Below are positions 1-64,000 of a stretch of DNA of 64,000 bases, piece after piece. The stretch is from Planctomycetota bacterium (GTDB lineage Bacteria; Planctomycetota; Phycisphaerae; UBA1845). The notes beneath the pieces are model-generated. The model saw only the letters and a program-made list of their open reading frames with translations, was not told the DNA's origin and ran no database searches. The position numbers and the translations under genes were made by a program. Location: NCBI GenBank assembly GCA_016208685.1, contig JACQXM010000015.1, positions 1-64,000 on the forward strand, written 5' to 3'. Numbering within the stretch: the stretch's first letter is position 1; each line of letters starts with the position of its first letter.

Positions 1-111
1 TGCAGCGATCGAATCTGATCGGCATTCATCCTGGGTCTCCTGATTCTTCGCAGGAGAGCGCGCTCCCCGCATTCGTCTCAGGACAACCATCGGCTCGAAC
101 CCCTTCAATTC

Positions 112-765
112 TTGAGCACCGCTAGCGCTGTCGTACTAGCGGCACTCCGTTTCTTCGACACCAAATCCGGACGTCCTACAAATGCTGCCATAATCCTCTT
201 TGGCAAGGACGCACTCTCCTTTTGTCCGGGAGCGTATGTCCAGTATGTCCGTTACGAAGGCTCCGACGCCGCGAGCGAGGTTGTTACAGACGCTCGACTC
301 ACTGGCGATCTGCTCTCGATCATGCGGGAACTCGATCGGATCGCTGCGCTGCTGGCGGGGGCCCGCCCAGTTCGCCGGCCTGACCTTTCGGACGGGACTG
401 TCTTCGCATTCCCCCCAAAATGTCTTCATGAGTTGTTCATAAATGCGGTAGTCCATCGGAACTACGAGAATTCAACCACGCCCGTTATGGTGAACCACTT
501 CACGGATCGGCTGGAGATCCATAACCCCGGGGGACTATACGGTGATCTCACACGGGAACGGTTCCCGCACGGTACGGCTTACCGAAACCCTATTCTAGCC
601 GAAGCGGCCAAGACCCTCGGGTTTGTCAACCGGTTCGGCCGCGGCATTGCCATTGCCGAAAGCGAACTCCAACGTAACGGCAATCCCACAATCCAGTGGG
701 ATATCGGCGCCAATCATCTTGCAGCGATTGTTAGGGGCGCAAATGAAGACCGTCACGTTCTTTAA
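112..765 (+). CDS. ATP-binding protein of the COG2865 type (AlbA_2/HATPase family), C-terminal part only
   Basis: The protein matches the C-terminal half of COG2865-type ATP-binding proteins, which usually carry an N-terminal AlbA_2 nucleic-acid-binding domain and a C-terminal GHKL-like ATPase fold. Visible family signatures are RPTNAAIILFGKD near residue 21, HELFINAVVHRNYE (N-box-like) near residue 106, the IHNPGGLYG turn and FVNRFGRGIA. The AlbA_2 half is missing: the frame is open only back to a stop at 16-18 and nothing upstream resembles it. The start shown is TTG with no clear ribosome site, so the real start is uncertain and the gene may be truncated or decayed. Its 3' end overlaps the ParA-like gene by 23 bp, which suggests co-translation. 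By eye the base composition is less GC-rich than downstream genes, consistent with transfer. Function is unknown; a regulatory or defence role is only a guess. Confidence 0.75.
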   Translation: MSTASAVVLAALRFFDTKSGRPTNAAIILFGKDALSFCPGAYVQYVRYEGSDAASEVVTDARLTGDLLSIMRELDRIAALLAGARPVRRPDLSDGTVFAFPPKCLHELFINAVVHRNYENSTTPVMVNHFTDRLEIHNPGGLYGDLTRERFPHGTAYRNPILAEAAKTLGFVNRFGRGIAIAESELQRNGNPTIQWDIGANHLAAIVRGANEDRHVL

Positions 766-1732
766 CAACAAGGGGGGCGTCGGTAAGACTTCTCTGCTGT
801 ACCACCTGGCGTGGATGCTCCGCGAGCTTGGATATCGCGTGATCACAGTTGATCTGGATCCGCAATCCAATCTTACAAGTGCGTTTCTTGAGGACGACAC
901 TTTGGAGCAACTATGGCCCGATGGCAACCATCCAAAAACGATCCTCGGTGCGCTACAGTTATTGATAGAACATATGGGCGACATAGCTCCCGTTGAACCG
1001 TACCCAGTCGCCGACGGATTGTGGCTCGTGCCGGGCGACCTGGGCTTGAGCAACTTTGAGGATCGGCTCTCGCAGGCCTGGCGCGACTGCCTGAGCGATA
1101 ATTCGTCTGACGCTGGAGACGCGTTCCGCGTGATGACCTCGTTCTACCGCGTCGCCGTTGAAGCGGGCAGGCAGAGAAATGTCGACATCGCCCTTCTGGA
1201 TGTTGGGCCGAACATTGGCGCAATGAATCGAGCAGCCCTGGTTGCATCCGACTACGTGGTTATTCCGCTCGGCGCTGATTTGTTCTCTCTACAGGGACTG
1301 AGGAATCTCGGCCCTACTCTGCGGAGCTGGCGAAACGGATGGAGGGAGCGCAGGGCGCGAGTTACGGTCCCACCCGGACTAGAGATGCCTTGCGGCGCAA
1401 TGGCCCCGCTAGGATATGTAGTCCTCAATCCGTCTGTCCGGAGCAATCGTCCCGTGAAGGCGTATAAGCAATGGGCAGATCGAATTCCAGGTATGTACAC
1501 GAAGGATGTTCTTGGCGAGAGTGGTCTAATCGCGGATGAGAACCAACTTGCGATGGTGAAGCACTTTAAGAGTTTAATGCCGCTCGCGCAAGACGCCCGA
1601 AAGCCGATGTTCCTGTTGAAACCGGCCGACGGCGCCATCGGCGGGCACACGAGTGCAGTAACCGACTGCTACTCTCAATTCCACGACCTAGCTCTTCGGA
1701 TTGCGAGAGGGATGGGACTGCAGATAGGGTAA
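743..1732 (+). CDS. ParA/MinD-family ATPase
   Basis: A 329-residue SIMIBI-class ATPase. The start is the ATG at 743, not the ORF-track start at 623, because the protein then opens with the usual beta strand and the deviant Walker A motif NNKGGVGKTS (residues 8-17). DLDPQSN follows near residue 36 (Walker A' region), and LLDVGPNIGAMNRAAL plus DYVVIPLGADLFSLQGLRNL give the Walker B/switch regions typical of ParA. No ParB gene or parS-like site is visible, so a plasmid or chromosome partitioning role is not supported. It overlaps the COG2865-type gene by 23 bp; the two look like one transcription unit, probably a two-gene accessory module. The C-terminal part (residues 250-320, with KPMFLLKPADGAIG) is longer than in minimal ParA proteins. 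Confidence 0.85.
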   Translation: MKTVTFFNNKGGVGKTSLLYHLAWMLRELGYRVITVDLDPQSNLTSAFLEDDTLEQLWPDGNHPKTILGALQLLIEHMGDIAPVEPYPVADGLWLVPGDLGLSNFEDRLSQAWRDCLSDNSSDAGDAFRVMTSFYRVAVEAGRQRNVDIALLDVGPNIGAMNRAALVASDYVVIPLGADLFSLQGLRNLGPTLRSWRNGWRERRARVTVPPGLEMPCGAMAPLGYVVLNPSVRSNRPVKAYKQWADRIPGMYTKDVLGESGLIADENQLAMVKHFKSLMPLAQDARKPMFLLKPADGAIGGHTSAVTDCYSQFHDLALRIARGMGLQIG

Positions 1733-1920
1733 GCGAGCTGACGAGACACCGCCCGCGTTCCTGTAGACCGTGAGGCGCAAGCACGCGAGTATCGACCATC
1801 CGGAAACGGTAAGCAGCCAAGACGCCGCGACGCCCACGAATCTGCTCAATGGCATGGGTGCGTCCACACCGTTGCGCAAAAGGATACTCCCTCACCAGAC
1901 GGCAATCATGTGGCAACGAC

Positions 1921-2229
1921 ATGATGACCAGGAGGGAAGGCGGCGCGGGCGGTGCCGTGGCGCCCGATGGCGCGCCTGCCACCGGCGACGCCGCTGACGC
2001 CATCGCGGGCAGCGACGCCGACGAGGCCATTGCCTTCGCGAACGGGTTCGTCAACCACCTCGCGACGGCCGCGCTGGTCGACGGGCGCCGCGCCGATTGG
2101 TGCGGCGAAGATTTCCGTCTCGTCGGATGCGTGCTGGCGCAAGTGCCGGCGCCCAAGGAGGATCCTCCCCCTTCGCTGGCAAGGGAGTATGCGCGGCTTC
2201 GGGAGGTTCTGTTGGCGCGTGCCACTTGA
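1921..2229 (+). CDS. Small hypothetical protein
   Basis: A 102-residue open frame from ATGATG at 1921. It has strong GC3 bias, unlike the ParA gene before it, which supports it being coding in the host genome. The N-terminal third is Gly/Ala/Asp-rich and low complexity. The C-terminal two thirds (AIAFANGFVNHLATAALVDG, then VGCVLAQVPAPKED) look like a soluble mixed helical protein. No signal peptide, membrane segment or known motif is visible, and no clear Shine-Dalgarno sequence precedes it. It may be a minor gene or a chance frame. Confidence 0.4.
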   Translation: MMTRREGGAGGAVAPDGAPATGDAADAIAGSDADEAIAFANGFVNHLATAALVDGRRADWCGEDFRLVGCVLAQVPAPKEDPPPSLAREYARLREVLLARAT

Positions 2230-2267
2230 CGGTGAGCCGCCGCCCCTGGGACTGACGGCCGAGGCAG

Positions 2268-2403
2268 GTGGCACTGTTGGGTGTGCCACTGCTCTTGAGC
2301 CGTGGTCGTTCGTGAGCGGGAACTTGGCGGCGGGTCCGTAACTGTGTAACCATCCGCTCGGCGTCCTACTGGACACCACTGCTGACACAGCAGTGGCACC
2401 CGC
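2268..2403. repeat. Dispersed palindromic repeat, copy A
   Basis: About 135 bp here closely match 14360-14489, including the shared block GGTCGTTC.TG.GCGGGAAC and the terminal hairpin. The hairpin is CCACTGCTG-aca-CAGCAGTGG at 2376-2396. It fills the gap between the small hypothetical gene and the convergent aminotransferase gene and has no coding potential of its own. Confidence 0.8.
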
Positions 2404-2435
2404 CGCGGCCGCCCTCCCCGCCCTCGCCCGCCGGC

Positions 2436-3551
2436 CTACCCCGCAATCGCCCGCAGCACGGCGCAGCCGCGGCGGAGGTGTTCGTCCGGGGCGGCGTAGC
2501 TGACGCGAAAGTGCGTGTCGCGCTCGCTGAAGACCTCTCCGGAGATGATCAGCACGTTGCGCCCGATGGCCTCCTCCACGAAGGCGCCGGCGGAAGCAAA
2601 GCGCGGCGGGGCCTTGGGGAACACGTAGAACCCACCGGCCGGGCGCACGAAATCGAACGCCCCCTCCAGCTCGGCGCACACCAGGTCGCGCTTGCCGCGA
2701 TACTGCGTCACCCGCGCCGACATGTCGGTATCCATGGCCGCCAGGGCGCCGTACTGGGCCGCGTGTGGAGCGCACACGTACGTGTACTGCTGGAGCTTGG
2801 CCATCTCGGTGATGATCTCCGCGGGACCGGCGGCGTAGCCGATGCGCAGGCCGGTCATGGCGTGCGACTTGCCAAAGCCGCGGAGCAGCAGGGTGCGTTC
2901 CGGGGCGAAGGCGACGGGGCTGGCGGCCGGCCCGTCGTAGCAGAGGGACTGGTAGATCTCGTCGGCTACGATGAGCAGATCGTGCCGCCGCGCCAACTCC
3001 GCAAGCTGACGCACTTCCGTCTCCCGGTACACCACTCCCGTGGGGTTACAAGGCGAGCAGAGCAGCAGCATCCGCGTGCGCTGAGTGATCGCCGCGGCGA
3101 AGCGCTCGGGGTGAAGTTGAAAATCGTCGTACAGACTAACGGTCACGGGCGTGCCGCCCGCCAGCCGCACCAGGTACTTGTAGGAAACAAAGTAGGGGTC
3201 GCCCAGCAGCACTTCGTCGCCGGGGTTCAGACAGGTCAACATGGCCAGGAACAGCCCGCCCGAGACGCCCACGGTGACGAACAGGTCCGGGTCCCACGAG
3301 AACTCCTCCCGCAACTGCCGGGCGATGCGCTCGCGCAGCACGGGAATGCCCCGGGTGACGGTGTACCCGTTGCGGTCCTCGCGGATGGCGTCTGCCATCG
3401 CCCGCTTGACGGCGTCGGGCACCGGGAAATCCGACTGCCCGATGGAAAGGTTGATGGGATCCTTAAGGGTCGCTCCCAGATCAAACACGCGGCGAATGCC
3501 GGATGCACCGATACCCTTGACCCGATCGGCAAGGAAATGTCGCCCGCTCAT
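2436..3551 (-). CDS. PLP-dependent class I/II aminotransferase (aspartate aminotransferase family)
   Basis: A 371-residue fold-type I aminotransferase. Family features seen: LSIGQSDFPVPD near the N-terminus, YTVTRGIPVLRERIA, LLCSPCNPTGVVY (the NPTG segment), IVADEIYQSLCYDG (Asp contacting the pyridoxal nitrogen), the Schiff-base lysine in RGFGKSHAMTGLRIGY, and a C-terminal FRVSYA arginine that normally binds the substrate carboxylate. I chose the ATG at 3551 because GGGGAG precedes it at good spacing and the protein then begins where homologues do. Upstream in-frame starts would add a Gly/Ala-rich tail with no support. Exact substrate cannot be read from sequence; aspartate or another amino acid is likely. 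It is convergent with the upstream small gene and stands alone. Confidence 0.88.
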   Translation of the reverse strand: MSGRHFLADRVKGIGASGIRRVFDLGATLKDPINLSIGQSDFPVPDAVKRAMADAIREDRNGYTVTRGIPVLRERIARQLREEFSWDPDLFVTVGVSGGLFLAMLTCLNPGDEVLLGDPYFVSYKYLVRLAGGTPVTVSLYDDFQLHPERFAAAITQRTRMLLLCSPCNPTGVVYRETEVRQLAELARRHDLLIVADEIYQSLCYDGPAASPVAFAPERTLLLRGFGKSHAMTGLRIGYAAGPAEIITEMAKLQQYTYVCAPHAAQYGALAAMDTDMSARVTQYRGKRDLVCAELEGAFDFVRPAGGFYVFPKAPPRFASAGAFVEEAIGRNVLIISGEVFSERDTHFRVSYAAPDEHLRRGCAVLRAIAG

Positions 3552-3854
3552 GGAGTTGCTCCCCGCCTTTCCGCCCCCGCGGACTTTCGGCGCCGCGGCC
3601 GCGCCGTCCGGCGCGTAGTACGGAGCAAACGACATGCCGGAGATCCGGGAAGAGACCGACCGGGCCGTTTCAGCGCCGCCGTTTCCAGGCGGTGGACCCT
3701 GCCGCAGGCGGTGGGTGCCGCGGCCGATGCCCGCCGTGGGCGGCAGGCCCCGCAACGCTGCATGGGAATCCGCCGGCTGTACCCTGCGGCTCGGGCCTTG
3801 CACGCCGCTTCTCCGCACCCCACCGGCAACCGATAAGCAAGAGGTACGTTATGA

Positions 3855-4775
3855 GTGCGCGCCATGGCCGATCAGCCCGCGCACGGCGAACAGGCTATGA
3901 ACCAACGTCAGACCATCGAGCGGTGGCGCGCGGTTCGGACCCTTCTCCTTTTCGCCTGCGTGGCGGCCGGCGGCGCTTGCGCTGTGTCGTACCGCCTGGA
4001 TCAGCGGCAGCTGAGCGCCCTGACCCAGGCGATCGTAGCTGGTGCTTCCTCGCCGATCGACCGCGTGCTGGCGCTCCAGCGCTGGGTCCACGATCGCCCG
4101 GGCACCTCGCGCAACCTGGGCTGTTTTCTGGTTCCCGCCCTGGGGCCCACGCCGCTTCAGGTCATGCAAGGCGGCGGCGACTGTGCCGACAAGGCACGGC
4201 TGCTGTGTTCCGTACTGCATGAGGCGGGCATCTCCGCCACGCCGGCAATGTGCTACGACGAAGCGACCGGCCGGCCTACGCATACCATCGTCGAGGCGCG
4301 GATCGGTCCCGGCCGTTACATGGTCGTCGACCCGGCGTTCGACCTGTGGTTCCCGCGTGCGGACGGCATCACCCCCTATGACCTGCTCGACCTGCGCCGC
4401 TCGCCCGACATCGTCCCTCAGCGCATCGCCGACCTGCGCCGCGCGAACCCCACGCTCACCGACGCCGACGAGTATTACCTCCGCTCGCCCGCCGCATACC
4501 ACACGGCCAGCACATTTCACTGGGATAAGAACCGCTGGACACGATGGCTCCGCGACGGGCTGCAGGTGTGGTTCGGCGAGGAGGTGTATCGAATCCGCCG
4601 CCCTCTGGCGTGGGAGCAACCCAAGGTGGCCCTAAGTGCCCTGTGCCTGGCGCCGGCGCTGCTGTGGGTGATCGTGCGGCTGATTCGTGGCACCGGGCGG
4701 CGCCTCATCGTGGCGATCCGCAGCGGCGCGGTCAGCCGGCGACCGGTTCCAGCAACCGGTGTCGCGGCCGGCTGA
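3855..4775 (+). CDS. Membrane-anchored transglutaminase-like protein
   Basis: A transglutaminase-fold protein of about 306 residues. An N-terminal hydrophobic segment (LLLFACVAAGGACAV) anchors it or acts as a signal. The papain-like triad is visible as Cys in GGGDCADKARLL, His in PTHTIVEAR and Asp in YMVVDPAFD. A second hydrophobic segment (VALSALCLAPALLWVIVRLI) lies near the C-terminus, so the catalytic domain is probably extracytoplasmic between two membrane helices. Start choice is uncertain: GTG at 3855 has GAGG ten bases upstream, while ATG codons at 3864 and 3897 are also in frame. Such proteins in bacteria can be proteases, amidases or cross-linkers; the substrate is unknown. Confidence 0.75.
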   Translation: MRAMADQPAHGEQAMNQRQTIERWRAVRTLLLFACVAAGGACAVSYRLDQRQLSALTQAIVAGASSPIDRVLALQRWVHDRPGTSRNLGCFLVPALGPTPLQVMQGGGDCADKARLLCSVLHEAGISATPAMCYDEATGRPTHTIVEARIGPGRYMVVDPAFDLWFPRADGITPYDLLDLRRSPDIVPQRIADLRRANPTLTDADEYYLRSPAAYHTASTFHWDKNRWTRWLRDGLQVWFGEEVYRIRRPLAWEQPKVALSALCLAPALLWVIVRLIRGTGRRLIVAIRSGAVSRRPVPATGVAAG

Positions 4776-4842
4776 TGGGACGACACACACGAGTTTTCCG
4801 GGTCGCGCCCAACTGACACTGCTGGAATGGCCTTGCGCTTGG

Positions 4843-4883
4843 AGCCCGGTCATCGGGCCGGCCGGCCCGCATCAGGCCGGGCT
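4843..4883. terminator. Nested inverted repeat between convergent genes
   Basis: An outer 7-bp stem AGCCCGG/CCGGGCT encloses a perfect 14-bp palindrome GGGCCGGCCGGCCC (4855-4868). It sits between the convergent transglutaminase and PDZ-protein genes, where a bidirectional terminator would be expected, but there is no U-tract, so the role is inferred. Confidence 0.3.
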
Positions 4884-4915
4884 ACCCTACTCGGCAGACC
4901 AGGCGTGTCGGTGCA

Positions 4916-6922
4916 TCAGGGACTCGCGTTCGCGCCGAAGCGCAGGGACAGTCGCGCCGAGTAGCGAGTTTCTTCCACGGCGTGGACTTCCCAGGTGACC
5001 AGATGCAGGGTGCGACCCAGGGAAGCGAGCTCGCGCACCGCCTGCCCCGCCTGCTGAATCCTGCCCACGAATTCGCGCTCCGCCGCCCAGTCGGGAACGA
5101 CGACATCGACCACCCCGTCGTCGCGCCAGACGCGCAGCGTAGGACCTGGCTTAGACGTGCTCTTTTCGCAGCGCTGGCGAAGGTCTTCATGCGGCGCGTC
5201 GAGTTTCAGCACTACGCCGTCCACGGCGATGATCCGATCGCCTGGTTCCAGAGCCGGGGCACCGCTTCCTTCCGCGTCCACCACAGCTACCTCAACCCAA
5301 CCCGGCCGGGTGGTGCGCCGAAACTCCACGCCCGGCATCCAGGCGTACGGCGCCGTCGCCGGATCCAATTGCCCCGTATCCAGCCACCAGGAGGGGTTCA
5401 GCAGCGACGCGTTGCCCGAATCCACGCCGCGCGTCCAGCGCTCCAGCACGTCGGCGGCGAGCCCCAGTTGCAGGACGGCGAGCGAGGTGCGATCCACCCG
5501 CGGGCGGATGCAGTCAAGTACTTCGGGCGACGACGCCAGCGCCGGTGACAGGCCGTTCGCGGCATCGAGCAGCCGTTCCAACTGCGCCCGGCTCGAGGAA
5601 ACCATGAGCCAGCCGCCCGATGCAGCCCAGGCGGGCTCGGTGTCTTCGAGGAGCTGCATGAACGGAAACTGCGACTGTCGTGCGTAGGCGCCCAACGCCA
5701 GATGTACGATGACCGTGCCCAGGTGGTCGCTCAGAGCGAGTGCGGGGGCGGCGCCGGCGGGCAGCGACTCGGCCGTCTGCAAGAGCTGAGTGAGCTTCTG
5801 CGCCACTTCCGTAATGGCGTTCCGCACTGCCAATGCATCCCGGCTCTGCACCATGAGCGCCAACTCGGGCGTCGCGGTGGGACGAGTGGGATCCTGCTCC
5901 CACACCAACACGAACTCCGGCCCGATGGAGAGCTCGGAGCCGTCGTCGGCTCCGCGCCGCAGTCCGGCGAGCAGTGTGGCGTACCGGCGCAGCGCACCGC
6001 CCTGCGGGTCGCTTAGCGCCGCGGTAAACGCGGCGGAGAAGTCGAACCGCCCGGCGTACGCCAGCAGCGTCGTCTGCGGCAGCCGACTCATCCGCTCGAT
6101 GGTCTGTGGAGACAGCGAGGCGCGCTTGCGCGGCTCGGAAAGCGCGGCACGGATGGCCAGGTCCACGCGCCCACGGCGCTCGTACAACCCGATCATGGTC
6201 TCGCGCAGCGGCAGGTCCGGCCAGCGCCGCGCCCGACCGGCTCTCGCGGGGTCATCGAACACCAGCAGCGCCGATGCCAGTTCCCGCCCGGGCAGGTGCG
6301 ACATCAGTTCCCGGTACAGACTCGACTGCTCCAGGGGGGTGATAGCGCCCTCGCCGCCCACCATCAAAGCGCGCACGTCGCGCAACAGCGGTCGCGCCGA
6401 TTGCCGCCGGGCGAGTGCCGCTATGTTGTCACGCACGCGAACGACGACGCCGTCCTCGGTGGTGAACGAACGGGCTTCCCCGGTCTGACTTTCGGCGCGG
6501 CGCCGGCCCTTGGGAAACCAGCGGTCAAGCTGATCGTCATCCGCCAGGCGGATCAGCCACACCGCCTTGTCCACCTCGGACCAGGAGGGCGCCGCTAACC
6601 CGATTTCAGACTTCGTCAGGGCCGCCGCGTCCACGGGATTCTGCGGGCCCAGGAAGGCGTTGATGGCGGTGGGCAGGTCCCACGTTTCGCCGTCTGGCGG
6701 CGCCCCGGATAGCAACGGCAGCAACCGCCAGGCGTGGCTGCGGCTGAGCGCGGCGGTGACTTCGCCAAGCTCACGAATGCGCACGAAGAGCTTCACATTC
6801 GCCGGGACGTACCGCGCCAGGGATGTCGGTCGAGGCGGCTGCTGCTGCCCCCTGGCCGCGACTGCCGACATCGCCAGGAGGCAGCCGACGACGGTCGCGG
6901 TGATCCTGCGAATGGAGAACAT
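4916..6922 (-). CDS. Secreted protein of unknown function with a C-terminal PDZ-like segment
   Basis: About 668 residues. A Sec signal peptide is clear (MFSIRRITATVVGCLLAMSA then AARGQQQ), so it is probably exported. The ATG at 6922 is used; another in-frame ATG lies at 6934. The body is alpha/beta with repeated segments about ability to act as a large scaffold (YVPANVKLFVRIRELGEV near the mature N-terminus), which resembles DUF3352-like planctomycete proteins in style, though I cannot confirm the family. Near residues 555-600 the sequence APALEPGDRIIAVDGVVLK is a typical PDZ carboxylate-binding-loop and strand region, here without an attached protease. It is divergent from the glycosyltransferase gene and convergent with the transglutaminase gene. 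Confidence 0.65.
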   Translation of the reverse strand: MFSIRRITATVVGCLLAMSAVAARGQQQPPRPTSLARYVPANVKLFVRIRELGEVTAALSRSHAWRLLPLLSGAPPDGETWDLPTAINAFLGPQNPVDAAALTKSEIGLAAPSWSEVDKAVWLIRLADDDQLDRWFPKGRRRAESQTGEARSFTTEDGVVVRVRDNIAALARRQSARPLLRDVRALMVGGEGAITPLEQSSLYRELMSHLPGRELASALLVFDDPARAGRARRWPDLPLRETMIGLYERRGRVDLAIRAALSEPRKRASLSPQTIERMSRLPQTTLLAYAGRFDFSAAFTAALSDPQGGALRRYATLLAGLRRGADDGSELSIGPEFVLVWEQDPTRPTATPELALMVQSRDALAVRNAITEVAQKLTQLLQTAESLPAGAAPALALSDHLGTVIVHLALGAYARQSQFPFMQLLEDTEPAWAASGGWLMVSSSRAQLERLLDAANGLSPALASSPEVLDCIRPRVDRTSLAVLQLGLAADVLERWTRGVDSGNASLLNPSWWLDTGQLDPATAPYAWMPGVEFRRTTRPGWVEVAVVDAEGSGAPALEPGDRIIAVDGVVLKLDAPHEDLRQRCEKSTSKPGPTLRVWRDDGVVDVVVPDWAAEREFVGRIQQAGQAVRELASLGRTLHLVTWEVHAVEETRYSARLSLRFGANASP

Positions 6923-7306
6923 GCCCGATAACATACGCCTGCAACGTCCATCGACCAAACATCGACCGGCCATTGGTTCGGAGCCTGGCCGTTCGTGTCA
7001 GGGGTCACCGACGGACGTGCGACGACCGCAGGCCAGGCCGACTCACGATCTTGTACCCTCCCGATGCGGTCCGCGCCGCACGCCGCCGACGGTAGCCGGA
7101 GGCACCGCCGTGGTGTCGATCCGCGCGCCGGCTCCGCGCCGGGCCGCGGCGTTCAACCGGCGGCCGACCCCATGCCGCCTCGAGTGCGAAGCCGCGCCGG
7201 CAGCCAGGCGTTCACGGCTCTCCGTGCTCGCCCACGTCCGCTCATGCTCATGCTCATGCGCCGGCGCCGCATCGAACTACGCGCCGGAATTGCCGATACA
7301 CCATGC
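6923..7306. other. Divergent intergenic region
   Basis: This stretch separates two divergent genes. The + frame is open through it, but its predicted peptide is Arg/Pro-rich and unlike a glycosyltransferase N-terminus. The only pattern seen is three tandem copies of GCTCAT near 7241-7259, which supply alternative ATG codons for the next gene. No convincing promoter was found. Confidence 0.5.
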
Positions 7307-8281
7307 GTGAACGCGCCGACGGTTTCCGTCGTCATTCCCACCTACAACCGCGCGGAGCTCTTGCCCCGCGCGCTCGACTCCGTGGCGGCGCAGACGTTCG
7401 GTGACTGGGAGATCGTGCTCGTCGACGACGGCTCCACAGATGAAACACCCGCGGTCGTAGCGCAATACGCCGCTCGCCTGGGGCGGCGGCTGCGCTGCGT
7501 GCGGCAGAACAACGCCGGAAGCAGCGCGGCGCGGAATCGCGGCATCGAGGAATCCCGCGGAACGTTCCTCGCCTTTCTGGATTCCGACGACGAGTTCCTG
7601 GCCCCGAGGCTCGCGCGCCAGCTTGAGCTCTTCTCCCTGCGCCCGGAGCTGGGGCTGGTCTACTGCGACAGCGCTTACGTTGATCTGAGCGGCGTGCAGC
7701 ACGACTCCGTCTTCAACGACAAGGGCCCGATGGCACGGCGTGTTCCCTGTGATGGTGTGGCCCCGGGCCTGTATGTGGCGCGCGGCAGTCTCTTCGACTG
7801 GCTGATCCGCGGCTACTTCCTCTCCACGATCATGGGACTGGTTCGCCGCGAAGTGCTGGGAAGCACCATCCGCTTTCCCGAGGGGCGGCGTTACGCCGAG
7901 GAGTGGCTTTTCTACCTGCAGGTGGCGCGTGCGTGCCGCGCCGGTTTCGTCGATGAGCCGCTCTGCGTGCACCACTTCGTGCCCGGGAGCCTCTCGCGGA
8001 GCGATCCGCGGCGCAACACGCAGGAACGGCGTGAGCTGCTCCGGGCCGTGCTCGCCACGTTTCCCGACCTGGGTGGCGCGGCGCGCCGTATCGTTCACGG
8101 ACACCTGGCCGACGCGTGCCGGCAGATGGGCTTCGACGCGCGGCACGCAGGCGACCCCGGGCTCGCGGTCCGCTGCTTTGCGGAGTCGCTATGCCATCGT
8201 GTGTCACTGCGTGGCCTACGGGACCTCGCGGCCGCCCTGGTGGACGATCCGCCTGTGCGGCGGCACCCGCGCGCGACATGA
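7307..8281 (+). CDS. Family 2 glycosyltransferase
   Basis: A GT-A fold transferase of about 324 residues. The N-terminus has the hallmark VSVVIPTYNRAELLPRALDSV, then EIVLVDDGSTDETP, SAARNRGIEESRG and the metal/nucleotide-binding FLDSDDEF (DxD-type). Later, YAEEWLFYLQVARAC is in the position of the ED catalytic-base motif. The GTG at 7307 places the start just before the fold; ATG codons at 7244-7256 would add a short Arg-rich stretch. It likely transfers a sugar from a nucleotide donor to a cell-surface glycan or lipid. No other glycan genes lie beside it, so the pathway is unknown. Confidence 0.85.
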   Translation: MNAPTVSVVIPTYNRAELLPRALDSVAAQTFGDWEIVLVDDGSTDETPAVVAQYAARLGRRLRCVRQNNAGSSAARNRGIEESRGTFLAFLDSDDEFLAPRLARQLELFSLRPELGLVYCDSAYVDLSGVQHDSVFNDKGPMARRVPCDGVAPGLYVARGSLFDWLIRGYFLSTIMGLVRREVLGSTIRFPEGRRYAEEWLFYLQVARACRAGFVDEPLCVHHFVPGSLSRSDPRRNTQERRELLRAVLATFPDLGGAARRIVHGHLADACRQMGFDARHAGDPGLAVRCFAESLCHRVSLRGLRDLAAALVDDPPVRRHPRAT

Positions 8282-8499
8282 CCGCGGCGCGCTGTGCGAC
8301 CACGGCTCGCCGTGGAACCACCGTGCGCTGTGGGACCGGCTTTCCAGCTGGTCAAAGGTGGGGCGCGGAGGGCTGGTCTTACACCAGCCGGAGCGTGACC
8401 CGTAGCCGAGCATGGTTTCAGGCCACTAAGGCCCGCGGGGCCGCCCCTCAACCAGCCGGGCGCCTGACCGTCGATCGGCATTCGGGCCTCGGAACGGCC

Positions 8500-8952
8500 T
8501 TATCCCGCGGGCTCGATGGCGTAGAGGAACCATCGTTTCCTGGCGTTGCCACGCGGGTTCTGGCGCAGGCAGTAGATCGACCACAGCATCTCCCCGCCCG
8601 GATCGCCGATCGGGCTGCCGTCCGAGGCGGAAGCGGACGAACGCATGGCCCGGTCGTCCTGCGCCGGGGGCACCAAGCTGACCGGCCGCTCCGCGGTCGC
8701 CGCCTGAGCCGGCCTCTCGCGTCGCATGCGCACGCGGTAGCAATGCCGCCGCAGATAAAGCTCGCCCAGGGCCCAACCGCCCTCGCGCGACGACTGCTTC
8801 CAACGCCGCAAGACCTCGACGACGGCGTAGGCATCTCCGCGCCAGGTGAATCCCGCCGGCAGCCCGGGCTCGCCGAGTGCCATACTCGTGACATCGCCGG
8901 TTCCCGCGAAGGGCGTAATGGGTTCGCTGATCAGCTCGCTCACGCGCGGCAT
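8500..8952 (-). CDS. DUF6504-like hypothetical protein
   Basis: A 150-residue soluble protein starting MPRVSELISEPI. The segment FTWRGDAYAVVEVLRRWKQS, followed by LYLRRHCYRVRM and the C-terminal RKRWFLYAIEP, matches what I remember of the DUF6504 pattern (a WRG..Y.V..VL..W strand-helix unit and an RW-containing final strand). The middle is Ala/Pro-rich linker. The ATG at 8952 is preceded by a GGAGG-type site. Function unknown. It is divergent from fusA, sharing the 8953-9359 intergenic region. Confidence 0.6.
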   Translation of the reverse strand: MPRVSELISEPITPFAGTGDVTSMALGEPGLPAGFTWRGDAYAVVEVLRRWKQSSREGGWALGELYLRRHCYRVRMRRERPAQAATAERPVSLVPPAQDDRAMRSSASASDGSPIGDPGGEMLWSIYCLRQNPRGNARKRWFLYAIEPAG

Positions 8953-9109
8953 CTTGCGCCCGCCGCCGCCTCCGGCAAGCCGCGGGGTCCGGGAATCAGC
9001 GCTCCCGCGCCCCGGCGGACCGCTGGCACCGTGTGGTCAGTGTCACTGAGTATTGTCCGCGGCGCCGCGTGCCGATACCATTCGCTGGCGCGCGGAGCCG
9101 GCTTGCCTG

Positions 9110-9138
9110 TTGATTGATCGGCCGGCTTCGGCTATGCT
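9110..9138 (+). promoter_or_regulatory. Sigma-70-type promoter for fusA
   Basis: TTGATT (9110-9115) and TATGCT (9133-9138) are separated by exactly 17 bp. The predicted transcript would begin near 9145 and have a leader of about 215 nt before the fusA ATG. No other gene lies between. Confidence 0.5.
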
Positions 9139-9322
9139 TCCGCACCAGCGCAGAAGGTGTTGCGTACGTCGGGCCGCCTGCCGCTGTCGTAACCCATTAT
9201 TGCGTATGAGGTTATGGAGCGCCTGCGCAAGGTTCCCGCCAAGCGGGGCCGGCGCGGACGAAGGGACGGCGCGCAGACAGGGCTCTACCGCCGGAGCAAA
9301 ACAAGGGTGTGAGTTTTCGCGC

Positions 9323-9341
9323 GTCCGGGAGGAGTCCGGAC
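9323..9341 (+). promoter_or_regulatory. Leader hairpin with a GAGGAG loop upstream of fusA
   Basis: GTCCGG and CCGGAC form a 6-bp stem around a 7-base loop containing GAGGAG. The loop is 25 bases from the ATG at 9360, too far to be the normal ribosome site, which is more likely GGAG or GGGG closer in. Confidence 0.3.
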
Positions 9342-9359
9342 GCTGGAGTTTGGGGCATC

Positions 9360-11465
9360 ATGAACCGTATTTACAACATCCGCAACATCGGCATTTCCGC
9401 GCACATCGACGCGGGGAAGACCACGCTTACGGAGCGCATCCTCTATTACGCCGGACGCATCCACCGCATGCAGGAGGTCAAGGGCAAGGACGGCGGCGCC
9501 ACCATGGACTACATGGAGCTGGAGCGCGAGCGCGGCATCACCATCACCTCGGCGGCGACCACCATCGAGTGGCTGGGCAAGCAGATCAACATCATCGACA
9601 CGCCGGGGCACGTGGACTTCACCGTCGAGGTCGAACGCTCGTTGCGCGTGCTCGACGGAGCCATCCTCGTGCTCTGCGCCGTGGGCGGGGTGCAGTCGCA
9701 GTCCATCACCGTGGACCGCCAGATGCGCCGCTACCGCGTGCCGCGCATCGCGTTCATCAACAAGATGGACCGCGTGGGCGCGGACCCGGTGCGGGTGATC
9801 GACGAGCTGGAGACCAAACTGGGACAGGTGGCCGTCCCCATGCAGCTTCCCATCGGACTCGGCGGCGATTTCGCCGGCGTGGTGGACCTCATGCGCATGC
9901 AAGCCTTGTACTTCGAGGGCCCCACCGGTGAGGAGGTCCGCGTGGCGGAGGTTCCCGCCCCCATGCGCGAAGAGGCGGACCGCGCCCGGCACGGCATGCT
10001 CGACACCCTCAGCCTCTACAACGACGACCTGATGGAGATCATGCTGGAGGGCCGGGAGCCGACCGAAGAGCAGATCGACCAGGCGGTGCGCCTGGCGACC
10101 ATCAACCGCGACATCACCCCGGTCTTCCTCGGTTCGGCCTATCAGAACAAGGGCGTACAGGCTCTGCTCGACGCCATTACCCGCTATCTGCCCTCGCCCA
10201 TCGACCGCGTGACCTTCGCCTGCGACAACGCCAACGACGGCGCCGAGATCACCATCACCGCCGACGCCGACGGACCGCTGGTGGCCATGGCCTTCAAGAT
10301 CGTCGACGAACCCTTCGGGCAGGTGACCTACACCCGCGTCTACCAGGGCGAAATCCGCAAGGGCAAGCAGTATCGCATCGCGCGCAGCGGCCAGAACCAG
10401 CGCATCGGCCGGCTCTTCCGACTGCACGCCGACAAGCGCGAGGACGTGGACGCCGCCGCGGCCGGCGACATCGTGGGCATCATGGGCATCGAGTGCGTCT
10501 CCGGCGATACGCTGTGCGACCCGTCGATCAACGTGTCGCTGGAGAACATGCACTGCCCCGAGCCGGTGATCTCCATCGCCATCTCGCCGGAGCGTAACGC
10601 TGACCGCGAACCGATGTCCAAGGCCATCAACCGCTTCACCAAGGAAGACCCCACGTTCCATTCGCGTTTCGACGAGGAAACCGGCGAGACCATCCTTTCG
10701 GGTATGGGCGAGTTGCACCTCGAGGTGTATGTGGAGCGCATGCGGCGCGAGTACAAGGCCAACGTGATCGTCGGCCAGCCCAAGGTGCAATACCGCGAGG
10801 CGCCGACCGTCGAGACCGCCTACAACTACAAGCACAAGAAGCAAACCGGCGGCGCGGGGCAGTATGCCCACGTAGTGGGCAAGCTGGTGCCCATCGACCC
10901 CAATGGCGAGGAAGTGTACGAATTCGAGAACCAGGTGACCGGCGGCCGGGTGCCCACGGAGTACATCCCCTCCGTGGACAAGGGCTTCCAGATGGCACGC
11001 CCACAGGGCCCGCTGGCCGGGTATGAAGTGGTGGGTGTGAAGATGATCCTCGAGGACGGCTCGTCGCACGCCGTGGATTCGTCGGACCTGGCGTTCCAGA
11101 TTTGCGCCCGGGCGGCGTTCCGGGAGGTCGTCCGCGATGCCAAGCCGGTGATCCTCGAGCCCATCATGAAGGTGGAAGTGGAAACGCCCACCCAGTTTCA
11201 GGGCAGCGTCACCGGCGACCTCGCCTCGCGCCGCGGACTGATCACCGGAACGGAAATGAAGCCCAACGCCGTGGTGATTCTTGCCGAAGTGCCGCTTGCC
11301 AACATGTTCGGATACTCGACGGACCTGCGTTCGCAAACGCAGGGGCAGGCGACGTTTTCCATGGAATTCGCCTGCTACCGCCGCACGCCGGCCAACATTC
11401 AGGAAGAAATCATCGAGCGGGTCCGCAAGGACAAGGACCGCAGCAAGGTGGGCGCGAAGAAGTAG
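9360..11465 (+). CDS. fusA: Translation elongation factor G, spdEFG1/mitochondrial EF-G1 type
   Basis: A 701-residue translational GTPase that catalyses tRNA-mRNA translocation. The ATG at 9360 begins MNRIYNIRN; the ORF-track start 17 codons earlier is not needed. G1 is AHIDAGKTT, switch I contains [13 protein letters not shown]3 is DTPGHVDF and G4 is NKMD, all intact. Domains II-V follow, with [14 protein letters not shown] in domain IV and [17 protein letters not shown]-type motif near the C-terminus. The segment [19 protein letters not shown] closely resembles mitochondrial EF-G1, and fits the spdEFG1 subfamily described for spirochaetes, planctomycetes and deltaproteobacteria. Two such paralogues usually coexist in these genomes; only one is here. 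The str operon partners (rpsL, rpsG, tuf) are absent from the neighbourhood. Confidence 0.95.
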
Positions 11466-11611
11466 GCTCCGACACGGCGCGCCGCATGTCCGGCGGGGCG
11501 TCCGGCGCGGCTGCCGTGGCCGCGCGCCGCTGGTGCGGACTCCCGTCCTTTGCCGTGAGTGACAAGTCCCCGGGGCGAGGGCGTGAACGCCGCCGCAACG
11601 CTACGCCGGGC

Positions 11612-13861
11612 CTACTTGCCATCCAACTGGCGGGCCAGCGCCTCGGCCGTGGTGACCGGCTGTTTGCAGTTGCCCTTCTCGCAGACGTAGGCCGTCGCTT
11701 TGCCCTGCAAGCGCGTTTTGCCCTTCAGGAGCAGCAGGTCCGCGTCCGGCACGGCGTCCGCGGCGTGGAGCAGGACCTTGTTGGGCAAGTAGCGCTCGTG
11801 AACGGTCCGCACCAGGGCCCGGGTGTCAGGGGAGGCAGGGTCGCCGATGAGCACGATCTCCTTGACGTTGTCGTGCAGAAAGTCGGCGGCGCAGAGCAGT
11901 CGCTCATGGGCGAAGGGCACGCGCTGCACCTCGGCACCGAAGGCACGGAAGATTGACTCCGCCTTGTCGCGGAAATCCCTGCGATCCAGGAGCACGCCGA
12001 GCCGCAGCAGGTTCAGCGCCTGCACTGAGTTTCCCGAGGGGATGGCGCCGTCCTGGGGTTGTTTGGAACGGGCCAGGAGTGTCTCGGCGTCGGACGCCGT
12101 GAAGAAGAAGCCGCCGTTCTTCTCGTCGAAGTAGTAGCGGATGGAGGTCTCGGTCAGGGAGACGGCGGCGTCCAGCCAGCGGCGATCGAAGGTCGCCTCG
12201 TACAGATTGAGCAGACCCTCGGTCAGGAAAGCGTAGTCGGACAGGTAGGCGGTCAGCCGCGCCTCGCCGTTGCGATAGGTCGCCCGCAATCGCCCGTCGC
12301 GGCGCAGGGTGTTCAGGATGAACTCCGCGGCTTTCGCCGCCGCTTCGGCGTACGCGGGGCGATCGAGCACGGCGCCTGCCTTCGCCAGGGCGGCGATCAT
12401 CAGCCCGTTCCACCCGGTCAGCACTTTGTCATCCAGCGCCGGCGGCGTGCGCCGGGCGCGCGCAACCCGCATCTTCTCGCGCCAGGCGCCCATCCGCCGC
12501 CTGAGGTCATCGGCCTCCCGTTGATGCAACTTGGCGAAGACGTGGAGCGGCTTGGCGATGTGCAGGATGTTCTTTGGTCCCTTCGGGGCGTGGCCCAGGC
12601 GCTCGAACCAGTTGCCGGTCTCGGTCACGTCGTAATAGACGCAAAACAGCCGCCCCTCCTCCTCTCCGAGAACCGCCTTAACTTCCTCAACCGTCCAGAT
12701 GTAGAACTTGCCCTCCAGCCCTTCACTGTCGGCGTCGCGGCTGGAGTAGAACGCCCCCTCCGGCGCGCGGAGGTCGGTAAGCACGTAGTCGAGGATGTCG
12801 GCCGCCACCTCGGCGTACAACGGATCGCGGCTTGCCTGGAAGGCGTCGAGGTAGATGCCGCTCACCAGCGCCTGGTCGTAAAGCATCTTCTCGAAATGCG
12901 GCACCAGCCACTCCACGTCGGTGCTGTAGCGGCAGATGCCGCCGCCGATGTGGTCGTAGATGCCGCCCCGCGCCATATGGTCGAGTGTCACCCGCACGGC
13001 GTCGAACAGGCCGGCTTTGCCAGTGCGGCGATGGACACGAAGCATCAGCTCCATCGAGAGGCTGGGGGGGAACTTGTTGGTGCCCCCGCCGCTGATGCCG
13101 CCGCGCGAGCCGTCGAAGGCGTCGGCGAGCGTCACCGCCGCGCCATCCACCACGTCCCGGGGAATCAGCGTCTCCCCCGGCGTGGAGGGCGCCGCCCATT
13201 GCGCGAAGAACTCCTGGGCCGCTCCCGCCCCCCGGGTGATGCGCTCGCGCTCACTCTTCCAGGCATCGGCGATGCTGGTAAGCACGTGGAGAAACTGCTC
13301 CCGCGGGAAGTACGTGCCGGCGTAGAAGGGGGTGCCGTCAGGAGCCAGCCACACGCTCATGGGCCAGCCGCCGTGTTTGGTGAGCGCCTGGGTGTAGGCC
13401 ATGTAGAGTTCGTCGAGGTCGGGCCGCTCCTCGCGGTCCACCTTGATGCTCACGAAGCTCGCGTTGAGCGCCGCGGCCACCGCCTCGTCTTCGAAGCTCT
13501 CGTGCTCCATTACGTGGCACCAATGACAGGCGGCGTAGCCGATGCTCAGGAAGATGGGATGGTCCTCCTCCCGGGCCTTGCGCAGCGCCTCGTCGCCCCA
13601 CTCGTACCAGTCCACGGGGTTGTGCGCATGCTGAAGCAGATACGGACTGGTGGCTTTGATCAGACGATTGGTGCGTCGTCGCTCGGTCGCTGGGCTCATG
13701 GCTGGTTCCTGGGCACGAGTGGCAGTGGTTTGACCGTTCTCCCCACCCGCGCTTCCTGGCGGCGGGACCTCCGCGGCGAACCCCGTGGCCGCCAGCCCGA
13801 CGACCAGCGCCGCCACCGGTCGGACATCGGGGCATCGTATTGGCGCACGTCGCGGGTTCAT
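11612..13861 (-). CDS. SSP411/YyaL-like thioredoxin-domain protein (DUF255)
   Basis: About 749 residues. The DUF255 thioredoxin-like domain starts with [17 protein letters not shown] and has the redox-type motif [10 protein letters not shown], then [16 protein letters not shown] long (alpha/alpha)6-barrel follows, with [37 protein letters not shown] and [13 protein letters not shown], all diagnostic for the YyaL/SPATA20 family. With the ATG at 13861 the protein has a plausible signal peptide ([16 protein letters not shown]). An in-frame ATG at 13699 has AGGA at good spacing and would give the usual cytoplasmic length, so the start and location are unsettled. The family's biochemical function is not established. 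Confidence 0.85.
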
Positions 13862-14277
13862 GGCGTAGTCGATCAGTCGAACAAATCGAACGGATCGGGG
13901 GGATGGTACCGGCCCGCGCACCGCTTTACCACTGCCGTCGGGCGGCGGGCGGCCCATCGCTCCAGCGGTGGGGGAACCGATCGCTCTGCGAATGAAGAAT
14001 GGTAAATGCGGAGTGCGGAAACAGAGCCGCGACCGTAAGGGAGCGGGCAACGCACGCAACGCGGCGGTGTACGATCCGTACCGCGAGTGCCAACGAGCGG
14101 TCACTTGCACATTCTTAGAGGGATCCGCTCCACCCGAAGCACAACTCGTCCGCCCTACGGGCGGGAGCGGCTTGAGAATGGTTCGATCCCCAGGGGCTCA
14201 AAGCCCCTGGCAACGCCCGCCGGCCCTCCGGGCCGTGGGCCGATCCTCGCCGATGGGCGTGCGCGACCCGCCGCCGC
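13862..14277. other. Non-coding region upstream of the YyaL-like gene
   Basis: No gene is supported here. The minus-strand frame of the YyaL-like gene stays open to 14110, but the extension has no signal or domain. A short hairpin CCAGGGGCTC-aaa-GCCCCTGG lies near 14190-14211. Confidence 0.4.
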
Positions 14278-14489
14278 GGGAACCTGGCGGCGAGTCAGTA
14301 ACCGTCCGGTCCACGTCCCACCGTACGCCACTGCTGGCACAGCAGTGGCACGCGCACGGGTGGCATTGTCCGGTGTGCCGTTGCTCCTGAGCAGCGGTCG
14401 TTCATGCGCGGGAACCTGGCGGCGAGTCAGTAACCATCCGGTCCACGTTCCACCGTACGCCACTGCTGGCACAGCAGTGGCACGCGCCC
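14278..14489. repeat. Tandem palindromic repeat, copies B and C
   Basis: Two units repeat at a spacing of 132 bp (starting at 14278 and 14410), each beginning GGGAACCTGGCGGCGAGTCA and ending in a perfect hairpin GCCACTGCTG-gca-CAGCAGTGGC (14327-14349 and 14459-14481). The stretch from 14360 also matches copy A at 2268. A third partial tail (ACAGCAGTGGCACGCGC) follows at about 14511-14527. Confidence 0.85.
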
Positions 14490-14548
14490 GCCCGCCCCGT
14501 CAGTACCGGTACAGCAGTGGCACGCGCGCCGATCGATCCTCCGGCGCG

Positions 14549-17500
14549 TTACCCCCCGACCACGCTGGGCACGGAGTCGTCGGTGGACGCATCCGCATCC
14601 TCCGTCGTGGCATCGTCGGTGTCCGAAGTGGATGCGTCATCCGCCTCGTCGGTCGCGGCATCGGCATCGTCGGCGCTGGCCGCGTCGGAATCGTCGGCGC
14701 TGGCCGCGTCGTCTGCCTCGTCATCATCCGCTTCAGGGACGAACGACTGCTCCGAGAAGCCCTTGATGAGCAGCACGAAGGGGTCGCCGATGGGGGCCAC
14801 GAAAAGATGCGCATCGACGACTACGTGCTGGCTGGGCAGCGGTCCCGCGCCGTCGATGTCGATCTCCGCCTCCAGGTTGAGCACCTGGTCCATCATCAGG
14901 TTGAGCACCGCGGTGGCGGCAAAGATGTCCAGCTCGGTCTCGGCGTTGATGCCGTGCGTACCGTCGAAGAACTCCGGCGGAGTGAACGCCGTCAGCAGAT
15001 TGAGCGCCGTGTTGGGCCGCCCGAAACGATAGGCGTTGAGCCTGGGCAGGAAGTTCCGCGGTACCAGCGCTACACCGTCCATGGTCTGCGGCGCCTCGGC
15101 TGCGAAGTTCATCTCCTCGAAGGTCACCGCGGCGTTGTTGTCCGAGCGGCGATAATAGAGGCGCACGTCGGTCGAGCGCCAGTCCTCGGGGTTGAACAGC
15201 GTGGGCCGATGCGGCGACGTCGGCTCGTCGGCGTCCTGGACACCGTTGCCGTTGATGTCATCAAAGTAGGGATCGCCGTCAGCGTTGTACCGGGCATTGG
15301 GTTCGTCGGTGCCGAAGATGTGGGTGTAGTGCTGCCGCCCCACGGGAAGCCCTGCCACCTGATCGATGGAGATGATGATGAGGCTGGGGTCGTATCCGGG
15401 CACGATGATCGGCTCGGTGCCCTCGCCGGTAGTCGTGGGATCGGTCACACCGTCCACCTGTCGCGGCCGGACCCAGGCCGGAACCGTCGTGGGTTCAGGC
15501 GGCGGAGGCATAGCCGTGCCGTCCGGCGGCGGCGCGAAGAAGAAGTCCGCGGGGTCGTTGCGGCTGGCTGGCCTGCCCGTCTGCTCATTAAACAGCAGGA
15601 ACAGGCCGGTTTCGTTGGTCCCGGGGATGAAATGCAGCACGTGCTGGCCCGCAGGGTTGTACACCGCCGTGCCGGCCGCGAAGTCATAATCCACGCGCAC
15701 CGGCTCGGCCCCCGGGCCGTCGTGCGTCGCCAGCACCAGGATCTGCTGGTTTGGGCCGGACGATTCAAACTCCGCGGGCGCAACCGTCGGTTCCTCGGTC
15801 GGCGTCTCGGCATCCGGCGACTCATCGAGCGGTCCTTCGACCGGCGTCGGCGTCGTCGGATCGGTGTCGAGTTCGCTGTCGATGGGGCCGACCTGCGCGT
15901 TCGGATCGGACGGCGGCGGCTCGGGCACGAAGTTGCTGGCCACGACCACGATGGGCACGGCGGGGAAGAAGTCCCCGGCTTCGCTCACGAAGTCGAAGAA
16001 CGCCTCGCCGTTCACCGGCGCGAAGATCGACCCGTCGCGAAGGTCCAGCCGCACCGGCCCGCGCCGACCGTGAACCTGGCGACCCGTCTCGCGCACCATG
16101 AGTGCGACGATGCCGCTGCCGTTGGTGCTTTCCGTGAATTGCAGCACGTACTTGCCGGTACCCCCGGGGTTGAAGGTGACGGCGGTGACGTCGCCGTCGG
16201 GGGTCACCTCCGCGTCCACGGTAACGGCATCAACGTTCTCACTGCGGAATGGGTCGCCGTCGGCGATCACAAAGAAGCTGCTCGGCCCGGTGCGGCTGAA
16301 GGGCAGGTGGGCACGCGACTCGCGGATGATGGCGGTGAGGGTGTCGATTCCGACGACCCGCTCGGTAAAGAAGCTGCCCGCCAGTTGCTCCAGCGCCGGC
16401 GGCGTCGTGCCCGCCAGCAACTCCGCCAGCAGATTCCGCAGGTCCTTCTCGCGCTCCTGGATCGCCTCGGCGTCCAGTCCCTGGAACCCGGCGTTGAACA
16501 CCCGCGAGAAGAACGTCTGGAGGTCGATGGCCTTCCCCTGGCCGTCCTCGGTCTGGAACATGTTCAGAGGCGGGCCGAAAGCGCCCGGATTGAAGATGAA
16601 ATACGTGAGCCGGGCGCCCAGCCCGCTCTCGATGCTGGTGAGCAGGTCATGCAGGGCGCCGATCGTGATGTGCCGCCCTTCCAGTTGCAGCCGCGCCATT
16701 TCCATCAGCAGGTAGTCGTGCAGCACCGGCAAATGCGGCTTGCCGGCACCTTCCCCTTGGGCTTCGTCCTCGGAGAAGTTCCGGTCCGGCTCGGTCAGCG
16801 TGCTGTAGTACACCGTGGGACCGAAGTCGCCCCCGGGAAACTGCGCCGGCTCGACCGGCAGGTCCTCGTCCACGTCGGCGAAGTCCTCCGTGAACGGATC
16901 GCCGCCGTCGCCGAACAGGGCCTGAATGGTGGCCGCCTCCACGCCGTCCAGCCGGGCGAGCGAGGAGAAATCAAGTCCGCCCGGAGCGTCGGCGATGGGA
17001 AACCCGGCGCGGAGGAACACCTCGGCGGCAGCGAGGGCGGCCGCGTCGATGTCCCCGGCCTTGGCCAAGTCAATGTTACCCTGCGCCAGGTCCATCCCGA
17101 TCCGCGCGATGGAGGGAATCGAGGCATCGAAGAACGTGGCGAGCTCCTCCTCTGCCAGGGTCTCGATGTCGCCGAGGTCGACTTCGTGTTCCACTCCCGC
17201 GTCTTCAAAGAGGTGCGTGTACGCCTGCACGATGCGCGTCACCAGCGCCGCGGGACTGATGGGCAGACGAACCGGATCGAGACCTTTGTCCTCGATCAAC
17301 TGTAGCAGCTTGGCGAGCACAACCGTGGTCAGGGGATCCACGTCGGCCCCGGCCAGTTCACCCTCGCCTCCGCCGCTGGCACTGGGGATGTTCGCCGAGC
17401 TTTGCAGGTCGCAGGTGCCATCATTGCCGACGTCGACGCAGATAGTGAAGTCCACGCCCACCGGCAGATTCTCCGCGCTGAAGGTCCCGTCGGGGTTAAG

Positions 17501-17890
17501 CGGCACCGTGGGCAAGGGCTGGCCAACGGCACCCAGTAGCGCGTTGCCCAATACGTCCAGGAAGCGGACCACGGTGCTCCCGGTGTCGAAGTCTTCGGGG
17601 AGGCTCTGTGCGGCGCTGGTATCGCTGACCGACGCGCGCGTGCTTTGCGTATCTGACACCTTGCCGGAAAGCGATCCGCCGTACCCGAGCGAGTCGTTGA
17701 GCAGAGCGTTACCATCGGTCGTCCCGTCGGTGGTCCCGTCGGTGCCGCCGCCGTCCGTGCCCCCGTCGCCCAGGGCGTCGGGCGTGCCGCCTCCCGGCGT
17801 GCATCCGACCAAGCCGATGGCAAGGATCGAGACGAGAACGACCGAGGCGCAGAGCCTCGACAGAACCAGAAGGTGGTTTCTTGTATGCAT
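14549..17890 (-). CDS. Very large Asp-rich lipoprotein of unknown function
   Basis: About 1113 residues. A lipoprotein signal peptide is clear: a hydrophobic run (ASVVLVSILAIGLVG) ending in the lipobox LVGC. The mature protein opens with Gly/Thr/Asp repeats (GGTDGTTDGTTDG) that look like a flexible tether. A central folded region of about 900 residues contains DINGNGVQDADEPTSP, a thrombospondin-3/dockerin-like calcium-binding pattern. The last 60 residues are an acidic Asp/Ala/Ser/Thr tail (repeats of DDASADDSDAAS type). The ATG at 17890 has AGGAG twelve bases upstream. It is probably anchored in an outer or cytoplasmic membrane and exposed. No enzyme motif was recognised. Confidence 0.7.
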   Translation of the reverse strand: MHTRNHLLVLSRLCASVVLVSILAIGLVGCTPGGGTPDALGDGGTDGGGTDGTTDGTTDGNALLNDSLGYGGSLSGKVSDTQSTRASVSDTSAAQSLPEDFDTGSTVVRFLDVLGNALLGAVGQPLPTVPLNPDGTFSAENLPVGVDFTICVDVGNDGTCDLQSSANIPSASGGGEGELAGADVDPLTTVVLAKLLQLIEDKGLDPVRLPISPAALVTRIVQAYTHLFEDAGVEHEVDLGDIETLAEEELATFFDASIPSIARIGMDLAQGNIDLAKAGDIDAAALAAAEVFLRAGFPIADAPGGLDFSSLARLDGVEAATIQALFGDGGDPFTEDFADVDEDLPVEPAQFPGGDFGPTVYYSTLTEPDRNFSEDEAQGEGAGKPHLPVLHDYLLMEMARLQLEGRHITIGALHDLLTSIESGLGARLTYFIFNPGAFGPPLNMFQTEDGQGKAIDLQTFFSRVFNAGFQGLDAEAIQEREKDLRNLLAELLAGTTPPALEQLAGSFFTERVVGIDTLTAIIRESRAHLPFSRTGPSSFFVIADGDPFRSENVDAVTVDAEVTPDGDVTAVTFNPGGTGKYVLQFTESTNGSGIVALMVRETGRQVHGRRGPVRLDLRDGSIFAPVNGEAFFDFVSEAGDFFPAVPIVVVASNFVPEPPPSDPNAQVGPIDSELDTDPTTPTPVEGPLDESPDAETPTEEPTVAPAEFESSGPNQQILVLATHDGPGAEPVRVDYDFAAGTAVYNPAGQHVLHFIPGTNETGLFLLFNEQTGRPASRNDPADFFFAPPPDGTAMPPPPEPTTVPAWVRPRQVDGVTDPTTTGEGTEPIIVPGYDPSLIIISIDQVAGLPVGRQHYTHIFGTDEPNARYNADGDPYFDDINGNGVQDADEPTSPHRPTLFNPEDWRSTDVRLYYRRSDNNAAVTFEEMNFAAEAPQTMDGVALVPRNFLPRLNAYRFGRPNTALNLLTAFTPPEFFDGTHGINAETELDIFAATAVLNLMMDQVLNLEAEIDIDGAGPLPSQHVVVDAHLFVAPIGDPFVLLIKGFSEQSFVPEADDDEADDAASADDSDAASADDADAATDEADDASTSDTDDATTEDADASTDDSVPSVVGG

Positions 17891-18508
17891 CACAGAGGTG
17901 TCTCCTGTCAGGTTGAGGAACGATGACGCGGATCGATCCGCGCGGCGCCGACTCCGCCGACAACAGGGCGGTGGTAGCAGCCCGAACCCGTCGGCGCCTG
18001 TGCCTTTCGGACCTGTCTCGCGCTTCATCGGGCTGCGACGGCGGACACTTGTGTTGGGTACCGTTGGGGTTGACCCCTTACCGGGGCGCGGTGATCAGCG
18101 GTACACGGGCCCGGCCGACCTACCGTTGCCGGCCGGTGGGCTGGTTCGTGACGTTGTTATCGGGCCTTGGCGTTCGTACACGCCAACCGGCCTGCCGGAA
18201 AGCCGCCGAGCGGCTTGGGCGGGCGGCTCACCATCAACTTGCGTTTTTACAAACAAAAAGTCTGCCTGGATGGAAACGTCTCTTTTGTGCCGCGGCTCGG
18301 CGGCATCCCCGTAACGCAGGTGTCACGACCGCAAGTCCGGGCCGCCCCCCCGTTTATCGGCCGCTAACGACGGGGTAACGTAGAATGTCTAGTGAGTTGA
18401 AGAAGGCTGCTCTCCGGCGCCGCCGCGGACCGATGATTCGGGGAACGCGGCGTGGGAGCCGGGAATCGAACCGACGAGTATGTCGTGTTTTTTGAAGGGA
18501 GGACAACC
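17891..18508. other. Intergenic region with a 16-bp palindrome
   Basis: This 618-bp divergent region has no gene I can support. It holds a perfect palindrome CGCGGATCGATCCGCG at 17927-17942, about 37 bp upstream of the lipoprotein start, and an AT-rich patch near 18243-18262. Either could be regulatory, but no clear promoter pair was found. Confidence 0.35.
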
Positions 18509-18955
18509 ATGATCGGTGCAACAGGGCTTCGAGGCAGTGTGTTGGGGTTGGTCGGCGTGGTGGGGATGAGCGTGGCGACGACGGCTCAGGCCGAGCCTTC
18601 GGTTCACTACACGCGCGTCTACCAGACGCAGCCCGCGTACATCGACTACGGCACGCCCTACGTGCAGCCGACGACGGTGCGCTACGTTGAACCGCCCGTG
18701 GTCGTCTCTCAGCCGGTAGTGACCGAGCGCGTGGTGGTGACGCAGCCTGCGGTCACCTATGTGTCACCAGTGTACGTGCCGCGGGTGTACTACTCCACGC
18801 CGGTAGTGTATGCTCCTCCGGTGCGCGTGTACCACCGGCCGGTGTATTACGGACCGGTCTGGGGCGGCCACTACTATCACCATGGACACCATCGCTCCTG
18901 GGGCTTCGGCATCGGCGGCGGCGGTGCATCGTTCCACTACAGCCGCCGACACTAA
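18509..18955 (+). CDS. Small secreted Tyr/Val/Pro-rich protein
   Basis: A 148-residue exported protein. The start is ATG 18509, chosen over the upstream GTG because GGGAGG lies seven bases before it and the protein then has a signal peptide ending in TAQA. The mature chain is low complexity, rich in Tyr, Val, Pro and Thr (VRYVEPPVVVSQPVV, then YYSTPVVYAPPVRVY), and ends in a His/Tyr/Gly-rich tail (GGHYYHHGHHRSWG). No Cys is present in the mature part. The composition suggests a surface or wall-associated structural protein, and the His-rich tail might bind metal; both are inference. A terminator-like hairpin follows. Confidence 0.7.
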   Translation: MIGATGLRGSVLGLVGVVGMSVATTAQAEPSVHYTRVYQTQPAYIDYGTPYVQPTTVRYVEPPVVVSQPVVTERVVVTQPAVTYVSPVYVPRVYYSTPVVYAPPVRVYHRPVYYGPVWGGHYYHHGHHRSWGFGIGGGGASFHYSRRH

Positions 18956-18979
18956 GGCGGCGAAGGATGCCGCCCGGCG

Positions 18980-19002
18980 CAGGCCCGCGGGTCGCGGGCC
19001 TG
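18980..19002. repeat. Perfect 10-bp inverted repeat
   Basis: CAGGCCCGCG-ggt-CGCGGGCCTG lies 25 bp after the stop of the small secreted protein. There is no U-tract after it; the better terminator is 30 bp further on. Confidence 0.5.
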
Positions 19003-19031
19003 GGTCGCAAGCGGCGGGCCGAAGAGAACGC

Positions 19032-19066
19032 AAGGCCGGTTGCCCCAAAGGCGATCGGCCTTTGTT
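19032..19066 (+). terminator. Intrinsic terminator-like hairpin
   Basis: A 13-bp stem (AAGGCCGGTTGCC / GGCGATCGGCCTT, two G-U pairs in RNA) with loop CCAAA is followed by TGTT. It is well placed to end the transcript of the small secreted protein. Confidence 0.55.
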
Positions 19067-19382
19067 ATGCGCGGGCGGGGGTCGCGCCGCGGAAACGTGA
19101 GTTTTCCGGGCTACGCCCCACCGATGCTACCGTGCGGAGTCCGCAGCCTGTCGCGCGACCATCCGCTCGGCCTGCCGGCATCGGCTCGGGCCACTCCACA
19201 CGAAAGACCCAGTGTCTCGACGCACTTGCCTTTGCGTTCCATCGTTAAACGAACCAGGGCCCGCATGGCCGGCCCGTTGCCGCGGCGTCACCGAGGTCGC
19301 GTCTGGTCCGGAAGGCGGAATTCGGAATTCGCGATGATCACGTTGAGGTGTGGTGGGGCACGAGCCGCTGAACCGTGACCGC

Positions 19383-20618
19383 CTACGCCACGTTGTCCGA
19401 AGGCGGCTGAGGGTTGCGCAGCACTTCCAGGCCCACGATGGTCACGTCGTCCCGCGGATTGAGTGAACCCGGGTCCTCGTCGAGTTTGGCCTCGATCCTC
19501 CGCACCATCTCCTCGATGGGCAACCCGGCCACCGCCTCAAATGCGCGATGGTACGCCGTGGTGTCCAGCCCCTTGCCGTCGGTATCCTGAAAGGCCAGCT
19601 CCAGTCCATCCGAGTACAGGATGAGCTTATCGCCGGGCCGGAGCTGGCACTCAAAGGTGGGGAATTCCTCGCCTTTGAAGACCCCCATCAGTCCCCCGGT
19701 GGCCTTCAGATCGCTGACCATGCCGTCGGCCGTTATCAGAATGGGATACGGATGCCCGCCGCGGGCATAGGCGAGTTTGAGGGTGCGGTGGTTCAGCAAC
19801 CCGTAGCACGCCGTGACGAACTGGCAATTGGGCAGCGCCTGCTCCACCAGGGCGTCGTTGAGGGCGGTGAGCGTTTGTGCCGGCGTGAGGATGGTGTACC
19901 CCTCGCCATGAACATGCTTGCCCACGATGGCGCGTTTGATGAACATGGTGAGCAGGCTCGCCGCCAGCCCGTGGCCCACGGCGTCGGCGACGTAGAACCC
20001 GGTGTGTTCCTCGTCGATGCGGAAGACGTCGTAGATGTCTCCGGATACCCAGGTCGCCGGGCGGAACACGGTGGCGAACTGCACACCGTTGATGGGTTTC
20101 CGGACCTGCGGCAGGAAATCCCGCTGCAAACGCGCCGCCAGCCGCATTTCCTGGTCCACCTCGCGGAAGTGCTGGTTGAGCCGCTTGCCCAGCCGCTCCA
20201 TGCTCCGCAGCTCCTGCTCCATGCGGCGGAAGTGCGTGTGGTAGCGCTCGATCATGGCGAAGCGTCCGCGCAGCTCCGGCAGCGGCACCGCCGGATCGAC
20301 GAAGTCGACGAAGGGAGCCCCGTCGCCGCAACGCGGGTAGGAGGCGTCGGCGATGATCACCGCGGCGATGTGCTGGGCGTCAATCAGCCGCAGCAGGCCC
20401 GTAAAGTCGTCATCCGTCGCATCGGACGCCGCCGCCCCCGCGGGCCGGGACGGGGCGGGCATGAGAATGGAATCAATCGGTTGGGACCGGGCGATGGCCA
20501 TCCCGCCCCGATAATCCGGCGCGGTGGTCACTTCCCACCCGACATCCGTCAGTGCGCCGGCGGCGCCGGGCGGAAGACTGCGTTCCGGCGGCTCGATGAC
20601 CAGGGCTTTGAGGGACAT
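19383..20618 (-). CDS. SpoIIE/PP2C-type serine phosphatase with degenerate receiver-like N-terminus
   Basis: A 411-residue signalling protein. The C-terminal half is a PPM-type phosphatase: VSGDIYDVF (metal-binding Asp), VADAVGHGLAASLL, LILYSDGLELAF and DDVTIVGLEV are the ordered motifs. A helical linker (MEQELRSMERLGKRLNQHF) of the coiled-coil kind precedes it and leads into LAARLQRDFLPQ, as in RsbU-type proteins. Residues 1-135 have the layout of a response-regulator receiver but I see no reliable phospho-acceptor site. The ATG at 20618 has GGAGG upstream. Such enzymes dephosphorylate an anti-sigma-factor antagonist; no such partner is nearby. Confidence 0.85.
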   Translation of the reverse strand: MSLKALVIEPPERSLPPGAAGALTDVGWEVTTAPDYRGGMAIARSQPIDSILMPAPSRPAGAAASDATDDDFTGLLRLIDAQHIAAVIIADASYPRCGDGAPFVDFVDPAVPLPELRGRFAMIERYHTHFRRMEQELRSMERLGKRLNQHFREVDQEMRLAARLQRDFLPQVRKPINGVQFATVFRPATWVSGDIYDVFRIDEEHTGFYVADAVGHGLAASLLTMFIKRAIVGKHVHGEGYTILTPAQTLTALNDALVEQALPNCQFVTACYGLLNHRTLKLAYARGGHPYPILITADGMVSDLKATGGLMGVFKGEEFPTFECQLRPGDKLILYSDGLELAFQDTDGKGLDTTAYHRAFEAVAGLPIEEMVRRIEAKLDEDPGSLNPRDDVTIVGLEVLRNPQPPSDNVA

Positions 20619-20710
20619 GGACCTCCGTCGATCACAAGAGGCGGTCCGGTAACCGCGGCCCACGGACTCGAGCCGCGGGCAGACGGACGGCCACGAGTTG
20701 CTTCGACGGC

Positions 20711-21208
20711 TCAGGGCGCGGTCTTTAGCACGCCGGCGGGGAGGTCCAGACGGTCTCCCGGCTTTAGTCCGAGAGCTTTGAAACGCTCGGCATTCACCTC
20801 GATGGCGAAGCGGTACGGCGCCGCGGGGGGGTACTGGTTGTGCCGGTCGTCCAGGGCGATCATGGTGTAGTTGCTTACCACGCTACCGTCCGCGGCGACG
20901 TAGGCGATATCCAGGGGAATGATGGTGTTCTTCATCCAGAAACTGTCGCGGACGGAGTGGTCGAAGATAAAAATCATGCCGCGCTCCGTGCCGTCCGGGA
21001 GCGGCGCCATCTGCTCGGCGGTGATGAACATCAGGCCGCGGAGCTGCTCCGGGGCCTCATCGGCCACCCAGAGTTCAAACGGCTGGCCCTTGATCTCCAT
21101 CCGCACCGTGCCCAGCTTGTCCAGGGGGTTAGGCTGCGTGGGCGCACAACCGGTGCCGACGGCGGCGGGCAACATGGCAAGCAGCATCCACGAGTGGTTG
21201 CGGTTCAT
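20711..21208 (-). CDS. DUF192 lipoprotein
   Basis: A 165-residue protein. The signal peptide ends in a lipobox-like VGTGC, so it is probably a lipoprotein. The DUF192 core is present: ELWVADEAPEQLRGLMF, then RGMIFIFDHSVRDSFWMKNT, IIPLDIAYVAADG and a C-terminal LKPGDRLDLP. DUF192 is a small beta-barrel-like domain with no settled function. The ORF-track start is far too early; the ATG at 21208 overlaps the stop of the upstream membrane protein gene by 4 bp (ATGA), indicating translational coupling. The SpoIIE-type phosphatase gene follows 92 bp downstream on the same strand. Confidence 0.85.
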   Translation of the reverse strand: MNRNHSWMLLAMLPAAVGTGCAPTQPNPLDKLGTVRMEIKGQPFELWVADEAPEQLRGLMFITAEQMAPLPDGTERGMIFIFDHSVRDSFWMKNTIIPLDIAYVAADGSVVSNYTMIALDDRHNQYPPAAPYRFAIEVNAERFKALGLKPGDRLDLPAGVLKTAP

Positions 21209-21609
21209 CCGGCGTCCGACCGGTCCGCGCCGGGTCCCGATTCCGCGCCGCCGCGCCCGGCGTGACGCTGCTGCCGGCGGCGGAGGATCAGCTCCCGCGT
21301 GTACCAGATATCCTTGGTGGCCAGCACGCACAGCCACATCACCAGCAGCAGCATGACCAGCCAGTACGTGGCGTACACGCGCGGGCGGTCGGGAATGTCC
21401 ACCACATACACACCGAGCACAAACATTACGGCAAGTACCAGGCAGATACCCGCACCCAGGCGCCGCCAGGGCCGGTCGCCGTCCAAGGGTCCGACAGCGC
21501 CACGCCCACCGGCCGCCTGCTTCCAGGCATAATACCCGGCCACCCCCACGCCCGTGGCGAGTATGGCCGAGCAAGCCGCGAACTTCAACACGCCTTCCGT
21601 CACCGGCAC
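21205..21609 (-). CDS. Small three-helix membrane protein
   Basis: About 134 residues with three predicted membrane segments: FAACSAILATGVGVAGYYAW, GAGICLVLAVMFVLGVYVV and WLVMLLLVMWLCVLATKDIW. The C-terminus is Arg/Gln/Gly-rich and cytoplasmic in a simple positive-inside model. There is no internal ATG at the start of the fold; GTG codons at 21609, 21603 and 21591 are candidates and 21609 is only a choice. Its stop overlaps the DUF192 start. Function unknown. Confidence 0.65.
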   Translation of the reverse strand: MPVTEGVLKFAACSAILATGVGVAGYYAWKQAAGGRGAVGPLDGDRPWRRLGAGICLVLAVMFVLGVYVVDIPDRPRVYATYWLVMLLLVMWLCVLATKDIWYTRELILRRRQQRHAGRGGAESGPGADRSDAG

Positions 21610-21707
21610 CCATCCTGTCTCTATCGGATCGTATCCCGGCCGGCGGCCGCGGACCAGCGCCCAGCAGCTCGCCGGTGCCGCCGCGGAGGCAGCCGCACGA
21701 CGCCGCG

Positions 21708-21838
21708 GCCTACACGCCGCACCGCACTCTGCACGCCGCACCGCACACTGCACCCCGCACTACAGCTTACGCGCCGCGGCTTGCACGGCGCCGCGGCATG
21801 CACACCACACCGCACCGCGGCTTGCACGCCGCGCAGCA
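21708..21838. repeat. Low-complexity GCAC-rich imperfect repeat
   Basis: Imperfect tandem copies of a CTGCACGCCGCACCGCA-like unit fill the gap between the membrane protein gene and the enoyl-CoA hydratase gene. The + ORF through it translates to Thr/Ala/His/Arg-rich low complexity and is not considered coding. Confidence 0.6.
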
Positions 21839-21856
21839 CAAACGAGAATACGCGGC

Positions 21857-22627
21857 ATGGACGATATCCTTCTTGCCCGGATCGATGGCAACGTCGGTCT
21901 GGCGACCCTCAACCGGCCGGAGGTGCTGAACGCGCTATCGCTTGAGCTCATGAAGCGGCTCGTCGATGCCCTGGAGGCCTTCGATGCCGACCCCAACGTT
22001 TACGTCATCGTACTGGCGGGCAGCGAGAAGGTGTTTGCGGCGGGGGCGGATATCGGCGACATGGCCGATGCCTCCCTGGTCGAAATGTACGAGCGAAACC
22101 AGTTCGCGCGCTGGATGCGCATTAAGCAGATTCGCAAACCCATGATCGCCGCGGTCAGCGGCTTTGCCCTGGGGGGCGGCTGCGAACTGGCCATGCACTG
22201 CGACCTCATCGTGGCCTCGGAGACGGCGCGTTTCGGCCAGCCGGAGATCAACATCGGCGTCATGCCCGGCGCCGGCGGCACGCAGCGTCTCACGCGCGCC
22301 ATCGGCAAGTTCAGGGCCATGGAGATGGTGCTCAACGGGCGCTTTCTCTCGGCGCAGGAGGCTTTCCAGGCGGGGCTGGTGACCCGCGTGGTCGCCAGGG
22401 AGCAGTTTCTCGCCGAAGCTCTGCGGCTGGCGCACGAGATCGCCCGGCGCCCGCCCATCGCCCTCAAGCTCGCCAAGGAAGCGGTGCTCAAGGCGGACGA
22501 ATTGCCGCTTTCCGAAGGGCTGGAGTACGAGCGCAAGCTCTTCTACACGCTTTTTGCTACCCGTGATCAGAAGGAAGGAATGAAGGCGTTCCTCGAGAAG
22601 CGCCCGCCCCGGTTCGAGGGGCGATAG
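21857..22627 (+). CDS. Enoyl-CoA hydratase/isomerase (crotonase family)
   Basis: A 256-residue crotonase. The start is ATG 21857; the ORF-track extension to 21554 is low complexity. The oxyanion-hole segments are AAGADIGDM and SGFALGGGCELAMHCDLIVAS. Catalytic glutamates are expected at the CELAMHCD and PEINIGVMPGAGGTQR positions and both are present, which favours a true hydratase. The C-terminal helices ALKLAKEAVLKA and DQKEGMKAFLEKRPPRF are typical. It would hydrate trans-2-enoyl-CoA in fatty acid or short-chain acyl-CoA breakdown. No other beta-oxidation genes are next to it. Confidence 0.92.
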   Translation: MDDILLARIDGNVGLATLNRPEVLNALSLELMKRLVDALEAFDADPNVYVIVLAGSEKVFAAGADIGDMADASLVEMYERNQFARWMRIKQIRKPMIAAVSGFALGGGCELAMHCDLIVASETARFGQPEINIGVMPGAGGTQRLTRAIGKFRAMEMVLNGRFLSAQEAFQAGLVTRVVAREQFLAEALRLAHEIARRPPIALKLAKEAVLKADELPLSEGLEYERKLFYTLFATRDQKEGMKAFLEKRPPRFEGR

Positions 22628-22677
22628 CATGCCGCGACGCGCCGGACCGGCGTTGCCGTTGCGAAACTCGGACGCGG

Positions 22678-22755
22678 ATTTGGGATTTGAGATTCTGGAA
22701 TTGAGGTCTGAGATCTGAAATCTGGGATTTGATATCTGAGATCTGCGAATTGGGA
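22678..22755. repeat. AT-rich direct repeats of ATCTGAGATCTG type
   Basis: Short imperfect copies of TCTGAGATCTGAAATCTGGG and TGGGATTTGATATCTGAG alternate, giving an AT-rich block in GC-rich DNA just downstream of the enoyl-CoA hydratase gene. Confidence 0.6.
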
Positions 22756-22976
22756 ATCCTGGGGCCCGGAGCAGCACGGTAGGGTGTGTGCCTGCGCCTG
22801 CCATCATCCGCCATGGTTGTTGGCGCAAAGCGCAGGCGTCCGCGGCAGGGCCGCCAAGTGTGGTAGCGCAAGTGCTTGCACCTGCCGGCATCCGTGTTCG
22901 TTGATGTAACGAAACGCGGAGACTCGCGGCAACGTCACGAGGCGGCCGTGGAAGCCGCCGCCCACGCACCACCGGA

Positions 22977-23063
22977 TCAGCAGAGCGCGGCGTACGTGAC
23001 CACCGCCAGCACGACGATCTTCACCTTGCGGCGAAAGAACCAATACAGACGAACGCGCAGCAC
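22977..23063 (-). CDS. Candidate 28-residue membrane microprotein
   Basis: Too short for the ORF track. A GTG at 23063 is preceded by GAGGAGGGG at about seven bases, a near-ideal ribosome site. The 28-residue frame ends at TGA (22977-22979). The peptide begins with basic and aromatic residues (LYWFFRRKVK) and continues into a hydrophobic run (IVVLAVVTYAALC), the layout of a small single-pass membrane peptide. GC3 bias agrees with coding. A weak promoter candidate lies upstream on this strand at 23388-23415. No homologue can be named from memory. Confidence 0.5.
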   Translation of the reverse strand: MLRVRLYWFFRRKVKIVVLAVVTYAALC

Positions 23064-23387
23064 GCCTGTCCCCTCCTCGGGGAGCCGGCCGGCTCCGACG
23101 CGCGCCCGGCTGGCATGCGCCGGGAACCCGTGGCGTCACCGCAGGCCGCTTCCTACTGGATGATTCCCCGCTCCTGAGCGCCGGTCAACATCCCGGGCGA
23201 TGGGCGTCGGACGATCGGGCGGTCGGCGCCGGAGGGCAGCGGCTTCATCCGCTGAGGTCCGGTAACTCGCCGCAGATGCAGGGGGAATCGGGTCCACCGA
23301 GCGATGACGGACTGCAGTGTACAATCATCCAAATGTCTTGACGTCGGACCGTAGACGTAGGAGTATACGCCGACTTTCGATCTGCTT
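23064..23387. other. Intergenic region without a supported gene
   Basis: Six-frame ORFs here have poor codon bias and no motif. A TACAAT near 23320 and a TTGACG at 23338 are present, but neither has a matching partner at usual spacing. Confidence 0.4.
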
Positions 23388-23415
23388 TGGATAGCGGTGC
23401 AGAATCGAGTGTCAA
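23388..23415 (-). promoter_or_regulatory. Weak promoter candidate on the minus strand
   Basis: On the minus strand TTGACA (23410-23415) is followed after 16 bp by TATCCA (23388-23393). The -35 is perfect, the -10 poor. The only candidate gene downstream is the 28-codon ORF. Confidence 0.25.
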
Positions 23416-23473
23416 ATGAACGACGGGGACTCATGTATCTGACAGCTACACTGGTTCTTGTATCGGATCGTGC

Positions 23474-23522
23474 CGCAACGGTCGCCAGCGTACTTGGGCG
23501 AACGCGTTCGCCCAGCGTTGCG
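23474..23522. repeat. Nested palindrome
   Basis: A perfect 20-bp palindrome TGGGCGAACGCGTTCGCCCA (23495-23514) is flanked by an outer inverted repeat CGCAACG/CGTTGCG (23474-23480 and 23516-23522). It lies in the otherwise gene-poor stretch 23064-23708. Confidence 0.6.
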
Positions 23523-23708
23523 CGGATTACGGACGAGGTCACGTTGATTCCCGCTGCGTCGGCGTATCACTTGGCTGTCCTGCTCCGAACCCCACGGGCG
23601 AACACGGGTGGGGCGACCGTGTACGGGCGCCCATCGCATCGGGTTCTTGGCTGTGGGATGCGCCCCGGGCGCGAAGGTCTTTTCATTGCTGCCCAGAGGA
23701 GGTGAGTC

Positions 23709-24527
23709 GTGACCACCAATCGGTCGGTAGGATGCAAACGCTTCGGTCCCCATTGGACTCTCCAGAAGAGGCGCACTTGCAGCAGGTTCCGGTGGGTCGC
23801 CCGCTCCGCGGGGATCGTGCTGTTCACGGCGACGCTTGTGACCTCAGGCTGCACCCCAGCGTCGGTCGAGATCACCAACGTTCCGATCACAATGAAGTTC
23901 GAGAACGTTCGGCGGGTCGGCTCCGGCGACAAGCAGGCGGATGAATGGACGGAGCTGGCGAAAGTGCTTGCGGAAAAGGCGGTGCAACGGGAAGGGAAAC
24001 CGGCGCTGCGCGTGGTAGATCCCGACCCGAACCCAACCGACGCCAGCACGTCGCCGAAGACGCTGCCTGGCACGGACATCTATGTTCGCCCGGTGCTTGC
24101 TGAGTTCGTGGTGCCTCGGCTGCGCGACGTGGAAGCCATCCATGCTCAGATCATCGCCTTGCGCAAGCGAAAGACAAAAGGGCCGATCGAGCGCGTGGAC
24201 TTCGAACTCCTCGAGCGGAGCGCTCAATTCCGCTACAAGTCCAATTACATCATCGCCAGCCTCCGCATCACCCTCTCCGGGTTGACCACTCCAAATGCGT
24301 CGGTCACGCTGCTTCTGCTCGATGGCCGCTCCGAGGAATTCACGGTCGGTGCGGACGGGCGATGGTCACGTGAGATCGTGATGTATCCCAATCGGAAATG
24401 GGTGTATGGCTACTCGGTGGAGAAAGAGAGCGGCGTAACCAAGCACTTTCGTTTGAACGTATTTACACAGACGCAGGAGCTCATCAGCAAGGACGAGTAC
24501 TTGAACCTGAAGGACAAGGAGCTCTGA
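23709..24527 (+). CDS. Lipoprotein of unknown function
   Basis: A 272-residue protein starting at GTG 23709, preceded by GAGGAGG. The N-terminus is long and basic, followed by a hydrophobic run (GIVLFTATLVT) and a lipobox SGC, so it is probably lipid-anchored. The mature domain has a C-terminal beta-rich part (TLLLLDGRSEEFTVGADGRW, VYGYSVEKESGVTKHFRL) but no motif I recognise. By eye its codons are less GC-biased than those of neighbours, which could mean later acquisition. Confidence 0.65.
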   Translation: MTTNRSVGCKRFGPHWTLQKRRTCSRFRWVARSAGIVLFTATLVTSGCTPASVEITNVPITMKFENVRRVGSGDKQADEWTELAKVLAEKAVQREGKPALRVVDPDPNPTDASTSPKTLPGTDIYVRPVLAEFVVPRLRDVEAIHAQIIALRKRKTKGPIERVDFELLERSAQFRYKSNYIIASLRITLSGLTTPNASVTLLLLDGRSEEFTVGADGRWSREIVMYPNRKWVYGYSVEKESGVTKHFRLNVFTQTQELISKDEYLNLKDKEL

Positions 24528-24911
24528 GGGCCGGTTACCGATGGCGAACGGCAAAGGCAGTTGCAGTCCTCCTGTGCCGTCCGTCGAATCCGGTCGCGCC
24601 TCAGTCGGTTGCCCGTCGCGGTCAGCTCTGCGCGGTGCGCACCCGAGCGGATCCTGCGGGCGATGTGCCCGCGCCACACTTCACCAGGCAGCCCTTGCCG
24701 CAGCCGCCCGCCGCCGACCCTTCCGGCCCCGAGCGAATCTTCGCCGGCGCCGCCCGGCGTCATGGGGGCGACTCCATTCCAATCATTTCCCGGTCCCGCC
24801 CTCCGGTCAACTGTGTTGCCCCCTCCGCACGGCCGACTCCCCGCGCCTCGGCGCTGCCGCCGCAGCTCCGATAAGAACACCGCCCGGCCTTGGCGCGGCA
24901 TGCGGGCCGTT
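24528..24911. other. Intergenic region without a supported gene
   Basis: The + frame is open across this stretch but the translation is Pro/Arg/Ser low complexity with no start context; only its final part from 24949 looks like a gene. Confidence 0.45.
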
Positions 24912-24940
24912 TTGTCACCCGCGCCGGGCGGCGCTATACT
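24912..24940 (+). promoter_or_regulatory. Strong sigma-70-type promoter, possibly leaderless
   Basis: TTGTCA (24912-24917) and TATACT (24935-24940) are spaced by 17 bp. The expected start of transcription is near 24947, so the GTG at 24949 would be at the very 5' end of the RNA and the ATG at 24958 about ten bases in. No Shine-Dalgarno is seen before either. Confidence 0.55.
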
Positions 24941-24957
24941 TCGTCGTCGTGAGCGCT

Positions 24958-25167
24958 ATGTGCGGGATGAGCGTCGTTTCCGTTGTGATTGCCGCGGCCA
25001 CAAGCCTCGACGATCGGCAACTGCTTTTCATCACCGTCGTGGCGGTGATTGTGTTCCTCGCCACCTCCACGCGCGGAGCGCCGCGCCGATGCCGTCGCTG
25101 CCGCGAGCTCAACCGTCCGCAGGCGGTCTTCTGCGCCCAGTGCGGTGTGCGCCTGCGCTCCAGGTAA
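24958..25167 (+). CDS. Small membrane protein with a zinc ribbon
   Basis: A protein of about 69 residues. One or two hydrophobic segments (VVSVVIAAATS and LLFITVVAVIVFLAT) precede a C-terminal CxxC...CxxC zinc ribbon (CRRCRELNRPQAVFCAQCG). The zinc ribbon would face the cytoplasm by the positive-inside rule. The ATG at 24958 is used; GTG at 24949 is equally possible. The long upstream ORF extension is not supported. Function unknown. Confidence 0.6.
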   Translation: MCGMSVVSVVIAAATSLDDRQLLFITVVAVIVFLATSTRGAPRRCRRCRELNRPQAVFCAQCGVRLRSR

Positions 25168-25257
25168 GCACCACGCCCCCGAACGCGGCTGACAGAACAC
25201 CGGTCCCGACCGGATCACCGGTGACGCACTTACGTGTGCGTCCGCCCCCAAAGCTAC

Positions 25258-25327
25258 CAGCCCGTAGCGAAAGGCGTGGCATGGGCTTCCAGCCCATGTT
25301 TTCACGGGCAGGGTGCCCGCGCCACGC
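25258..25327. repeat. Dispersed two-hairpin repeat, copy 1
   Basis: About 70 bp match 33128-33197. Each copy has two hairpins; here CATGGGCT-tcc-AGCCCATG and CGGGCA-ggg-TGCCCG. It lies in the 188-bp gap between convergent genes. Confidence 0.75.
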
Positions 25328-25355
25328 CCGGTCCTCGACTTTTCACCACGCGCTA

Positions 25356-25796
25356 CTACCCCAGGGTCGGAGGCTCGACACCGTACACCTGCCGCACGAT
25401 GTCGCCGAGCGTGACCGTCGCCGCGGCTTCGGACGCGGCGCCGGTCCGTGCCGCCCGCCGCCGGCCGCGCGGCGTTGAATCGCCGAACCGAGCGCGGCGG
25501 GCGTCGGCCAGGGCCTTCGCCAGCGTGCTCAGCTCCGCAATGGAAATCTCTCCTTCCGTCGTCGCCAGGTACAGGTAGAGCAAGCCGACGAGCATCAGGT
25601 ACGCCCGCTCGTCCCACCGCTCCGGATCGCTCTCGGAAAGCGGTCCGAAGGCCGTATCGAGGATTTGAATCAGCTCCTCGCGCCGCGGCACGGGCACCGC
25701 GTGGGGCGGCCTGGATGCGCACTTGGTCCGCGCGGCGGAAGGTGTCGCCCCTACCCGGCGCGTCGTTTGCCGCGCTTTGTCCGATTTCGCCACCAT
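25356..25796 (-). CDS. Hypothetical helical protein
   Basis: A 146-residue protein from ATG 25796, which has GGGGG at good spacing. The N-terminal 35 residues are basic and probably disordered. The central part (REELIQILDTAFGPLSESDPERWDERAYLMLVGLLYLYLA, read in parts) is helical with conserved-looking aromatic and acidic positions. A charged linker (RRARFGDSTPRGRRRAAR) leads to a short C-terminal helix. No family was recognised. It lies 220 bp downstream of the KimA-like permease gene on the same strand. Confidence 0.55.
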   Translation of the reverse strand: MVAKSDKARQTTRRVGATPSAARTKCASRPPHAVPVPRREELIQILDTAFGPLSESDPERWDERAYLMLVGLLYLYLATTEGEISIAELSTLAKALADARRARFGDSTPRGRRRAARTGAASEAAATVTLGDIVRQVYGVEPPTLG

Positions 25797-26016
25797 CGTG
25801 TCCCCCAACGGCACCGGCCGGACACCGGACCGCGCCTCGCCCCGGGTTACCCAAGAGGTGAAGCGCGGGCGCCCGCGTCCGCACCGGCGCGATCCATTCG
25901 CGCCCGTCCCAATCGGTAAACAACGCGCGTAGCGATCGCGCGCCGCGAGTTGGGCAACGATCATCGCCGCGCGGAGCGCTGCGCGGTCACCGCGCGGGAC
26001 CGGGAACGTGGCGGGC

Positions 26017-28089
26017 CTACTTTCTTTCCGCGGTTTCCGCCTTGTGCGGCTTCCATTTCCGCCCCAGACCGCGGACCCGAACCGGGAGGATGACCATGGT
26101 GATGCCGTCGAGCTGCAAGCGCTTCTGCACCGCGAAGGCCGTGTGGTTGTGCAGCGCACGGTGATACCATTTGTCGAGTTGAAAGATGACCTGCCCGGCG
26201 AAAAACACCGTTTTGTGAAACTCCTTCCGCGCCTCGAGACACAGCGTTTCCGCCTCCGCCACGGCATCGGTGCCGATTCCCCAGCGGTAGGTGGCGGGCA
26301 CGCCCAGGCGATGCGCCAGGTCCACGTACTTCTCCAGGTTCTCGCGCGTCGCGTCGCGCAGTGCCTTGAGCTCCCGCTCCCCCTTGAACTGTCCGGAGTC
26401 GGTGACGCCTACGGAGATGAAGAGCAGATTGTGAAAGTGCCCGGGGAAGGCGCGAAAGATGTTCAAGATGGTGTGGATGCCCAACCCCCCGTAGGAGGCC
26501 ACCAGCACCGCCGCGGTGGGCTTCGTGGGGTCCAGCTCCGGCGGCGGCGTCTCGGAGGGCGGCACTTTGTCGAGCACCGCATCCAGTTGTGCCAGGTAGG
26601 CCGTCACGCTGCGATAATGCCGGTGGATAAGAAAGCAGACGGCGATCAGGCTGCCGGTCACCAACAGCGTCACCCAGCCGCCCTCCTGGAATTTCTCGAT
26701 GATGGTCACCACCAGAATCGTGCTGCAGAGGAGGGTGCCAATCGTGAACAGCGTGATGCCGCGCTTGCGCCGCGGCTGCTCTTCCGGGATGTGCCAGCAC
26801 CAGCCCACCATGCCCAGCATCGAGAGGGTGAAGGTGAGGAACACGTTGATGCTGTACATGATCACCAGCGTGTGCACGACGCCGCGCGTGCCCAGCAGTG
26901 CCAGAAGCGATGCGATCCCCATCAGCACGATGCCGTTCTGCGTCGTCAGACGTTCCGAAAGCGCCGCGAAGCGCCGCGGCATCCAGGAGTCAACGGCCAT
27001 GTTGGCGATCACCCGCGGGCCGTCGATGAACCCTGCCTGGGCGGCAACTACCAGCAGCGCCCCCTCGGAAAGCAGGGTTACCAAGACCACGATCCCTCCC
27101 CAGGGCAACCGCCCCGCCACGCTGTCGATCAGCACCGCATTCAGCGTCTTCCCGTGGACCGGAGTCACGTTGGTGAGCAGGTAGCAGAGTAGTAAGCCGG
27201 AGGCGGTGAACGCCAGCGAAACGGCCATGTACAGCATGGTCCGCTTCCCCGTGTGCACCCGAGGTTCCCGCATCAGGGGAAGCCCGTTGGATACCGCCTC
27301 GATTCCGGTGTACGTGCCGCCGCCCAGAGAGTAAGCATGAAGCAGCAGGAGCAGCAGGCCCGTGGTGCCCAGTGCCTGGTGGCCCGCCTCATATCCGGTC
27401 CGCAGCGAACCGACCACCGCCGGCAAGTCCCCCAGGTGTGTGCCGATCGTGCCCGCGATGAGCACGGCGTGCGTCAGCAGGAACACGAGGAAAATCGGGG
27501 TAAGTACCAGGATGGATTCCCGCACCCCGCGGGCGTTGAGAATGATGAGCGCGAGAATGGCCGCCGCCTCCACCGGCAGCTTGGCGGCATGCGCCCCCAG
27601 GGGCAGGAAGCTGAACAGTGCGTCGCCCGCCGCGGCAATGGACACGGTGATGGTGAGGATGTAGTCCACCAGCAGGGCGCATCCCGACACCACGCCCACC
27701 CGCGGGCCCAGCAGCTTGGTGGCCACCAGGTATCCGCCGCCGCCGTGGGGGAACGCCTCGATGATGCGGCTGTACCCCGCGGAGATGACGAACACGGTGA
27801 TCACCATCGCCACCGCCAGCGCCGCCGCCAGGAAGCGATGCTCCCCCAGGGCGCGGAATGCCTCCTCCGGCCCGTAGGCCGACGACGAGAGCCCGTCAGC
27901 GCCCATGCCCACCCAGGCGAGGAACGGAATCAGCGAAAGTCGGTGGAAGATGGAGCGGTCGCGCAGGTCGCGCGGCTTGCCGATGAGCAGGTGTTTGAGC
28001 TTGCCGGCGGTGGAGGTTCGCTCGGCGGAGCGCGGCCCGTCCGGCTTGGGTTTTGGCTCCGTTTCCGTCTTCATGGATTCGCGGGCCAT
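26017..28089 (-). CDS. APC-superfamily permease, KimA-like
   Basis: A 690-residue membrane transporter. The sequence SLIPFLAWVGMGADGLSSSAYGPEEAF, quoted in part as GADGLSSSAYGPEE, and GGGGYLVATKLLG, ALLVDYILTITVSIAAAGDA match the helix 1, 2 and 3 regions of APC carriers, most like the KimA group of potassium importers. About twelve membrane helices are visible up to residue 500. The last 170 residues form a soluble domain (AAVLVASYGGLGIHTILNIF) with an alpha/beta look, as in KimA-type proteins with C-terminal cytoplasmic domains. Substrate could be K+ or an amino acid; this cannot be decided from sequence. Confidence 0.8.
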   Translation of the reverse strand: MARESMKTETEPKPKPDGPRSAERTSTAGKLKHLLIGKPRDLRDRSIFHRLSLIPFLAWVGMGADGLSSSAYGPEEAFRALGEHRFLAAALAVAMVITVFVISAGYSRIIEAFPHGGGGYLVATKLLGPRVGVVSGCALLVDYILTITVSIAAAGDALFSFLPLGAHAAKLPVEAAAILALIILNARGVRESILVLTPIFLVFLLTHAVLIAGTIGTHLGDLPAVVGSLRTGYEAGHQALGTTGLLLLLLHAYSLGGGTYTGIEAVSNGLPLMREPRVHTGKRTMLYMAVSLAFTASGLLLCYLLTNVTPVHGKTLNAVLIDSVAGRLPWGGIVVLVTLLSEGALLVVAAQAGFIDGPRVIANMAVDSWMPRRFAALSERLTTQNGIVLMGIASLLALLGTRGVVHTLVIMYSINVFLTFTLSMLGMVGWCWHIPEEQPRRKRGITLFTIGTLLCSTILVVTIIEKFQEGGWVTLLVTGSLIAVCFLIHRHYRSVTAYLAQLDAVLDKVPPSETPPPELDPTKPTAAVLVASYGGLGIHTILNIFRAFPGHFHNLLFISVGVTDSGQFKGERELKALRDATRENLEKYVDLAHRLGVPATYRWGIGTDAVAEAETLCLEARKEFHKTVFFAGQVIFQLDKWYHRALHNHTAFAVQKRLQLDGITMVILPVRVRGLGRKWKPHKAETAERK

Positions 28090-28395
28090 GCGGACGCGTC
28101 AGCGCCGGCCGAGCCACTGTCGAGTCTACCGCGCCGGACGGACGGTCAGGCGTCGCCACCGTCCCGAAAACCGCGGGTTTCCACCCTCGGCGCCGGTATT
28201 CTGATCGCCCCTCGTACCAGCGTCCAGTGCCGCGCGCGCCCCGGGAGGCTGAAGGGCTGGCACCGCCCCGTCCGGCGCTCAGGATGCGAGCCAAAAGCCT
28301 CGGGACGAGTGTGCGTCTCCCGAAGCCTGGCACGTTGCCGTATACTCTCCGCCGCGACCGCGGCGCTGTCGTCGCAGTCGAGGAGCGTAGCCATC

Positions 28396-28761
28396 ATGGA
28401 AAGCGAAAGCACGATGAACGAGATTGTGGAACTGGCGACCCGCCTCGGTCGGCGCATCGCCTCCGACCCGCGCGGCCAGCAGTTCGCCGCGGCCCGCGCG
28501 GCGCTGGAAGGCAGCCCCGCGGACCGGCAGCTCCTCGGTGACTACGAAGCGCAGCAGCGCAAGATCATGGACCTGGAAGCGGGCGGCAAGCCGATCGAAG
28601 TCGAAGACAAGCGCCGCCTCTCGGACCTGTACCAGCGCGTCGTGGGCAGCGAGGTCATCCGCAATCTGCTCAAGGCGCAGACGGATTTCCTCGAAGTGTT
28701 GCAGCTTGTCACGCAGATCATCGAGCGCGAGTCGATCGGGCCCGACGAATCCCCGGCGTAA
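28396..28761 (+). CDS. YlbF/YmcA-family protein
   Basis: A 121-residue helical protein. The ORF track merges it into a 502-residue frame; the real start is ATG 28396, which has AGGAG ten bases upstream. The core, EIVELATRLGRRIASDP then RQLLGDYEAQQRKIMDLE and VIRNLLKAQTDFLEVLQLV, matches the YlbF/YmcA pattern. In Bacillus subtilis these proteins form a complex that affects RNA processing by RNase Y, competence and biofilm. A TATACT at 28341-28346 is a possible -10 without a good -35. A uracil-DNA glycosylase gene starts three bases after its stop. Confidence 0.8.
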   Translation: MESESTMNEIVELATRLGRRIASDPRGQQFAAARAALEGSPADRQLLGDYEAQQRKIMDLEAGGKPIEVEDKRRLSDLYQRVVGSEVIRNLLKAQTDFLEVLQLVTQIIERESIGPDESPA

Positions 28762-28764
28762 ACA

Positions 28765-29574
28765 ATGATGGACCGCGACGCGGCGTTGGCTTCCGTGGCG
28801 CAGCAACTGGCGTGCGACCGACTCCTCGGGCTCACCTTCGTGCCCCTGGTGTTGCGCGCCGCCCCCGAGCCGATCGCTTCGGCCCCCCCCGCGGCGCGCG
28901 GCCCCGCCCCCGTGATCCCCGCGCCGCCCGCGGACCCCTCACGGCGCCAGGACAGCGCCGAGCGGCTGCGCGTGCTCGACGAAACCTGTGTCAAAGGGTG
29001 CCGCAAATGCGGACTGGCGGAGACCCGCACCCAGACGGTGTTCGGCCAGGGGAACCCGGCGCCCCGACTGGTCTTCGTGGGCGAGGGGCCGGGGTACGAT
29101 GAGGACAAGCAGGGATTGGCCTTCGTCGGCGCCGCCGGCCAGGTGCTTACGCGCATGATCGGCGCCATGGGCCTGACGCGCGATGAGGTGTTCATTTGCA
29201 ACGTGGTCAAATGCCGCCCCCCGGGCAATCGCACGCCCACCGCCGACGAGATTCTGGCGTGCAGCCCCTACTTGTGGGAACAGCTCCGCATCCTCCAGCC
29301 CGAGGTGATCGTCGCCCTCGGCGCGCCGGCCGCCAAGACGCTGCTGCACACCTCCGAATTCATCGGAAGGCTCCGCGGACGCTTCCACGACAGCTACCTT
29401 TCGGGTGTTCCCGGCGAGGGTCCGTGCGTTCCGCTCATGCCCACCTATCACCCCGCCTATTTACTTCGCACGCCGTCCGAAAAGCGCAAGACCTGGGAGG
29501 ATCTGCAACAGGTCATGCACCATCTCGGCCTGCCGCCGCGCCAGACGAGCTCCGCGGAAGGCGACAACGGCTGA
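28765..29574 (+). CDS. Type-4 uracil-DNA glycosylase (iron-sulfur)
   Basis: A 269-residue DNA repair enzyme that excises uracil from DNA. Its four cluster cysteines fit the family spacing: C79xxC82, C150 (in NVVKCRPPGN) and C166. Motif A is GEGPGYDEDKQG (106-117) followed by FVGAAG, and the C-terminal motif is HPAYLLR (229-235). Residues 32-60 form an Ala/Pro-rich linker between a short N-terminal helix and the core, longer than in minimal family members. The gene follows the YlbF-type gene by three bases, so both probably share a transcript. The start is one of two adjacent ATG codons. Confidence 0.92.
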   Translation: MMDRDAALASVAQQLACDRLLGLTFVPLVLRAAPEPIASAPPAARGPAPVIPAPPADPSRRQDSAERLRVLDETCVKGCRKCGLAETRTQTVFGQGNPAPRLVFVGEGPGYDEDKQGLAFVGAAGQVLTRMIGAMGLTRDEVFICNVVKCRPPGNRTPTADEILACSPYLWEQLRILQPEVIVALGAPAAKTLLHTSEFIGRLRGRFHDSYLSGVPGEGPCVPLMPTYHPAYLLRTPSEKRKTWEDLQQVMHHLGLPPRQTSSAEGDNG

Positions 29575-29764
29575 CGCCGGCGGACGCCTGACCGCCACCA
29601 TCGAGCCCCCGCGAACCGCGCTGGCGCGACTCACGCCTCGAAACGGCCCGCGGGGCCTACTCTCGACCCCAGCGCGCTCCGTTTCTCTTGTTAACAACCC
29701 AACGACTAGTTGACGGGCCGCTTAGGCGCACGCCCTGCTCTGCCGCGATGTCGTTGGGAACTAA

Positions 29765-31876
29765 TCAGCGCGGTCCGGTTAGGTTGGCTTCGAGGACTGC
29801 GTGATCATGCAAGTCCACTTGACCACTGCCGTCCACGTCGGGCGTGGCCGTGGGGTTGCAGGCCAAGGGGTCGATCGCCCCAAAGCAGCCCTGCAATGTC
29901 GCGAAATCGCGCAGGTCCACATCGCCGTCGCAGTCCAAGTCGGCCCCGGCGCACGGTGCTGATCCAAACTCGTAGGCACCCATATCCACGATGGGCGAGA
30001 GACCAACTCCGGTGTCCTGCGTGGCGGGGTCGTCATAGAAGCGCCGGTTGCCAAGAATGTCCGTGGTTACGCCGAGCGGAACCGCCCCGTTGTGACCGGC
30101 GTCGATACAGGGTGAGCCGGGGCCAAGACGTAAGTCATCGTCTTCTGTTCCTGGAATCCCGTCGGAACCGCCGGTATTTACAAATAGAGGATCGGCGTCG
30201 ATGTTGCTGCCGCCGTCGATCGTCCCCGGCGAAAGCCCATCCTGAACAGCGCTGAAACGGACCGTTGGCATGTCGACTGTGGGATCGAAGTTGAAGATCT
30301 CATGTGGACTGTTGCCCCAGAAAATGCAATTGTTCACTGTTGGTCTACTGCCGCTGTTGTACATGCCACCGCCGCGGCTGTTGCCTGTCGCGTTCCCGCT
30401 AAAGGTACAGTTGGTCACAGTCGGGTTGCTGTCACGGACGTTGTCCATTCCTCCGCCGTTACTACTGAACGCGCAGTCAGAAACCGATGGGCTGCCGTGG
30501 TCATTCCGCATCCCCGGACCAACGTTGCCGGCGAAGAAGCAGTTGGTTACGGTCGGGTTGCTGTAGAGGTTGAGCATCCCGTCATGCGAGTTTGCAATGA
30601 ATGTGCAATTGTTCACCTTTGGCCGCAGGCCGACATAGTAATTGTACATGCCACCGCCGCCGGCGCGTGCGGTGTTGTTGGTGAATGTGCAATAGGTCAC
30701 CGTCGGGCTGCCCCCGCTGAAGTTGATAAGCCCTCCGCCGTTGATGGCCGAGTTATTGCTGAACCTGCAGCCCGACACCTTCGGGCTACTCTCGGTGTTC
30801 GCCATCCCGCCGCCACTGTTGCCGGCGGAGTTCCCGCTGAACAGGCAATTGGTAACCGTCGGGTCGCTGCTGAAGTTGACTACCCCCCCGCCGCTTTGAG
30901 TAGTCCTGTTCCTGTCGAATGTACAGTTAGAAACAACTGGGCTGCTATTCGACGCGTTGGCTATCCCGCCGCCGCTGTTCCCAGCCGAGTTCCCGTGGAA
31001 CGAGCAGTCAGTTAGGGACGGTCCGCTGTTGACAGTGTTGGCCATCCCGCCGCCGACAAATGCCGAGTTGCCCATGATCCTGCAGTTGGTAACCTTCGGG
31101 TTGCTGCCGAATACGTTGTCGACCCCACCGCCGGTCGTAGCGGAGTTACCGCTGAATGTGCACTCGGCGACCATCGGGCTGCCTGTTTCGTTATACATGC
31201 CTCCGCCCCGATTGAAGGGCGCCGCGCCATTTGCGTTACCCGCCGTGATGGTGAAGCCGTTGAGGAGGGCTGTGGCGTCCGTGCCGCTACCAGTAATGAC
31301 GTGATAGCTGTTCTCGGTGTTGTTGCCGCTGATGATGCACAACCCGTTGTCGCCGCAGAGCTTGCCGAGTGCGCCATCGCAATCGGGAGAATCCTGTGTG
31401 CAAGGAAGGGGTATGTCGTCGCTCGCCAGATCGCCGCTGAGGATCGACACGTGGAGAACGATGTCACGCAAGTCGGGATCCGGCGCAGCGAGTCCCGCGT
31501 AACCGCCCCAAAGCGCTACGCCATTCTTCAGTTGAAACGTCGCGGCACGGTCTCCCGGTGCTGATTTCCCGGTCGCGTCTTGATCGGGCGTGTAGGTGCC
31601 GCCCGCCACACGAATCTCGTCGCCGGGGGTTGCCGCCGCGAGGGCATCCTGTAAGTGCTTGAACGCGGCGGCCCAGCTTGTGCCGTCTCCGCCAACGGGG
31701 GCGTCGTCGTCAACGTAGATTGGGTTCGCCCCGGCGCTGGCCGGCGTTCCGGCCAGCGCCATCGCGGTAACCAGCCGTGCAGCCCAACCCACGGTGCGAC
31801 GGCGCGCCTTGAGGAAGCGCGCAGCGGAGCGCAACCGAAGCGCAACGGACCACCTTCGGGCAACAAGCTCGAACAT
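29765..31876 (-). CDS. Secreted right-handed beta-helix protein with dockerin-like C-terminus
   Basis: About 703 residues. The start ATG 31876 has GGAGGGG upstream. A long basic signal region ends near ASAGANPIYVDDDAP, a phrase typical of secreted beta-helix proteins. Residues about 234-528 hold twelve imperfect repeats of 22-28 residues of the form PTVTNCTFSGNSA...GGGMAN, which form the rungs of a parallel beta helix. The last 58 residues contain two DxDGDGxVDxxD-like units (DLDCDGDVDLRDF, DVDGSGQVDLHDH), a dockerin type I pattern. It may bind calcium and dock to a surface complex. No catalytic residues of a pectate lyase are evident. Confidence 0.85.
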   Translation of the reverse strand: MFELVARRWSVALRLRSAARFLKARRRTVGWAARLVTAMALAGTPASAGANPIYVDDDAPVGGDGTSWAAAFKHLQDALAAATPGDEIRVAGGTYTPDQDATGKSAPGDRAATFQLKNGVALWGGYAGLAAPDPDLRDIVLHVSILSGDLASDDIPLPCTQDSPDCDGALGKLCGDNGLCIISGNNTENSYHVITGSGTDATALLNGFTITAGNANGAAPFNRGGGMYNETGSPMVAECTFSGNSATTGGGVDNVFGSNPKVTNCRIMGNSAFVGGGMANTVNSGPSLTDCSFHGNSAGNSGGGIANASNSSPVVSNCTFDRNRTTQSGGGVVNFSSDPTVTNCLFSGNSAGNSGGGMANTESSPKVSGCRFSNNSAINGGGLINFSGGSPTVTYCTFTNNTARAGGGGMYNYYVGLRPKVNNCTFIANSHDGMLNLYSNPTVTNCFFAGNVGPGMRNDHGSPSVSDCAFSSNGGGMDNVRDSNPTVTNCTFSGNATGNSRGGGMYNSGSRPTVNNCIFWGNSPHEIFNFDPTVDMPTVRFSAVQDGLSPGTIDGGSNIDADPLFVNTGGSDGIPGTEDDDLRLGPGSPCIDAGHNGAVPLGVTTDILGNRRFYDDPATQDTGVGLSPIVDMGAYEFGSAPCAGADLDCDGDVDLRDFATLQGCFGAIDPLACNPTATPDVDGSGQVDLHDHAVLEANLTGPR
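30293..31177 (-). repeat. Internal coding repeats of the beta-helix protein
   Basis: Twelve consecutive imperfect repeats encode the beta-helix rungs. Period is mostly 75-80 bp, with a conserved GTxGGGTTGCTG-like block on the + strand. Confidence 0.75.
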
Positions 31877-31891
31877 CGTTCGCCCCTCCAC

Positions 31892-32514
31892 AGGTGCCTG
31901 CGATAAGGCACTTTCTCGCCAGCTTAGCGATGTTCTCTGTCGGTTCCAAACATTTGGTCCCGTTGGTCGGGGTCTTCCAGTCTTTACGGATGGCGGGCCG
32001 ATGATACGTACCAGGTCAGGGAGGGCTTGGTTGTGGCGCGGAGGAACCCTGAGATCGTGCCAGCACTACGCCCCGGGGGCGAGTCACGTGCGCGATGCCA
32101 ATCGCGACGTTGTGCGAGGCGTTGCCCGGCGGCGCGTGGATGTCTCCGGAGCTGCCCGGTGACCGTGCGCCATTCCGGACCGCAACAACCGGCGGCATGC
32201 GGTCCGGCTGGGTGCAGGAATTCGAGCTTCTCAGGCTCGTGGCTGTTGGCGGCGGGGTTCAGGGGTCTCGTCCCGCCGCACCGGGCCTCGATCCCCGTCT
32301 ATTCAATCAGCGCCCGCCGGGGTCTTTGGCGGCGCGCCGCAGAGACCGGCCACCGAGTGCTGGCCTCGGGGATTCGCCATTGGAGCACCGCCACCGGGCA
32401 GCACGATTCGGCGCTACAACCACGCAGGGCCGCAGCGGCGGGCGCCTGAGAATCCACAATTCCTGATTCAGAATTCGGAATCGTGCCTCGGCCCGCAGCC
32501 GACCGCCGTGATGA
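31892..32514. other. Intergenic region without a supported gene
   Basis: No gene supported over more than 600 bp. ORFs across it are Arg/Pro-rich shadows. A short AATTC-type repeat (ATTCCTGATTCAGAATTCGG) sits at 32458-32478. Confidence 0.45.
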
Positions 32515-32542
32515 TTGACGCGGCTCTCGCCTCCGTTACACT
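32515..32542 (+). promoter_or_regulatory. Sigma-70-type promoter for a small lipoprotein
   Basis: TTGACG (32515-32520) and TACACT (32537-32542) are 16 bp apart. A transcript would start near 32549 and carry a leader of about 170 nt containing a GCAAGG/CCTTGC inverted repeat. Confidence 0.45.
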
Positions 32543-32718
32543 TCGGCTCGGTGTTGGGGTCGGTCCTGGCGCGGCGCGACCCCGGCGCGACGAATTCCCG
32601 GTGTAAGCCGACGACGGCCGGCCATGGGCGGAACCGACGGCCCGGCCGGTCCGGAAGCAAGGGGCAGGACGCCTTGCTCCGTCTGTATGGTCCAAGGCCC
32701 TAGGGTGGAGCGAACCAC

Positions 32719-32880
32719 ATGAAGCGGTATCGAGCGTGGCAGGCGATCAGGTTCCTGGCCGTCGGGGCGATCATGCTCCAGGCCGGAGGGTGCGATCTGG
32801 GCGCGGTCAACAACTTCCTCCAGACGGTGTTCCTGGGCATCACGGCCGCCGGCAGCGTCGCCATCCTTCAGAACGTCTAA
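32719..32880 (+). CDS. 53-residue lipoprotein
   Basis: Too short for the ORF track. ATG 32719 is preceded by GGTGGAG. The peptide has a basic N-terminus (MKRYRAW), a hydrophobic run, and a lipobox AGGC at residues 22-25, so the mature chain is only 29 residues (starting CDLGAVNNFLQTVF) and itself mildly hydrophobic. It ends at TAA 32878-32880. The upstream promoter candidate and good ribosome site support expression. Function unknown. Confidence 0.6.
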   Translation: MKRYRAWQAIRFLAVGAIMLQAGGCDLGAVNNFLQTVFLGITAAGSVAILQNV

Positions 32881-33127
32881 GCGACCTTCCGACCCCCAGC
32901 ACGCCTTCAGGCAGTGCTCGCGTTTCCGCGCCGCCGGAGTCCGGGCGCGCATACGCGTGTCGTACCATGCGCTGACGCTTGTGTAGTTTCTCGCAATTAC
33001 CTGCCCGTATTTCCATCGGTCTGGCGGCGGGGTTTCGGCCTTCGCGGGGCCGCGCAGGCTCAAAACCCGCGGCTCGATCCGGCCAGATATCAACGAGGCA
33101 CTACACCGGGTCGCGTTCGCAGCCTGA
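32881..33127. other. Gap before the repeat, no gene seen
   Basis: Between the small lipoprotein gene and the repeat there is no coding signal; ORFs here are Arg/Pro-rich. Confidence 0.4.
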
Positions 33128-33197
33128 CAGCCTGTGGCGAAACTCGTGGCGTGGGCTTCCAGCCCGTGATTCACGGGCAAGATGCCCGTGGCACACG
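33128..33197. repeat. Dispersed two-hairpin repeat, copy 2
   Basis: Matches 25258-25327 over about 70 bp. The second hairpin is perfect here (CACGGGCA-aga-TGCCCGTG). Confidence 0.75.
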
Positions 33198-33310
33198 TCG
33201 GCCCCGGCGTTTCGCCACGCGCTGCTGAGGGCGCTTGGCGCCACGCGAACCGGCGCTACGCCGGTCCCCGCTCGAGCATCGAACCAATCGGCCGGGTTGA
33301 ACCCCCCGCA

Positions 33311-36300
33311 CTACCGTTCCGCGGCGGCGGCGAGGCTCTCCGCGGTGGCGCCCGCGGGGAGTGGGCGGCTGGCTTTGCACTTGGGGTATCGGCTGCAACC
33401 GAGAAACGGACCGGTGCGGCCGCTGCGCACCAACATGGTCGATCCGCACTCCTCGCAGGGAATGTCCGTGGGCGTCGGCTTCGCCTTGACGGGACCGGGC
33501 ATTTCCGCCTCCGCGCGTTTCTTGGCCTCGCCGCGCAGGTTCGCGACGAAGGAACAGCGCGGGTACTTGGTGCACCCGAAGTAGGGTCCAAACCGACCGT
33601 TCTTGGCGGCGAGTTCGGCGCCGCAGTTGGGACAGGTCAGCGCGTGCTCCGGCCAGACCTCGACCACGGCTCGTCCCGTGCGCGTCCAGGCGAAGCCCGG
33701 CGGCGGGGGCCCGAGCGCCGCCAGATCCACCTTGCCGTCCTTTCCCCGCGGCACGGCCGCCCCGCGCCCGCGCGCTCCATTCCCATTGGTACTCGGCGGC
33801 GGCGCCTCGGGAATTTTGCCCGCTTCCTCCAGCGCCCTCAGGTGATCGAGCTTCTCCATGGGCATGGCGTTGCGGCAGCGGGGGAAGCCGGAGCAACTGA
33901 GGAACGGTCCACGCCGGCTGGTGCGGATGACCATCGGCCGGCCGCACTTGTCGCAGCGCGCCCCCGCCTCCGCAGGCTTGGGCTTCTCGACGTACACGCC
34001 CGGCGGCATGGGCCGCGTCCCCTTGCATTTGGGGTACTGGCCGCAACCCAGGAACGCCTTGCCCCGAGCGAACTTCACCTTCATCGGCGAGCTGCACTCC
34101 GGGCAGGTTTCCTTGATGTCCTCGGGGCTGACCTTCTGTAAGGGCACGCCGCGGTCATCGCAGGGGAGGGTGTTGTTGCACTCCGGATAGCCCATGCAGC
34201 CGAGGAACGGACCGAGCCGGCTCTTGCGCAGGATCATCGGCTTGCCGCACCTGGCGCAGGGCTCCGGGGCAATGACCTCGGCCACCGGCTTCCCCTCGGC
34301 GTCGACGTTCATCGATTGCCGGCATTCGGGATAGCCGGAACAGGCGAGAAAGCGGCCGTTCTTCCCCAGGCGGTAGACGAGCGGTCGGCCGCACTCCGTG
34401 CAGGTGTATTCACTGGGTTCGGAGCGGGCACGCTCCATCTCCGTGTGCGCCTTTTCCAACGACTCCTTGAACGGTTCGTAGAACTCGTTCAGCACGTGCA
34501 CCCAGTCCAGGTGGGCCTCTTCGATTTTGTCCAGCTCCTCCTCCATGTAGGACGTGAACTTGATGTCCATGATGGTGGGGAAATGGTTGATGAGTTTTTC
34601 GGTGACCAGTTCGCCGCGCGAGGTGGGACGAAGCTTGCGGTCCACGAGTTCGGCATAGCCGCGGTCCTGAACCGTCTGGATGATCGCCGCGTACGTGGAG
34701 GGCCGCCCGATGCCTTCCGACTCCAGCTTCTTGACCAGCGAGGCTTCCGTATACCGCGGCGGCGGAGCGCTGTATTGCTGCCGCGGATCGACCTGCAAGG
34801 GCGCCACCCGCTGATCCACGGCGAGCTCGGGAAGGACGGCGTCCTCGCCGTCGGGGATGCCCATGACGCGCAGGAAGCCGTCGAACACCAGGCGTCGGCC
34901 CCCGGCGCGGAAGATCGCCTCGCCGCCAGGGGTCTGCGCCGCGATGAGCACCGTGGTGCTGTCCCACTGGGCGGGCGTCATCTGACACGCGACGAAGCGC
35001 CGCCAGATCAGGTCGTAGAGCTTGTGCTGCTCGACGGTCAGGTGCCCCTTGAGCCCCGAGGGTTGATAGGTGACATCCGAGGGGCGGATGGCCTCATGCG
35101 CCTCCTGGGCGCGCTTGGACTGGCCGTAGACATTGGGCTTTTCCGGCAGGTGGCTGCTGCCGAATTGCGTGAGAATCAGGCCGCGGACGGCCTCCACGGA
35201 CTCCTTGCTGAGGTTGGTGGAGTCCGTACGCATGTACGTAATCAGCCCCACCGGCCCCTCGCCGCCGCCCAGGTCTACGCCCTCGTAAAGCTGCTGCGCG
35301 ATGCGCATGGTGCGCGCCGGGGCGAAGCCCAATTCGGTGGATGCCGCCTGTTGAAGCGTGGCGGTGGTGAAGGGGGCGTTGGGCCTGGACGTGGTCCGCT
35401 TGGTCTGAATGTCGCGGATGGCGAAGGCCGGCGCCGCCGCGGCATCCGTCCGGCCCTTGAGCACAACGGTCTTCAGGCCCTTGGCCGCGTACGCCTCCCA
35501 CGTCCGCTCGTCGACCGATTCGACAACGTAGCCCAGCGCCTCGGCGATCGCCCGTGCCTCCGCCACCGTGCCTGCCCTGAACTCCGCGCCGGCGAACTTG
35601 ACCAGCTCGGCGTACAGACAATGGTGCTTGGAGAGCCAACTGTTCCGCGCCTTTACCGTCGGTGCGCCGTCGGGGTCCTTGCCGCTTGTGAGGAACTTCT
35701 CCCACGCCGCGGAAAGGGCGGGGAGTTTGGTCACGTCGGTGGCAAAGCAGGCGCTGATGCGCCAGGACTCCTCGGGGACGAAGCCGCGAATTTCCTGTTC
35801 GCGATCCACGAGCAGCCGGACGGCCACCGATTGCACCCGGCCCGCCGACAGCCCCTTGGCGATCTTGATCTGGAGCAACGGGCTTAGCTGATAGCCGACG
35901 ATGCGGTCCAGCAGCCGGCGCGCCTGCTGCGCGTTGACCTTGTCCATGTCCACCTGCTGCGGGTGGGCGAAGGCCGCCTTGATGGCGGATTTCGTGATCT
36001 CGTTGAACACCACGCGGCGGGTGCGGTCCAGCGGTAACTCGAGGGAATGTGCCAGGTGCCAGGCGATCGCTTCACCCTCGCGATCAAGGTCGGTCGCCAG
36101 GTAGACGGCGTCGGCATGCGCCGCGGCTTTGCGCAGGGAACCGACCACCTTCCGCCGCGATGGCAGTACCTCGTAGGCGGGTTCGAAGTTACGCTGCAAG
36201 TCGATGCCGAAGTCGTGTTCAGGCAGGTCACGAACGTGACCCATGCTGGCCATTACCTCGTAGGCCGGGCCCAGGTACTTGTTGATCGTCTTCGCCTTGG

Positions 36301-36355
36301 CGGGCGATTCGACGATAACCAGCGACTTGCCCGAATGTTGTGTCTTGCTGGCCAC
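33311..36355 (-). CDS. topA: DNA topoisomerase I with six C-terminal zinc ribbons
   Basis: A 1014-residue type IA topoisomerase that relaxes negative supercoils by transient single-strand cleavage. The TOPRIM domain begins KSLVIVESPAKAKTINKYLG and holds the acidic DLDREGEAIAWH. QQARRLLDRIVGYQLSP and SAGRVQSVAVRL are core motifs. The catalytic tyrosine is Tyr374 by this numbering, in TYMRTDSTNLS. From about residue 645 to the end there are six CxxC...C...C zinc ribbons, more than the three of the E. coli enzyme. The GTG at 36355 starts the protein at the usual place; the ORF-track start at 36502 is the TTG of a -35 box. Confidence 0.93.
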   Translation of the reverse strand: MASKTQHSGKSLVIVESPAKAKTINKYLGPAYEVMASMGHVRDLPEHDFGIDLQRNFEPAYEVLPSRRKVVGSLRKAAAHADAVYLATDLDREGEAIAWHLAHSLELPLDRTRRVVFNEITKSAIKAAFAHPQQVDMDKVNAQQARRLLDRIVGYQLSPLLQIKIAKGLSAGRVQSVAVRLLVDREQEIRGFVPEESWRISACFATDVTKLPALSAAWEKFLTSGKDPDGAPTVKARNSWLSKHHCLYAELVKFAGAEFRAGTVAEARAIAEALGYVVESVDERTWEAYAAKGLKTVVLKGRTDAAAAPAFAIRDIQTKRTTSRPNAPFTTATLQQAASTELGFAPARTMRIAQQLYEGVDLGGGEGPVGLITYMRTDSTNLSKESVEAVRGLILTQFGSSHLPEKPNVYGQSKRAQEAHEAIRPSDVTYQPSGLKGHLTVEQHKLYDLIWRRFVACQMTPAQWDSTTVLIAAQTPGGEAIFRAGGRRLVFDGFLRVMGIPDGEDAVLPELAVDQRVAPLQVDPRQQYSAPPPRYTEASLVKKLESEGIGRPSTYAAIIQTVQDRGYAELVDRKLRPTSRGELVTEKLINHFPTIMDIKFTSYMEEELDKIEEAHLDWVHVLNEFYEPFKESLEKAHTEMERARSEPSEYTCTECGRPLVYRLGKNGRFLACSGYPECRQSMNVDAEGKPVAEVIAPEPCARCGKPMILRKSRLGPFLGCMGYPECNNTLPCDDRGVPLQKVSPEDIKETCPECSSPMKVKFARGKAFLGCGQYPKCKGTRPMPPGVYVEKPKPAEAGARCDKCGRPMVIRTSRRGPFLSCSGFPRCRNAMPMEKLDHLRALEEAGKIPEAPPPSTNGNGARGRGAAVPRGKDGKVDLAALGPPPPGFAWTRTGRAVVEVWPEHALTCPNCGAELAAKNGRFGPYFGCTKYPRCSFVANLRGEAKKRAEAEMPGPVKAKPTPTDIPCEECGSTMLVRSGRTGPFLGCSRYPKCKASRPLPAGATAESLAAAAER

Positions 36356-36473
36356 GAACGACCCCGACGAGCGCGATGGCTCGCTGTTGTGAAAAACGCG
36401 GACGTTTATATCGACATAGGCTGGCGGTTTCTGCAACCGTTGATTATAGTCCCCGCTCCTGGTAAACCGGGGC

Positions 36474-36502
36474 GATTTAGCAGGACCCGAACGGGCTGTC
36501 AA
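36474..36502 (-). promoter_or_regulatory. Promoter for topA
   Basis: On the minus strand TTGACA (36497-36502) and TAAATC (36474-36479), with a TG one base before the -10, are spaced by 17 bp. A second perfect -10 hexamer TATAAT lies at 36443-36448 with no good -35. Confidence 0.5.
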
Positions 36503-36573
36503 ACCGATGTTTCCGACCGAAGCGGATCGCGGGTTGAGTTTTCCCCCCGTTCAACGAGACCAAGGCGACCCCG

Positions 36574-36594
36574 CCGATGATCTCTAATCATCGG
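36574..36594. promoter_or_regulatory. Dyad between topA and the divergent PpiD-like gene
   Basis: CCGATGAT-ctcta-ATCATCGG is a perfect 8-bp inverted repeat ending seven bases before the AAGGA ribosome site of the downstream gene. It could be an operator or a leader hairpin. Confidence 0.35.
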
Positions 36595-36615
36595 TAGATT
36601 AAGGATTTGCGCATC

Positions 36616-38499
36616 ATGCTGAAGTTCTTCCGCAAGTACAACAAACACCTCCTGGCGGTTTTCATGAGCCTGCTGATGATTGTCTTCATCGGCGGCACGG
36701 CGCTGGAGAGATTCCTGACGCCCAACGTCAACCCGGTCGTAGCGCGAAGCCGGCTAGGCGACATCGGTCGGCTCGACCAGGCTCAGGCGACAGAGCTGAC
36801 GGGTTATCTGCAGAACCTGCGCGTGGTCGACTGGCAGCGGCCTGTACCCCAGGTGAGCAAACCCATCGACCTGGTGGACTGGATTCTGCTGTCGCGCGAG
36901 GCACAGCAGCTCGGCACGGAGCTGTCGTCGGCGTCGGCGAAGGCCTGGCTCGGCGGCGAAGACGGCATGAAACGCGTGCGCGAAACCTCGCGTGCCATGC
37001 GCGCCCGAGTGGACGGCTTCCTGGACGCCATCAGCCAGTGGCGTTCGATTGTCCTGGCGGCGCAGGCGGTGGCCGGCGCCGCCGTGCCCAGCGCGGCGGA
37101 GGTCCGCGCTGCGGCGCGCGAAGTCCTCGACAAGGTCAAGGTCCAGGCAGTGCTGCTGCCCGCCAAGGCATTCGTCGACCCGCGACAGGAGTTCACCGAC
37201 GCGGAGATCGAGGCGCAGTGGCAGCCGTATCGCGACGTGAAACGCGGTCCGGGGCTCCAGTTCGGGTACTTCCTGCCGCCCCGGGTGCGAGTGCAGTTCC
37301 TGATGATCGACCACGCCAAGCTTCTGGCGCAGATCGGCGTGGCGAACCTGGAGAAGAAGGCCCGTAAGTACTACGACGAACATCGGGCGGAGTTTCCCAA
37401 CCCCTCTCCCCCGCCGGCGGCCGAAGGCGCGCCGCCGCCCTCACCCTACCTTTCGTGGGAGGAGGCGCGCGAGCAGGCCATGGAAGCGGTGAAGGGTCAG
37501 CAAGCGGCGGAGGCCGCGGCGCGCATCGCTGACTGGATCGTCCAGTTCACGGGCGAGGCGTTCCACGACGTGGAACGCGGCCAGGACGGGTATAAGGCCG
37601 CACCCGCCGCGGTGGCACTCGACAGCTACTACGAAAAAGTGGTGGAGCAGATCCCGCCGTCGATCAACTTCCCCGGTGCCGTGGTGGTGGGGGTGACGGG
37701 GTTGTTCCGCGAGGAGGAAGCCGAGAAGGTGCCGCGGCTGGGCGGCGCGATGTACAAGCCGCCCACGGGCGCGGAAGTTGATTTCAAGACGCTGGCGTTC
37801 CGCAACCAGGGTGTGGTGCCCACGCTTTCCAAGGAGCTCGGCGCGGCGCAGGGCGACTACCTGGCACTCTTCGAAACCTGCCGGTACCCCCTGACCGACG
37901 ACGACGGGAACGTGTATGTCTTCCGCGTCACCAAGATCGGCGACGGGCGCCCCTCGCAGTTCGCGTCGGAGGCGCGCAAGGAAGTGGTGGACGACCTTCG
38001 CCTGCTCCGCGCCTTGGAGGAGGCCAAGGCGCGGGCCGCGAACCTCAAGGATTGCGCCGCCGCCGGCGGACTTAAGCAGGCCTTCGACGGTGACCTGGAT
38101 CTGGCGGCGCGCAAGGCCGGCGCCGAGGGTTCGGAGATCGCCTTCGCCGACGTCCCGCCCACTCCGCGGCTGCAACTTTCGCAGTTGGTGGCGGCCCCCG
38201 GGCAGCGGACCACGACCGTCTCGCCGGAGGTCGGCGCCATTCCCGCCGAACTCATCGCCGACTGGTTCGCCCTGGAGGAGGCCGACGACAAGTTCATCAT
38301 TCAGGAGCTTAAGGACCGGGCGGCGGTGCTGGTGGTGGAGTGGAAGGAGACGGTCCGCGGCAACACCGATGAGTTCGAGAAGATCCAGTCGCAAATCGCT
38401 TCACTGCTCCGCACGCGCTACGAAGGCGAACTGCTCGGCGACTGGATGGACCCGGACAAGATCCGGGCCCGAAACGGCTTCGACCTGGCGCAGAAATAG
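36616..38499 (+). CDS. Membrane-anchored SurA/PpiD-like protein
   Basis: About 627 residues. One N-terminal membrane segment after a basic start (FRKYNKHLLAVFMSLLMIVFIGG) is the PpiD/SurA_N_3 pattern of an extracytoplasmic chaperone. A helical region (SAKAWLGGEDGMKRVRE) follows. Segments near residue 370-440 (VPTLSKELGAAQGDYLALFETCRYP) are in the position of a parvulin-like domain but catalytic motifs are not clear. ATG 36616 is used rather than the TTG at 36607 because AAGGA is then ten bases upstream. It probably helps folding of exported proteins; this is by analogy only. Confidence 0.6.
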   Translation: MLKFFRKYNKHLLAVFMSLLMIVFIGGTALERFLTPNVNPVVARSRLGDIGRLDQAQATELTGYLQNLRVVDWQRPVPQVSKPIDLVDWILLSREAQQLGTELSSASAKAWLGGEDGMKRVRETSRAMRARVDGFLDAISQWRSIVLAAQAVAGAAVPSAAEVRAAAREVLDKVKVQAVLLPAKAFVDPRQEFTDAEIEAQWQPYRDVKRGPGLQFGYFLPPRVRVQFLMIDHAKLLAQIGVANLEKKARKYYDEHRAEFPNPSPPPAAEGAPPPSPYLSWEEAREQAMEAVKGQQAAEAAARIADWIVQFTGEAFHDVERGQDGYKAAPAAVALDSYYEKVVEQIPPSINFPGAVVVGVTGLFREEEAEKVPRLGGAMYKPPTGAEVDFKTLAFRNQGVVPTLSKELGAAQGDYLALFETCRYPLTDDDGNVYVFRVTKIGDGRPSQFASEARKEVVDDLRLLRALEEAKARAANLKDCAAAGGLKQAFDGDLDLAARKAGAEGSEIAFADVPPTPRLQLSQLVAAPGQRTTTVSPEVGAIPAELIADWFALEEADDKFIIQELKDRAAVLVVEWKETVRGNTDEFEKIQSQIASLLRTRYEGELLGDWMDPDKIRARNGFDLAQK

Positions 38500-38520
38500 G
38501 CGTCACGCCGCCTCGCAGCG

Positions 38521-39240
38521 CTACGGCACGCGGATCCCGCACCGGCGCAGGTCCTCCATCGCCTGCCCGTCCCACCCACGGTTGGCCGCCGGGCTGGCAG
38601 GACTGGGGTGAAGCATCCGTCCCACGCGAACTTCCATGCCCCGCAGCGCGGCGCGGGCGCGAGCCGCGGCAAACGTCCCCACGCCCACGACCCAGCGCGC
38701 TTCAAGCGCCCGAACCGTCTCCCGCAGGGCCTCGTCGCAGGCCGCGAGCAGCGGTTCGCGCTCCCGTGCCGGCAGTTTGTCGGGCGTTCGGTTGCGTCCG
38801 CCGGCCTCCAGGAACATCAGTGGGCAGTAGTTGGCCACAAAAAACCGGCGGAAGAAGCGCTTCGGGGTGCGGAACGTGTCCCGCGCCCAGCCCCAGAGAC
38901 GGGCGCCGCTCACTTCGCTTCGCGGACAACGGAAACCCCACACCGGGCGGCGCGGATGCTCGTCCCGCGGTCTGCCCACCGGCACGTCGATCCCCAACCA
39001 GTTGCGGACGAGCGTCACCTCCCCGAAGGGCACGCCGGTTTGCGCCATGCCGAAGGGGCCGGGGTTCATGCCCAGCAGGATGACCTCCCGCAGCGAGCGT
39101 CCGTACAGTTCGACATACCGCGCATGGCCGGCGCGAGCGTATACCAGCGGGTTGTAGACGTGGGTAACCGGGCGGGCGAAGTCGAGGGTTTCAAGTCGTC
39201 GCGCCAGGCGGTCGGCTATGGACAGCAGTGGCACCCTCAC
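38521..39240 (-). CDS. SMUG1-type uracil-DNA glycosylase
   Basis: A 239-residue single-strand-selective monofunctional glycosylase (UDG family 3). Motif 1 is GMNPGPFGMAQTGVPFGE (57-74) and motif 2 is HPSPASPAANRGW (211-223), both diagnostic. It would remove uracil and oxidised pyrimidines from DNA. The ORF track runs far upstream in this frame, but that is a shadow of the MeaB-like gene. The GTG at 39240 overlaps the stop of that gene (GTGA), so translation is probably coupled. It nearly abuts the convergent PpiD-like gene (21 bp). Confidence 0.9.
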   Translation of the reverse strand: MRVPLLSIADRLARRLETLDFARPVTHVYNPLVYARAGHARYVELYGRSLREVILLGMNPGPFGMAQTGVPFGEVTLVRNWLGIDVPVGRPRDEHPRRPVWGFRCPRSEVSGARLWGWARDTFRTPKRFFRRFFVANYCPLMFLEAGGRNRTPDKLPAREREPLLAACDEALRETVRALEARWVVGVGTFAAARARAALRGMEVRVGRMLHPSPASPAANRGWDGQAMEDLRRCGIRVP

Positions 39241-40361
39241 GGACGTTGGAGCAGCCAATCCGCCACCTGCCCGATGCCTTCGTCGCGAAGCGTGCTCACC
39301 CGCCACAGCGGGCGGGCGTCGCCCACGGCGCTGAGGAGTTGCGCCTCCGTGGCGTCCGCCCCGGGCAGGTCGCACTTGTTGAGCACGAAGGCGGAGGCGA
39401 TCTCCATGATGCCGGCCTTGGAGAACTGGATGGCATCGCCGCTGTCGGGCATGAGCAGGACCAGGGTGGTGTGAGCGAGCTCGCGGATGGCGACGTCCGC
39501 CTGGCCGGCGCCTACCGTTTCCACCAGGATGTACTCGAAGCCGAATCCGTTCAGCAGCTTCAGCGTCTCGGCGGCATGCGGCGACAGCCCGCCGGAAGCC
39601 CCGCCCGAAGACAGGCTGCGGATGAACAGGTCGGCGTCCGGCGTGCCGCTCATCATGCGCAGGCGGTCGCCGAGCAGTGCCCCGCCGGTGACCGGGCTGC
39701 TGGGGTCGATGGCCAGCACCGCCACGCGCTTGCCCCGCGCGCGAAGCAGACGCCCCAGCTTGCCGATGAACGAACTCTTGCCGACGCCGGGAGCGCCGGT
39801 GATGCCCACCACCTGGGCCCGGCCGGCGGGCGGCGACCAGCCGTCGCGGGGCTCCCCACGCTGCACCGCGGTGATGAGCCGGGCAAGGCAGCGAACGTCG
39901 CCCCGCTCGTAGCCGCGCCGCGCCTCGTCGAAGCGCAGCGGCGCGTGCTGCGCCGCCAGCATCTGGATGGTGGCGACGATGCGGTCCAGCGGCGAGCCGG
40001 GGTTGAACACCGCGGCCACCCCCATGCGCAGCAGTTCCGGATGATCGTGCACCGGAACGATACCGCCCAGAACCACAGGGATGTATTCGATGCCCAGCGT
40101 CCGGCGGTGCTCCAGGAGCTCCGGCATCACCGTCATGTGGGCCGCGGAAAGCAGGCTGACGCCCACCACGTCCACGTCCTCCTGCTGCGCCGCGTGCATG
40201 GTGGATTCGCAGGTCTGCCACAGGCCGGTGTAGATCACTTCCACACCCGCGTCGCGGAACGACCGTGCCAGCACCTTGACACCGCGATCGTGCCCGTCCA
40301 GGCCGATCTTGGCCAGCAGCACCCGGGGGGGAATCGTGGCAACGTGGGGTTCGGTCGGCAA
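39237..40361 (-). CDS. Fusion of a B12-binding domain and a MeaB/ArgK GTPase
   Basis: A 374-residue two-domain protein. Residues 13-135 are the cobalamin-binding domain of methylmalonyl-CoA-mutase type, with DxHxxG as D22-H24-G27 (GLDGHDRG) and VVGVSLLSAAH. Residues 155-374 are a MeaB-type G3E GTPase with P-loop GAPGVGKSS (189-197), DPSSPVTGGALLGDR, ETVGAGQAD and NKCD. MeaB proteins gate loading and protect B12-dependent acyl-CoA mutases. The same order occurs at the N-terminus of IcmF isobutyryl-CoA mutase fusions, but the mutase catalytic domain is missing here and none lies in the window. The start is TTG 40361 with GGGAAAGGG upstream; GTG 40322 is an alternative. Confidence 0.9.
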   Translation of the reverse strand: MPTEPHVATIPPRVLLAKIGLDGHDRGVKVLARSFRDAGVEVIYTGLWQTCESTMHAAQQEDVDVVGVSLLSAAHMTVMPELLEHRRTLGIEYIPVVLGGIVPVHDHPELLRMGVAAVFNPGSPLDRIVATIQMLAAQHAPLRFDEARRGYERGDVRCLARLITAVQRGEPRDGWSPPAGRAQVVGITGAPGVGKSSFIGKLGRLLRARGKRVAVLAIDPSSPVTGGALLGDRLRMMSGTPDADLFIRSLSSGGASGGLSPHAAETLKLLNGFGFEYILVETVGAGQADVAIRELAHTTLVLLMPDSGDAIQFSKAGIMEIASAFVLNKCDLPGADATEAQLLSAVGDARPLWRVSTLRDEGIGQVADWLLQRP

Positions 40362-40464
40362 CGTTCTGCCCTTTCCCGTCGGCTACGCCGACGCAGCGCG
40401 GCATGGTAACGCCCGGCAGGCGGCGCGGGCAAGAACGGCGGCGGGAGACGGCGTAAAGGCGCCG

Positions 40465-42159
40465 TCAGGGTTGTCCGCCGGCGTCCGCCGGGTCGGCGAC
40501 GGTGTCGGTACGGCCCGAACCGTCGGCCCCCCCGGCACCGGCGGCGGTGCCGCCGTCGTCCGCCTTGCGGTAGGTCGCGGCCGCGGCGTGCAGGTCGCTC
40601 CAGGCCTCCCGCAGGCGGATGCGCGCCCGGGCCAGCTCCGCCTCTGCGGCGATGTAGTCGCGCTGCACTTCGTTAAGCCGGTTCAGCGTTTCCTTGCCCG
40701 CCACGTATCCCGCCTGCACGATCCGCCGGTTCTCCCGCGCCGTCTTGAGCGACTCGCGCTGCAGGCGGATCTGCTGTTGGGCGTTCTGCAAATCAATGAG
40801 GGCACGGCGAACGTCGGACTGCACGCTGAGGCGCAGGCGATTGAGCTGCGCCGCGGCCTCGGCGCGCTGCGCCTCCGCCTGCCGCACCCGCGCCTGGCGC
40901 GCCCCGCCCGTGAAGATCTCCCAGCGGAACTCCATGGCCAGCGCCGAGGATTGATCCTCCACGGAGTAACGCAGGTTGGAGGGACGGTCGTAGCCCCAGG
41001 AACCGCTGACCACCACGCTGGGATTGTACAGGCCCTTGGCCGCGCGAACCTGTTCCTCCTCGCTGCGCAGCAGGTTCTCCATCTGGAGTACGTCCGGGCG
41101 GTCCTTCAGCGCCTGTTCGATCCAGGGACCGGGCGACGGCGCCTGAAGCTCGCTTTCCGTCTCATCGGCGAGGGTGGAAAGCGGAAGCCCGCCGGGCAGC
41201 GTAACGTCGGCGAGCCCCATGAGCTCCGCCAGCACCACGCGTCCGGTTTCCTTCAACCCCAGCGCCGCCGTGAGGTTGGCCTGCGCCGCCAGCATCCGCA
41301 CGCGGAAGTTATCCACGTCCGCCTGGCTCGCGCGGCCGGCGGCGCGAAGCTTCTCGGTCTCCTCGTGCTGTTCCTGGCTGAAGGACTCGTCGGCGCGGGC
41401 GATGCGCACCTGTTCCTCCGAAAGCTGCACCTGGTAGTAGGCGCGGTCCACCGCCTGGATGAGCAGCCGCTCCACGTCCGCCAGCCCCATGTGCGAGGCG
41501 TGGTACACGTGCTTGGCCGACATGAGCTGGGCCTCGCGCACGAACCCGTCGAACGCTGTCCAACTCGAGGTGAACGCCGTGGAGTGTTCGCTGAAGGAGT
41601 TGCGATCGCCCTTAAGCCCAGTGGGGCCGAACAGCGGGCGGCGCAGGGCATTGAGCAGCGTGGTGACCGTGAAGTTCGTGCTGTCCACGCCGATCGGCGC
41701 CGGCAGCGCCGGTTGCAGCAGGGTGTTCAAACGGTTGCGACTGGCCGGGGTGTGGAAGGTGCGCGCGGCGTTGTACGAGAAGATCACGGTGGGCAGGTAG
41801 CGCGAGCGCGCCTCCGCGATCCGCGCCGCGGCGGCCACGAAGCGCGCCTTGGCGGCATGAATGTCAGGGTTGGCGCGAATGGCGATGGCCCGCGCCTGTT
41901 GCAGCGTCAGCATGTCCGTGGGCAGCAGTTCCTCGGCCGCCTCGCCCGACACCGGCTCCCCCACGGGCATGAGCCGTGCGCGATCCTCCTCCGGCAGCCG
42001 GGCGTAGGCCTTCTGATGCCGGTCCAGCACCATCTGGATGCTGTCGAGCGGCTGGCGGCATCCCGCCAGCCCCACCCCCAGGGTCGCCGCCGACAAAAGC
42101 AGCTTCGGCGTCCGGCGGCGGGCTGCCCGGCCTTGCATCGGGTCACACAGCGGCGGCAT
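40465..42159 (-). CDS. TolC-family outer membrane efflux lipoprotein
   Basis: About 564 residues. A lipoprotein signal ends at LAGC. Two outer-membrane-efflux-protein repeats follow, with long helices (AVDRAYYQVQLSEEQVRIA and QSDVRRALIDLQNAQQQIR) and the paired DIHAAKARFVAAAARI segment. The C-terminus is a Gly/Ala/Asp-rich tail. The start is uncertain among TTG 42180, ATG 42159 and ATG 42138; the first two overlap the RND gene's stop, the last follows it. It should form the outer channel of the pump encoded just upstream. Confidence 0.85.
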   Translation of the reverse strand: MPPLCDPMQGRAARRRTPKLLLSAATLGVGLAGCRQPLDSIQMVLDRHQKAYARLPEEDRARLMPVGEPVSGEAAEELLPTDMLTLQQARAIAIRANPDIHAAKARFVAAAARIAEARSRYLPTVIFSYNAARTFHTPASRNRLNTLLQPALPAPIGVDSTNFTVTTLLNALRRPLFGPTGLKGDRNSFSEHSTAFTSSWTAFDGFVREAQLMSAKHVYHASHMGLADVERLLIQAVDRAYYQVQLSEEQVRIARADESFSQEQHEETEKLRAAGRASQADVDNFRVRMLAAQANLTAALGLKETGRVVLAELMGLADVTLPGGLPLSTLADETESELQAPSPGPWIEQALKDRPDVLQMENLLRSEEEQVRAAKGLYNPSVVVSGSWGYDRPSNLRYSVEDQSSALAMEFRWEIFTGGARQARVRQAEAQRAEAAAQLNRLRLSVQSDVRRALIDLQNAQQQIRLQRESLKTARENRRIVQAGYVAGKETLNRLNEVQRDYIAAEAELARARIRLREAWSDLHAAAATYRKADDGGTAAGAGGADGSGRTDTVADPADAGGQP

Positions 42160-45100
42160 GTTGATGCCCGGCCCTTTCAACTTCTTCGGGAAGCGGGTAC
42201 GCGCCCCCGTGGCGGAGCCAATGCACGAAACGCTTCAGGTCGTTGACCACCAGATACAGGGACGGAACGATCAGCGTGGTCAGCACCGTGGAGAAGGTCA
42301 ATCCAAACGCCACGGAGATGGCGATGGGAATCAGCGGCTGCGCCTGGGTACTGCGATCAAAGAGCATGGGCGCCAGCCCCGCGACGTTGGTCAGCGCGGT
42401 CAGGAACACGGCCAGCACCCGCGCCTCGGCCGCCTTGGTCACCGCAGTCTGAACCTCCATGCCGGCGCGCACATTCTGATTCACCTGGTCCAGCAGCACC
42501 AGCGCGTCGTTGACCACGATGCCCGCCAAGGCCGTCATGCCGAAAACGCTCATCAGGCTCAGGTCGTAACCCATCACCGTATGCCCCAGCACGGCGCCGG
42601 CCATCCCCAGGGGAATAGCCGCCATGAGGATGAGAGGCTGCACGTAAGAACGCAACGCGGCGCCGAGAATGGCGTAGGTGATCGCCAGCGCGATGACGGT
42701 CGCATCGATCAGACTGGAGAGCGATTCGCTGATCCGCGCCCGCTCACCGTCCACGCGGTAGATCAGCCCCGGATGTCGGGCACACAGCTCGGGCAGATAA
42801 CTGGAGATCATGTTGTGGACGATCTGCTCGGCGTTGGCGTGGCGTTCGTCGACGTCGGCATGGATCCGAACCCGCCGCAGCCCATCCTGGCGGGTGATGG
42901 CGGAGTAGCCGCGCACCATTCTGGTCTCGGCGACTTCGTGGAAGGGGACGGCCGCCCCGGTGCGGGTGCGGATGCGCAGGTTGTCGATGGAACTGAGGCT
43001 GCGGCGGTCCGACTCCTGGTAGCTGACCACCACCTTGACCTCGTCCCGCCCGCGCTGAAGGCGCACCGCTTCGCCGCCGTACAGCCCCTGACGCAACTGC
43101 GCCGCAAGGTCCGAAACCGACAGCCCGAGGTTGGCGGCGCCCGGTTGCAGTGAAACGTGCATCTCGCGTTTGCCGGGTATCAGGTCGTCCTCGATGTCAA
43201 AAACGCCGGCATAATCCGCCAGCCTGGCTTCCAGCTCGTCCGTGGCTTGGCGAAGTTGCTCCAGGTCTTCACTGAGCAGCCGGATCTCGACCGGCTTTTC
43301 CGTCGGCCCCAGAACCTCGCGCGTGATGGTGAAGGAAACAGCTCCGGCAATGGCACCGACGTTGCGCCGCCAGGCCTCGATGACCCGTGCACAGTCCACG
43401 CGGCGCTGCTCCGCGGGCATCAACTCGATGGACGTTTCGCACAACCCGCTGCCCCGCTTGGGGACGAAGTCGGCCCATTCCCCCACCGTGGAGTAGATGT
43501 GCTGCACCAGGACCCCCGGCTGCGCCGGCTTGAGGGCCACGTCGTCATTGAGCGCCCCGGCCGCCGCCTCCAGCCGTTGCACCGCCGCCTGGCTGACCTC
43601 CACGGGGGTGCCTTCGGGGAAACGTACCCGCGCCTTGAGGGTGTTGCGGTCCACCTGCGGGAAGAGCACGAACGGAGTGCGTCCGCCCCATACCAGTCCG
43701 ATGCACAGGAAGATGAGCGCCGCCGAGGCCCCCAGCACCACCAGCCGGTTACGCGCCAGGCGGCGGATGACGGGGGCGTAGACGCGGGTGATCGCGCCCT
43801 CGATGAGGGCGTTGAGCCGTTTGCGAGTGCGGATCCGCCACTGGGTGAAGCGCGACCGCCGCGCCCTCTCGCTGCCGCCCACCGTGGCCCATTCGTTCAG
43901 ATGCGGTGGGAGGATGAAGAACGCTTCCAGGCCCGAGGCCACGATGGTGGCGATCACCGCCACGGGCAGAACGTAAATCAGCTTACCCATCACGCCCTGC
44001 ACGTACATAAGCGGCATGAACATGACGATGGTGGTCAGGGAGGCGTTGAGCACCGGCATGCCGACGCTGGCCGTGCCTTTGATCGCCGCCAGTTCCGGCG
44101 TCAGCCCCTGTTTCTCCGTGGCCAGGACGTTCTCGGCGATGACGATGGAATCGTCGAGCACGATGGCGTCGGCGAGGATCAACCCGAACAGGCTGATCAT
44201 GTTCAGGGTCTGCCCCGTGAAATGCAGCACCCACAGCGCCCCCGCCGTAGCCACCGGCACGCCCATGGCCACTCCCACGGCGGCCCGGAAGTCCATGAAC
44301 AACATGAGGCAGATCATCAGCAGCGCCATGCCCATCAGCCCGTTGCCCACCAGCATTTGCAGCCGCTGATCCACGTCCCGCGATTTGTCCGCCAGCACGG
44401 AGAGCCGGATGCCCTCCGGCAGCTTCGCCTGCGCCACCTCGACATAGCGGCGCACCAGGTGGGCGATGTCGCTGATGTCCTCCTTGGCCGTCTTGGCGAC
44501 GGTTACCGTGGCCCCGGGTTCGCCGTCGATCCGCCCGTAGAGCGGCGTCTCTTCGAAGGTGTCGCGTATCTGCGCGATCTGGCCCAGGCGCACGGAACTG
44601 CCGTCGGGGCGGGCGATGACCACCAGGTCCTCGAAGTCGTGCTTGGTGTAGCGCTGCCCCGTGGTGCGAACGTTGATCTCCTCGGCGCGGGTGCGCACGG
44701 TGCCCGCGGGCAGGTCCAGGCTGCTGCGCGAGATGGCGTCGATCACCTCCCGCAACGTCAGCTCATACTGTTGCAGCGTCTCCTCCCGCACCTGGATGGC
44801 GATCTCGTAATCGCGGACGCCGGCCAGCGCCACCTGCGAGATCTTGGGATCAGCGAGCAAGTCGTTGCGAACCTGCTCCGCGACGCGCTTGATGGTCATC
44901 TCCGGCGCCGGCCCGTGCACGCCGATGTTCACCACGGGGTTGGGAACGAAGGTCTCGGTGACCACCGGGCGCTGGGCCTCGGGCGGAAAGGTGCGGATGG
45001 TGTTGACGCGGTCCTGCACCTGCCGCAGCACCTCGGCCGCCGGCGTGATCGACGGGTCGAAGGCCGCCAGCACCTTGCCCGAATCCTCCGTCGCCAGCGA

Positions 45101-45358
45101 CGATACCTCTCCCAGTCCGGGGATCCCTTCGATGGCCTGTTCGATTTTGATGTTGACCCCGCGTTCCACGTCCTCCGGACTGGCGCCGGGATAGGGAACG
45201 GTGATGAGCACGTGGTCGGTGGCGGTTTCGGGAAACGTCTCGCGCGGAAGGCGCAGGACGGCCACCGCCCCGCCCACGATCGACCCCAGCGCCAGCAGAT
45301 TCGCGAACACCGGGTTACGAACGAAGGAGGCGACGAGACGTTCCAGCGGCGATGCCAT
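42143..45358 (-). CDS. RND-family efflux transporter permease
   Basis: A 1071-residue proton-driven inner-membrane pump of the AcrB-like superfamily. The N-terminal helix is followed by FPETATDHVLITVPYPGASPEDVE, a family signature. The proton-relay acidic pair is in LILADAIVLDDSIVIAENV, which looks like the usual DDAIVVVENV helix with an extra turn. The second half repeats the pattern with TALAGIVVNDALVLLDQV. About twelve membrane helices and two large periplasmic loops are visible. It overlaps or abuts the TolC-like gene, but no membrane-fusion adaptor gene is nearby. Substrate unknown. Confidence 0.92.
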   Translation of the reverse strand: MASPLERLVASFVRNPVFANLLALGSIVGGAVAVLRLPRETFPETATDHVLITVPYPGASPEDVERGVNIKIEQAIEGIPGLGEVSSLATEDSGKVLAAFDPSITPAAEVLRQVQDRVNTIRTFPPEAQRPVVTETFVPNPVVNIGVHGPAPEMTIKRVAEQVRNDLLADPKISQVALAGVRDYEIAIQVREETLQQYELTLREVIDAISRSSLDLPAGTVRTRAEEINVRTTGQRYTKHDFEDLVVIARPDGSSVRLGQIAQIRDTFEETPLYGRIDGEPGATVTVAKTAKEDISDIAHLVRRYVEVAQAKLPEGIRLSVLADKSRDVDQRLQMLVGNGLMGMALLMICLMLFMDFRAAVGVAMGVPVATAGALWVLHFTGQTLNMISLFGLILADAIVLDDSIVIAENVLATEKQGLTPELAAIKGTASVGMPVLNASLTTIVMFMPLMYVQGVMGKLIYVLPVAVIATIVASGLEAFFILPPHLNEWATVGGSERARRSRFTQWRIRTRKRLNALIEGAITRVYAPVIRRLARNRLVVLGASAALIFLCIGLVWGGRTPFVLFPQVDRNTLKARVRFPEGTPVEVSQAAVQRLEAAAGALNDDVALKPAQPGVLVQHIYSTVGEWADFVPKRGSGLCETSIELMPAEQRRVDCARVIEAWRRNVGAIAGAVSFTITREVLGPTEKPVEIRLLSEDLEQLRQATDELEARLADYAGVFDIEDDLIPGKREMHVSLQPGAANLGLSVSDLAAQLRQGLYGGEAVRLQRGRDEVKVVVSYQESDRRSLSSIDNLRIRTRTGAAVPFHEVAETRMVRGYSAITRQDGLRRVRIHADVDERHANAEQIVHNMISSYLPELCARHPGLIYRVDGERARISESLSSLIDATVIALAITYAILGAALRSYVQPLILMAAIPLGMAGAVLGHTVMGYDLSLMSVFGMTALAGIVVNDALVLLDQVNQNVRAGMEVQTAVTKAAEARVLAVFLTALTNVAGLAPMLFDRSTQAQPLIPIAISVAFGLTFSTVLTTLIVPSLYLVVNDLKRFVHWLRHGGAYPLPEEVERAGHQHAAAV

Positions 45359-45953
45359 CCGTGAGCCTATCCAGCCGGGAGCGGCGGGCGGCGGTCCACC
45401 GGGCCCGCAAGGGGGAGGAAATCAACTCCTTCGCGCGCCGAAGCGCGGCGACCCGATCCGCCCCGGCGCTGAACGCCTCGGGCAGGCGGACGCCGGCAAC
45501 CGCCGATCTCGTGCCCTCCGCGCCGCGATTATCCTACGTTCGACGGAGGCCCCGACAAGGGCGCCGCCGTCCCGCCCCGCCAATCACGTCGCGCCAGCCG
45601 CAGGCAACGCCCGCGGGGCCCGGCGCGCCGCGAGGCGCCACGGTAGAGACATACATACGACACTACAGCCACCGCCCCGCGGCGGGCGACGGAGTTAAAT
45701 CCACGTGCGCGAATCCGCGCCGCTTTGCCGCCGCAGTCCCCAAGCCACGCTAGCTGGCGCGGAGGCACCGGCCGGCCCGCCTTCCAGGGTCTTAACGACC
45801 CTGGCGACGATCGCTCACCCTACCGGGCGAACGCGCAACCCGTTGCCCCACACCCCATCGGCTCACCGGCCCACCCTTCGCAGCATGCCGTGTCACCGCC
45901 GCCGTGGCCGAAGGGCGCCTGCCAATCGCGCACGCCGGCCGCGTGCTGCGACG
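45359..45953. other. Intergenic region without a supported gene
   Basis: About 600 bp with no gene. A hairpin CCAGGGTC-ttaac-GACCCTGG lies at 45784-45804. Confidence 0.45.
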
Positions 45954-46050
45954 CACCCAATCCTTCAGGTTGGGTGACATGCCCAAGCACGGCACAGCCG
46001 TGCGCCGGCATGTCTCTCCTGGGCATGGCGGCGCTGCGCTTGGCCATGCC
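45954..46050. repeat. Array of three hairpins after fliD
   Basis: Three inverted repeats in a row: CACCCAA/TTGGGTG (45954-45976), a long one with CATGCC/GGCATG outer arms and a GCACGGC-aca-GCCGTGC inner stem (45978-46012), and GGCATGGC/GCCATGCC (46022-46050). They begin 28 bp after the fliD stop and could end its transcript or be a dispersed element. Confidence 0.6.
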
Positions 46051-46077
46051 ACACTGAGACCAGGCTGCGTTGGAGCA

Positions 46078-49000
46078 CTAGCCGCCGGTTCCCAGTTGCG
46101 AAAGCGCGGCCAGCGAATTCTGCTGATCCTGAAGGGCGGCGAGCGAAGACTCCAGCGCCGCGAATTGCGCCTCCAGACGGGCGCGCTTGGCGTCCAGCAG
46201 CACGTTGAGTCGTCCGATCTGCTCCGCCAGAAGGTCCTTCTGATCCTGAAGGAGCTGCTCCTTGCGCGCGATGATTCCGTCGCCGTCGCGGGTTAGGTCG
46301 TCGAAGGCGCTTTGCACTACGGCCCCGAACCCGGTTCCTTCCGCGGTGAACAACCGCTCCACCTGCTCCGGCGAGTCGGCGTACACCTCGCGGAACTGCT
46401 CCTTGTCGAACGTCAAACGGTTGCCGGAGAATCGAACCCCGATGCCGCTGAGCCGGTTGAGCGAGCTCCCCGCGCCCTGAAACGTGCGCGCGGGCAGACG
46501 CGTCAGCCGCTCGCGCACCAGATTCACCGTCGCATCCCCGAACAGCGGACCACGCTCCAGCGTGTCGGCGTTGAAACTGATCGCCTCGTCGATCTGGGCC
46601 TGCGCGTCGTTGTAGCGATCCACGAAAGTCTGCACGCGCTCCACCAGTGCGTCGATGTCCTGAGCCACGGTCACCGTGACGTCCTCGTCGCCGGCGCCCA
46701 GTAGTTGAAGGGATACACCTTCGACCACGCCCTCCAGGGTGTTCGTGGGGCTGGAGACCACCAGCGGGCTGGCTCCGGCGCCGCCCAGCGTCACCACGGC
46801 GTCGCGCGCCTGGGACAGCGTCTCCAGGCCCAGGTCCAGCCCTTCGCCCACGAGCAGCAGTTCGCCCGGCCGGCCGGAGACCGACGAGGTGACGGTGAGG
46901 CTGAAAGGGTTCACGGCGCCGCCGGCGTTCACGACCGACGCGGAAAGCAGGCCCCCGGCAGCGTTGAGCTTGGCAGCGATATCCCGCAGCGTATCGGCGG
47001 CGCCGATGTCGATGCGCGTCTCCAGCGTGCCGTCGATGAAGGCCTCGCCGCTCCGCGCCGTCCCCGCAAGGCGCAGGTCGGCGGCGGCCCGTCCGCCCTC
47101 CTGGTCCTCGACCTTGAGCGCCGCGGTACCGCCGGCGCGGTCCACGAGCAGCAAACCGTCGCCGGTGTCGTTGATCCGCGCCTCGACGGCGCCCGAGGTT
47201 TGCAGGTTGATGACGTCCAGCACTTCGCCCACGGTCTTGAGGTTCGAGGCCAGCACCACGCTGTGCACCACTCCCGCGGAGTCGGTGATGCGGACGGTGC
47301 CCAGGCTTCCGGCGATCGCGGCGTTGATGTCCGTCAGTTTGCTTTGCCGGGAGATGTACTGAAGTTGCAGGTTCCCGCTGTCGGCCCGCGCCCCGGTTGC
47401 CCCGTCGAACGTCCCGGCAATGCCCAGGTCGGCGGCCAGCGTGCCGCCGACATCCGCGACCACGAGCGGACCCGTGCCCCGAGAGCCGTCGGAGAGCACG
47501 ATGCCGCTGCCCGTGCTGTTGATGGCGGCGGTCACCGAGGTGGCGGCGTCGGCATTGATCAGGTCGACGACGTCCTGGAGCGTTGCGGCCTGCGAAAAGT
47601 CGATGGTCGTTGACTGCCCCTGTCCGTCGGTGAGCGCCACCGAGCCGGCGCCAACGCCCCGCCCGCCATTCAGCGAGCGCAGCAGCACGGTGTTGAGTCC
47701 GCCCACCAGCCGGCGGGTCTGGAACGGTCCGCCGTCGGCGCTGAAGGCGGCGCCCGCCAGCCCCAGGTCGGCCGCGGTCGTCGATCCCTGCCCCGCCGAA
47801 ACCGTAACGTTGTTTCCCAGGCCTTGGGCCGCCAGCGTGATGCCCTTGCCGTCGTCGGAGATGCGCGCTCGCACGAAGTCGGCATTGCCCGCGGCGTAGT
47901 TGATGGCGTTGATCACGTCGCCCACGCTGGCCACGCGATACACGTCGCGTCCGCGGATGGCGTTGCTCTCCACGTCCGCGGCGATGCCCAGATCGGCGGC
48001 GGCGAACCCCTGCACGTCTTCCACGATGAAGTGCCCCGCGGTCGTGCCGCCGGCGTTGGTGTTGTCGGTGAGTTGAAAGGCGGAATTGGCCATGGCGATG
48101 CTCACCGAGACCCCGGCGGCCGTGGCGGAGTCGTTGATGCGGCGCCGAACGTCCTCGGCGGTGCGCACCGGCGCCTGGTTGGGGTCTGCAAGGTCGATCT
48201 CTACCGACTTGTGGTTGCGGTCCGTGATGCGGATTCTGCCCAGTCGCACGCCGTTGCCGCTGTTGAGGGCCCGCAGATCAGTGCTCGGCCGCAGGACATC
48301 GGTCAGCGCGACGCCGAAAGTCCCGAACGAGGTGGTGAACGTCAGGTCGTCGAGCGTGGAGCCAATCGCCTGCCGCCCGACGCCGTTCCCGTCGTTGAGC
48401 GCGGAAAGGAGCGTGGCGGGCGTGAGTCGGACCAGGTCGTGTCCGTCGATGCGTGCCCCCGCTGCGTTGGCTGCCAGCCCCAGGTCCCGCGCCGTAAAGC
48501 TGCCCGGCTTGTCGGCGATGATCAGATGGCCGCTTCCGCCGGAGGTGTCCTCGATGACGATGCGATCGCCGGTGGCGCCGTTTTCCGCCAGACCCGTCAC
48601 CCGGGCTCGGACGCCGACGCGGGTTTGAGTGTTGATGGCGGCGAGGATGTCTTCCACGGTGAAGGCCTTGGACAGGTCGACGTCCGCGGAGACGCCGCTA
48701 CGGTCCGTGATGGTAATCGTGCCGCGGCGCACGCCCTCACCGCCGTTAAGGGCCGCCAAGGGTGTCCCGCGATCCACCCGGCCGCGGCCCACCTCGATGG
48801 TGATGCGCCCCGTGCCCACGGGCGTGCGATCGGCGTCGGCATATCCGCGGCTGATGAGCGAATGGTTGGTCACCAGGGAATGCACGCGGAAGGTATGGCT
48901 GCCCGGCGTGGCCGACCGCGAGGCGGTGGCGGTTGCGATCGCCTCGTTGCTGCTCTTCACGGAAAAGCGCTGGAAGAAGGACGGGTCGTCGAAGTCCTTG

Positions 49001-49185
49001 ACCGATTCCTGGAGTGCCAGCAGCTTCCCGGAGAGTTCCAGGATGGCCGCCCGCTGGGTGTCGAGGTTCGTGGATCGCCGTTGCAGGTTCTGCACCGGCC
49101 GGGCTTCGATCGCCATGAGCTGCTCGATGAGCTTGGCGGTGTCGATCCCCGATATCAGCCCTATCCCGCTGGTTATGCCACTCAT
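46078..49185 (-). CDS. fliD: Flagellar hook-associated protein 2 (filament cap), repeat-expanded
   Basis: A 1035-residue FliD, about twice the common length. The N-terminus MSGITSGIGLISGIDTAKLI and the following coiled-coil helix are typical of FliD_N. The C-terminus has NTLEGVVEGVSLQLLGAGDE, FVDRYNDAQAQIDEA and a final long helix (EQIGRLNVLLDAKRARLEAQ), the FliD_C domain that docks on the filament. Between residues 143 and 708 are four to five copies of a unit of about 100 residues of LxALNxGxGVxxGxITITD...DVLxxIN...AADLGIA type, matching flagellin_IN repeats. No other flagellar gene is nearby. Confidence 0.88.
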   Translation of the reverse strand: MSGITSGIGLISGIDTAKLIEQLMAIEARPVQNLQRRSTNLDTQRAAILELSGKLLALQESVKDFDDPSFFQRFSVKSSNEAIATATASRSATPGSHTFRVHSLVTNHSLISRGYADADRTPVGTGRITIEVGRGRVDRGTPLAALNGGEGVRRGTITITDRSGVSADVDLSKAFTVEDILAAINTQTRVGVRARVTGLAENGATGDRIVIEDTSGGSGHLIIADKPGSFTARDLGLAANAAGARIDGHDLVRLTPATLLSALNDGNGVGRQAIGSTLDDLTFTTSFGTFGVALTDVLRPSTDLRALNSGNGVRLGRIRITDRNHKSVEIDLADPNQAPVRTAEDVRRRINDSATAAGVSVSIAMANSAFQLTDNTNAGGTTAGHFIVEDVQGFAAADLGIAADVESNAIRGRDVYRVASVGDVINAINYAAGNADFVRARISDDGKGITLAAQGLGNNVTVSAGQGSTTAADLGLAGAAFSADGGPFQTRRLVGGLNTVLLRSLNGGRGVGAGSVALTDGQGQSTTIDFSQAATLQDVVDLINADAATSVTAAINSTGSGIVLSDGSRGTGPLVVADVGGTLAADLGIAGTFDGATGARADSGNLQLQYISRQSKLTDINAAIAGSLGTVRITDSAGVVHSVVLASNLKTVGEVLDVINLQTSGAVEARINDTGDGLLLVDRAGGTAALKVEDQEGGRAAADLRLAGTARSGEAFIDGTLETRIDIGAADTLRDIAAKLNAAGGLLSASVVNAGGAVNPFSLTVTSSVSGRPGELLLVGEGLDLGLETLSQARDAVVTLGGAGASPLVVSSPTNTLEGVVEGVSLQLLGAGDEDVTVTVAQDIDALVERVQTFVDRYNDAQAQIDEAISFNADTLERGPLFGDATVNLVRERLTRLPARTFQGAGSSLNRLSGIGVRFSGNRLTFDKEQFREVYADSPEQVERLFTAEGTGFGAVVQSAFDDLTRDGDGIIARKEQLLQDQKDLLAEQIGRLNVLLDAKRARLEAQFAALESSLAALQDQQNSLAALSQLGTGG
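47062..48759 (-). repeat. Flagellin_IN-like repeats within fliD
   Basis: Residues 143-240, about 259-300 (partial), 304-403, 502-591 and 618-708 of the protein align to one another by their GxGVxxGxITITD, VEDILAAIN and AADLGIA blocks. Confidence 0.7.
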
Positions 49186-49498
49186 CCGGATGCCTCCCGG
49201 CGACCGCGTCGACTTGCCGCCCGCGTTGCGCTCCGACCCCGCCGCCCTGGCTCCCAGGACGCTCGCCTACGTGTGGACGGGCCGGGCCGATCGCCGGCCG
49301 CGCGCACCGTCCACGGAACCATTATCGGTCCGCGCCGCCGCGCAAAATGAGTGTCCCGACGCCCGGTGGGCCGCCGGCGCCACCCGCGGCCGGTCGCGGC
49401 AGGCCGCTTCCACCTCCGAACTCCGGCGACTCGCACCCGTTAGAGCGAGGCCCGGTCCGGCTTGCCCCCGGACGCCGATCGGCTAGCATCCAGGCGCT

Positions 49499-51178
49499 AT
49501 GATGGGAGCTTCGGCGACGCTGGCTTCGGTCACGGACATCGGCCTGTACATCAACCCGATCAAGGCGGCGGTGGTGGTGGTCCTGCTCTTTGCCTGGGCC
49601 GCCGCGGTGCAGTGGATCGACCGCGACACCGACAAGGTCAAGACTAAGCGCGAACATTGGAACATGATCGTGATGGCCGGCTCCTTCGTCGGCTTTCTCG
49701 TGCTCTTCATCCCCCCCTGGAGCGGCGTCCTGTTCGTCGGCGGCGTGATTGCCTGGCTGCTGATCACCGGGGGCGCGGTGGTCGCCTATGTGGTGCACCG
49801 CAACAGCCGCGTGGTTCCCGCGGCACGGGTACTTACGTTAACCCACTTCAAGCGGCTGGCGCGGGGCGGCGCCGATAAGAAGAAAGCCACCACCGACAAG
49901 GGCATCCGCGTGCGGCTGGCGGATCACAAGGGCAACGCGCTCGCGTCCCCGGAGGACCCCGACGAAGCGAAGTCGTTCAATCTGGTTCAGGACTTCCTTC
50001 ACGAACTCCTTTGGCGGCGGGCCTCGGATGCCGAGCTGCGCCCGGAGAAGGAGCGATACAGCCTCTTCTACCGCATCGACGGCGTCGAAACACCCAACAG
50101 TGAGGGCATCGCCACCGAGGACGGCGAACGGATCATCCGCTACCTGAAGCGCGCCGCGGGGGTGAACGTGGAGGAGATTCGCCGCCCACAGAGCGGGCGC
50201 ATACGCACGGCGCTGCTGAGTCACGCCGGGGATCTGGGCATCACCGAGGTTCGTACTTCGGGCAGCACGGCCGGAGAACGCCTGCAACTACAGCTTCAGG
50301 CTGGCGCATCGCTGCTGCGACTGCACGAATTGGGCATGGCGCCGCAGCGGCTGGAGGGCCTCAAGAAGGAGGTGCTCGCCAAGCACACCGGCCTGCTGCT
50401 GGTCAGCGCCCCACCGCAAAACGGGCTGACCACCACCCAGTACGCCATCCTGCGCGGGCATGACGCCTACATGCACAACATCCACACCATCGAGCGTCGC
50501 CGCCTGGTGGAACTGGACAACATCACGCAACAGATCTACGAAGGCAGCAACACCGACGTGAATTACGCCCGCATGCTGCAATCCATCCTGCGGCGCGAGC
50601 CGGATATCGTCATGGTAGGGGAATGCGAGGACCGCGAGACGGCGCAGATCGCCACCCGGGCCGCGGCGGACGACCGCAAGATCTACCTGGGCATCCCCGC
50701 CCGTGACAGCTTCGAGGCCCTCTCCAAGTACCTGACGCACGTGGAGGACAACGCCCTGGCCGCCAAGGCGCTGCGCGGCGTGCTCAACCAGCGGCTGGTG
50801 CGGATTCTGTGCCCCGAGTGTCGCGAGGCCTTCAAGCCGGACGAGGCGACCCTCAAGAAGCTCAACCTCCCCGCGGACAAGATCGAGAAGTTCTACCGGC
50901 CGCCGACGGAACCCAAGTTCGACAAAAAGGGCAAGCAGATTCTGTGTCCCAAGTGCCAGGGCACCGGTTACTCCGGCCGGGTGGGAATCTTCGAACTGCT
51001 GATCGTTGATCCCGCGGTCCAGGCGATGATCGCCGAGGGTGCGGCGGTGAACAAGGTGAAGGCGCAGTGCCGTAAGAACAAGATGTACTACCTTCAGGAA
51101 GAGGGACTGCTGAAGGTGATCGACGGCACCACCAGCATGCAGGAAATCCTCCGCTGCCTGAAGCTGGGGGAGAAGTGA
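49499..51178 (+). CDS. Membrane-tethered GspE/PilB-like protein with degenerate ATPase motifs
   Basis: A 559-residue protein. It starts with three hydrophobic segments (IKAAVVVVLLFAWAAAV, MIVMAGSFVGFLVLFI, GVLFVGGVIAWLLITGG), whereas GspE/PilB ATPases are normally soluble. The rest aligns with the secretion ATPase core. Walker A is SAPPQNGLTTTQYA where GPTGSGKTTTLYA is usual, so the lysine is Leu. The Asp box TIEDP is TIERR, and the His box (LHTN) is replaced by LGIPARDS. Walker B (DIVMVGECEDRETA) and the tetracysteine zinc motif (CPEC...CPKC) are kept. ATP hydrolysis is therefore doubtful. The next gene is a CvpA-like membrane protein. Confidence 0.85.
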   Translation: MMGASATLASVTDIGLYINPIKAAVVVVLLFAWAAAVQWIDRDTDKVKTKREHWNMIVMAGSFVGFLVLFIPPWSGVLFVGGVIAWLLITGGAVVAYVVHRNSRVVPAARVLTLTHFKRLARGGADKKKATTDKGIRVRLADHKGNALASPEDPDEAKSFNLVQDFLHELLWRRASDAELRPEKERYSLFYRIDGVETPNSEGIATEDGERIIRYLKRAAGVNVEEIRRPQSGRIRTALLSHAGDLGITEVRTSGSTAGERLQLQLQAGASLLRLHELGMAPQRLEGLKKEVLAKHTGLLLVSAPPQNGLTTTQYAILRGHDAYMHNIHTIERRRLVELDNITQQIYEGSNTDVNYARMLQSILRREPDIVMVGECEDRETAQIATRAAADDRKIYLGIPARDSFEALSKYLTHVEDNALAAKALRGVLNQRLVRILCPECREAFKPDEATLKKLNLPADKIEKFYRPPTEPKFDKKGKQILCPKCQGTGYSGRVGIFELLIVDPAVQAMIAEGAAVNKVKAQCRKNKMYYLQEEGLLKVIDGTTSMQEILRCLKLGEK

Positions 51179-51254
51179 CCGCGGCGGGGAAGTACCGCAC
51201 AGCGGAGGGATTGCCCGCCAGGGGCGGATCGGCCGGCGGCCGGCAGGTGTACTT

Positions 51255-53123
51255 ATGTGGCTATCGCTGCTGATGCTGGTGCTGGTGCTCGGCGTCGCCT
51301 TCTTTCAGTCGACGCTGGGGTTCTTCAGCGCTCTGATCATGACGGTGCTGACCCTGTGTTGCGCCGCCGCCGCCGTGGGCACGCACGAATGGGTGGCCAT
51401 CAACTGGCTGGCGCCCCTGTGGAAGCCGGACTTCGCCCACGCCATCGCCCTGGCGGCGATCTTCGGCGTGCCGCTGATTGCCTTCCGTTTCACCTTCGAT
51501 CAGCTCATACGCCGCGCCTGCCTGCTTCCGGCATGGGTGGACCGCATCGGCGGCGCCTTCTGCGGCATCATCACCGCGCTCACCCTGGTGGGGGTCATGG
51601 CGCACGCCCTGCAAGCCGTGCCTTTCGGCACCACGATCCTGGGCTTCGCCCGCGTAGAGGTTCCCGCAAAAACCCAGCCGGAGGGCGGTGATCCGCCCAA
51701 ACCGCCGGATGTGGCGGCGCCGGAGCGGGAACTTTGGCTTTCCCCCGACCGTTTCGCGATCGGCGTCGCCTCGCTGCTTTCGTCGGGGGTGTTCAGCGGA
51801 GACAAGCTGCTCGCCGCCGAGAACCCCGACCCGGTGCAGGCGCTGGGGTGGGTGAACACCACTCACCCCGAGGTGTCGCGCGTGGCGCAGCCCAACTCCA
51901 TCGCCGTGGTGCGTTCCGGCGTGGTGTCGTACGTCTATCACTACACGGAAGGCGACCCGCGGCGCGGGGAACAGACCAAGTACGACGCCGTATCACCCAA
52001 GGCCGGGCACGAGTTCCGCATGTTGCGCGTGGCCCTTCGCGACGAAGCGCGGGATGCGCGCAAGTCGCACGTCTTCACCATCCGTCAGTTCCGCCTGGTC
52101 GGCACCCAAGGGCCCGACGGCCCCCTGGCGCAGTACTTCCCTACCGCCATCCAGCAGGAGGACGCCACGCAGACCACCAACCGTCACATCTGCACCAAGA
52201 TGACGAACTGGGGCAAGTGGCCGGTGGTCGACGAGATCTACGCGCCGCGCGACGAATCCAACGAGGTCGAGGTCGTGTACGAACTCCCCACCGCCTTCAA
52301 GCCCATGTACCTCGAGTACAAGCGCGGGGCGCGGTTCGCGCTGGCGTCGTTTGACATCAAGAGCCGCGACGCGGGGAACCGTCCCAGTGCGGGCGAGACA
52401 GAGACGCCGCATGGCGGAACCACTGCGGCTGCCGGGCAGCCCGCCGGCGGCTCCGCAGCGCCGGCACCGGCTCCGGCGCCACCCCCGGACCGCCGGCGCC
52501 GGCGCGGCGAGCCCGAGACCGTGCCCACCACCGGCTCCGGCGGCGTGCGCCCCGTCCGGGCGCAGACCGGCGGGTCGACGTTCGGCGACGAACTGCCGCT
52601 GACGCTTACCTCGTACCGGTCGCTGAAGGACCTTAACCTGGAGAAGGGCAAACTCGGTACCGGCCACCTGGTCGCCATGCTGGACGAGCAGGATGGCGGC
52701 ACGCAGCCGCCGGTCAGCCACTTCGCCGTCCCCGCCGACAAGCGGCTGCTCCAGCTCAGCGTAAGCCGCATGCAGGCCAAGAGCGGCATCGGCAAGGTGC
52801 TGGACCTCGCCGCCACCACGGCGCAGTCCTACTTCGTGCAGGACACCAACGGCACGCGCTACTCGATGATCGGCAAGTACGTGCGCGCCACCGTCGAGGG
52901 CGTCCCCATGCTGGAAGTGCAGTATTTCCCCGAACAGGCGGGTTCGATCGGCGGGCTGGGGCCGTTCCAGGACATCAAGGACCGCCATCTGCAAAGCGGC
53001 GAGTACGATTACGTGCTGCTCTTCCTGGTAGATCCCGGGGCCAATATCGTGACCCTCGCCGCCGGCGGGTCTGCTGCCCGCCAGGACGACCTGAGCGGCG
53101 AGAACCTCACCGCGCCGCCGTGA
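51255..53123 (+). CDS. CvpA-like membrane protein with large C-terminal domain
   Basis: A 622-residue protein. The first 125 residues contain four membrane helices in the CvpA layout (LLMLVLVLGVAFFQS, ALIMTVLTLCCAAAAV, AIALAAIFGVPLIAF, FCGIITALTLVGVMAHAL). A proline-rich linker and a region of about 450 residues follow, including an Ala/Pro/Gly-rich spacer near 390-425, and no known catalytic motif. The C-terminal half is predicted outside the membrane bilayer helices. It starts 76 bp after the GspE-like gene on the same strand, so an operon is likely. Function unknown. Confidence 0.7.
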   Translation: MWLSLLMLVLVLGVAFFQSTLGFFSALIMTVLTLCCAAAAVGTHEWVAINWLAPLWKPDFAHAIALAAIFGVPLIAFRFTFDQLIRRACLLPAWVDRIGGAFCGIITALTLVGVMAHALQAVPFGTTILGFARVEVPAKTQPEGGDPPKPPDVAAPERELWLSPDRFAIGVASLLSSGVFSGDKLLAAENPDPVQALGWVNTTHPEVSRVAQPNSIAVVRSGVVSYVYHYTEGDPRRGEQTKYDAVSPKAGHEFRMLRVALRDEARDARKSHVFTIRQFRLVGTQGPDGPLAQYFPTAIQQEDATQTTNRHICTKMTNWGKWPVVDEIYAPRDESNEVEVVYELPTAFKPMYLEYKRGARFALASFDIKSRDAGNRPSAGETETPHGGTTAAAGQPAGGSAAPAPAPAPPPDRRRRRGEPETVPTTGSGGVRPVRAQTGGSTFGDELPLTLTSYRSLKDLNLEKGKLGTGHLVAMLDEQDGGTQPPVSHFAVPADKRLLQLSVSRMQAKSGIGKVLDLAATTAQSYFVQDTNGTRYSMIGKYVRATVEGVPMLEVQYFPEQAGSIGGLGPFQDIKDRHLQSGEYDYVLLFLVDPGANIVTLAAGGSAARQDDLSGENLTAPP

Positions 53124-53168
53124 CCTCCCAACGCACTCCGGTCGCCCAACGTGACGAGCCGACGGCCC

Positions 53169-53384
53169 CTACGGTTCGATGAGCCGCTCGCGAATCGCCC
53201 AACGCGTCAACAGAGCGAGATTGGTCAAGCCCAGCTTCCGCGCCGCCTGCTGGCGGTGCGTCTCGGCCGTCCGCGGCGAAATCGACAATCGGCGGGCAAT
53301 GTCGGCCAGCGAGTGACCCTCCGCCAGCATGCGAACCACCTGAAGCTGGCGGGGTGTCAAATCCGGCAGTTTTTTCCCTTGCAC
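53169..53384 (-). CDS. Minimal LuxR/GerE-type transcription regulator
   Basis: A 71-residue protein that is almost only a LuxR-type helix-turn-helix: LTPRQLQVVRMLAEGHSLADIARRLSISPRTAETHR and a dimerisation helix. The GTG at 53384 is chosen over TTG 53429 because GGAGGT precedes it by six bases. No receiver or ligand domain is present, so its activity is not obviously gated by phosphorylation. It lies 163 bp downstream of the diguanylate cyclase gene on the same strand, with an AT-rich dyad between. Confidence 0.85.
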   Translation of the reverse strand: MQGKKLPDLTPRQLQVVRMLAEGHSLADIARRLSISPRTAETHRQQAARKLGLTNLALLTRWAIRERLIEP

Positions 53385-53468
53385 CCGGGCACCTCCCGAA
53401 CAGCGCGCACCTCGCGCGCCAATGTTCAAGAACGATGTCTGTGCGCGAGGCGCGCGCGAAATCTCTCT

Positions 53469-53520
53469 GCAATATTGCGAAAATTCATATTAAATAATAA
53501 CGTCAATTCATGACGTTATT
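53469..53520. promoter_or_regulatory. AT-rich dyads upstream of the LuxR-type gene
   Basis: A perfect inverted repeat AATAACGTCA-attca-TGACGTTATT (53496-53520) and the palindrome GCAATATTGC (53469-53478) lie in the most AT-rich stretch of the window. They could be a LuxR-family operator or the terminator of the cyclase gene; on the minus strand the hairpin is followed by ATTTAATATG. Confidence 0.45.
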
Positions 53521-53547
53521 GGCGCAACGTAGGTCGCTTTGTGCGCT

Positions 53548-54882
53548 CTACGCGGCACAAGGAGCCACGGAATTCCTTCCTAGCTTCTTGGCGCGGTACA
53601 GGGCCTCGTCCGCCCGGGCGAGGAGCTCGGCGGCGGTGACGGCGGACGCGGTCTTTAGAGAGGCAACTCCTGCGCTCATCGACGGAGGACGCTCGGTGCC
53701 CAGCGTCGAGGTGTATTGCTTGAACAGCCGGATGATGCGTTCCGCCACTTCGCCGGCCTGCTGACCTCCAGCGCCGGGAAGCACGAGCAGGAACTCGTCG
53801 CCTCCGTAGCGAATGGCATGGTCCATAGGCCGCGTGGCCCCGCGAAGCAGTTCGCCGATGAACGCCAGCACTTCGTCGCCCGCCTGGTGCCCCTGGGTAT
53901 CGTTGTGGTGTTTGAAATGATCGACATCAATCATGACCACCGCCAGGTCTTCCATGCGCGCCCGCTGGGCGGCGATTAGCGACTCGAGCTCGCGGTCCAG
54001 GAAGGCTCGGTTGCGCAGCTTCGTGAGCGGGTCGATGGTGGCTTGCTCCCGCGCGCGGCGAAGCTGGCGATCGAAGCCCGCTTCGCGTTCGCGGAGCTGC
54101 CACTGGGCATCGCGCTCAACCCTCGCGGCCCGGGCCGAAGCCAGTGCAAGATCGTGTGCCAGCGTCCGAAGCTGCTCCTCTGCGGCGGCCAGCTCCCGGA
54201 GCTGTCGTGTGGACTGGGCCGCGCCGTCCTGCTCCGCAGGGTCGCCACCCCAATTCCCTGCCACCCGACGCACGGGATCGGACAACCATTGCAGCGGCGC
54301 GGCGATCCTCCGATCGCACCACCGCCGGAGGGTCGCCGCTGCCACGGCGAGCGCCAACCACACACTCATCGCTCCGGCGCCCGCCGCCCAGAGAGAGGCC
54401 TCGAGCGATGAATCAGAACGGAGCAGCACCACAACCTGCCGCGGGACCAGCGACTGCGGTCCGTCCAGTGGAACCGCCAGGGCTCCCACTGGCTGGAGAA
54501 CGCCCAATACCGGCGCTGTGGCCGTGACTACCTCGCCCTTGGATTGGAGTGCCTGCGCGGCGGCCGCGCGATACGACGGATCGTCGGGGTACACGGCTCG
54601 GACCTCGCCCGCGGCCGTCAGTTCGGCGACGGCGACGAGCCGATCGAAGGTGGCGCGGAGCTCGTCCACGGCCTCCGCCAGCCCGCCCGCGGGGGCCTCG
54701 CGCAAAACCGCAGCGCTGATACGCGCCTGCTCGGCGACGTAGGCGGCCGATTGCCGCTGCTGCAGCTCATGATTGATGACGCCGAAGGCGATGCCGCCCG
54801 CAAGAGCGACTGCCCAGTTCCGTCGGCGCAAGGCGTCGCGAAACGCCGCTTCCAGAGTTGGCAGGGCGTCGGAGGCAGGCAA
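53548..54882 (-). CDS. Membrane-bound diguanylate cyclase (GGDEF)
   Basis: A 444-residue signalling enzyme that makes cyclic di-GMP from two GTP. Two membrane helices (AVALAGGIAFGVINHEL and AAGAGAMSVWLALAVAAATL) flank an extracytoplasmic segment of about 110 residues, then a helical linker leads to the GGDEF domain. Active-site signature is RYGGDEFLLVLP; DVDHFKHHNDTQGH is the nucleotide-binding segment. The inhibitory I-site RxxD (RPMD) is five residues before GGDEF, so product inhibition is likely. The TTG at 54882 has GGAGA upstream. Confidence 0.92.
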   Translation of the reverse strand: MPASDALPTLEAAFRDALRRRNWAVALAGGIAFGVINHELQQRQSAAYVAEQARISAAVLREAPAGGLAEAVDELRATFDRLVAVAELTAAGEVRAVYPDDPSYRAAAAQALQSKGEVVTATAPVLGVLQPVGALAVPLDGPQSLVPRQVVVLLRSDSSLEASLWAAGAGAMSVWLALAVAAATLRRWCDRRIAAPLQWLSDPVRRVAGNWGGDPAEQDGAAQSTRQLRELAAAEEQLRTLAHDLALASARAARVERDAQWQLREREAGFDRQLRRAREQATIDPLTKLRNRAFLDRELESLIAAQRARMEDLAVVMIDVDHFKHHNDTQGHQAGDEVLAFIGELLRGATRPMDHAIRYGGDEFLLVLPGAGGQQAGEVAERIIRLFKQYTSTLGTERPPSMSAGVASLKTASAVTAAELLARADEALYRAKKLGRNSVAPCAA

Positions 54883-55335
54883 GCGAATGTTCTCCGGTGG
54901 CCGCCGGGTCCAGGTTCCGCTCGACTCGGGCCGCCGGCCGTGTGGTGATCATCCGGCGTCGACCCGGGCCGGCTTCTCGACCCCATCCCGGCCCGCGGCA
55001 CCGCGATCCGGCCCGATGGGTCAGGGGTTTTCCTTACGTAAACGTACGATACCGCCGCCGCATCGAGGTCCGCCCACCCTCCCGGCGTCCGGTAGTGAAG
55101 CCGCGCCAGGGTAGGGCTCCGCCCTTCCTATCGGCAACGACGGAAGGTTCCCATTGCGCCCGTTCCCGGGAGTTGCGTTGTTTCTCGCCGGTTCGGCTCC
55201 GGCCTCCACGACAGGCTTGGGCAGTGGGAGCTCGGAATCCTCGCCGGGCGGTGTCGACGATCGCCGGGCGAGCGCGGAGCCCGGACGATTCGGATAACAT
55301 CGCGCCGCGGATGGCGCGACGCGCCGGCGAGGGCG
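54883..55335. other. Divergent intergenic region
   Basis: No gene supported. It holds a small AGGGC-tcc-GCCCT hairpin near 55114 and a TTACGTAAACGTACG stretch near 55034, but no convincing promoter. Confidence 0.4.
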
Positions 55336-56580
55336 ATGCAGACAACGGCAAAAGACACTTTCTGGCTGCTCATCGGCACCGGCCTGACGGCGGGCTTGGG
55401 GTTCCTTTACTCGGTGTACTCGGCACGAGTGCTGGGCCCGGAAACCTACGGCGACGTGGCCGCCGCCGTGGCGCTGGTGCTGGCCTGCCAGACGGCACTG
55501 GGGCCGATCAACGGTACCGTCGCCCGATTCACCGCGGAGTACGCCGCGCGCGCCGAGCTGGGACGCGTTCGCACCCTGAGCCGCGAGGTGACGCGGCGCG
55601 TGGCGCTCTACGGAGCCGGGGGGATGCTGCTGGCGCTCGCCGCGACGTCCCCGCTCCAGCGCGCGCTACAGTTCTCCTCGAGTGCGCCGCTGGCGGTAGC
55701 CTGGATGCTGGTCTACCTGACGCTGCTCATCAGCGTGGCCCGCGGCGTCCTCCGCGGCCTCCAGCGCTTCCGCACTTACAACGGCAACACGGTTGGCGAA
55801 TCGCTGGTGCGCGTCGTGACCGGCGTGGCGATCCTGGAGTGCGCCCCGGGCGCCACGGCGGCGCTGATACCGTACGCGCTTTCCCTGGGCGCGATGCTAT
55901 GGTTCGCCGCGCGGCAATTGCGACCGTTGCTGGCCGGCGCCGCTCCGCAACCGGTTGATGGCGCGGCGGTCAAGCGCTTCACGGTTCCCATGTTCGTGAT
56001 GATGCTCACTTCCGCCGGCTTTCAACATATGGACCTGCTGCTGGTCAAACACTGGTTCTCCGCCCCCGAGGCGGGACTGTACGGCGCCGCAGTGACCCTG
56101 ACCCGGGCGGTCGCCGTGCTGGTCACGCCCTTCAACCTGGTGCTGCTGCCCCTGCTGACCGCCCGGCACCAGCAGGGCGCGGGCACGCTGGCGCCGCTGC
56201 TGCGGCTGAGCGGAGCGTTTGTGGTGCTGGCGGGCGTTCCCCTGGTGCTGGTGTGCCTCTGGCCCGCCGGCATCATGACGCTGCTTTACACCTCGGAGTA
56301 CGCGGCCGGTGCCGGCGTGCTTCCCGGGCTGACCGTGGTGCGGCTGCTGGGACATTTGTGCCACATGATGGCACTGGCGGGGGCGGCGCTGAATGATTTC
56401 CGCTTTCTGCGCGCCTATCTGCCTGCCCTGGCGCTCCAGGCGGCACTGCTGGGCTGGCGGCACGAGTCCCCCGCGGCGGTGGTGACGGGGATGCTTGCGG
56501 TGCAGGCGGCGACGCTGCTGGCGATGGTGCTGCACCTGGTCTTGCGCCGTGGCCGCGCCGGCCGGAAGGCGGAGACATGA
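55336..56580 (+). CDS. Polysaccharide flippase-like membrane protein (Wzx/MurJ superfamily)
   Basis: A 414-residue protein with about twelve membrane helices. The first, FWLLIGTGLTAGLGFLYSVYSARVLGPETYGDVAA (in parts), is the usual N-terminal signature of polysaccharide exporters of the MOP superfamily. A second similar segment (HWFSAPEAGLYGAAVTL) begins the second half. It would flip an undecaprenyl- or lipid-linked glycan across the membrane. ATG 55336 has GAGGG upstream. Its stop overlaps the methyltransferase start by 4 bp (ATGA). Confidence 0.85.
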   Translation: MQTTAKDTFWLLIGTGLTAGLGFLYSVYSARVLGPETYGDVAAAVALVLACQTALGPINGTVARFTAEYAARAELGRVRTLSREVTRRVALYGAGGMLLALAATSPLQRALQFSSSAPLAVAWMLVYLTLLISVARGVLRGLQRFRTYNGNTVGESLVRVVTGVAILECAPGATAALIPYALSLGAMLWFAARQLRPLLAGAAPQPVDGAAVKRFTVPMFVMMLTSAGFQHMDLLLVKHWFSAPEAGLYGAAVTLTRAVAVLVTPFNLVLLPLLTARHQQGAGTLAPLLRLSGAFVVLAGVPLVLVCLWPAGIMTLLYTSEYAAGAGVLPGLTVVRLLGHLCHMMALAGAALNDFRFLRAYLPALALQAALLGWRHESPAAVVTGMLAVQAATLLAMVLHLVLRRGRAGRKAET

Positions 56581-57227
56581 TCCGCCGCGCCGCCAGGGTG
56601 TTTCGCACGCGCATGCGGCGGCTGCTTTCCGCCGCGGCGATCCGCTACGGGCGCTCGGCCCCGGTGGACCTCAAGACGGTGCTGACCGTAGAGGGTCAGA
56701 TCAGCGCCGAGGAATGCCGGCTGCTCTATGACTTGGCGGCGGCGGCGCCGGGCGCCATCGTCGAGATCGGCAGCTACCGCGGGCGTTCGACGGTGGCGCT
56801 GGCGCTGGGGTCGCGCGCCGGAAACGGGGCCGCGGTATTCGCCATCGAGCCGCATGAGCCCTTCACCGGCGTGCTGGGCGGACGCTTCGGTCCTGACGAC
56901 CGCGTGGCGTTCTTCGAAAACCTACTTCGCTGTCGTGTTGTCGACCTTGTGCACCTGGTGGGCCTGCCGTCGCAGGCCGCGGTTCGGGCGTGGGACAGAC
57001 CCATCGGGCTGTTATGGATCGACGGCGACCACAGCCTCGAGGCCGTGCGCGGCGATTTTTCGCTGTGGGGGGCGCACGTGATCCCCGGCGGACTCATCGC
57101 CTTGCACGATGCCACGCAACCCGACGGCGGTCCGGCGCGGGTGATCGCGGAGGCCCTCGCCGGCGGGAAGTTCGCAAAGGTCCGGGAGGTAGACCTTACC
57201 GTGGTGCTTCGAAAGACAGGCACGTGA
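56577..57227 (+). CDS. Class I SAM-dependent methyltransferase (Methyltransf_24 type)
   Basis: A 216-residue enzyme. The SAM-binding motif is IVEIGSYRGRSTVALAL, followed by FAIEPHEPFTG, LLWIDGDHSLEAVRGD and GGLIALHDA, the typical order of the Methyltransf_24 family. Such proteins often modify sugars or lipids in cell-surface glycan loci. Start at ATG 56577 overlaps the flippase stop, so translation is coupled and the two probably act in one surface-glycan pathway. Confidence 0.87.
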   Translation: MIRRAARVFRTRMRRLLSAAAIRYGRSAPVDLKTVLTVEGQISAEECRLLYDLAAAAPGAIVEIGSYRGRSTVALALGSRAGNGAAVFAIEPHEPFTGVLGGRFGPDDRVAFFENLLRCRVVDLVHLVGLPSQAAVRAWDRPIGLLWIDGDHSLEAVRGDFSLWGAHVIPGGLIALHDATQPDGGPARVIAEALAGGKFAKVREVDLTVVLRKTGT

Positions 57228-57328
57228 CCGTGACCCCGAACCGTCGCCCGGCGGTGCCGGGACGGCACCGGGGAGGGGCTTCGGTCTGGCACTCAAGTGC
57301 AGGCCGTCCGCCGCGGAGGACCCAAGCC

Positions 57329-59419
57329 CTACCTGCCTCCGCCAACCAGCTCGTCCGCCAGCGGATCGGCGTCGTACACGTTGCGCAGGGCCTCGATGAT
57401 CGCCCGCGCGTCCAGGCACACCGCCCGCGCCTGCTCGTCGGTGTAGGCGATATCCCAGACCAGCCCCTGGAGGTTGCCGTCGAAGACGATGCCGATGACC
57501 TCGCCGGCGCGGTTGATGGTAGGGCTGCCGGAGTTGCCGCCGATGATGTCCGCGGTGGAGACGAAATTGAACGGCGCATCCGGTTTCAGCCGCGCCTTGC
57601 GGTCCAGCCAGCGCTGCGGCAGCGCGAACGGCGGCTTGCCGCCGCGCTCCTGATGCCGCTGATAGAGCCCGGCGAACGTGGTGAAGGCGGGGACGGGGCG
57701 GCCCGACTCGACATATCCGCGAACGGCGCCGAAGGAGAGGCGGAGCGTCCCGGTCGCATCCGGCGCCAGGTTCTCGCCCTGGACGGCGAACTGTGCCGCG
57801 GCGATGCGGGCGTAGTTCTGCCGTTCCACGCTCTCGATCTCATCCTCGTACAACTTGCGCAGGCGGCGGATTTCCGGGGCCAGGTCCGCGGCGAAGCGGA
57901 TCATGGGGTCCGTGGATTCCGCGATCGCCTGGGTGCCGCCGGCGGCAAGCCGTTTGCGCACCTCGACATCCTTGAGCTTCGTGCCGCTGACGAGCTGCTC
58001 CGCGCGGCCTCGCGGCGACTGCCCGGCCAGCATGCGGACTAACAGAGGATCATCGCCCCCGGCGGTCTCCGCCAGGTAAGAAAGGCCGCTGGTGATGCGG
58101 TCCATCTCCAGCTCGTCGTAGATGGGCGCGGGCGAGAAGAGCCGCAGGTAGAGCGTGTCCAGGGCCGCCTCCTGATACTCCTCCAGCCGCTCGGCGTTGG
58201 GTTTGTCCTTCTCCTCGGCCAGGAACACCAGGTGCCGCGCGATGCGATACAGGTCGGAGCGGATCACTTCGCGGCGCCGCTCCAGGGCGGAATAGCGCAG
58301 GTAGTGTTCCCGGTGCTTGCGCTGCGCCTCGCTGACACGGTCCCAGGCATCGCCCCATTGGGCGTGGAATTCGGGATTGGCGTCGACGGCCACCCGCAGT
58401 GCTTTTTCCGCACTTACCTTGGCAGTCATGATCTGCGGATCGTGCAGCCCGGCGAGGATGCCGGTGAAGGCCTTGCGGGAGTTCTGCGCCCCATATAGGT
58501 CGCCGGTGGCGATGCGGGCGTTCTCCTCGCTGCGCGCCGAGAAACTGAGTAGCTGCACCTCGCGGCGCCACAGCCGCTGGAGGATGACGGGGTAGCTCAC
58601 GTCGCGCAGGAACTTGAGGTGATCGACGGTGTACTGGCGCTGGGTGCGCGCCGGGTGTCCGACGATGAAGTTCAGGTCGCCCTCGGCGGCGCCGGTGCCG
58701 CTCCACTTCAGGTAGTGCTCCGGATGCAGGGGTTTGCCGTTTTCGTAGATGCGGAAGAAGCTGACGTCCAGGTCGAAGCGGGGGTACTCGAAGTTGTCGT
58801 TGTCGCCGCCGTAGAAAGCGATGGCCTGTTCCGGGGCCATCACCAGGCGGACGTCGGTGAAGCGGCGGTAGCGATAGAGGTGATAGCGCGCCCCGTGGTA
58901 GAGCGTGACCACGTCGCTCTTGAGGCCGGTGGCGTCCTGGGACTCCTTCTCGATCTCGGCGATGCGCCGGCGTCGGGCGGCGTTGGCTTCCGCGGGCGAG
59001 GCGCCCGGCGCCGCGGCGGACTGCACGCGCTGTGTGACATCCTCGGTGGACCAGAGAATCTGCACCTCCAGGTCCTTGCAGGGCAGCTCTTCCTCCCGCG
59101 TTCGGGCGTAGAAGCCGGTTTCCAGCAGGTTGTGCTCGGGCGTGGAGAGTTTCTCGATGTCATCGGAGCCCACGTGGTGGTTGGTCATGACCAGCCCGTC
59201 GGCAGAGACCACCGACGCCGACCCGCCGCCCCCGAAGCGCACGCAGGATTTCTGCACGTGTTCCAGCCAGGCCGGCGTGGGCTCGAAGCCGTAGCGTTCC
59301 TTGAGGGCCTGGATCGGCGGCTTGTTCAGCAGCCACATGCCCTCGTCGGCCGCCGCGGCGGAAGTAAGGATCAACGCCGCCGCGACGATCGCGGCCCGGC
59401 GGACGCGCTGCGTTTGCAC
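57329..59419 (-). CDS. S46-family dipeptidyl-peptidase
   Basis: A 696-residue exported serine peptidase. GTG 59419 is the chosen start, with AGGAG eight bases upstream; it gives a signal peptide ending near TSAAAADEG. The family opening EGMWLLNKPP is present. Catalytic His lies in TNHHVGSDDIEK and the nucleophile Ser in GGNSGSPTINRAG, with the Asp probably in GGDNDNFEYPRFDLD. After the Ser motif the sequence is GIVFDGN; in this family I recall that Gly at this point marks DPP7-like enzymes (hydrophobic P1) and Arg marks DPP11-like (acidic P1). It would release dipeptides from peptide N-termini in the periplasm. Confidence 0.92.
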   Translation of the reverse strand: MQTQRVRRAAIVAAALILTSAAAADEGMWLLNKPPIQALKERYGFEPTPAWLEHVQKSCVRFGGGGSASVVSADGLVMTNHHVGSDDIEKLSTPEHNLLETGFYARTREEELPCKDLEVQILWSTEDVTQRVQSAAAPGASPAEANAARRRRIAEIEKESQDATGLKSDVVTLYHGARYHLYRYRRFTDVRLVMAPEQAIAFYGGDNDNFEYPRFDLDVSFFRIYENGKPLHPEHYLKWSGTGAAEGDLNFIVGHPARTQRQYTVDHLKFLRDVSYPVILQRLWRREVQLLSFSARSEENARIATGDLYGAQNSRKAFTGILAGLHDPQIMTAKVSAEKALRVAVDANPEFHAQWGDAWDRVSEAQRKHREHYLRYSALERRREVIRSDLYRIARHLVFLAEEKDKPNAERLEEYQEAALDTLYLRLFSPAPIYDELEMDRITSGLSYLAETAGGDDPLLVRMLAGQSPRGRAEQLVSGTKLKDVEVRKRLAAGGTQAIAESTDPMIRFAADLAPEIRRLRKLYEDEIESVERQNYARIAAAQFAVQGENLAPDATGTLRLSFGAVRGYVESGRPVPAFTTFAGLYQRHQERGGKPPFALPQRWLDRKARLKPDAPFNFVSTADIIGGNSGSPTINRAGEVIGIVFDGNLQGLVWDIAYTDEQARAVCLDARAIIEALRNVYDADPLADELVGGGR

Positions 59420-59629
59420 GGTTCGCACTCCTGTTGGTGACAGACTCAACCCACGAAAACCGCGATTATGTGCCCAAACCCCGGGGCTGGAAAGCGAGGC
59501 GCATGCGTTCGGTGTGCAGGGCGGCGATGGGCGTCCCGACGGCATCCCCACGGAGCCACCTGCGGAAAGGACTCGATGGCATGGTGCCGCGTGGCGCAAA
59601 GGCGCGGCGCGCCGGAGCGCCCGGGCGGC

Positions 59630-60382
59630 TTACTCCGTCGAGGTTCGGTCAACCAGCTCGACCCCCGGGGGCAGTTGGAACACGAACTTCTCCGGTTCGA
59701 GTTCCGCGTCGGTCTTGATGTTCGTGACCGTATAGGTGGTCTGAGGCTTGGGTTCGCTGCCGGAGATGTTCAGCGTTTCGCGCTTCAGCAACATCCCCAG
59801 CTCCTTGCTGACGTAGTACTTGGAACGAACCGCCTTGGCGCCGATACCCTTCGGAGTCGCTTCCAGCACCCATACCTCGCGCCCATCCACGGTGGCGTCT
59901 CCGCCGAGGGTAAGAACCGTGTTCTTGTGCAGGTATTCGAGGTACGCCTTTCCGCCGATGCCGATGCCCGAGGAGAGCTGATCGCGCTTGGTCGCCTGGC
60001 GTTGTCCGTCACGCTCCGCCAGGGAGTAAAGCCACTTACCGTCGCCGCACATGACGATGCTTTCCTCGATTTTCTCCGCCATATTGCCCTGCGTGGAGAT
60101 GAGTTTAGTTTTCACTTCGTGGCGGAAGAGCTCCTTGCCGTCCGCCTTCAGGTGTGCGTATTGCCCGCGGTTGTCTTGCGCGGAGCGCCCGTCGGAACGA
60201 ATACGCAGGGTCTCGAGCTTCGTTTCCGCGGTCAGGGATTTGATCTTGGCCCACTGTTCGGTGATTTTCTTTTCCACCGACTCCAGCGTTTCCTCGGCCG
60301 AGCACGGCACCGCCGTAAGGCCCACGGCCGCGAAAAGCAGGCAGAACGACCCGATTCCCGGCAACGTCCGCTTGTGCGTCAT
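59630..60382 (-). CDS. LolA-like exported protein
   Basis: A 250-residue protein with a clear signal peptide (GSFCLLFAAVGLTAVPCSAEE). The start is ATG 60382, not the ORF-track start at 60541. The mature chain has the strand-rich pattern of outer-membrane lipoprotein-carrier-like proteins: SLTAETKLETLRIRSDG, CGDGKWLYSL and YYVSKELGMLLKRETLN, ending in LEPEKFVFQLPPGVEL. A lipid-binding or sensor role is plausible. It may use a Cys at the signal cleavage (PCSAEE) but that Cys is not in a clear lipobox. Confidence 0.7.
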   Translation of the reverse strand: MTHKRTLPGIGSFCLLFAAVGLTAVPCSAEETLESVEKKITEQWAKIKSLTAETKLETLRIRSDGRSAQDNRGQYAHLKADGKELFRHEVKTKLISTQGNMAEKIEESIVMCGDGKWLYSLAERDGQRQATKRDQLSSGIGIGGKAYLEYLHKNTVLTLGGDATVDGREVWVLEATPKGIGAKAVRSKYYVSKELGMLLKRETLNISGSEPKPQTTYTVTNIKTDAELEPEKFVFQLPPGVELVDRTSTE

Positions 60383-60767
60383 AAGTCCGTCACTCACTTT
60401 CCGTTTCGGCAGGAGCGGGCGCGACGAGCCGGTCGCGCTCGGACCGCCGAGTGCTGTTCCGACGTGGCTGCGAACCGCTTCGCGGGCGTTACCCGGGGGC
60501 ACCGAAGCCTGCCCGGCTCGCCGCCGATCGCTTACGGCCACGAACTCGCAGCCTACAGTTCGCCGCCCCGCGCTTCAAGACGCGGCAATTACGCCTTACA
60601 AACGCGTTGCGCGGGGGCAGGCACCACGCGCCCGAGGTCCGGGAATCCAGGGCATGCTCTCGGCGCGGTCGACCGCGACGCCGCTGAGTATGGGGCGGGC
60701 AAGTTTCAGGTTTCGGGCGGCGCGGGTGCTTGCCGGAGATCGCCGCCGCCCTGCGGCGGGGCGCGGC

Positions 60768-62576
60768 CTAACGCCCTTCCAGGCGGGCGATGCGGGCCAC
60801 CAGCTCCTGGGCGTAGGGCTCGTTTTCGCGACCCTTGACCGCGGCGCGGTAGGCCTCCAGGGCGTCCTTGGCGTAGCCGGCATCGCCGAAGAAGGCGAGC
60901 AGGTCGTTGGCGGCGGCCGACTGGGCCACAAAGGTCCAATGCCGGCCCGCTTCGCGGTGGGCGGCCTCGAGCACACCCACGGCCGTCACGACCTCCTCCA
61001 AACCTGCCTTGTGGGCGTCGGTCGCCTTCTGCCGCTGGCTTTCGGCGTCCGCCTCTTTGAGTCGCAACGATTTCGCCGGCCCGGCCAGCAGTTGGGCCGC
61101 CCGCCCGTAGGCGTCATAGCGTGCCAGGTACAGGCGCGCGCGCTCCAGGTGGGCATCGGCCGCCTGCGCCGAGATGTGCCCGCTCATCCAGGCATCCGTC
61201 AGTCGCGGCTTGTACGGCGAGCGCTCCAGCGTCTCCGGGGACATGCCCTGGGTGCGCTCACGAGCCTTGGCCACCCAGTCCCTGGCGAAGCCGGCGGCCG
61301 CCTTCGCCGCCTGCAACGATTTGGCAAGCAGGTCCAGCGCCTTGTCCTCGGCCGCAAACGCTTCCGACTCGGTGCGATTCAAATCGTCGAACGCTTCCGC
61401 CGCCGCCACCCGTACCTCCTGGAGGCGCGACTGGGCGCGCTGCTCGTCACTCCGGTAGCTTTCCTTCATCCCCTCCAGCCGGGCGATGTCGGCGCGGGCG
61501 TCGGCCACAGCCTGTTCCGCGCTGCCGATGCGTGATTCGAGCAGGCGATGCTCGTTCTGGAAGTAGCGCAAGCCGTGCTGCACGGGGCGGGACGCGCCGG
61601 CGCCGGTCTGTTCCTGTCCCGCCTCGATTGCCTGCGCCTCGCGCAGCGCCTGGCGATAGGCGCGGTCCAGTTCCAGCAGGCGGCTTTCGAACTTTGCGCC
61701 ACCCTGGGGGTCGGAGAAGTCGATGCCGTCGCGTTGAAGCTGCTCCAGTTGCCCACGTGCCCGACCGGCGGCGGACTTAGCGGCGGCAAGCTTCTGCTCC
61801 AGGTCGGCGATCCGGGAGGCGGCGGCGCCGAGCTGTTCACGATCCTGTTGCAGGACGGCCTCTGTCTTGGCGATGGCCTCGTTGAGCAGCGCGACCCGTG
61901 CGTCGATACCGCTTGCGGCGACCTGTTCCGTCGCGCTTTCGTACTCGGTCACCTCGGCGGAGAGCTCCGCCAGTCGCTGAAGGACGGGTTGGGCCTTCTC
62001 ACGCAGCACGCCGGCGCGAAGCGACTCACGCAGGCCCTTATGAAAAAGGATGACCGCCTTGAGACGGTTGGCCTCGGCATCCGTCCGGGCGGAAACGTCA
62101 CCGGACGAGACCGCCAGGGCGGCGTCGGCGGCCGCCAGTGCGTCATCGAGGACGCGATCGTTGTCTTTGAGCGCCGCGGTGCGGGCCTGGGCTCCGTCGC
62201 GGATTTGGGCGGCGAGGTTGCCGTAGCCGGCGCGGGCCGGCTCCCGGGAGTCCTCGATCCAGTCCATGGGTTGAAACGCCTTCCAGCGCGTCTCGTGCAG
62301 GGCCTGATAATCGTCCTTGGCGGCCTCCAGCAGTGCCTGGGGGTCTTTGAGGTCCACCGGGGCACCCGCATCGGCAAGCTGTTCCAGGAGCAGGGATTTA
62401 TGCGCCAAACCGGCGCTGTAGGCATGCAGCAGGCGGCGGGCGCGCTCCACCTCGACGGCGGCGCTCTCCGCCACGGACTGTTCGGTCCCCGCCAGTAAGG
62501 GTAGGGCGATCCACGTAGCGCCGCAGGTCACCACGGCCGCGGCCGCCACGACCCCAACCAGAGTATCCTGTTTCAC
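60768..62576 (-). CDS. Membrane-anchored coiled-coil protein of unknown function
   Basis: A 602-residue protein starting at GTG 62576 with GGGAG upstream. A single N-terminal membrane segment (VVAAAAVVTCGATWIALPLLAG) is followed by about 550 residues that are nearly all helical and rich in Ala, Glu, Gln and Arg, with heptad-like stretches (AAASRIADLEQKLAAAKSAAG and EQAVADARADIARLEG). No catalytic motif is visible. It is probably an elongated periplasmic scaffold. The upstream gene, 112 bp away on the same strand, is a transglutaminase-like protein. Confidence 0.65.
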   Translation of the reverse strand: MKQDTLVGVVAAAAVVTCGATWIALPLLAGTEQSVAESAAVEVERARRLLHAYSAGLAHKSLLLEQLADAGAPVDLKDPQALLEAAKDDYQALHETRWKAFQPMDWIEDSREPARAGYGNLAAQIRDGAQARTAALKDNDRVLDDALAAADAALAVSSGDVSARTDAEANRLKAVILFHKGLRESLRAGVLREKAQPVLQRLAELSAEVTEYESATEQVAASGIDARVALLNEAIAKTEAVLQQDREQLGAAASRIADLEQKLAAAKSAAGRARGQLEQLQRDGIDFSDPQGGAKFESRLLELDRAYRQALREAQAIEAGQEQTGAGASRPVQHGLRYFQNEHRLLESRIGSAEQAVADARADIARLEGMKESYRSDEQRAQSRLQEVRVAAAEAFDDLNRTESEAFAAEDKALDLLAKSLQAAKAAAGFARDWVAKARERTQGMSPETLERSPYKPRLTDAWMSGHISAQAADAHLERARLYLARYDAYGRAAQLLAGPAKSLRLKEADAESQRQKATDAHKAGLEEVVTAVGVLEAAHREAGRHWTFVAQSAAANDLLAFFGDAGYAKDALEAYRAAVKGRENEPYAQELVARIARLEGR

Positions 62577-62688
62577 GAGCCACTCCCGGAACGAACCAGC
62601 AGGAAGAACCTCGCCAACCCGGCTGGGATTCTAGCCCCGCGGCCGATCCACGCCAAGCGGCGGGACGCGGCGCCCCGCGAGCGGCCGG

Positions 62689-64000
62689 CTACTTCTCTGA
62701 CCGCGCGGCGTCGGAGCTGGGAAGCGGTTCGACATCCACGATGTCAATGTCGATCGCCCCGATCTTGGAGAGCAGCGGCAGGCTCAGATCGGCGATGCCG
62801 GAGCTCTTCAAGGAGGAGACGGCGAAGGCGATGCGCGTGGGGCTGCAATCGGATTCACCCAGCGCAGCGTCGAAATCGACCCACCGGCCGTCGATCAGAA
62901 ACTGCGTCCAGAGGTGATACCCGAAGATGTCGTCCTGCTTGCCGAAGAGCGGCACGTAGGCAAGCCCTACCGCCACCCGCGAAGGCAGCCCGTTCAACCG
63001 CCCCAGGGCGGCGAGCAGCACGCCGTGTTCACTGCAATCTCCCTCGCGCGTCCGGCAGACCTCGCTGGCGGTGGCGAACCCGATGTTAAGGCTCTTGGTG
63101 GTCACGTACTCGCTGACAAAACGGCGCAGCTTGTCTCCGAGGATGTAGAGGTTCTTTTCTCCGCCGCCGGCCTTCCTGGCCAGTTCCGCCAGCTCCGGGT
63201 CGGCCGTGTTCATCATCAGGTTGCCTTCCAGGTACTCGGCGAGCTCCCTGGGCGCCGTAGCGGGGCTGGGGTGGATCGAGGCAGCCGGCGACGCCCCCGC
63301 CGGAGGCTCACGTCGCAGGCGCGTCACCGTTACCAGGGCGCTGGTCGCCGTCTGCTCGCTGACCGTCTGCATGCCGGTGTCGGGAATGTCGCCCAGGGCG
63401 GCGTCGCCGTTCTTCGATGACACGCGATACACCACCCGCCGCGTGCCCTTGGGATTCAGCGAGCGTTTGGCCTTGACCACCGTGGTCATGAAAAGCTCGG
63501 GGGGAACGAACTCCGCCAGCGCCGTCGCCTGGTCGGTGATCACCATTTCAAGGTCGCCGATGCCGGGGGCGGGAACTTTTGCTTTGATGGGCGTACCGTC
63601 CTGGTCCACCCAGGAGATGAGCTCCATGGCGCCCATGGGGGTGGTCATCACCGCCGTGACCCGCTGCCCGCGCATGGTCTTGCCGTGATGCTCGAACTCC
63701 TCCCAGTTGCCGACCTTGGTCAGGGCCGAAACCGGGGCATCGAGCCGCAGCCCCGGTTCGTAGATGGAGAGCGTGTACTCCGTTCCCGGCTTGAAGCCGC
63801 GCAGCAGGCTCTCGCGGAAGCTGCCCCAGCTCTTGAGCAGGGCATCGGCGGGGACCTTGTAGTCCTCGGTGCGACTCATGCCGAACTGGGTACTGACGAT
63901 GGTGACCGAATCGTCCTTGAAAGTACCTTTCATGGAGAGCTTCTGGATCGACAGATCCTGAACCGTCTCGAAAGAACGCGGCCGGCCGGCAAGTGTTTCG
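62689..64000 (-). CDS. Transglutaminase-like protein, 5' end outside the window
   Basis: The frame runs through the window end without a stop, so the ORF-track ATG at 63933 is internal. At least 437 residues are present. The transglutaminase core has Cys in TREGDCSEHGVLLAAL, His in FGYHLWTQFLIDG and Asp in WVDFDAALGE. Before it lie about 280 residues of beta-rich sequence (YTLSIYEPGLRLDAP, TRRVVYRVSSK). The C-terminus ends with LLSKIGAIDIDIVDV. It may be secreted or periplasmic, but the N-terminus is not visible. Function is unknown beyond a probable peptidase or cross-linking fold. Confidence 0.8.
   Translation of the reverse strand, partial: ETLAGRPRSFETVQDLSIQKLSMKGTFKDDSVTIVSTQFGMSRTEDYKVPADALLKSWGSFRESLLRGFKPGTEYTLSIYEPGLRLDAPVSALTKVGNWEEFEHHGKTMRGQRVTAVMTTPMGAMELISWVDQDGTPIKAKVPAPGIGDLEMVITDQATALAEFVPPELFMTTVVKAKRSLNPKGTRRVVYRVSSKNGDAALGDIPDTGMQTVSEQTATSALVTVTRLRREPPAGASPAASIHPSPATAPRELAEYLEGNLMMNTADPELAELARKAGGGEKNLYILGDKLRRFVSEYVTTKSLNIGFATASEVCRTREGDCSEHGVLLAALGRLNGLPSRVAVGLAYVPLFGKQDDIFGYHLWTQFLIDGRWVDFDAALGESDCSPTRIAFAVSSLKSSGIADLSLPLLSKIGAIDIDIVDVEPLPSSDAARSEK

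Follow-up and report, generated by a model that had tools for sequence, protein, structure and literature searches.

The window, a stretch of 64,000 nucleotides from a bacterium of the Planctomycetota class Phycisphaerae, carries on its forward strand an ATG-started open reading frame (49499..51178) for a 559-aa protein that combines three N-terminal membrane segments with a Pfam T2SSE domain, hereafter the 3TM protein. Upstream, on the opposite strand, lies fliD (46078-49185), the product of which is unusually long (1035 aa) and contains at least three LNxGxGVxxGxIxITD-type repeats between its N- and C-terminal domains. Downstream, in the same direction as the 3TM gene, a 622-aa CvpA-like protein is encoded (51255..53123), with four helices predicted by hydropathy and a large C-terminal domain predicted to be extracytoplasmic. 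Two genes on the reverse strand follow: an 86-aa open reading frame (53169-53429) that encodes little besides a DNA-binding domain of the LuxR (GerE) type, receiver and sensor domains being absent, and, antisense and just past the CvpA-like and small LuxR-type genes, a gene for a GGDEF protein of the diguanylate cyclase type (53548-54882).

The T2SSE profile (PF00437) matched residues 156-552 of the 559-aa protein at 170 bits (cut-off 24.9), which by the curated threshold makes it a member of the GspE/PilB superfamily, and its nearest solved relatives by sequence are Thermus PilF, Vibrio GspE and PilB. In profile searches it did not reach the equivalog thresholds of either GspE (TIGR02533, 229 versus 630 bits) or PilB (TIGR02538, 192 versus 676 bits), and the best match of TIGR02533 to the 38 members of alignment A1 was only E 1.2e-71. 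Hydropathy analysis placed three membrane segments before residue 96, all encoded on the forward strand. Helix 1 (about residues 20-39, 49556..49615, boundary approximate) combines a weak hydropathy peak at residues 11-29 (1.62) with a conserved hydrophobic block, which ends in W-[IV]-D-x-D when intact and dead members are aligned. It is followed by helix 2 (residues 56-74, 49664..49720, hydropathy 1.97) and helix 3 (residues 77-95, 49727..49783, hydropathy 2.35), the latter leading into a conserved Y..xRN motif with Y and N invariant in alignment A2. Basic residues follow helix 1 (in the loop) and helix 3, so that the N terminus is predicted to face out and the C terminus in, with the ATPase-like part in the cytoplasm.

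A preliminary description of the locus had proposed that the three helices stand in for the soluble N-terminal domain. The helices were borne out by hydropathy, but the replacement concerns only the N1-type domain: matches to GspE, PilB and PilF begin at residues 141-156, indicating that the N2-type domain is kept (about residues 152-290, 49952..50368, forward strand, by alignment to the PilF/GspE structures from residues 147-162 onwards). Profile searches of the 559-aa protein gave no match to an N1/MshEN-type domain, which in some GspE/PilB relatives binds c-di-GMP. Thus, the 3TM protein shares with GspE/PilB (PF00437; TIGR02533, TIGR02538) the N2-type domain, the ATPase-type core, the tetracysteine insertion and the C-terminal domain, and differs from them in having three N-terminal helices in place of N1 and in lacking the Walker A Lys, the Asp box and the His box.

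In this ATPase family, ATP binding depends on Walker A and hydrolysis on the Walker B Glu (PMC6762196), and arginine fingers are supplied by the N2 domain (PMC9765406). We compared 73 distinct proteins of the class with 25 intact proteins (19 intact 3TM proteins and the six PilB/GspE paralogues of the window's own genome) at the positions that are invariant in the intact set; percentages refer to the 73 class proteins, with window-protein numbering and the residue letter of the intact set. In the P-loop APPQNGLTT (50408..50434, forward strand, as are all motifs below), Gly309 is kept in 73/73 class proteins, the following S/T is also retained, and the Lys has given way to Leu310, just as the preliminary description had read it. 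Lys was found at this position in 0/73 class proteins and, once ten further class members, all likewise without it, had been added, in 0/83, leaving no member with the Walker A pattern GxxxxGK[ST]; a loss in all 83 is far beyond chance. Nine residues (L, V, I, R, M, T, A, Q and G) occupy the Lys position instead, the variation expected if the site is functionless.

At the Asp-box position, TIERR (50486..50500), Glu332 is kept (96%) and D333 is replaced by Arg, with loss of the Asp-Pro pair (D333 4%, P334 1%); at the His-box position (50669..50707), both canonical His are absent, with R393 and P400 in their place (His 0% at 393 and 5% at 400). Both motifs thus match the earlier reading of a TIERR Asp box and a missing His box. 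Most N2 arginines are also gone in the class; the N2 positions lost include H179 (0%) and R190 (1%), and R250 (11%) and R377 (7%) are rare as well. The Walker B Glu, previously listed as retained, is indeed present in the window copy (Glu375, in EPDIVMVGECED, 50597..50632), but it does not hold for the family, being variable and found in 33/74 Lys-less proteins and in 45% of class members. Outside these positions the protein is well preserved, with D194, R228, L433, R435, E549 and R552 at 100% and K217 at 99%. The zinc tetracysteine was likewise described correctly: its halves C438 and C441 (50810..50821) and C483 and C486 (50945..50956) are present in 100% of the 73 class proteins. It is partly lost, in the C438/C441 half, in three of the ten class members added later; the Lys-less proteins L215, L216 and L221 (genomes G093, G061 and G154) lack some of the zinc-binding cysteines, decay having gone further in one genus. 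The losses common to the class are confined to the nucleotide site, and the P-loop glycine, the zinc cysteines and the C-terminal residues are retained.

A nucleotide site stripped in this way might still work as a sensor or regulator that binds ATP/ADP or c-di-GMP without hydrolysis and, through its binding state, controls the CvpA-like protein or canonical pili. Such a role would fit the retention of the P-loop Gly309 (100%), the next S/T and Glu332 (96%), and five relatives that keep the Lys without the Walker B Glu or the His-box His suggest that binding may outlive hydrolysis. It is made unlikely by the disappearance from the class of the Lys, both box His, the Asp-box Asp and most N2 arginines, together with the lack of any N1/MshEN-type match in the 559-aa protein.

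Next, we examined the distribution of the protein across Planctomycetota genomes, to which all comparisons here refer. We searched 59 relatives plus the window's own genome, 60 in all, and nearly all yielded an orthologue of full or almost full length; the exceptions were G019, G026 and G047, with paralogue-level scores only, and two genomes with fragments at contig ends. A profile of the 3TM domain alone found exactly one copy in each of 40/40 other sampled genomes of the class, and a single-protein scan of named genomes yielded ten loci, in metagenome-assembled genomes titled Phycisphaerae, Phycisphaerales or Planctomycetota. Internal stops were not found in the orthologues of relatives, and dN/dS, as a simple NG86 estimate on close pairs with high dS in several, was 0.03-0.15 for Lys-less pairs versus 0.02-0.08 for intact pairs. 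That the window holds a decaying pseudogene or a sequencing error has a negligible probability, given an orthologue in 40/40 other class genomes, the intact frames of the relatives and dN/dS values far below 1; these findings rule out such a local fault. An oddity of the window's own family was also ruled out, as the Lys-less state spans the class. On the sequences compared, the predicted dead state is a natural one, fixed in the whole class Phycisphaerae.

Purifying selection about equal to that on intact members would also be expected of an active NTPase with an unusual P-loop, and the window copy does have both Glu332 and Glu375. We consider this reading highly improbable, however: nine residues alternate at the Lys position, the Walker B Glu is variable and there is no His box, and such free variation at catalytic positions is unfit for an alternative catalytic site. 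Together, single-copy orthologues throughout the class, purifying selection and losses confined to the nucleotide site strongly support the status of a retained pseudo-ATPase, as opposed to decay, that had been put forward for this protein from the window alone.

Members of the same family outside the class bear on how this state arose. The preliminary description had also called for the same substitutions to be sought in planctomycete homologues, and had held that intact homologues would point to a local error. The Lys is absent from 83/83 class members and from 20 of the 50 3TM proteins of other Planctomycetota classes; of the remainder, 25 are intact, as scored at three positions (Walker A Lys, Walker B Glu and His-box His), and five keep the Lys but are otherwise degenerate. 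Intact homologues thus occur in other classes and none was found in the window's class, a distribution that argues for loss of an ancestral function and not for error. The intact 3TM-GspE proteins (for example, families f39, f46, f60, f108, f109 and f110) share the 3TM domain and mostly the operon with the window protein, and differ from it in having all ATPase motifs present and, mostly, a short CvpA partner. In trees built without the motif columns, which were quick, lacked bootstrap and contained some long branches, all 3TM proteins formed one clade apart from the six own-genome PilB/GspE paralogues (99-100% SH-aLRT), and the window's class formed one clade within the set (98-100%). Rooting on the PilB/GspE paralogues makes the intact state ancestral, and since other parts of the phylum have intact orthologues, the ancestor was probably a working ATPase. 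The tree asks for two losses of the Lys, although a single Lys-less clade was not rejected (AU p 0.51; p 0.74); the co-occurrence of Lys-less and intact proteins within one other class favours more than one loss, or else transfer.

Clustering of neighbouring genes found only two recurring partners, a PilT-family ATPase upstream and a CvpA-like protein downstream, with the 3TM gene between them in a conserved unit of three, PilT > 3TM > CvpA. Among 97 loci, 62 have both partners, 29 CvpA only, five PilT only and one neither, counts that are lower bounds since some loci end near the genes; the CvpA-like gene lies directly downstream in 91/97. Recurrence is limited to these two partners, which rules out a conserved link to the antisense fliD or to other neighbours in the window. 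At one relative's locus (L054:6990-8730, genome G050), an intact PilB-type ATPase with an FHA-like N terminus lies between the PilT and dead 3TM genes, in the same direction.

All of the adjacent PilT proteins checked (50/50) have an intact Walker A, Asp box and Walker B, and H278 is invariant in their alignment (A3). Upstream candidates that had resembled paralogues of the 3TM protein proved to be this PilT partner. PilT is not adjacent in the window, nor in about 30 of the 97 loci; in the window's genome the orthologue lies elsewhere (G000:C6:213054-214142) and scores 398 bits against TIGR01420 (PilT/PilU), above the curated cut-off of 319. The same genome encodes a further PilT-like protein in a 679-aa open frame (L010, G000:C42:7131-7985) with 401 bits to the operon-type PilT profile and the P-loop GVTGCGKS. 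Because PilT-like proteins occur in 358/392 genomes of the phylum, we dropped the partner as a presence/absence marker. The PilT lineage is also found without a 3TM neighbour in other classes, from which it would follow that PilT can act without the 3TM protein.

The window's CvpA-like protein scored 17.2 bits with the Colicin_V profile (PF02674), below the cut-off of 29.3, and the best orthologues at the same position scored 32.8-37.4 bits. These proteins share with CvpA/Colicin_V (PF02674; PMC6705877) a four-helix CvpA-type region, found here in the third gene of the unit, and differ by the large extra C-terminal domain in the window's class and by having members both above and below the Pfam cut-off. 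The CvpA partner is roughly 190-300 aa long in most other classes; in the window's class most are about 550-650 aa, although some families have 350-370 aa. Enteric CvpA is an inner-membrane protein needed for deoxycholate resistance by an unknown mechanism (PMC6705877), and therefore gives no firm clue to the role of the unit.

Two genomes of one family, G333 and G412, give no match to the 3TM profile. Beside PilT they encode a Lys-less protein of 442-449 aa that lacks the helices, and CvpA is missing downstream. Because the helices and CvpA are absent jointly, they would appear to form one pair, and PilT and the soluble dead protein, which persist side by side, another.

Candidate components of a canonical type IV pilus machine are encoded in the window's genome too: six PilB/GspE proteins in which the Walker A, Walker B and His motifs are intact, and four or more T2SSF platform proteins. 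In the relative L054 an intact PilB sits inside the operon. One alternative is that the 3TM protein joins the PilB/PilC machine as an inactive subunit, capping or inhibiting it, and has no relation to its operon partners. We find this improbable, as its conserved neighbours are PilT and CvpA only; neighbour clustering showed no pilin, PilC or secretin travelling with the 3TM gene.

We favour instead, at a probability of about 0.6, the reading that the 3TM protein is an old GspE/PilB superfamily member, anchored in the membrane, that had already lost ATP hydrolysis in the class ancestor and has been kept as a structural part that couples PilT. The dead protein would assemble into a ring like that of PilB, with its three helices fixing it to the inner membrane, and this ring could serve as a docking and coupling element for an intact PilT-type motor. 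The ring may then pass the movement or the nucleotide state of the motor to the CvpA-like protein, the large outer domain of which is expanded in the window's class. We infer this coupling role at the inner membrane from motifs and genetic context; the scaffold or regulator role considered earlier is compatible with the conserved operon of an intact PilT and a CvpA-like protein. The operon, its partner genes and the intact relatives are additions to the preliminary description.

That a dead ring can enable a second ATPase has an established precedent in the PilT/PilU pair of type IVa pili: in Vibrio cholerae, PilU, which depends on PilT, can still drive retraction when that PilT is Walker-dead (PMC6762196). 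By analogy, one ring may lack ATPase function beside a second ATPase, and a PilT-family gene is an operon partner of the 3TM protein too. The two cases differ in that the dead ring of PilT/PilU was made by mutation, whereas the 3TM protein is naturally dead over a whole class, and in that the dead member in Planctomycetota is PilB/GspE-like and membrane-anchored. More tentatively, and with some doubt on our part, PilT, the 3TM pseudo-PilB and CvpA might constitute an independent inner-membrane motor module of Planctomycetota, outside any pilus or secretion system, in which the PilT-type ATPase drives or gates the CvpA-type protein via the dead PilB ring. In our literature search, in which most subscription journals lay outside coverage, no paper on the PilT/dead 3TM/CvpA arrangement was found.

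Secretion and pilus ATPases are usually viewed as engines, and to our knowledge catalytically dead ones have been studied mostly as made mutants. The 3TM protein suggests that what was once an engine may have become a fixed component of some larger machine. Its genetic context links the widespread membrane protein CvpA to a PilT-type motor, and since the phylum also offers intact and half-lost relatives, most of them with the same operon, the role of the ring besides ATP hydrolysis may be asked about directly.
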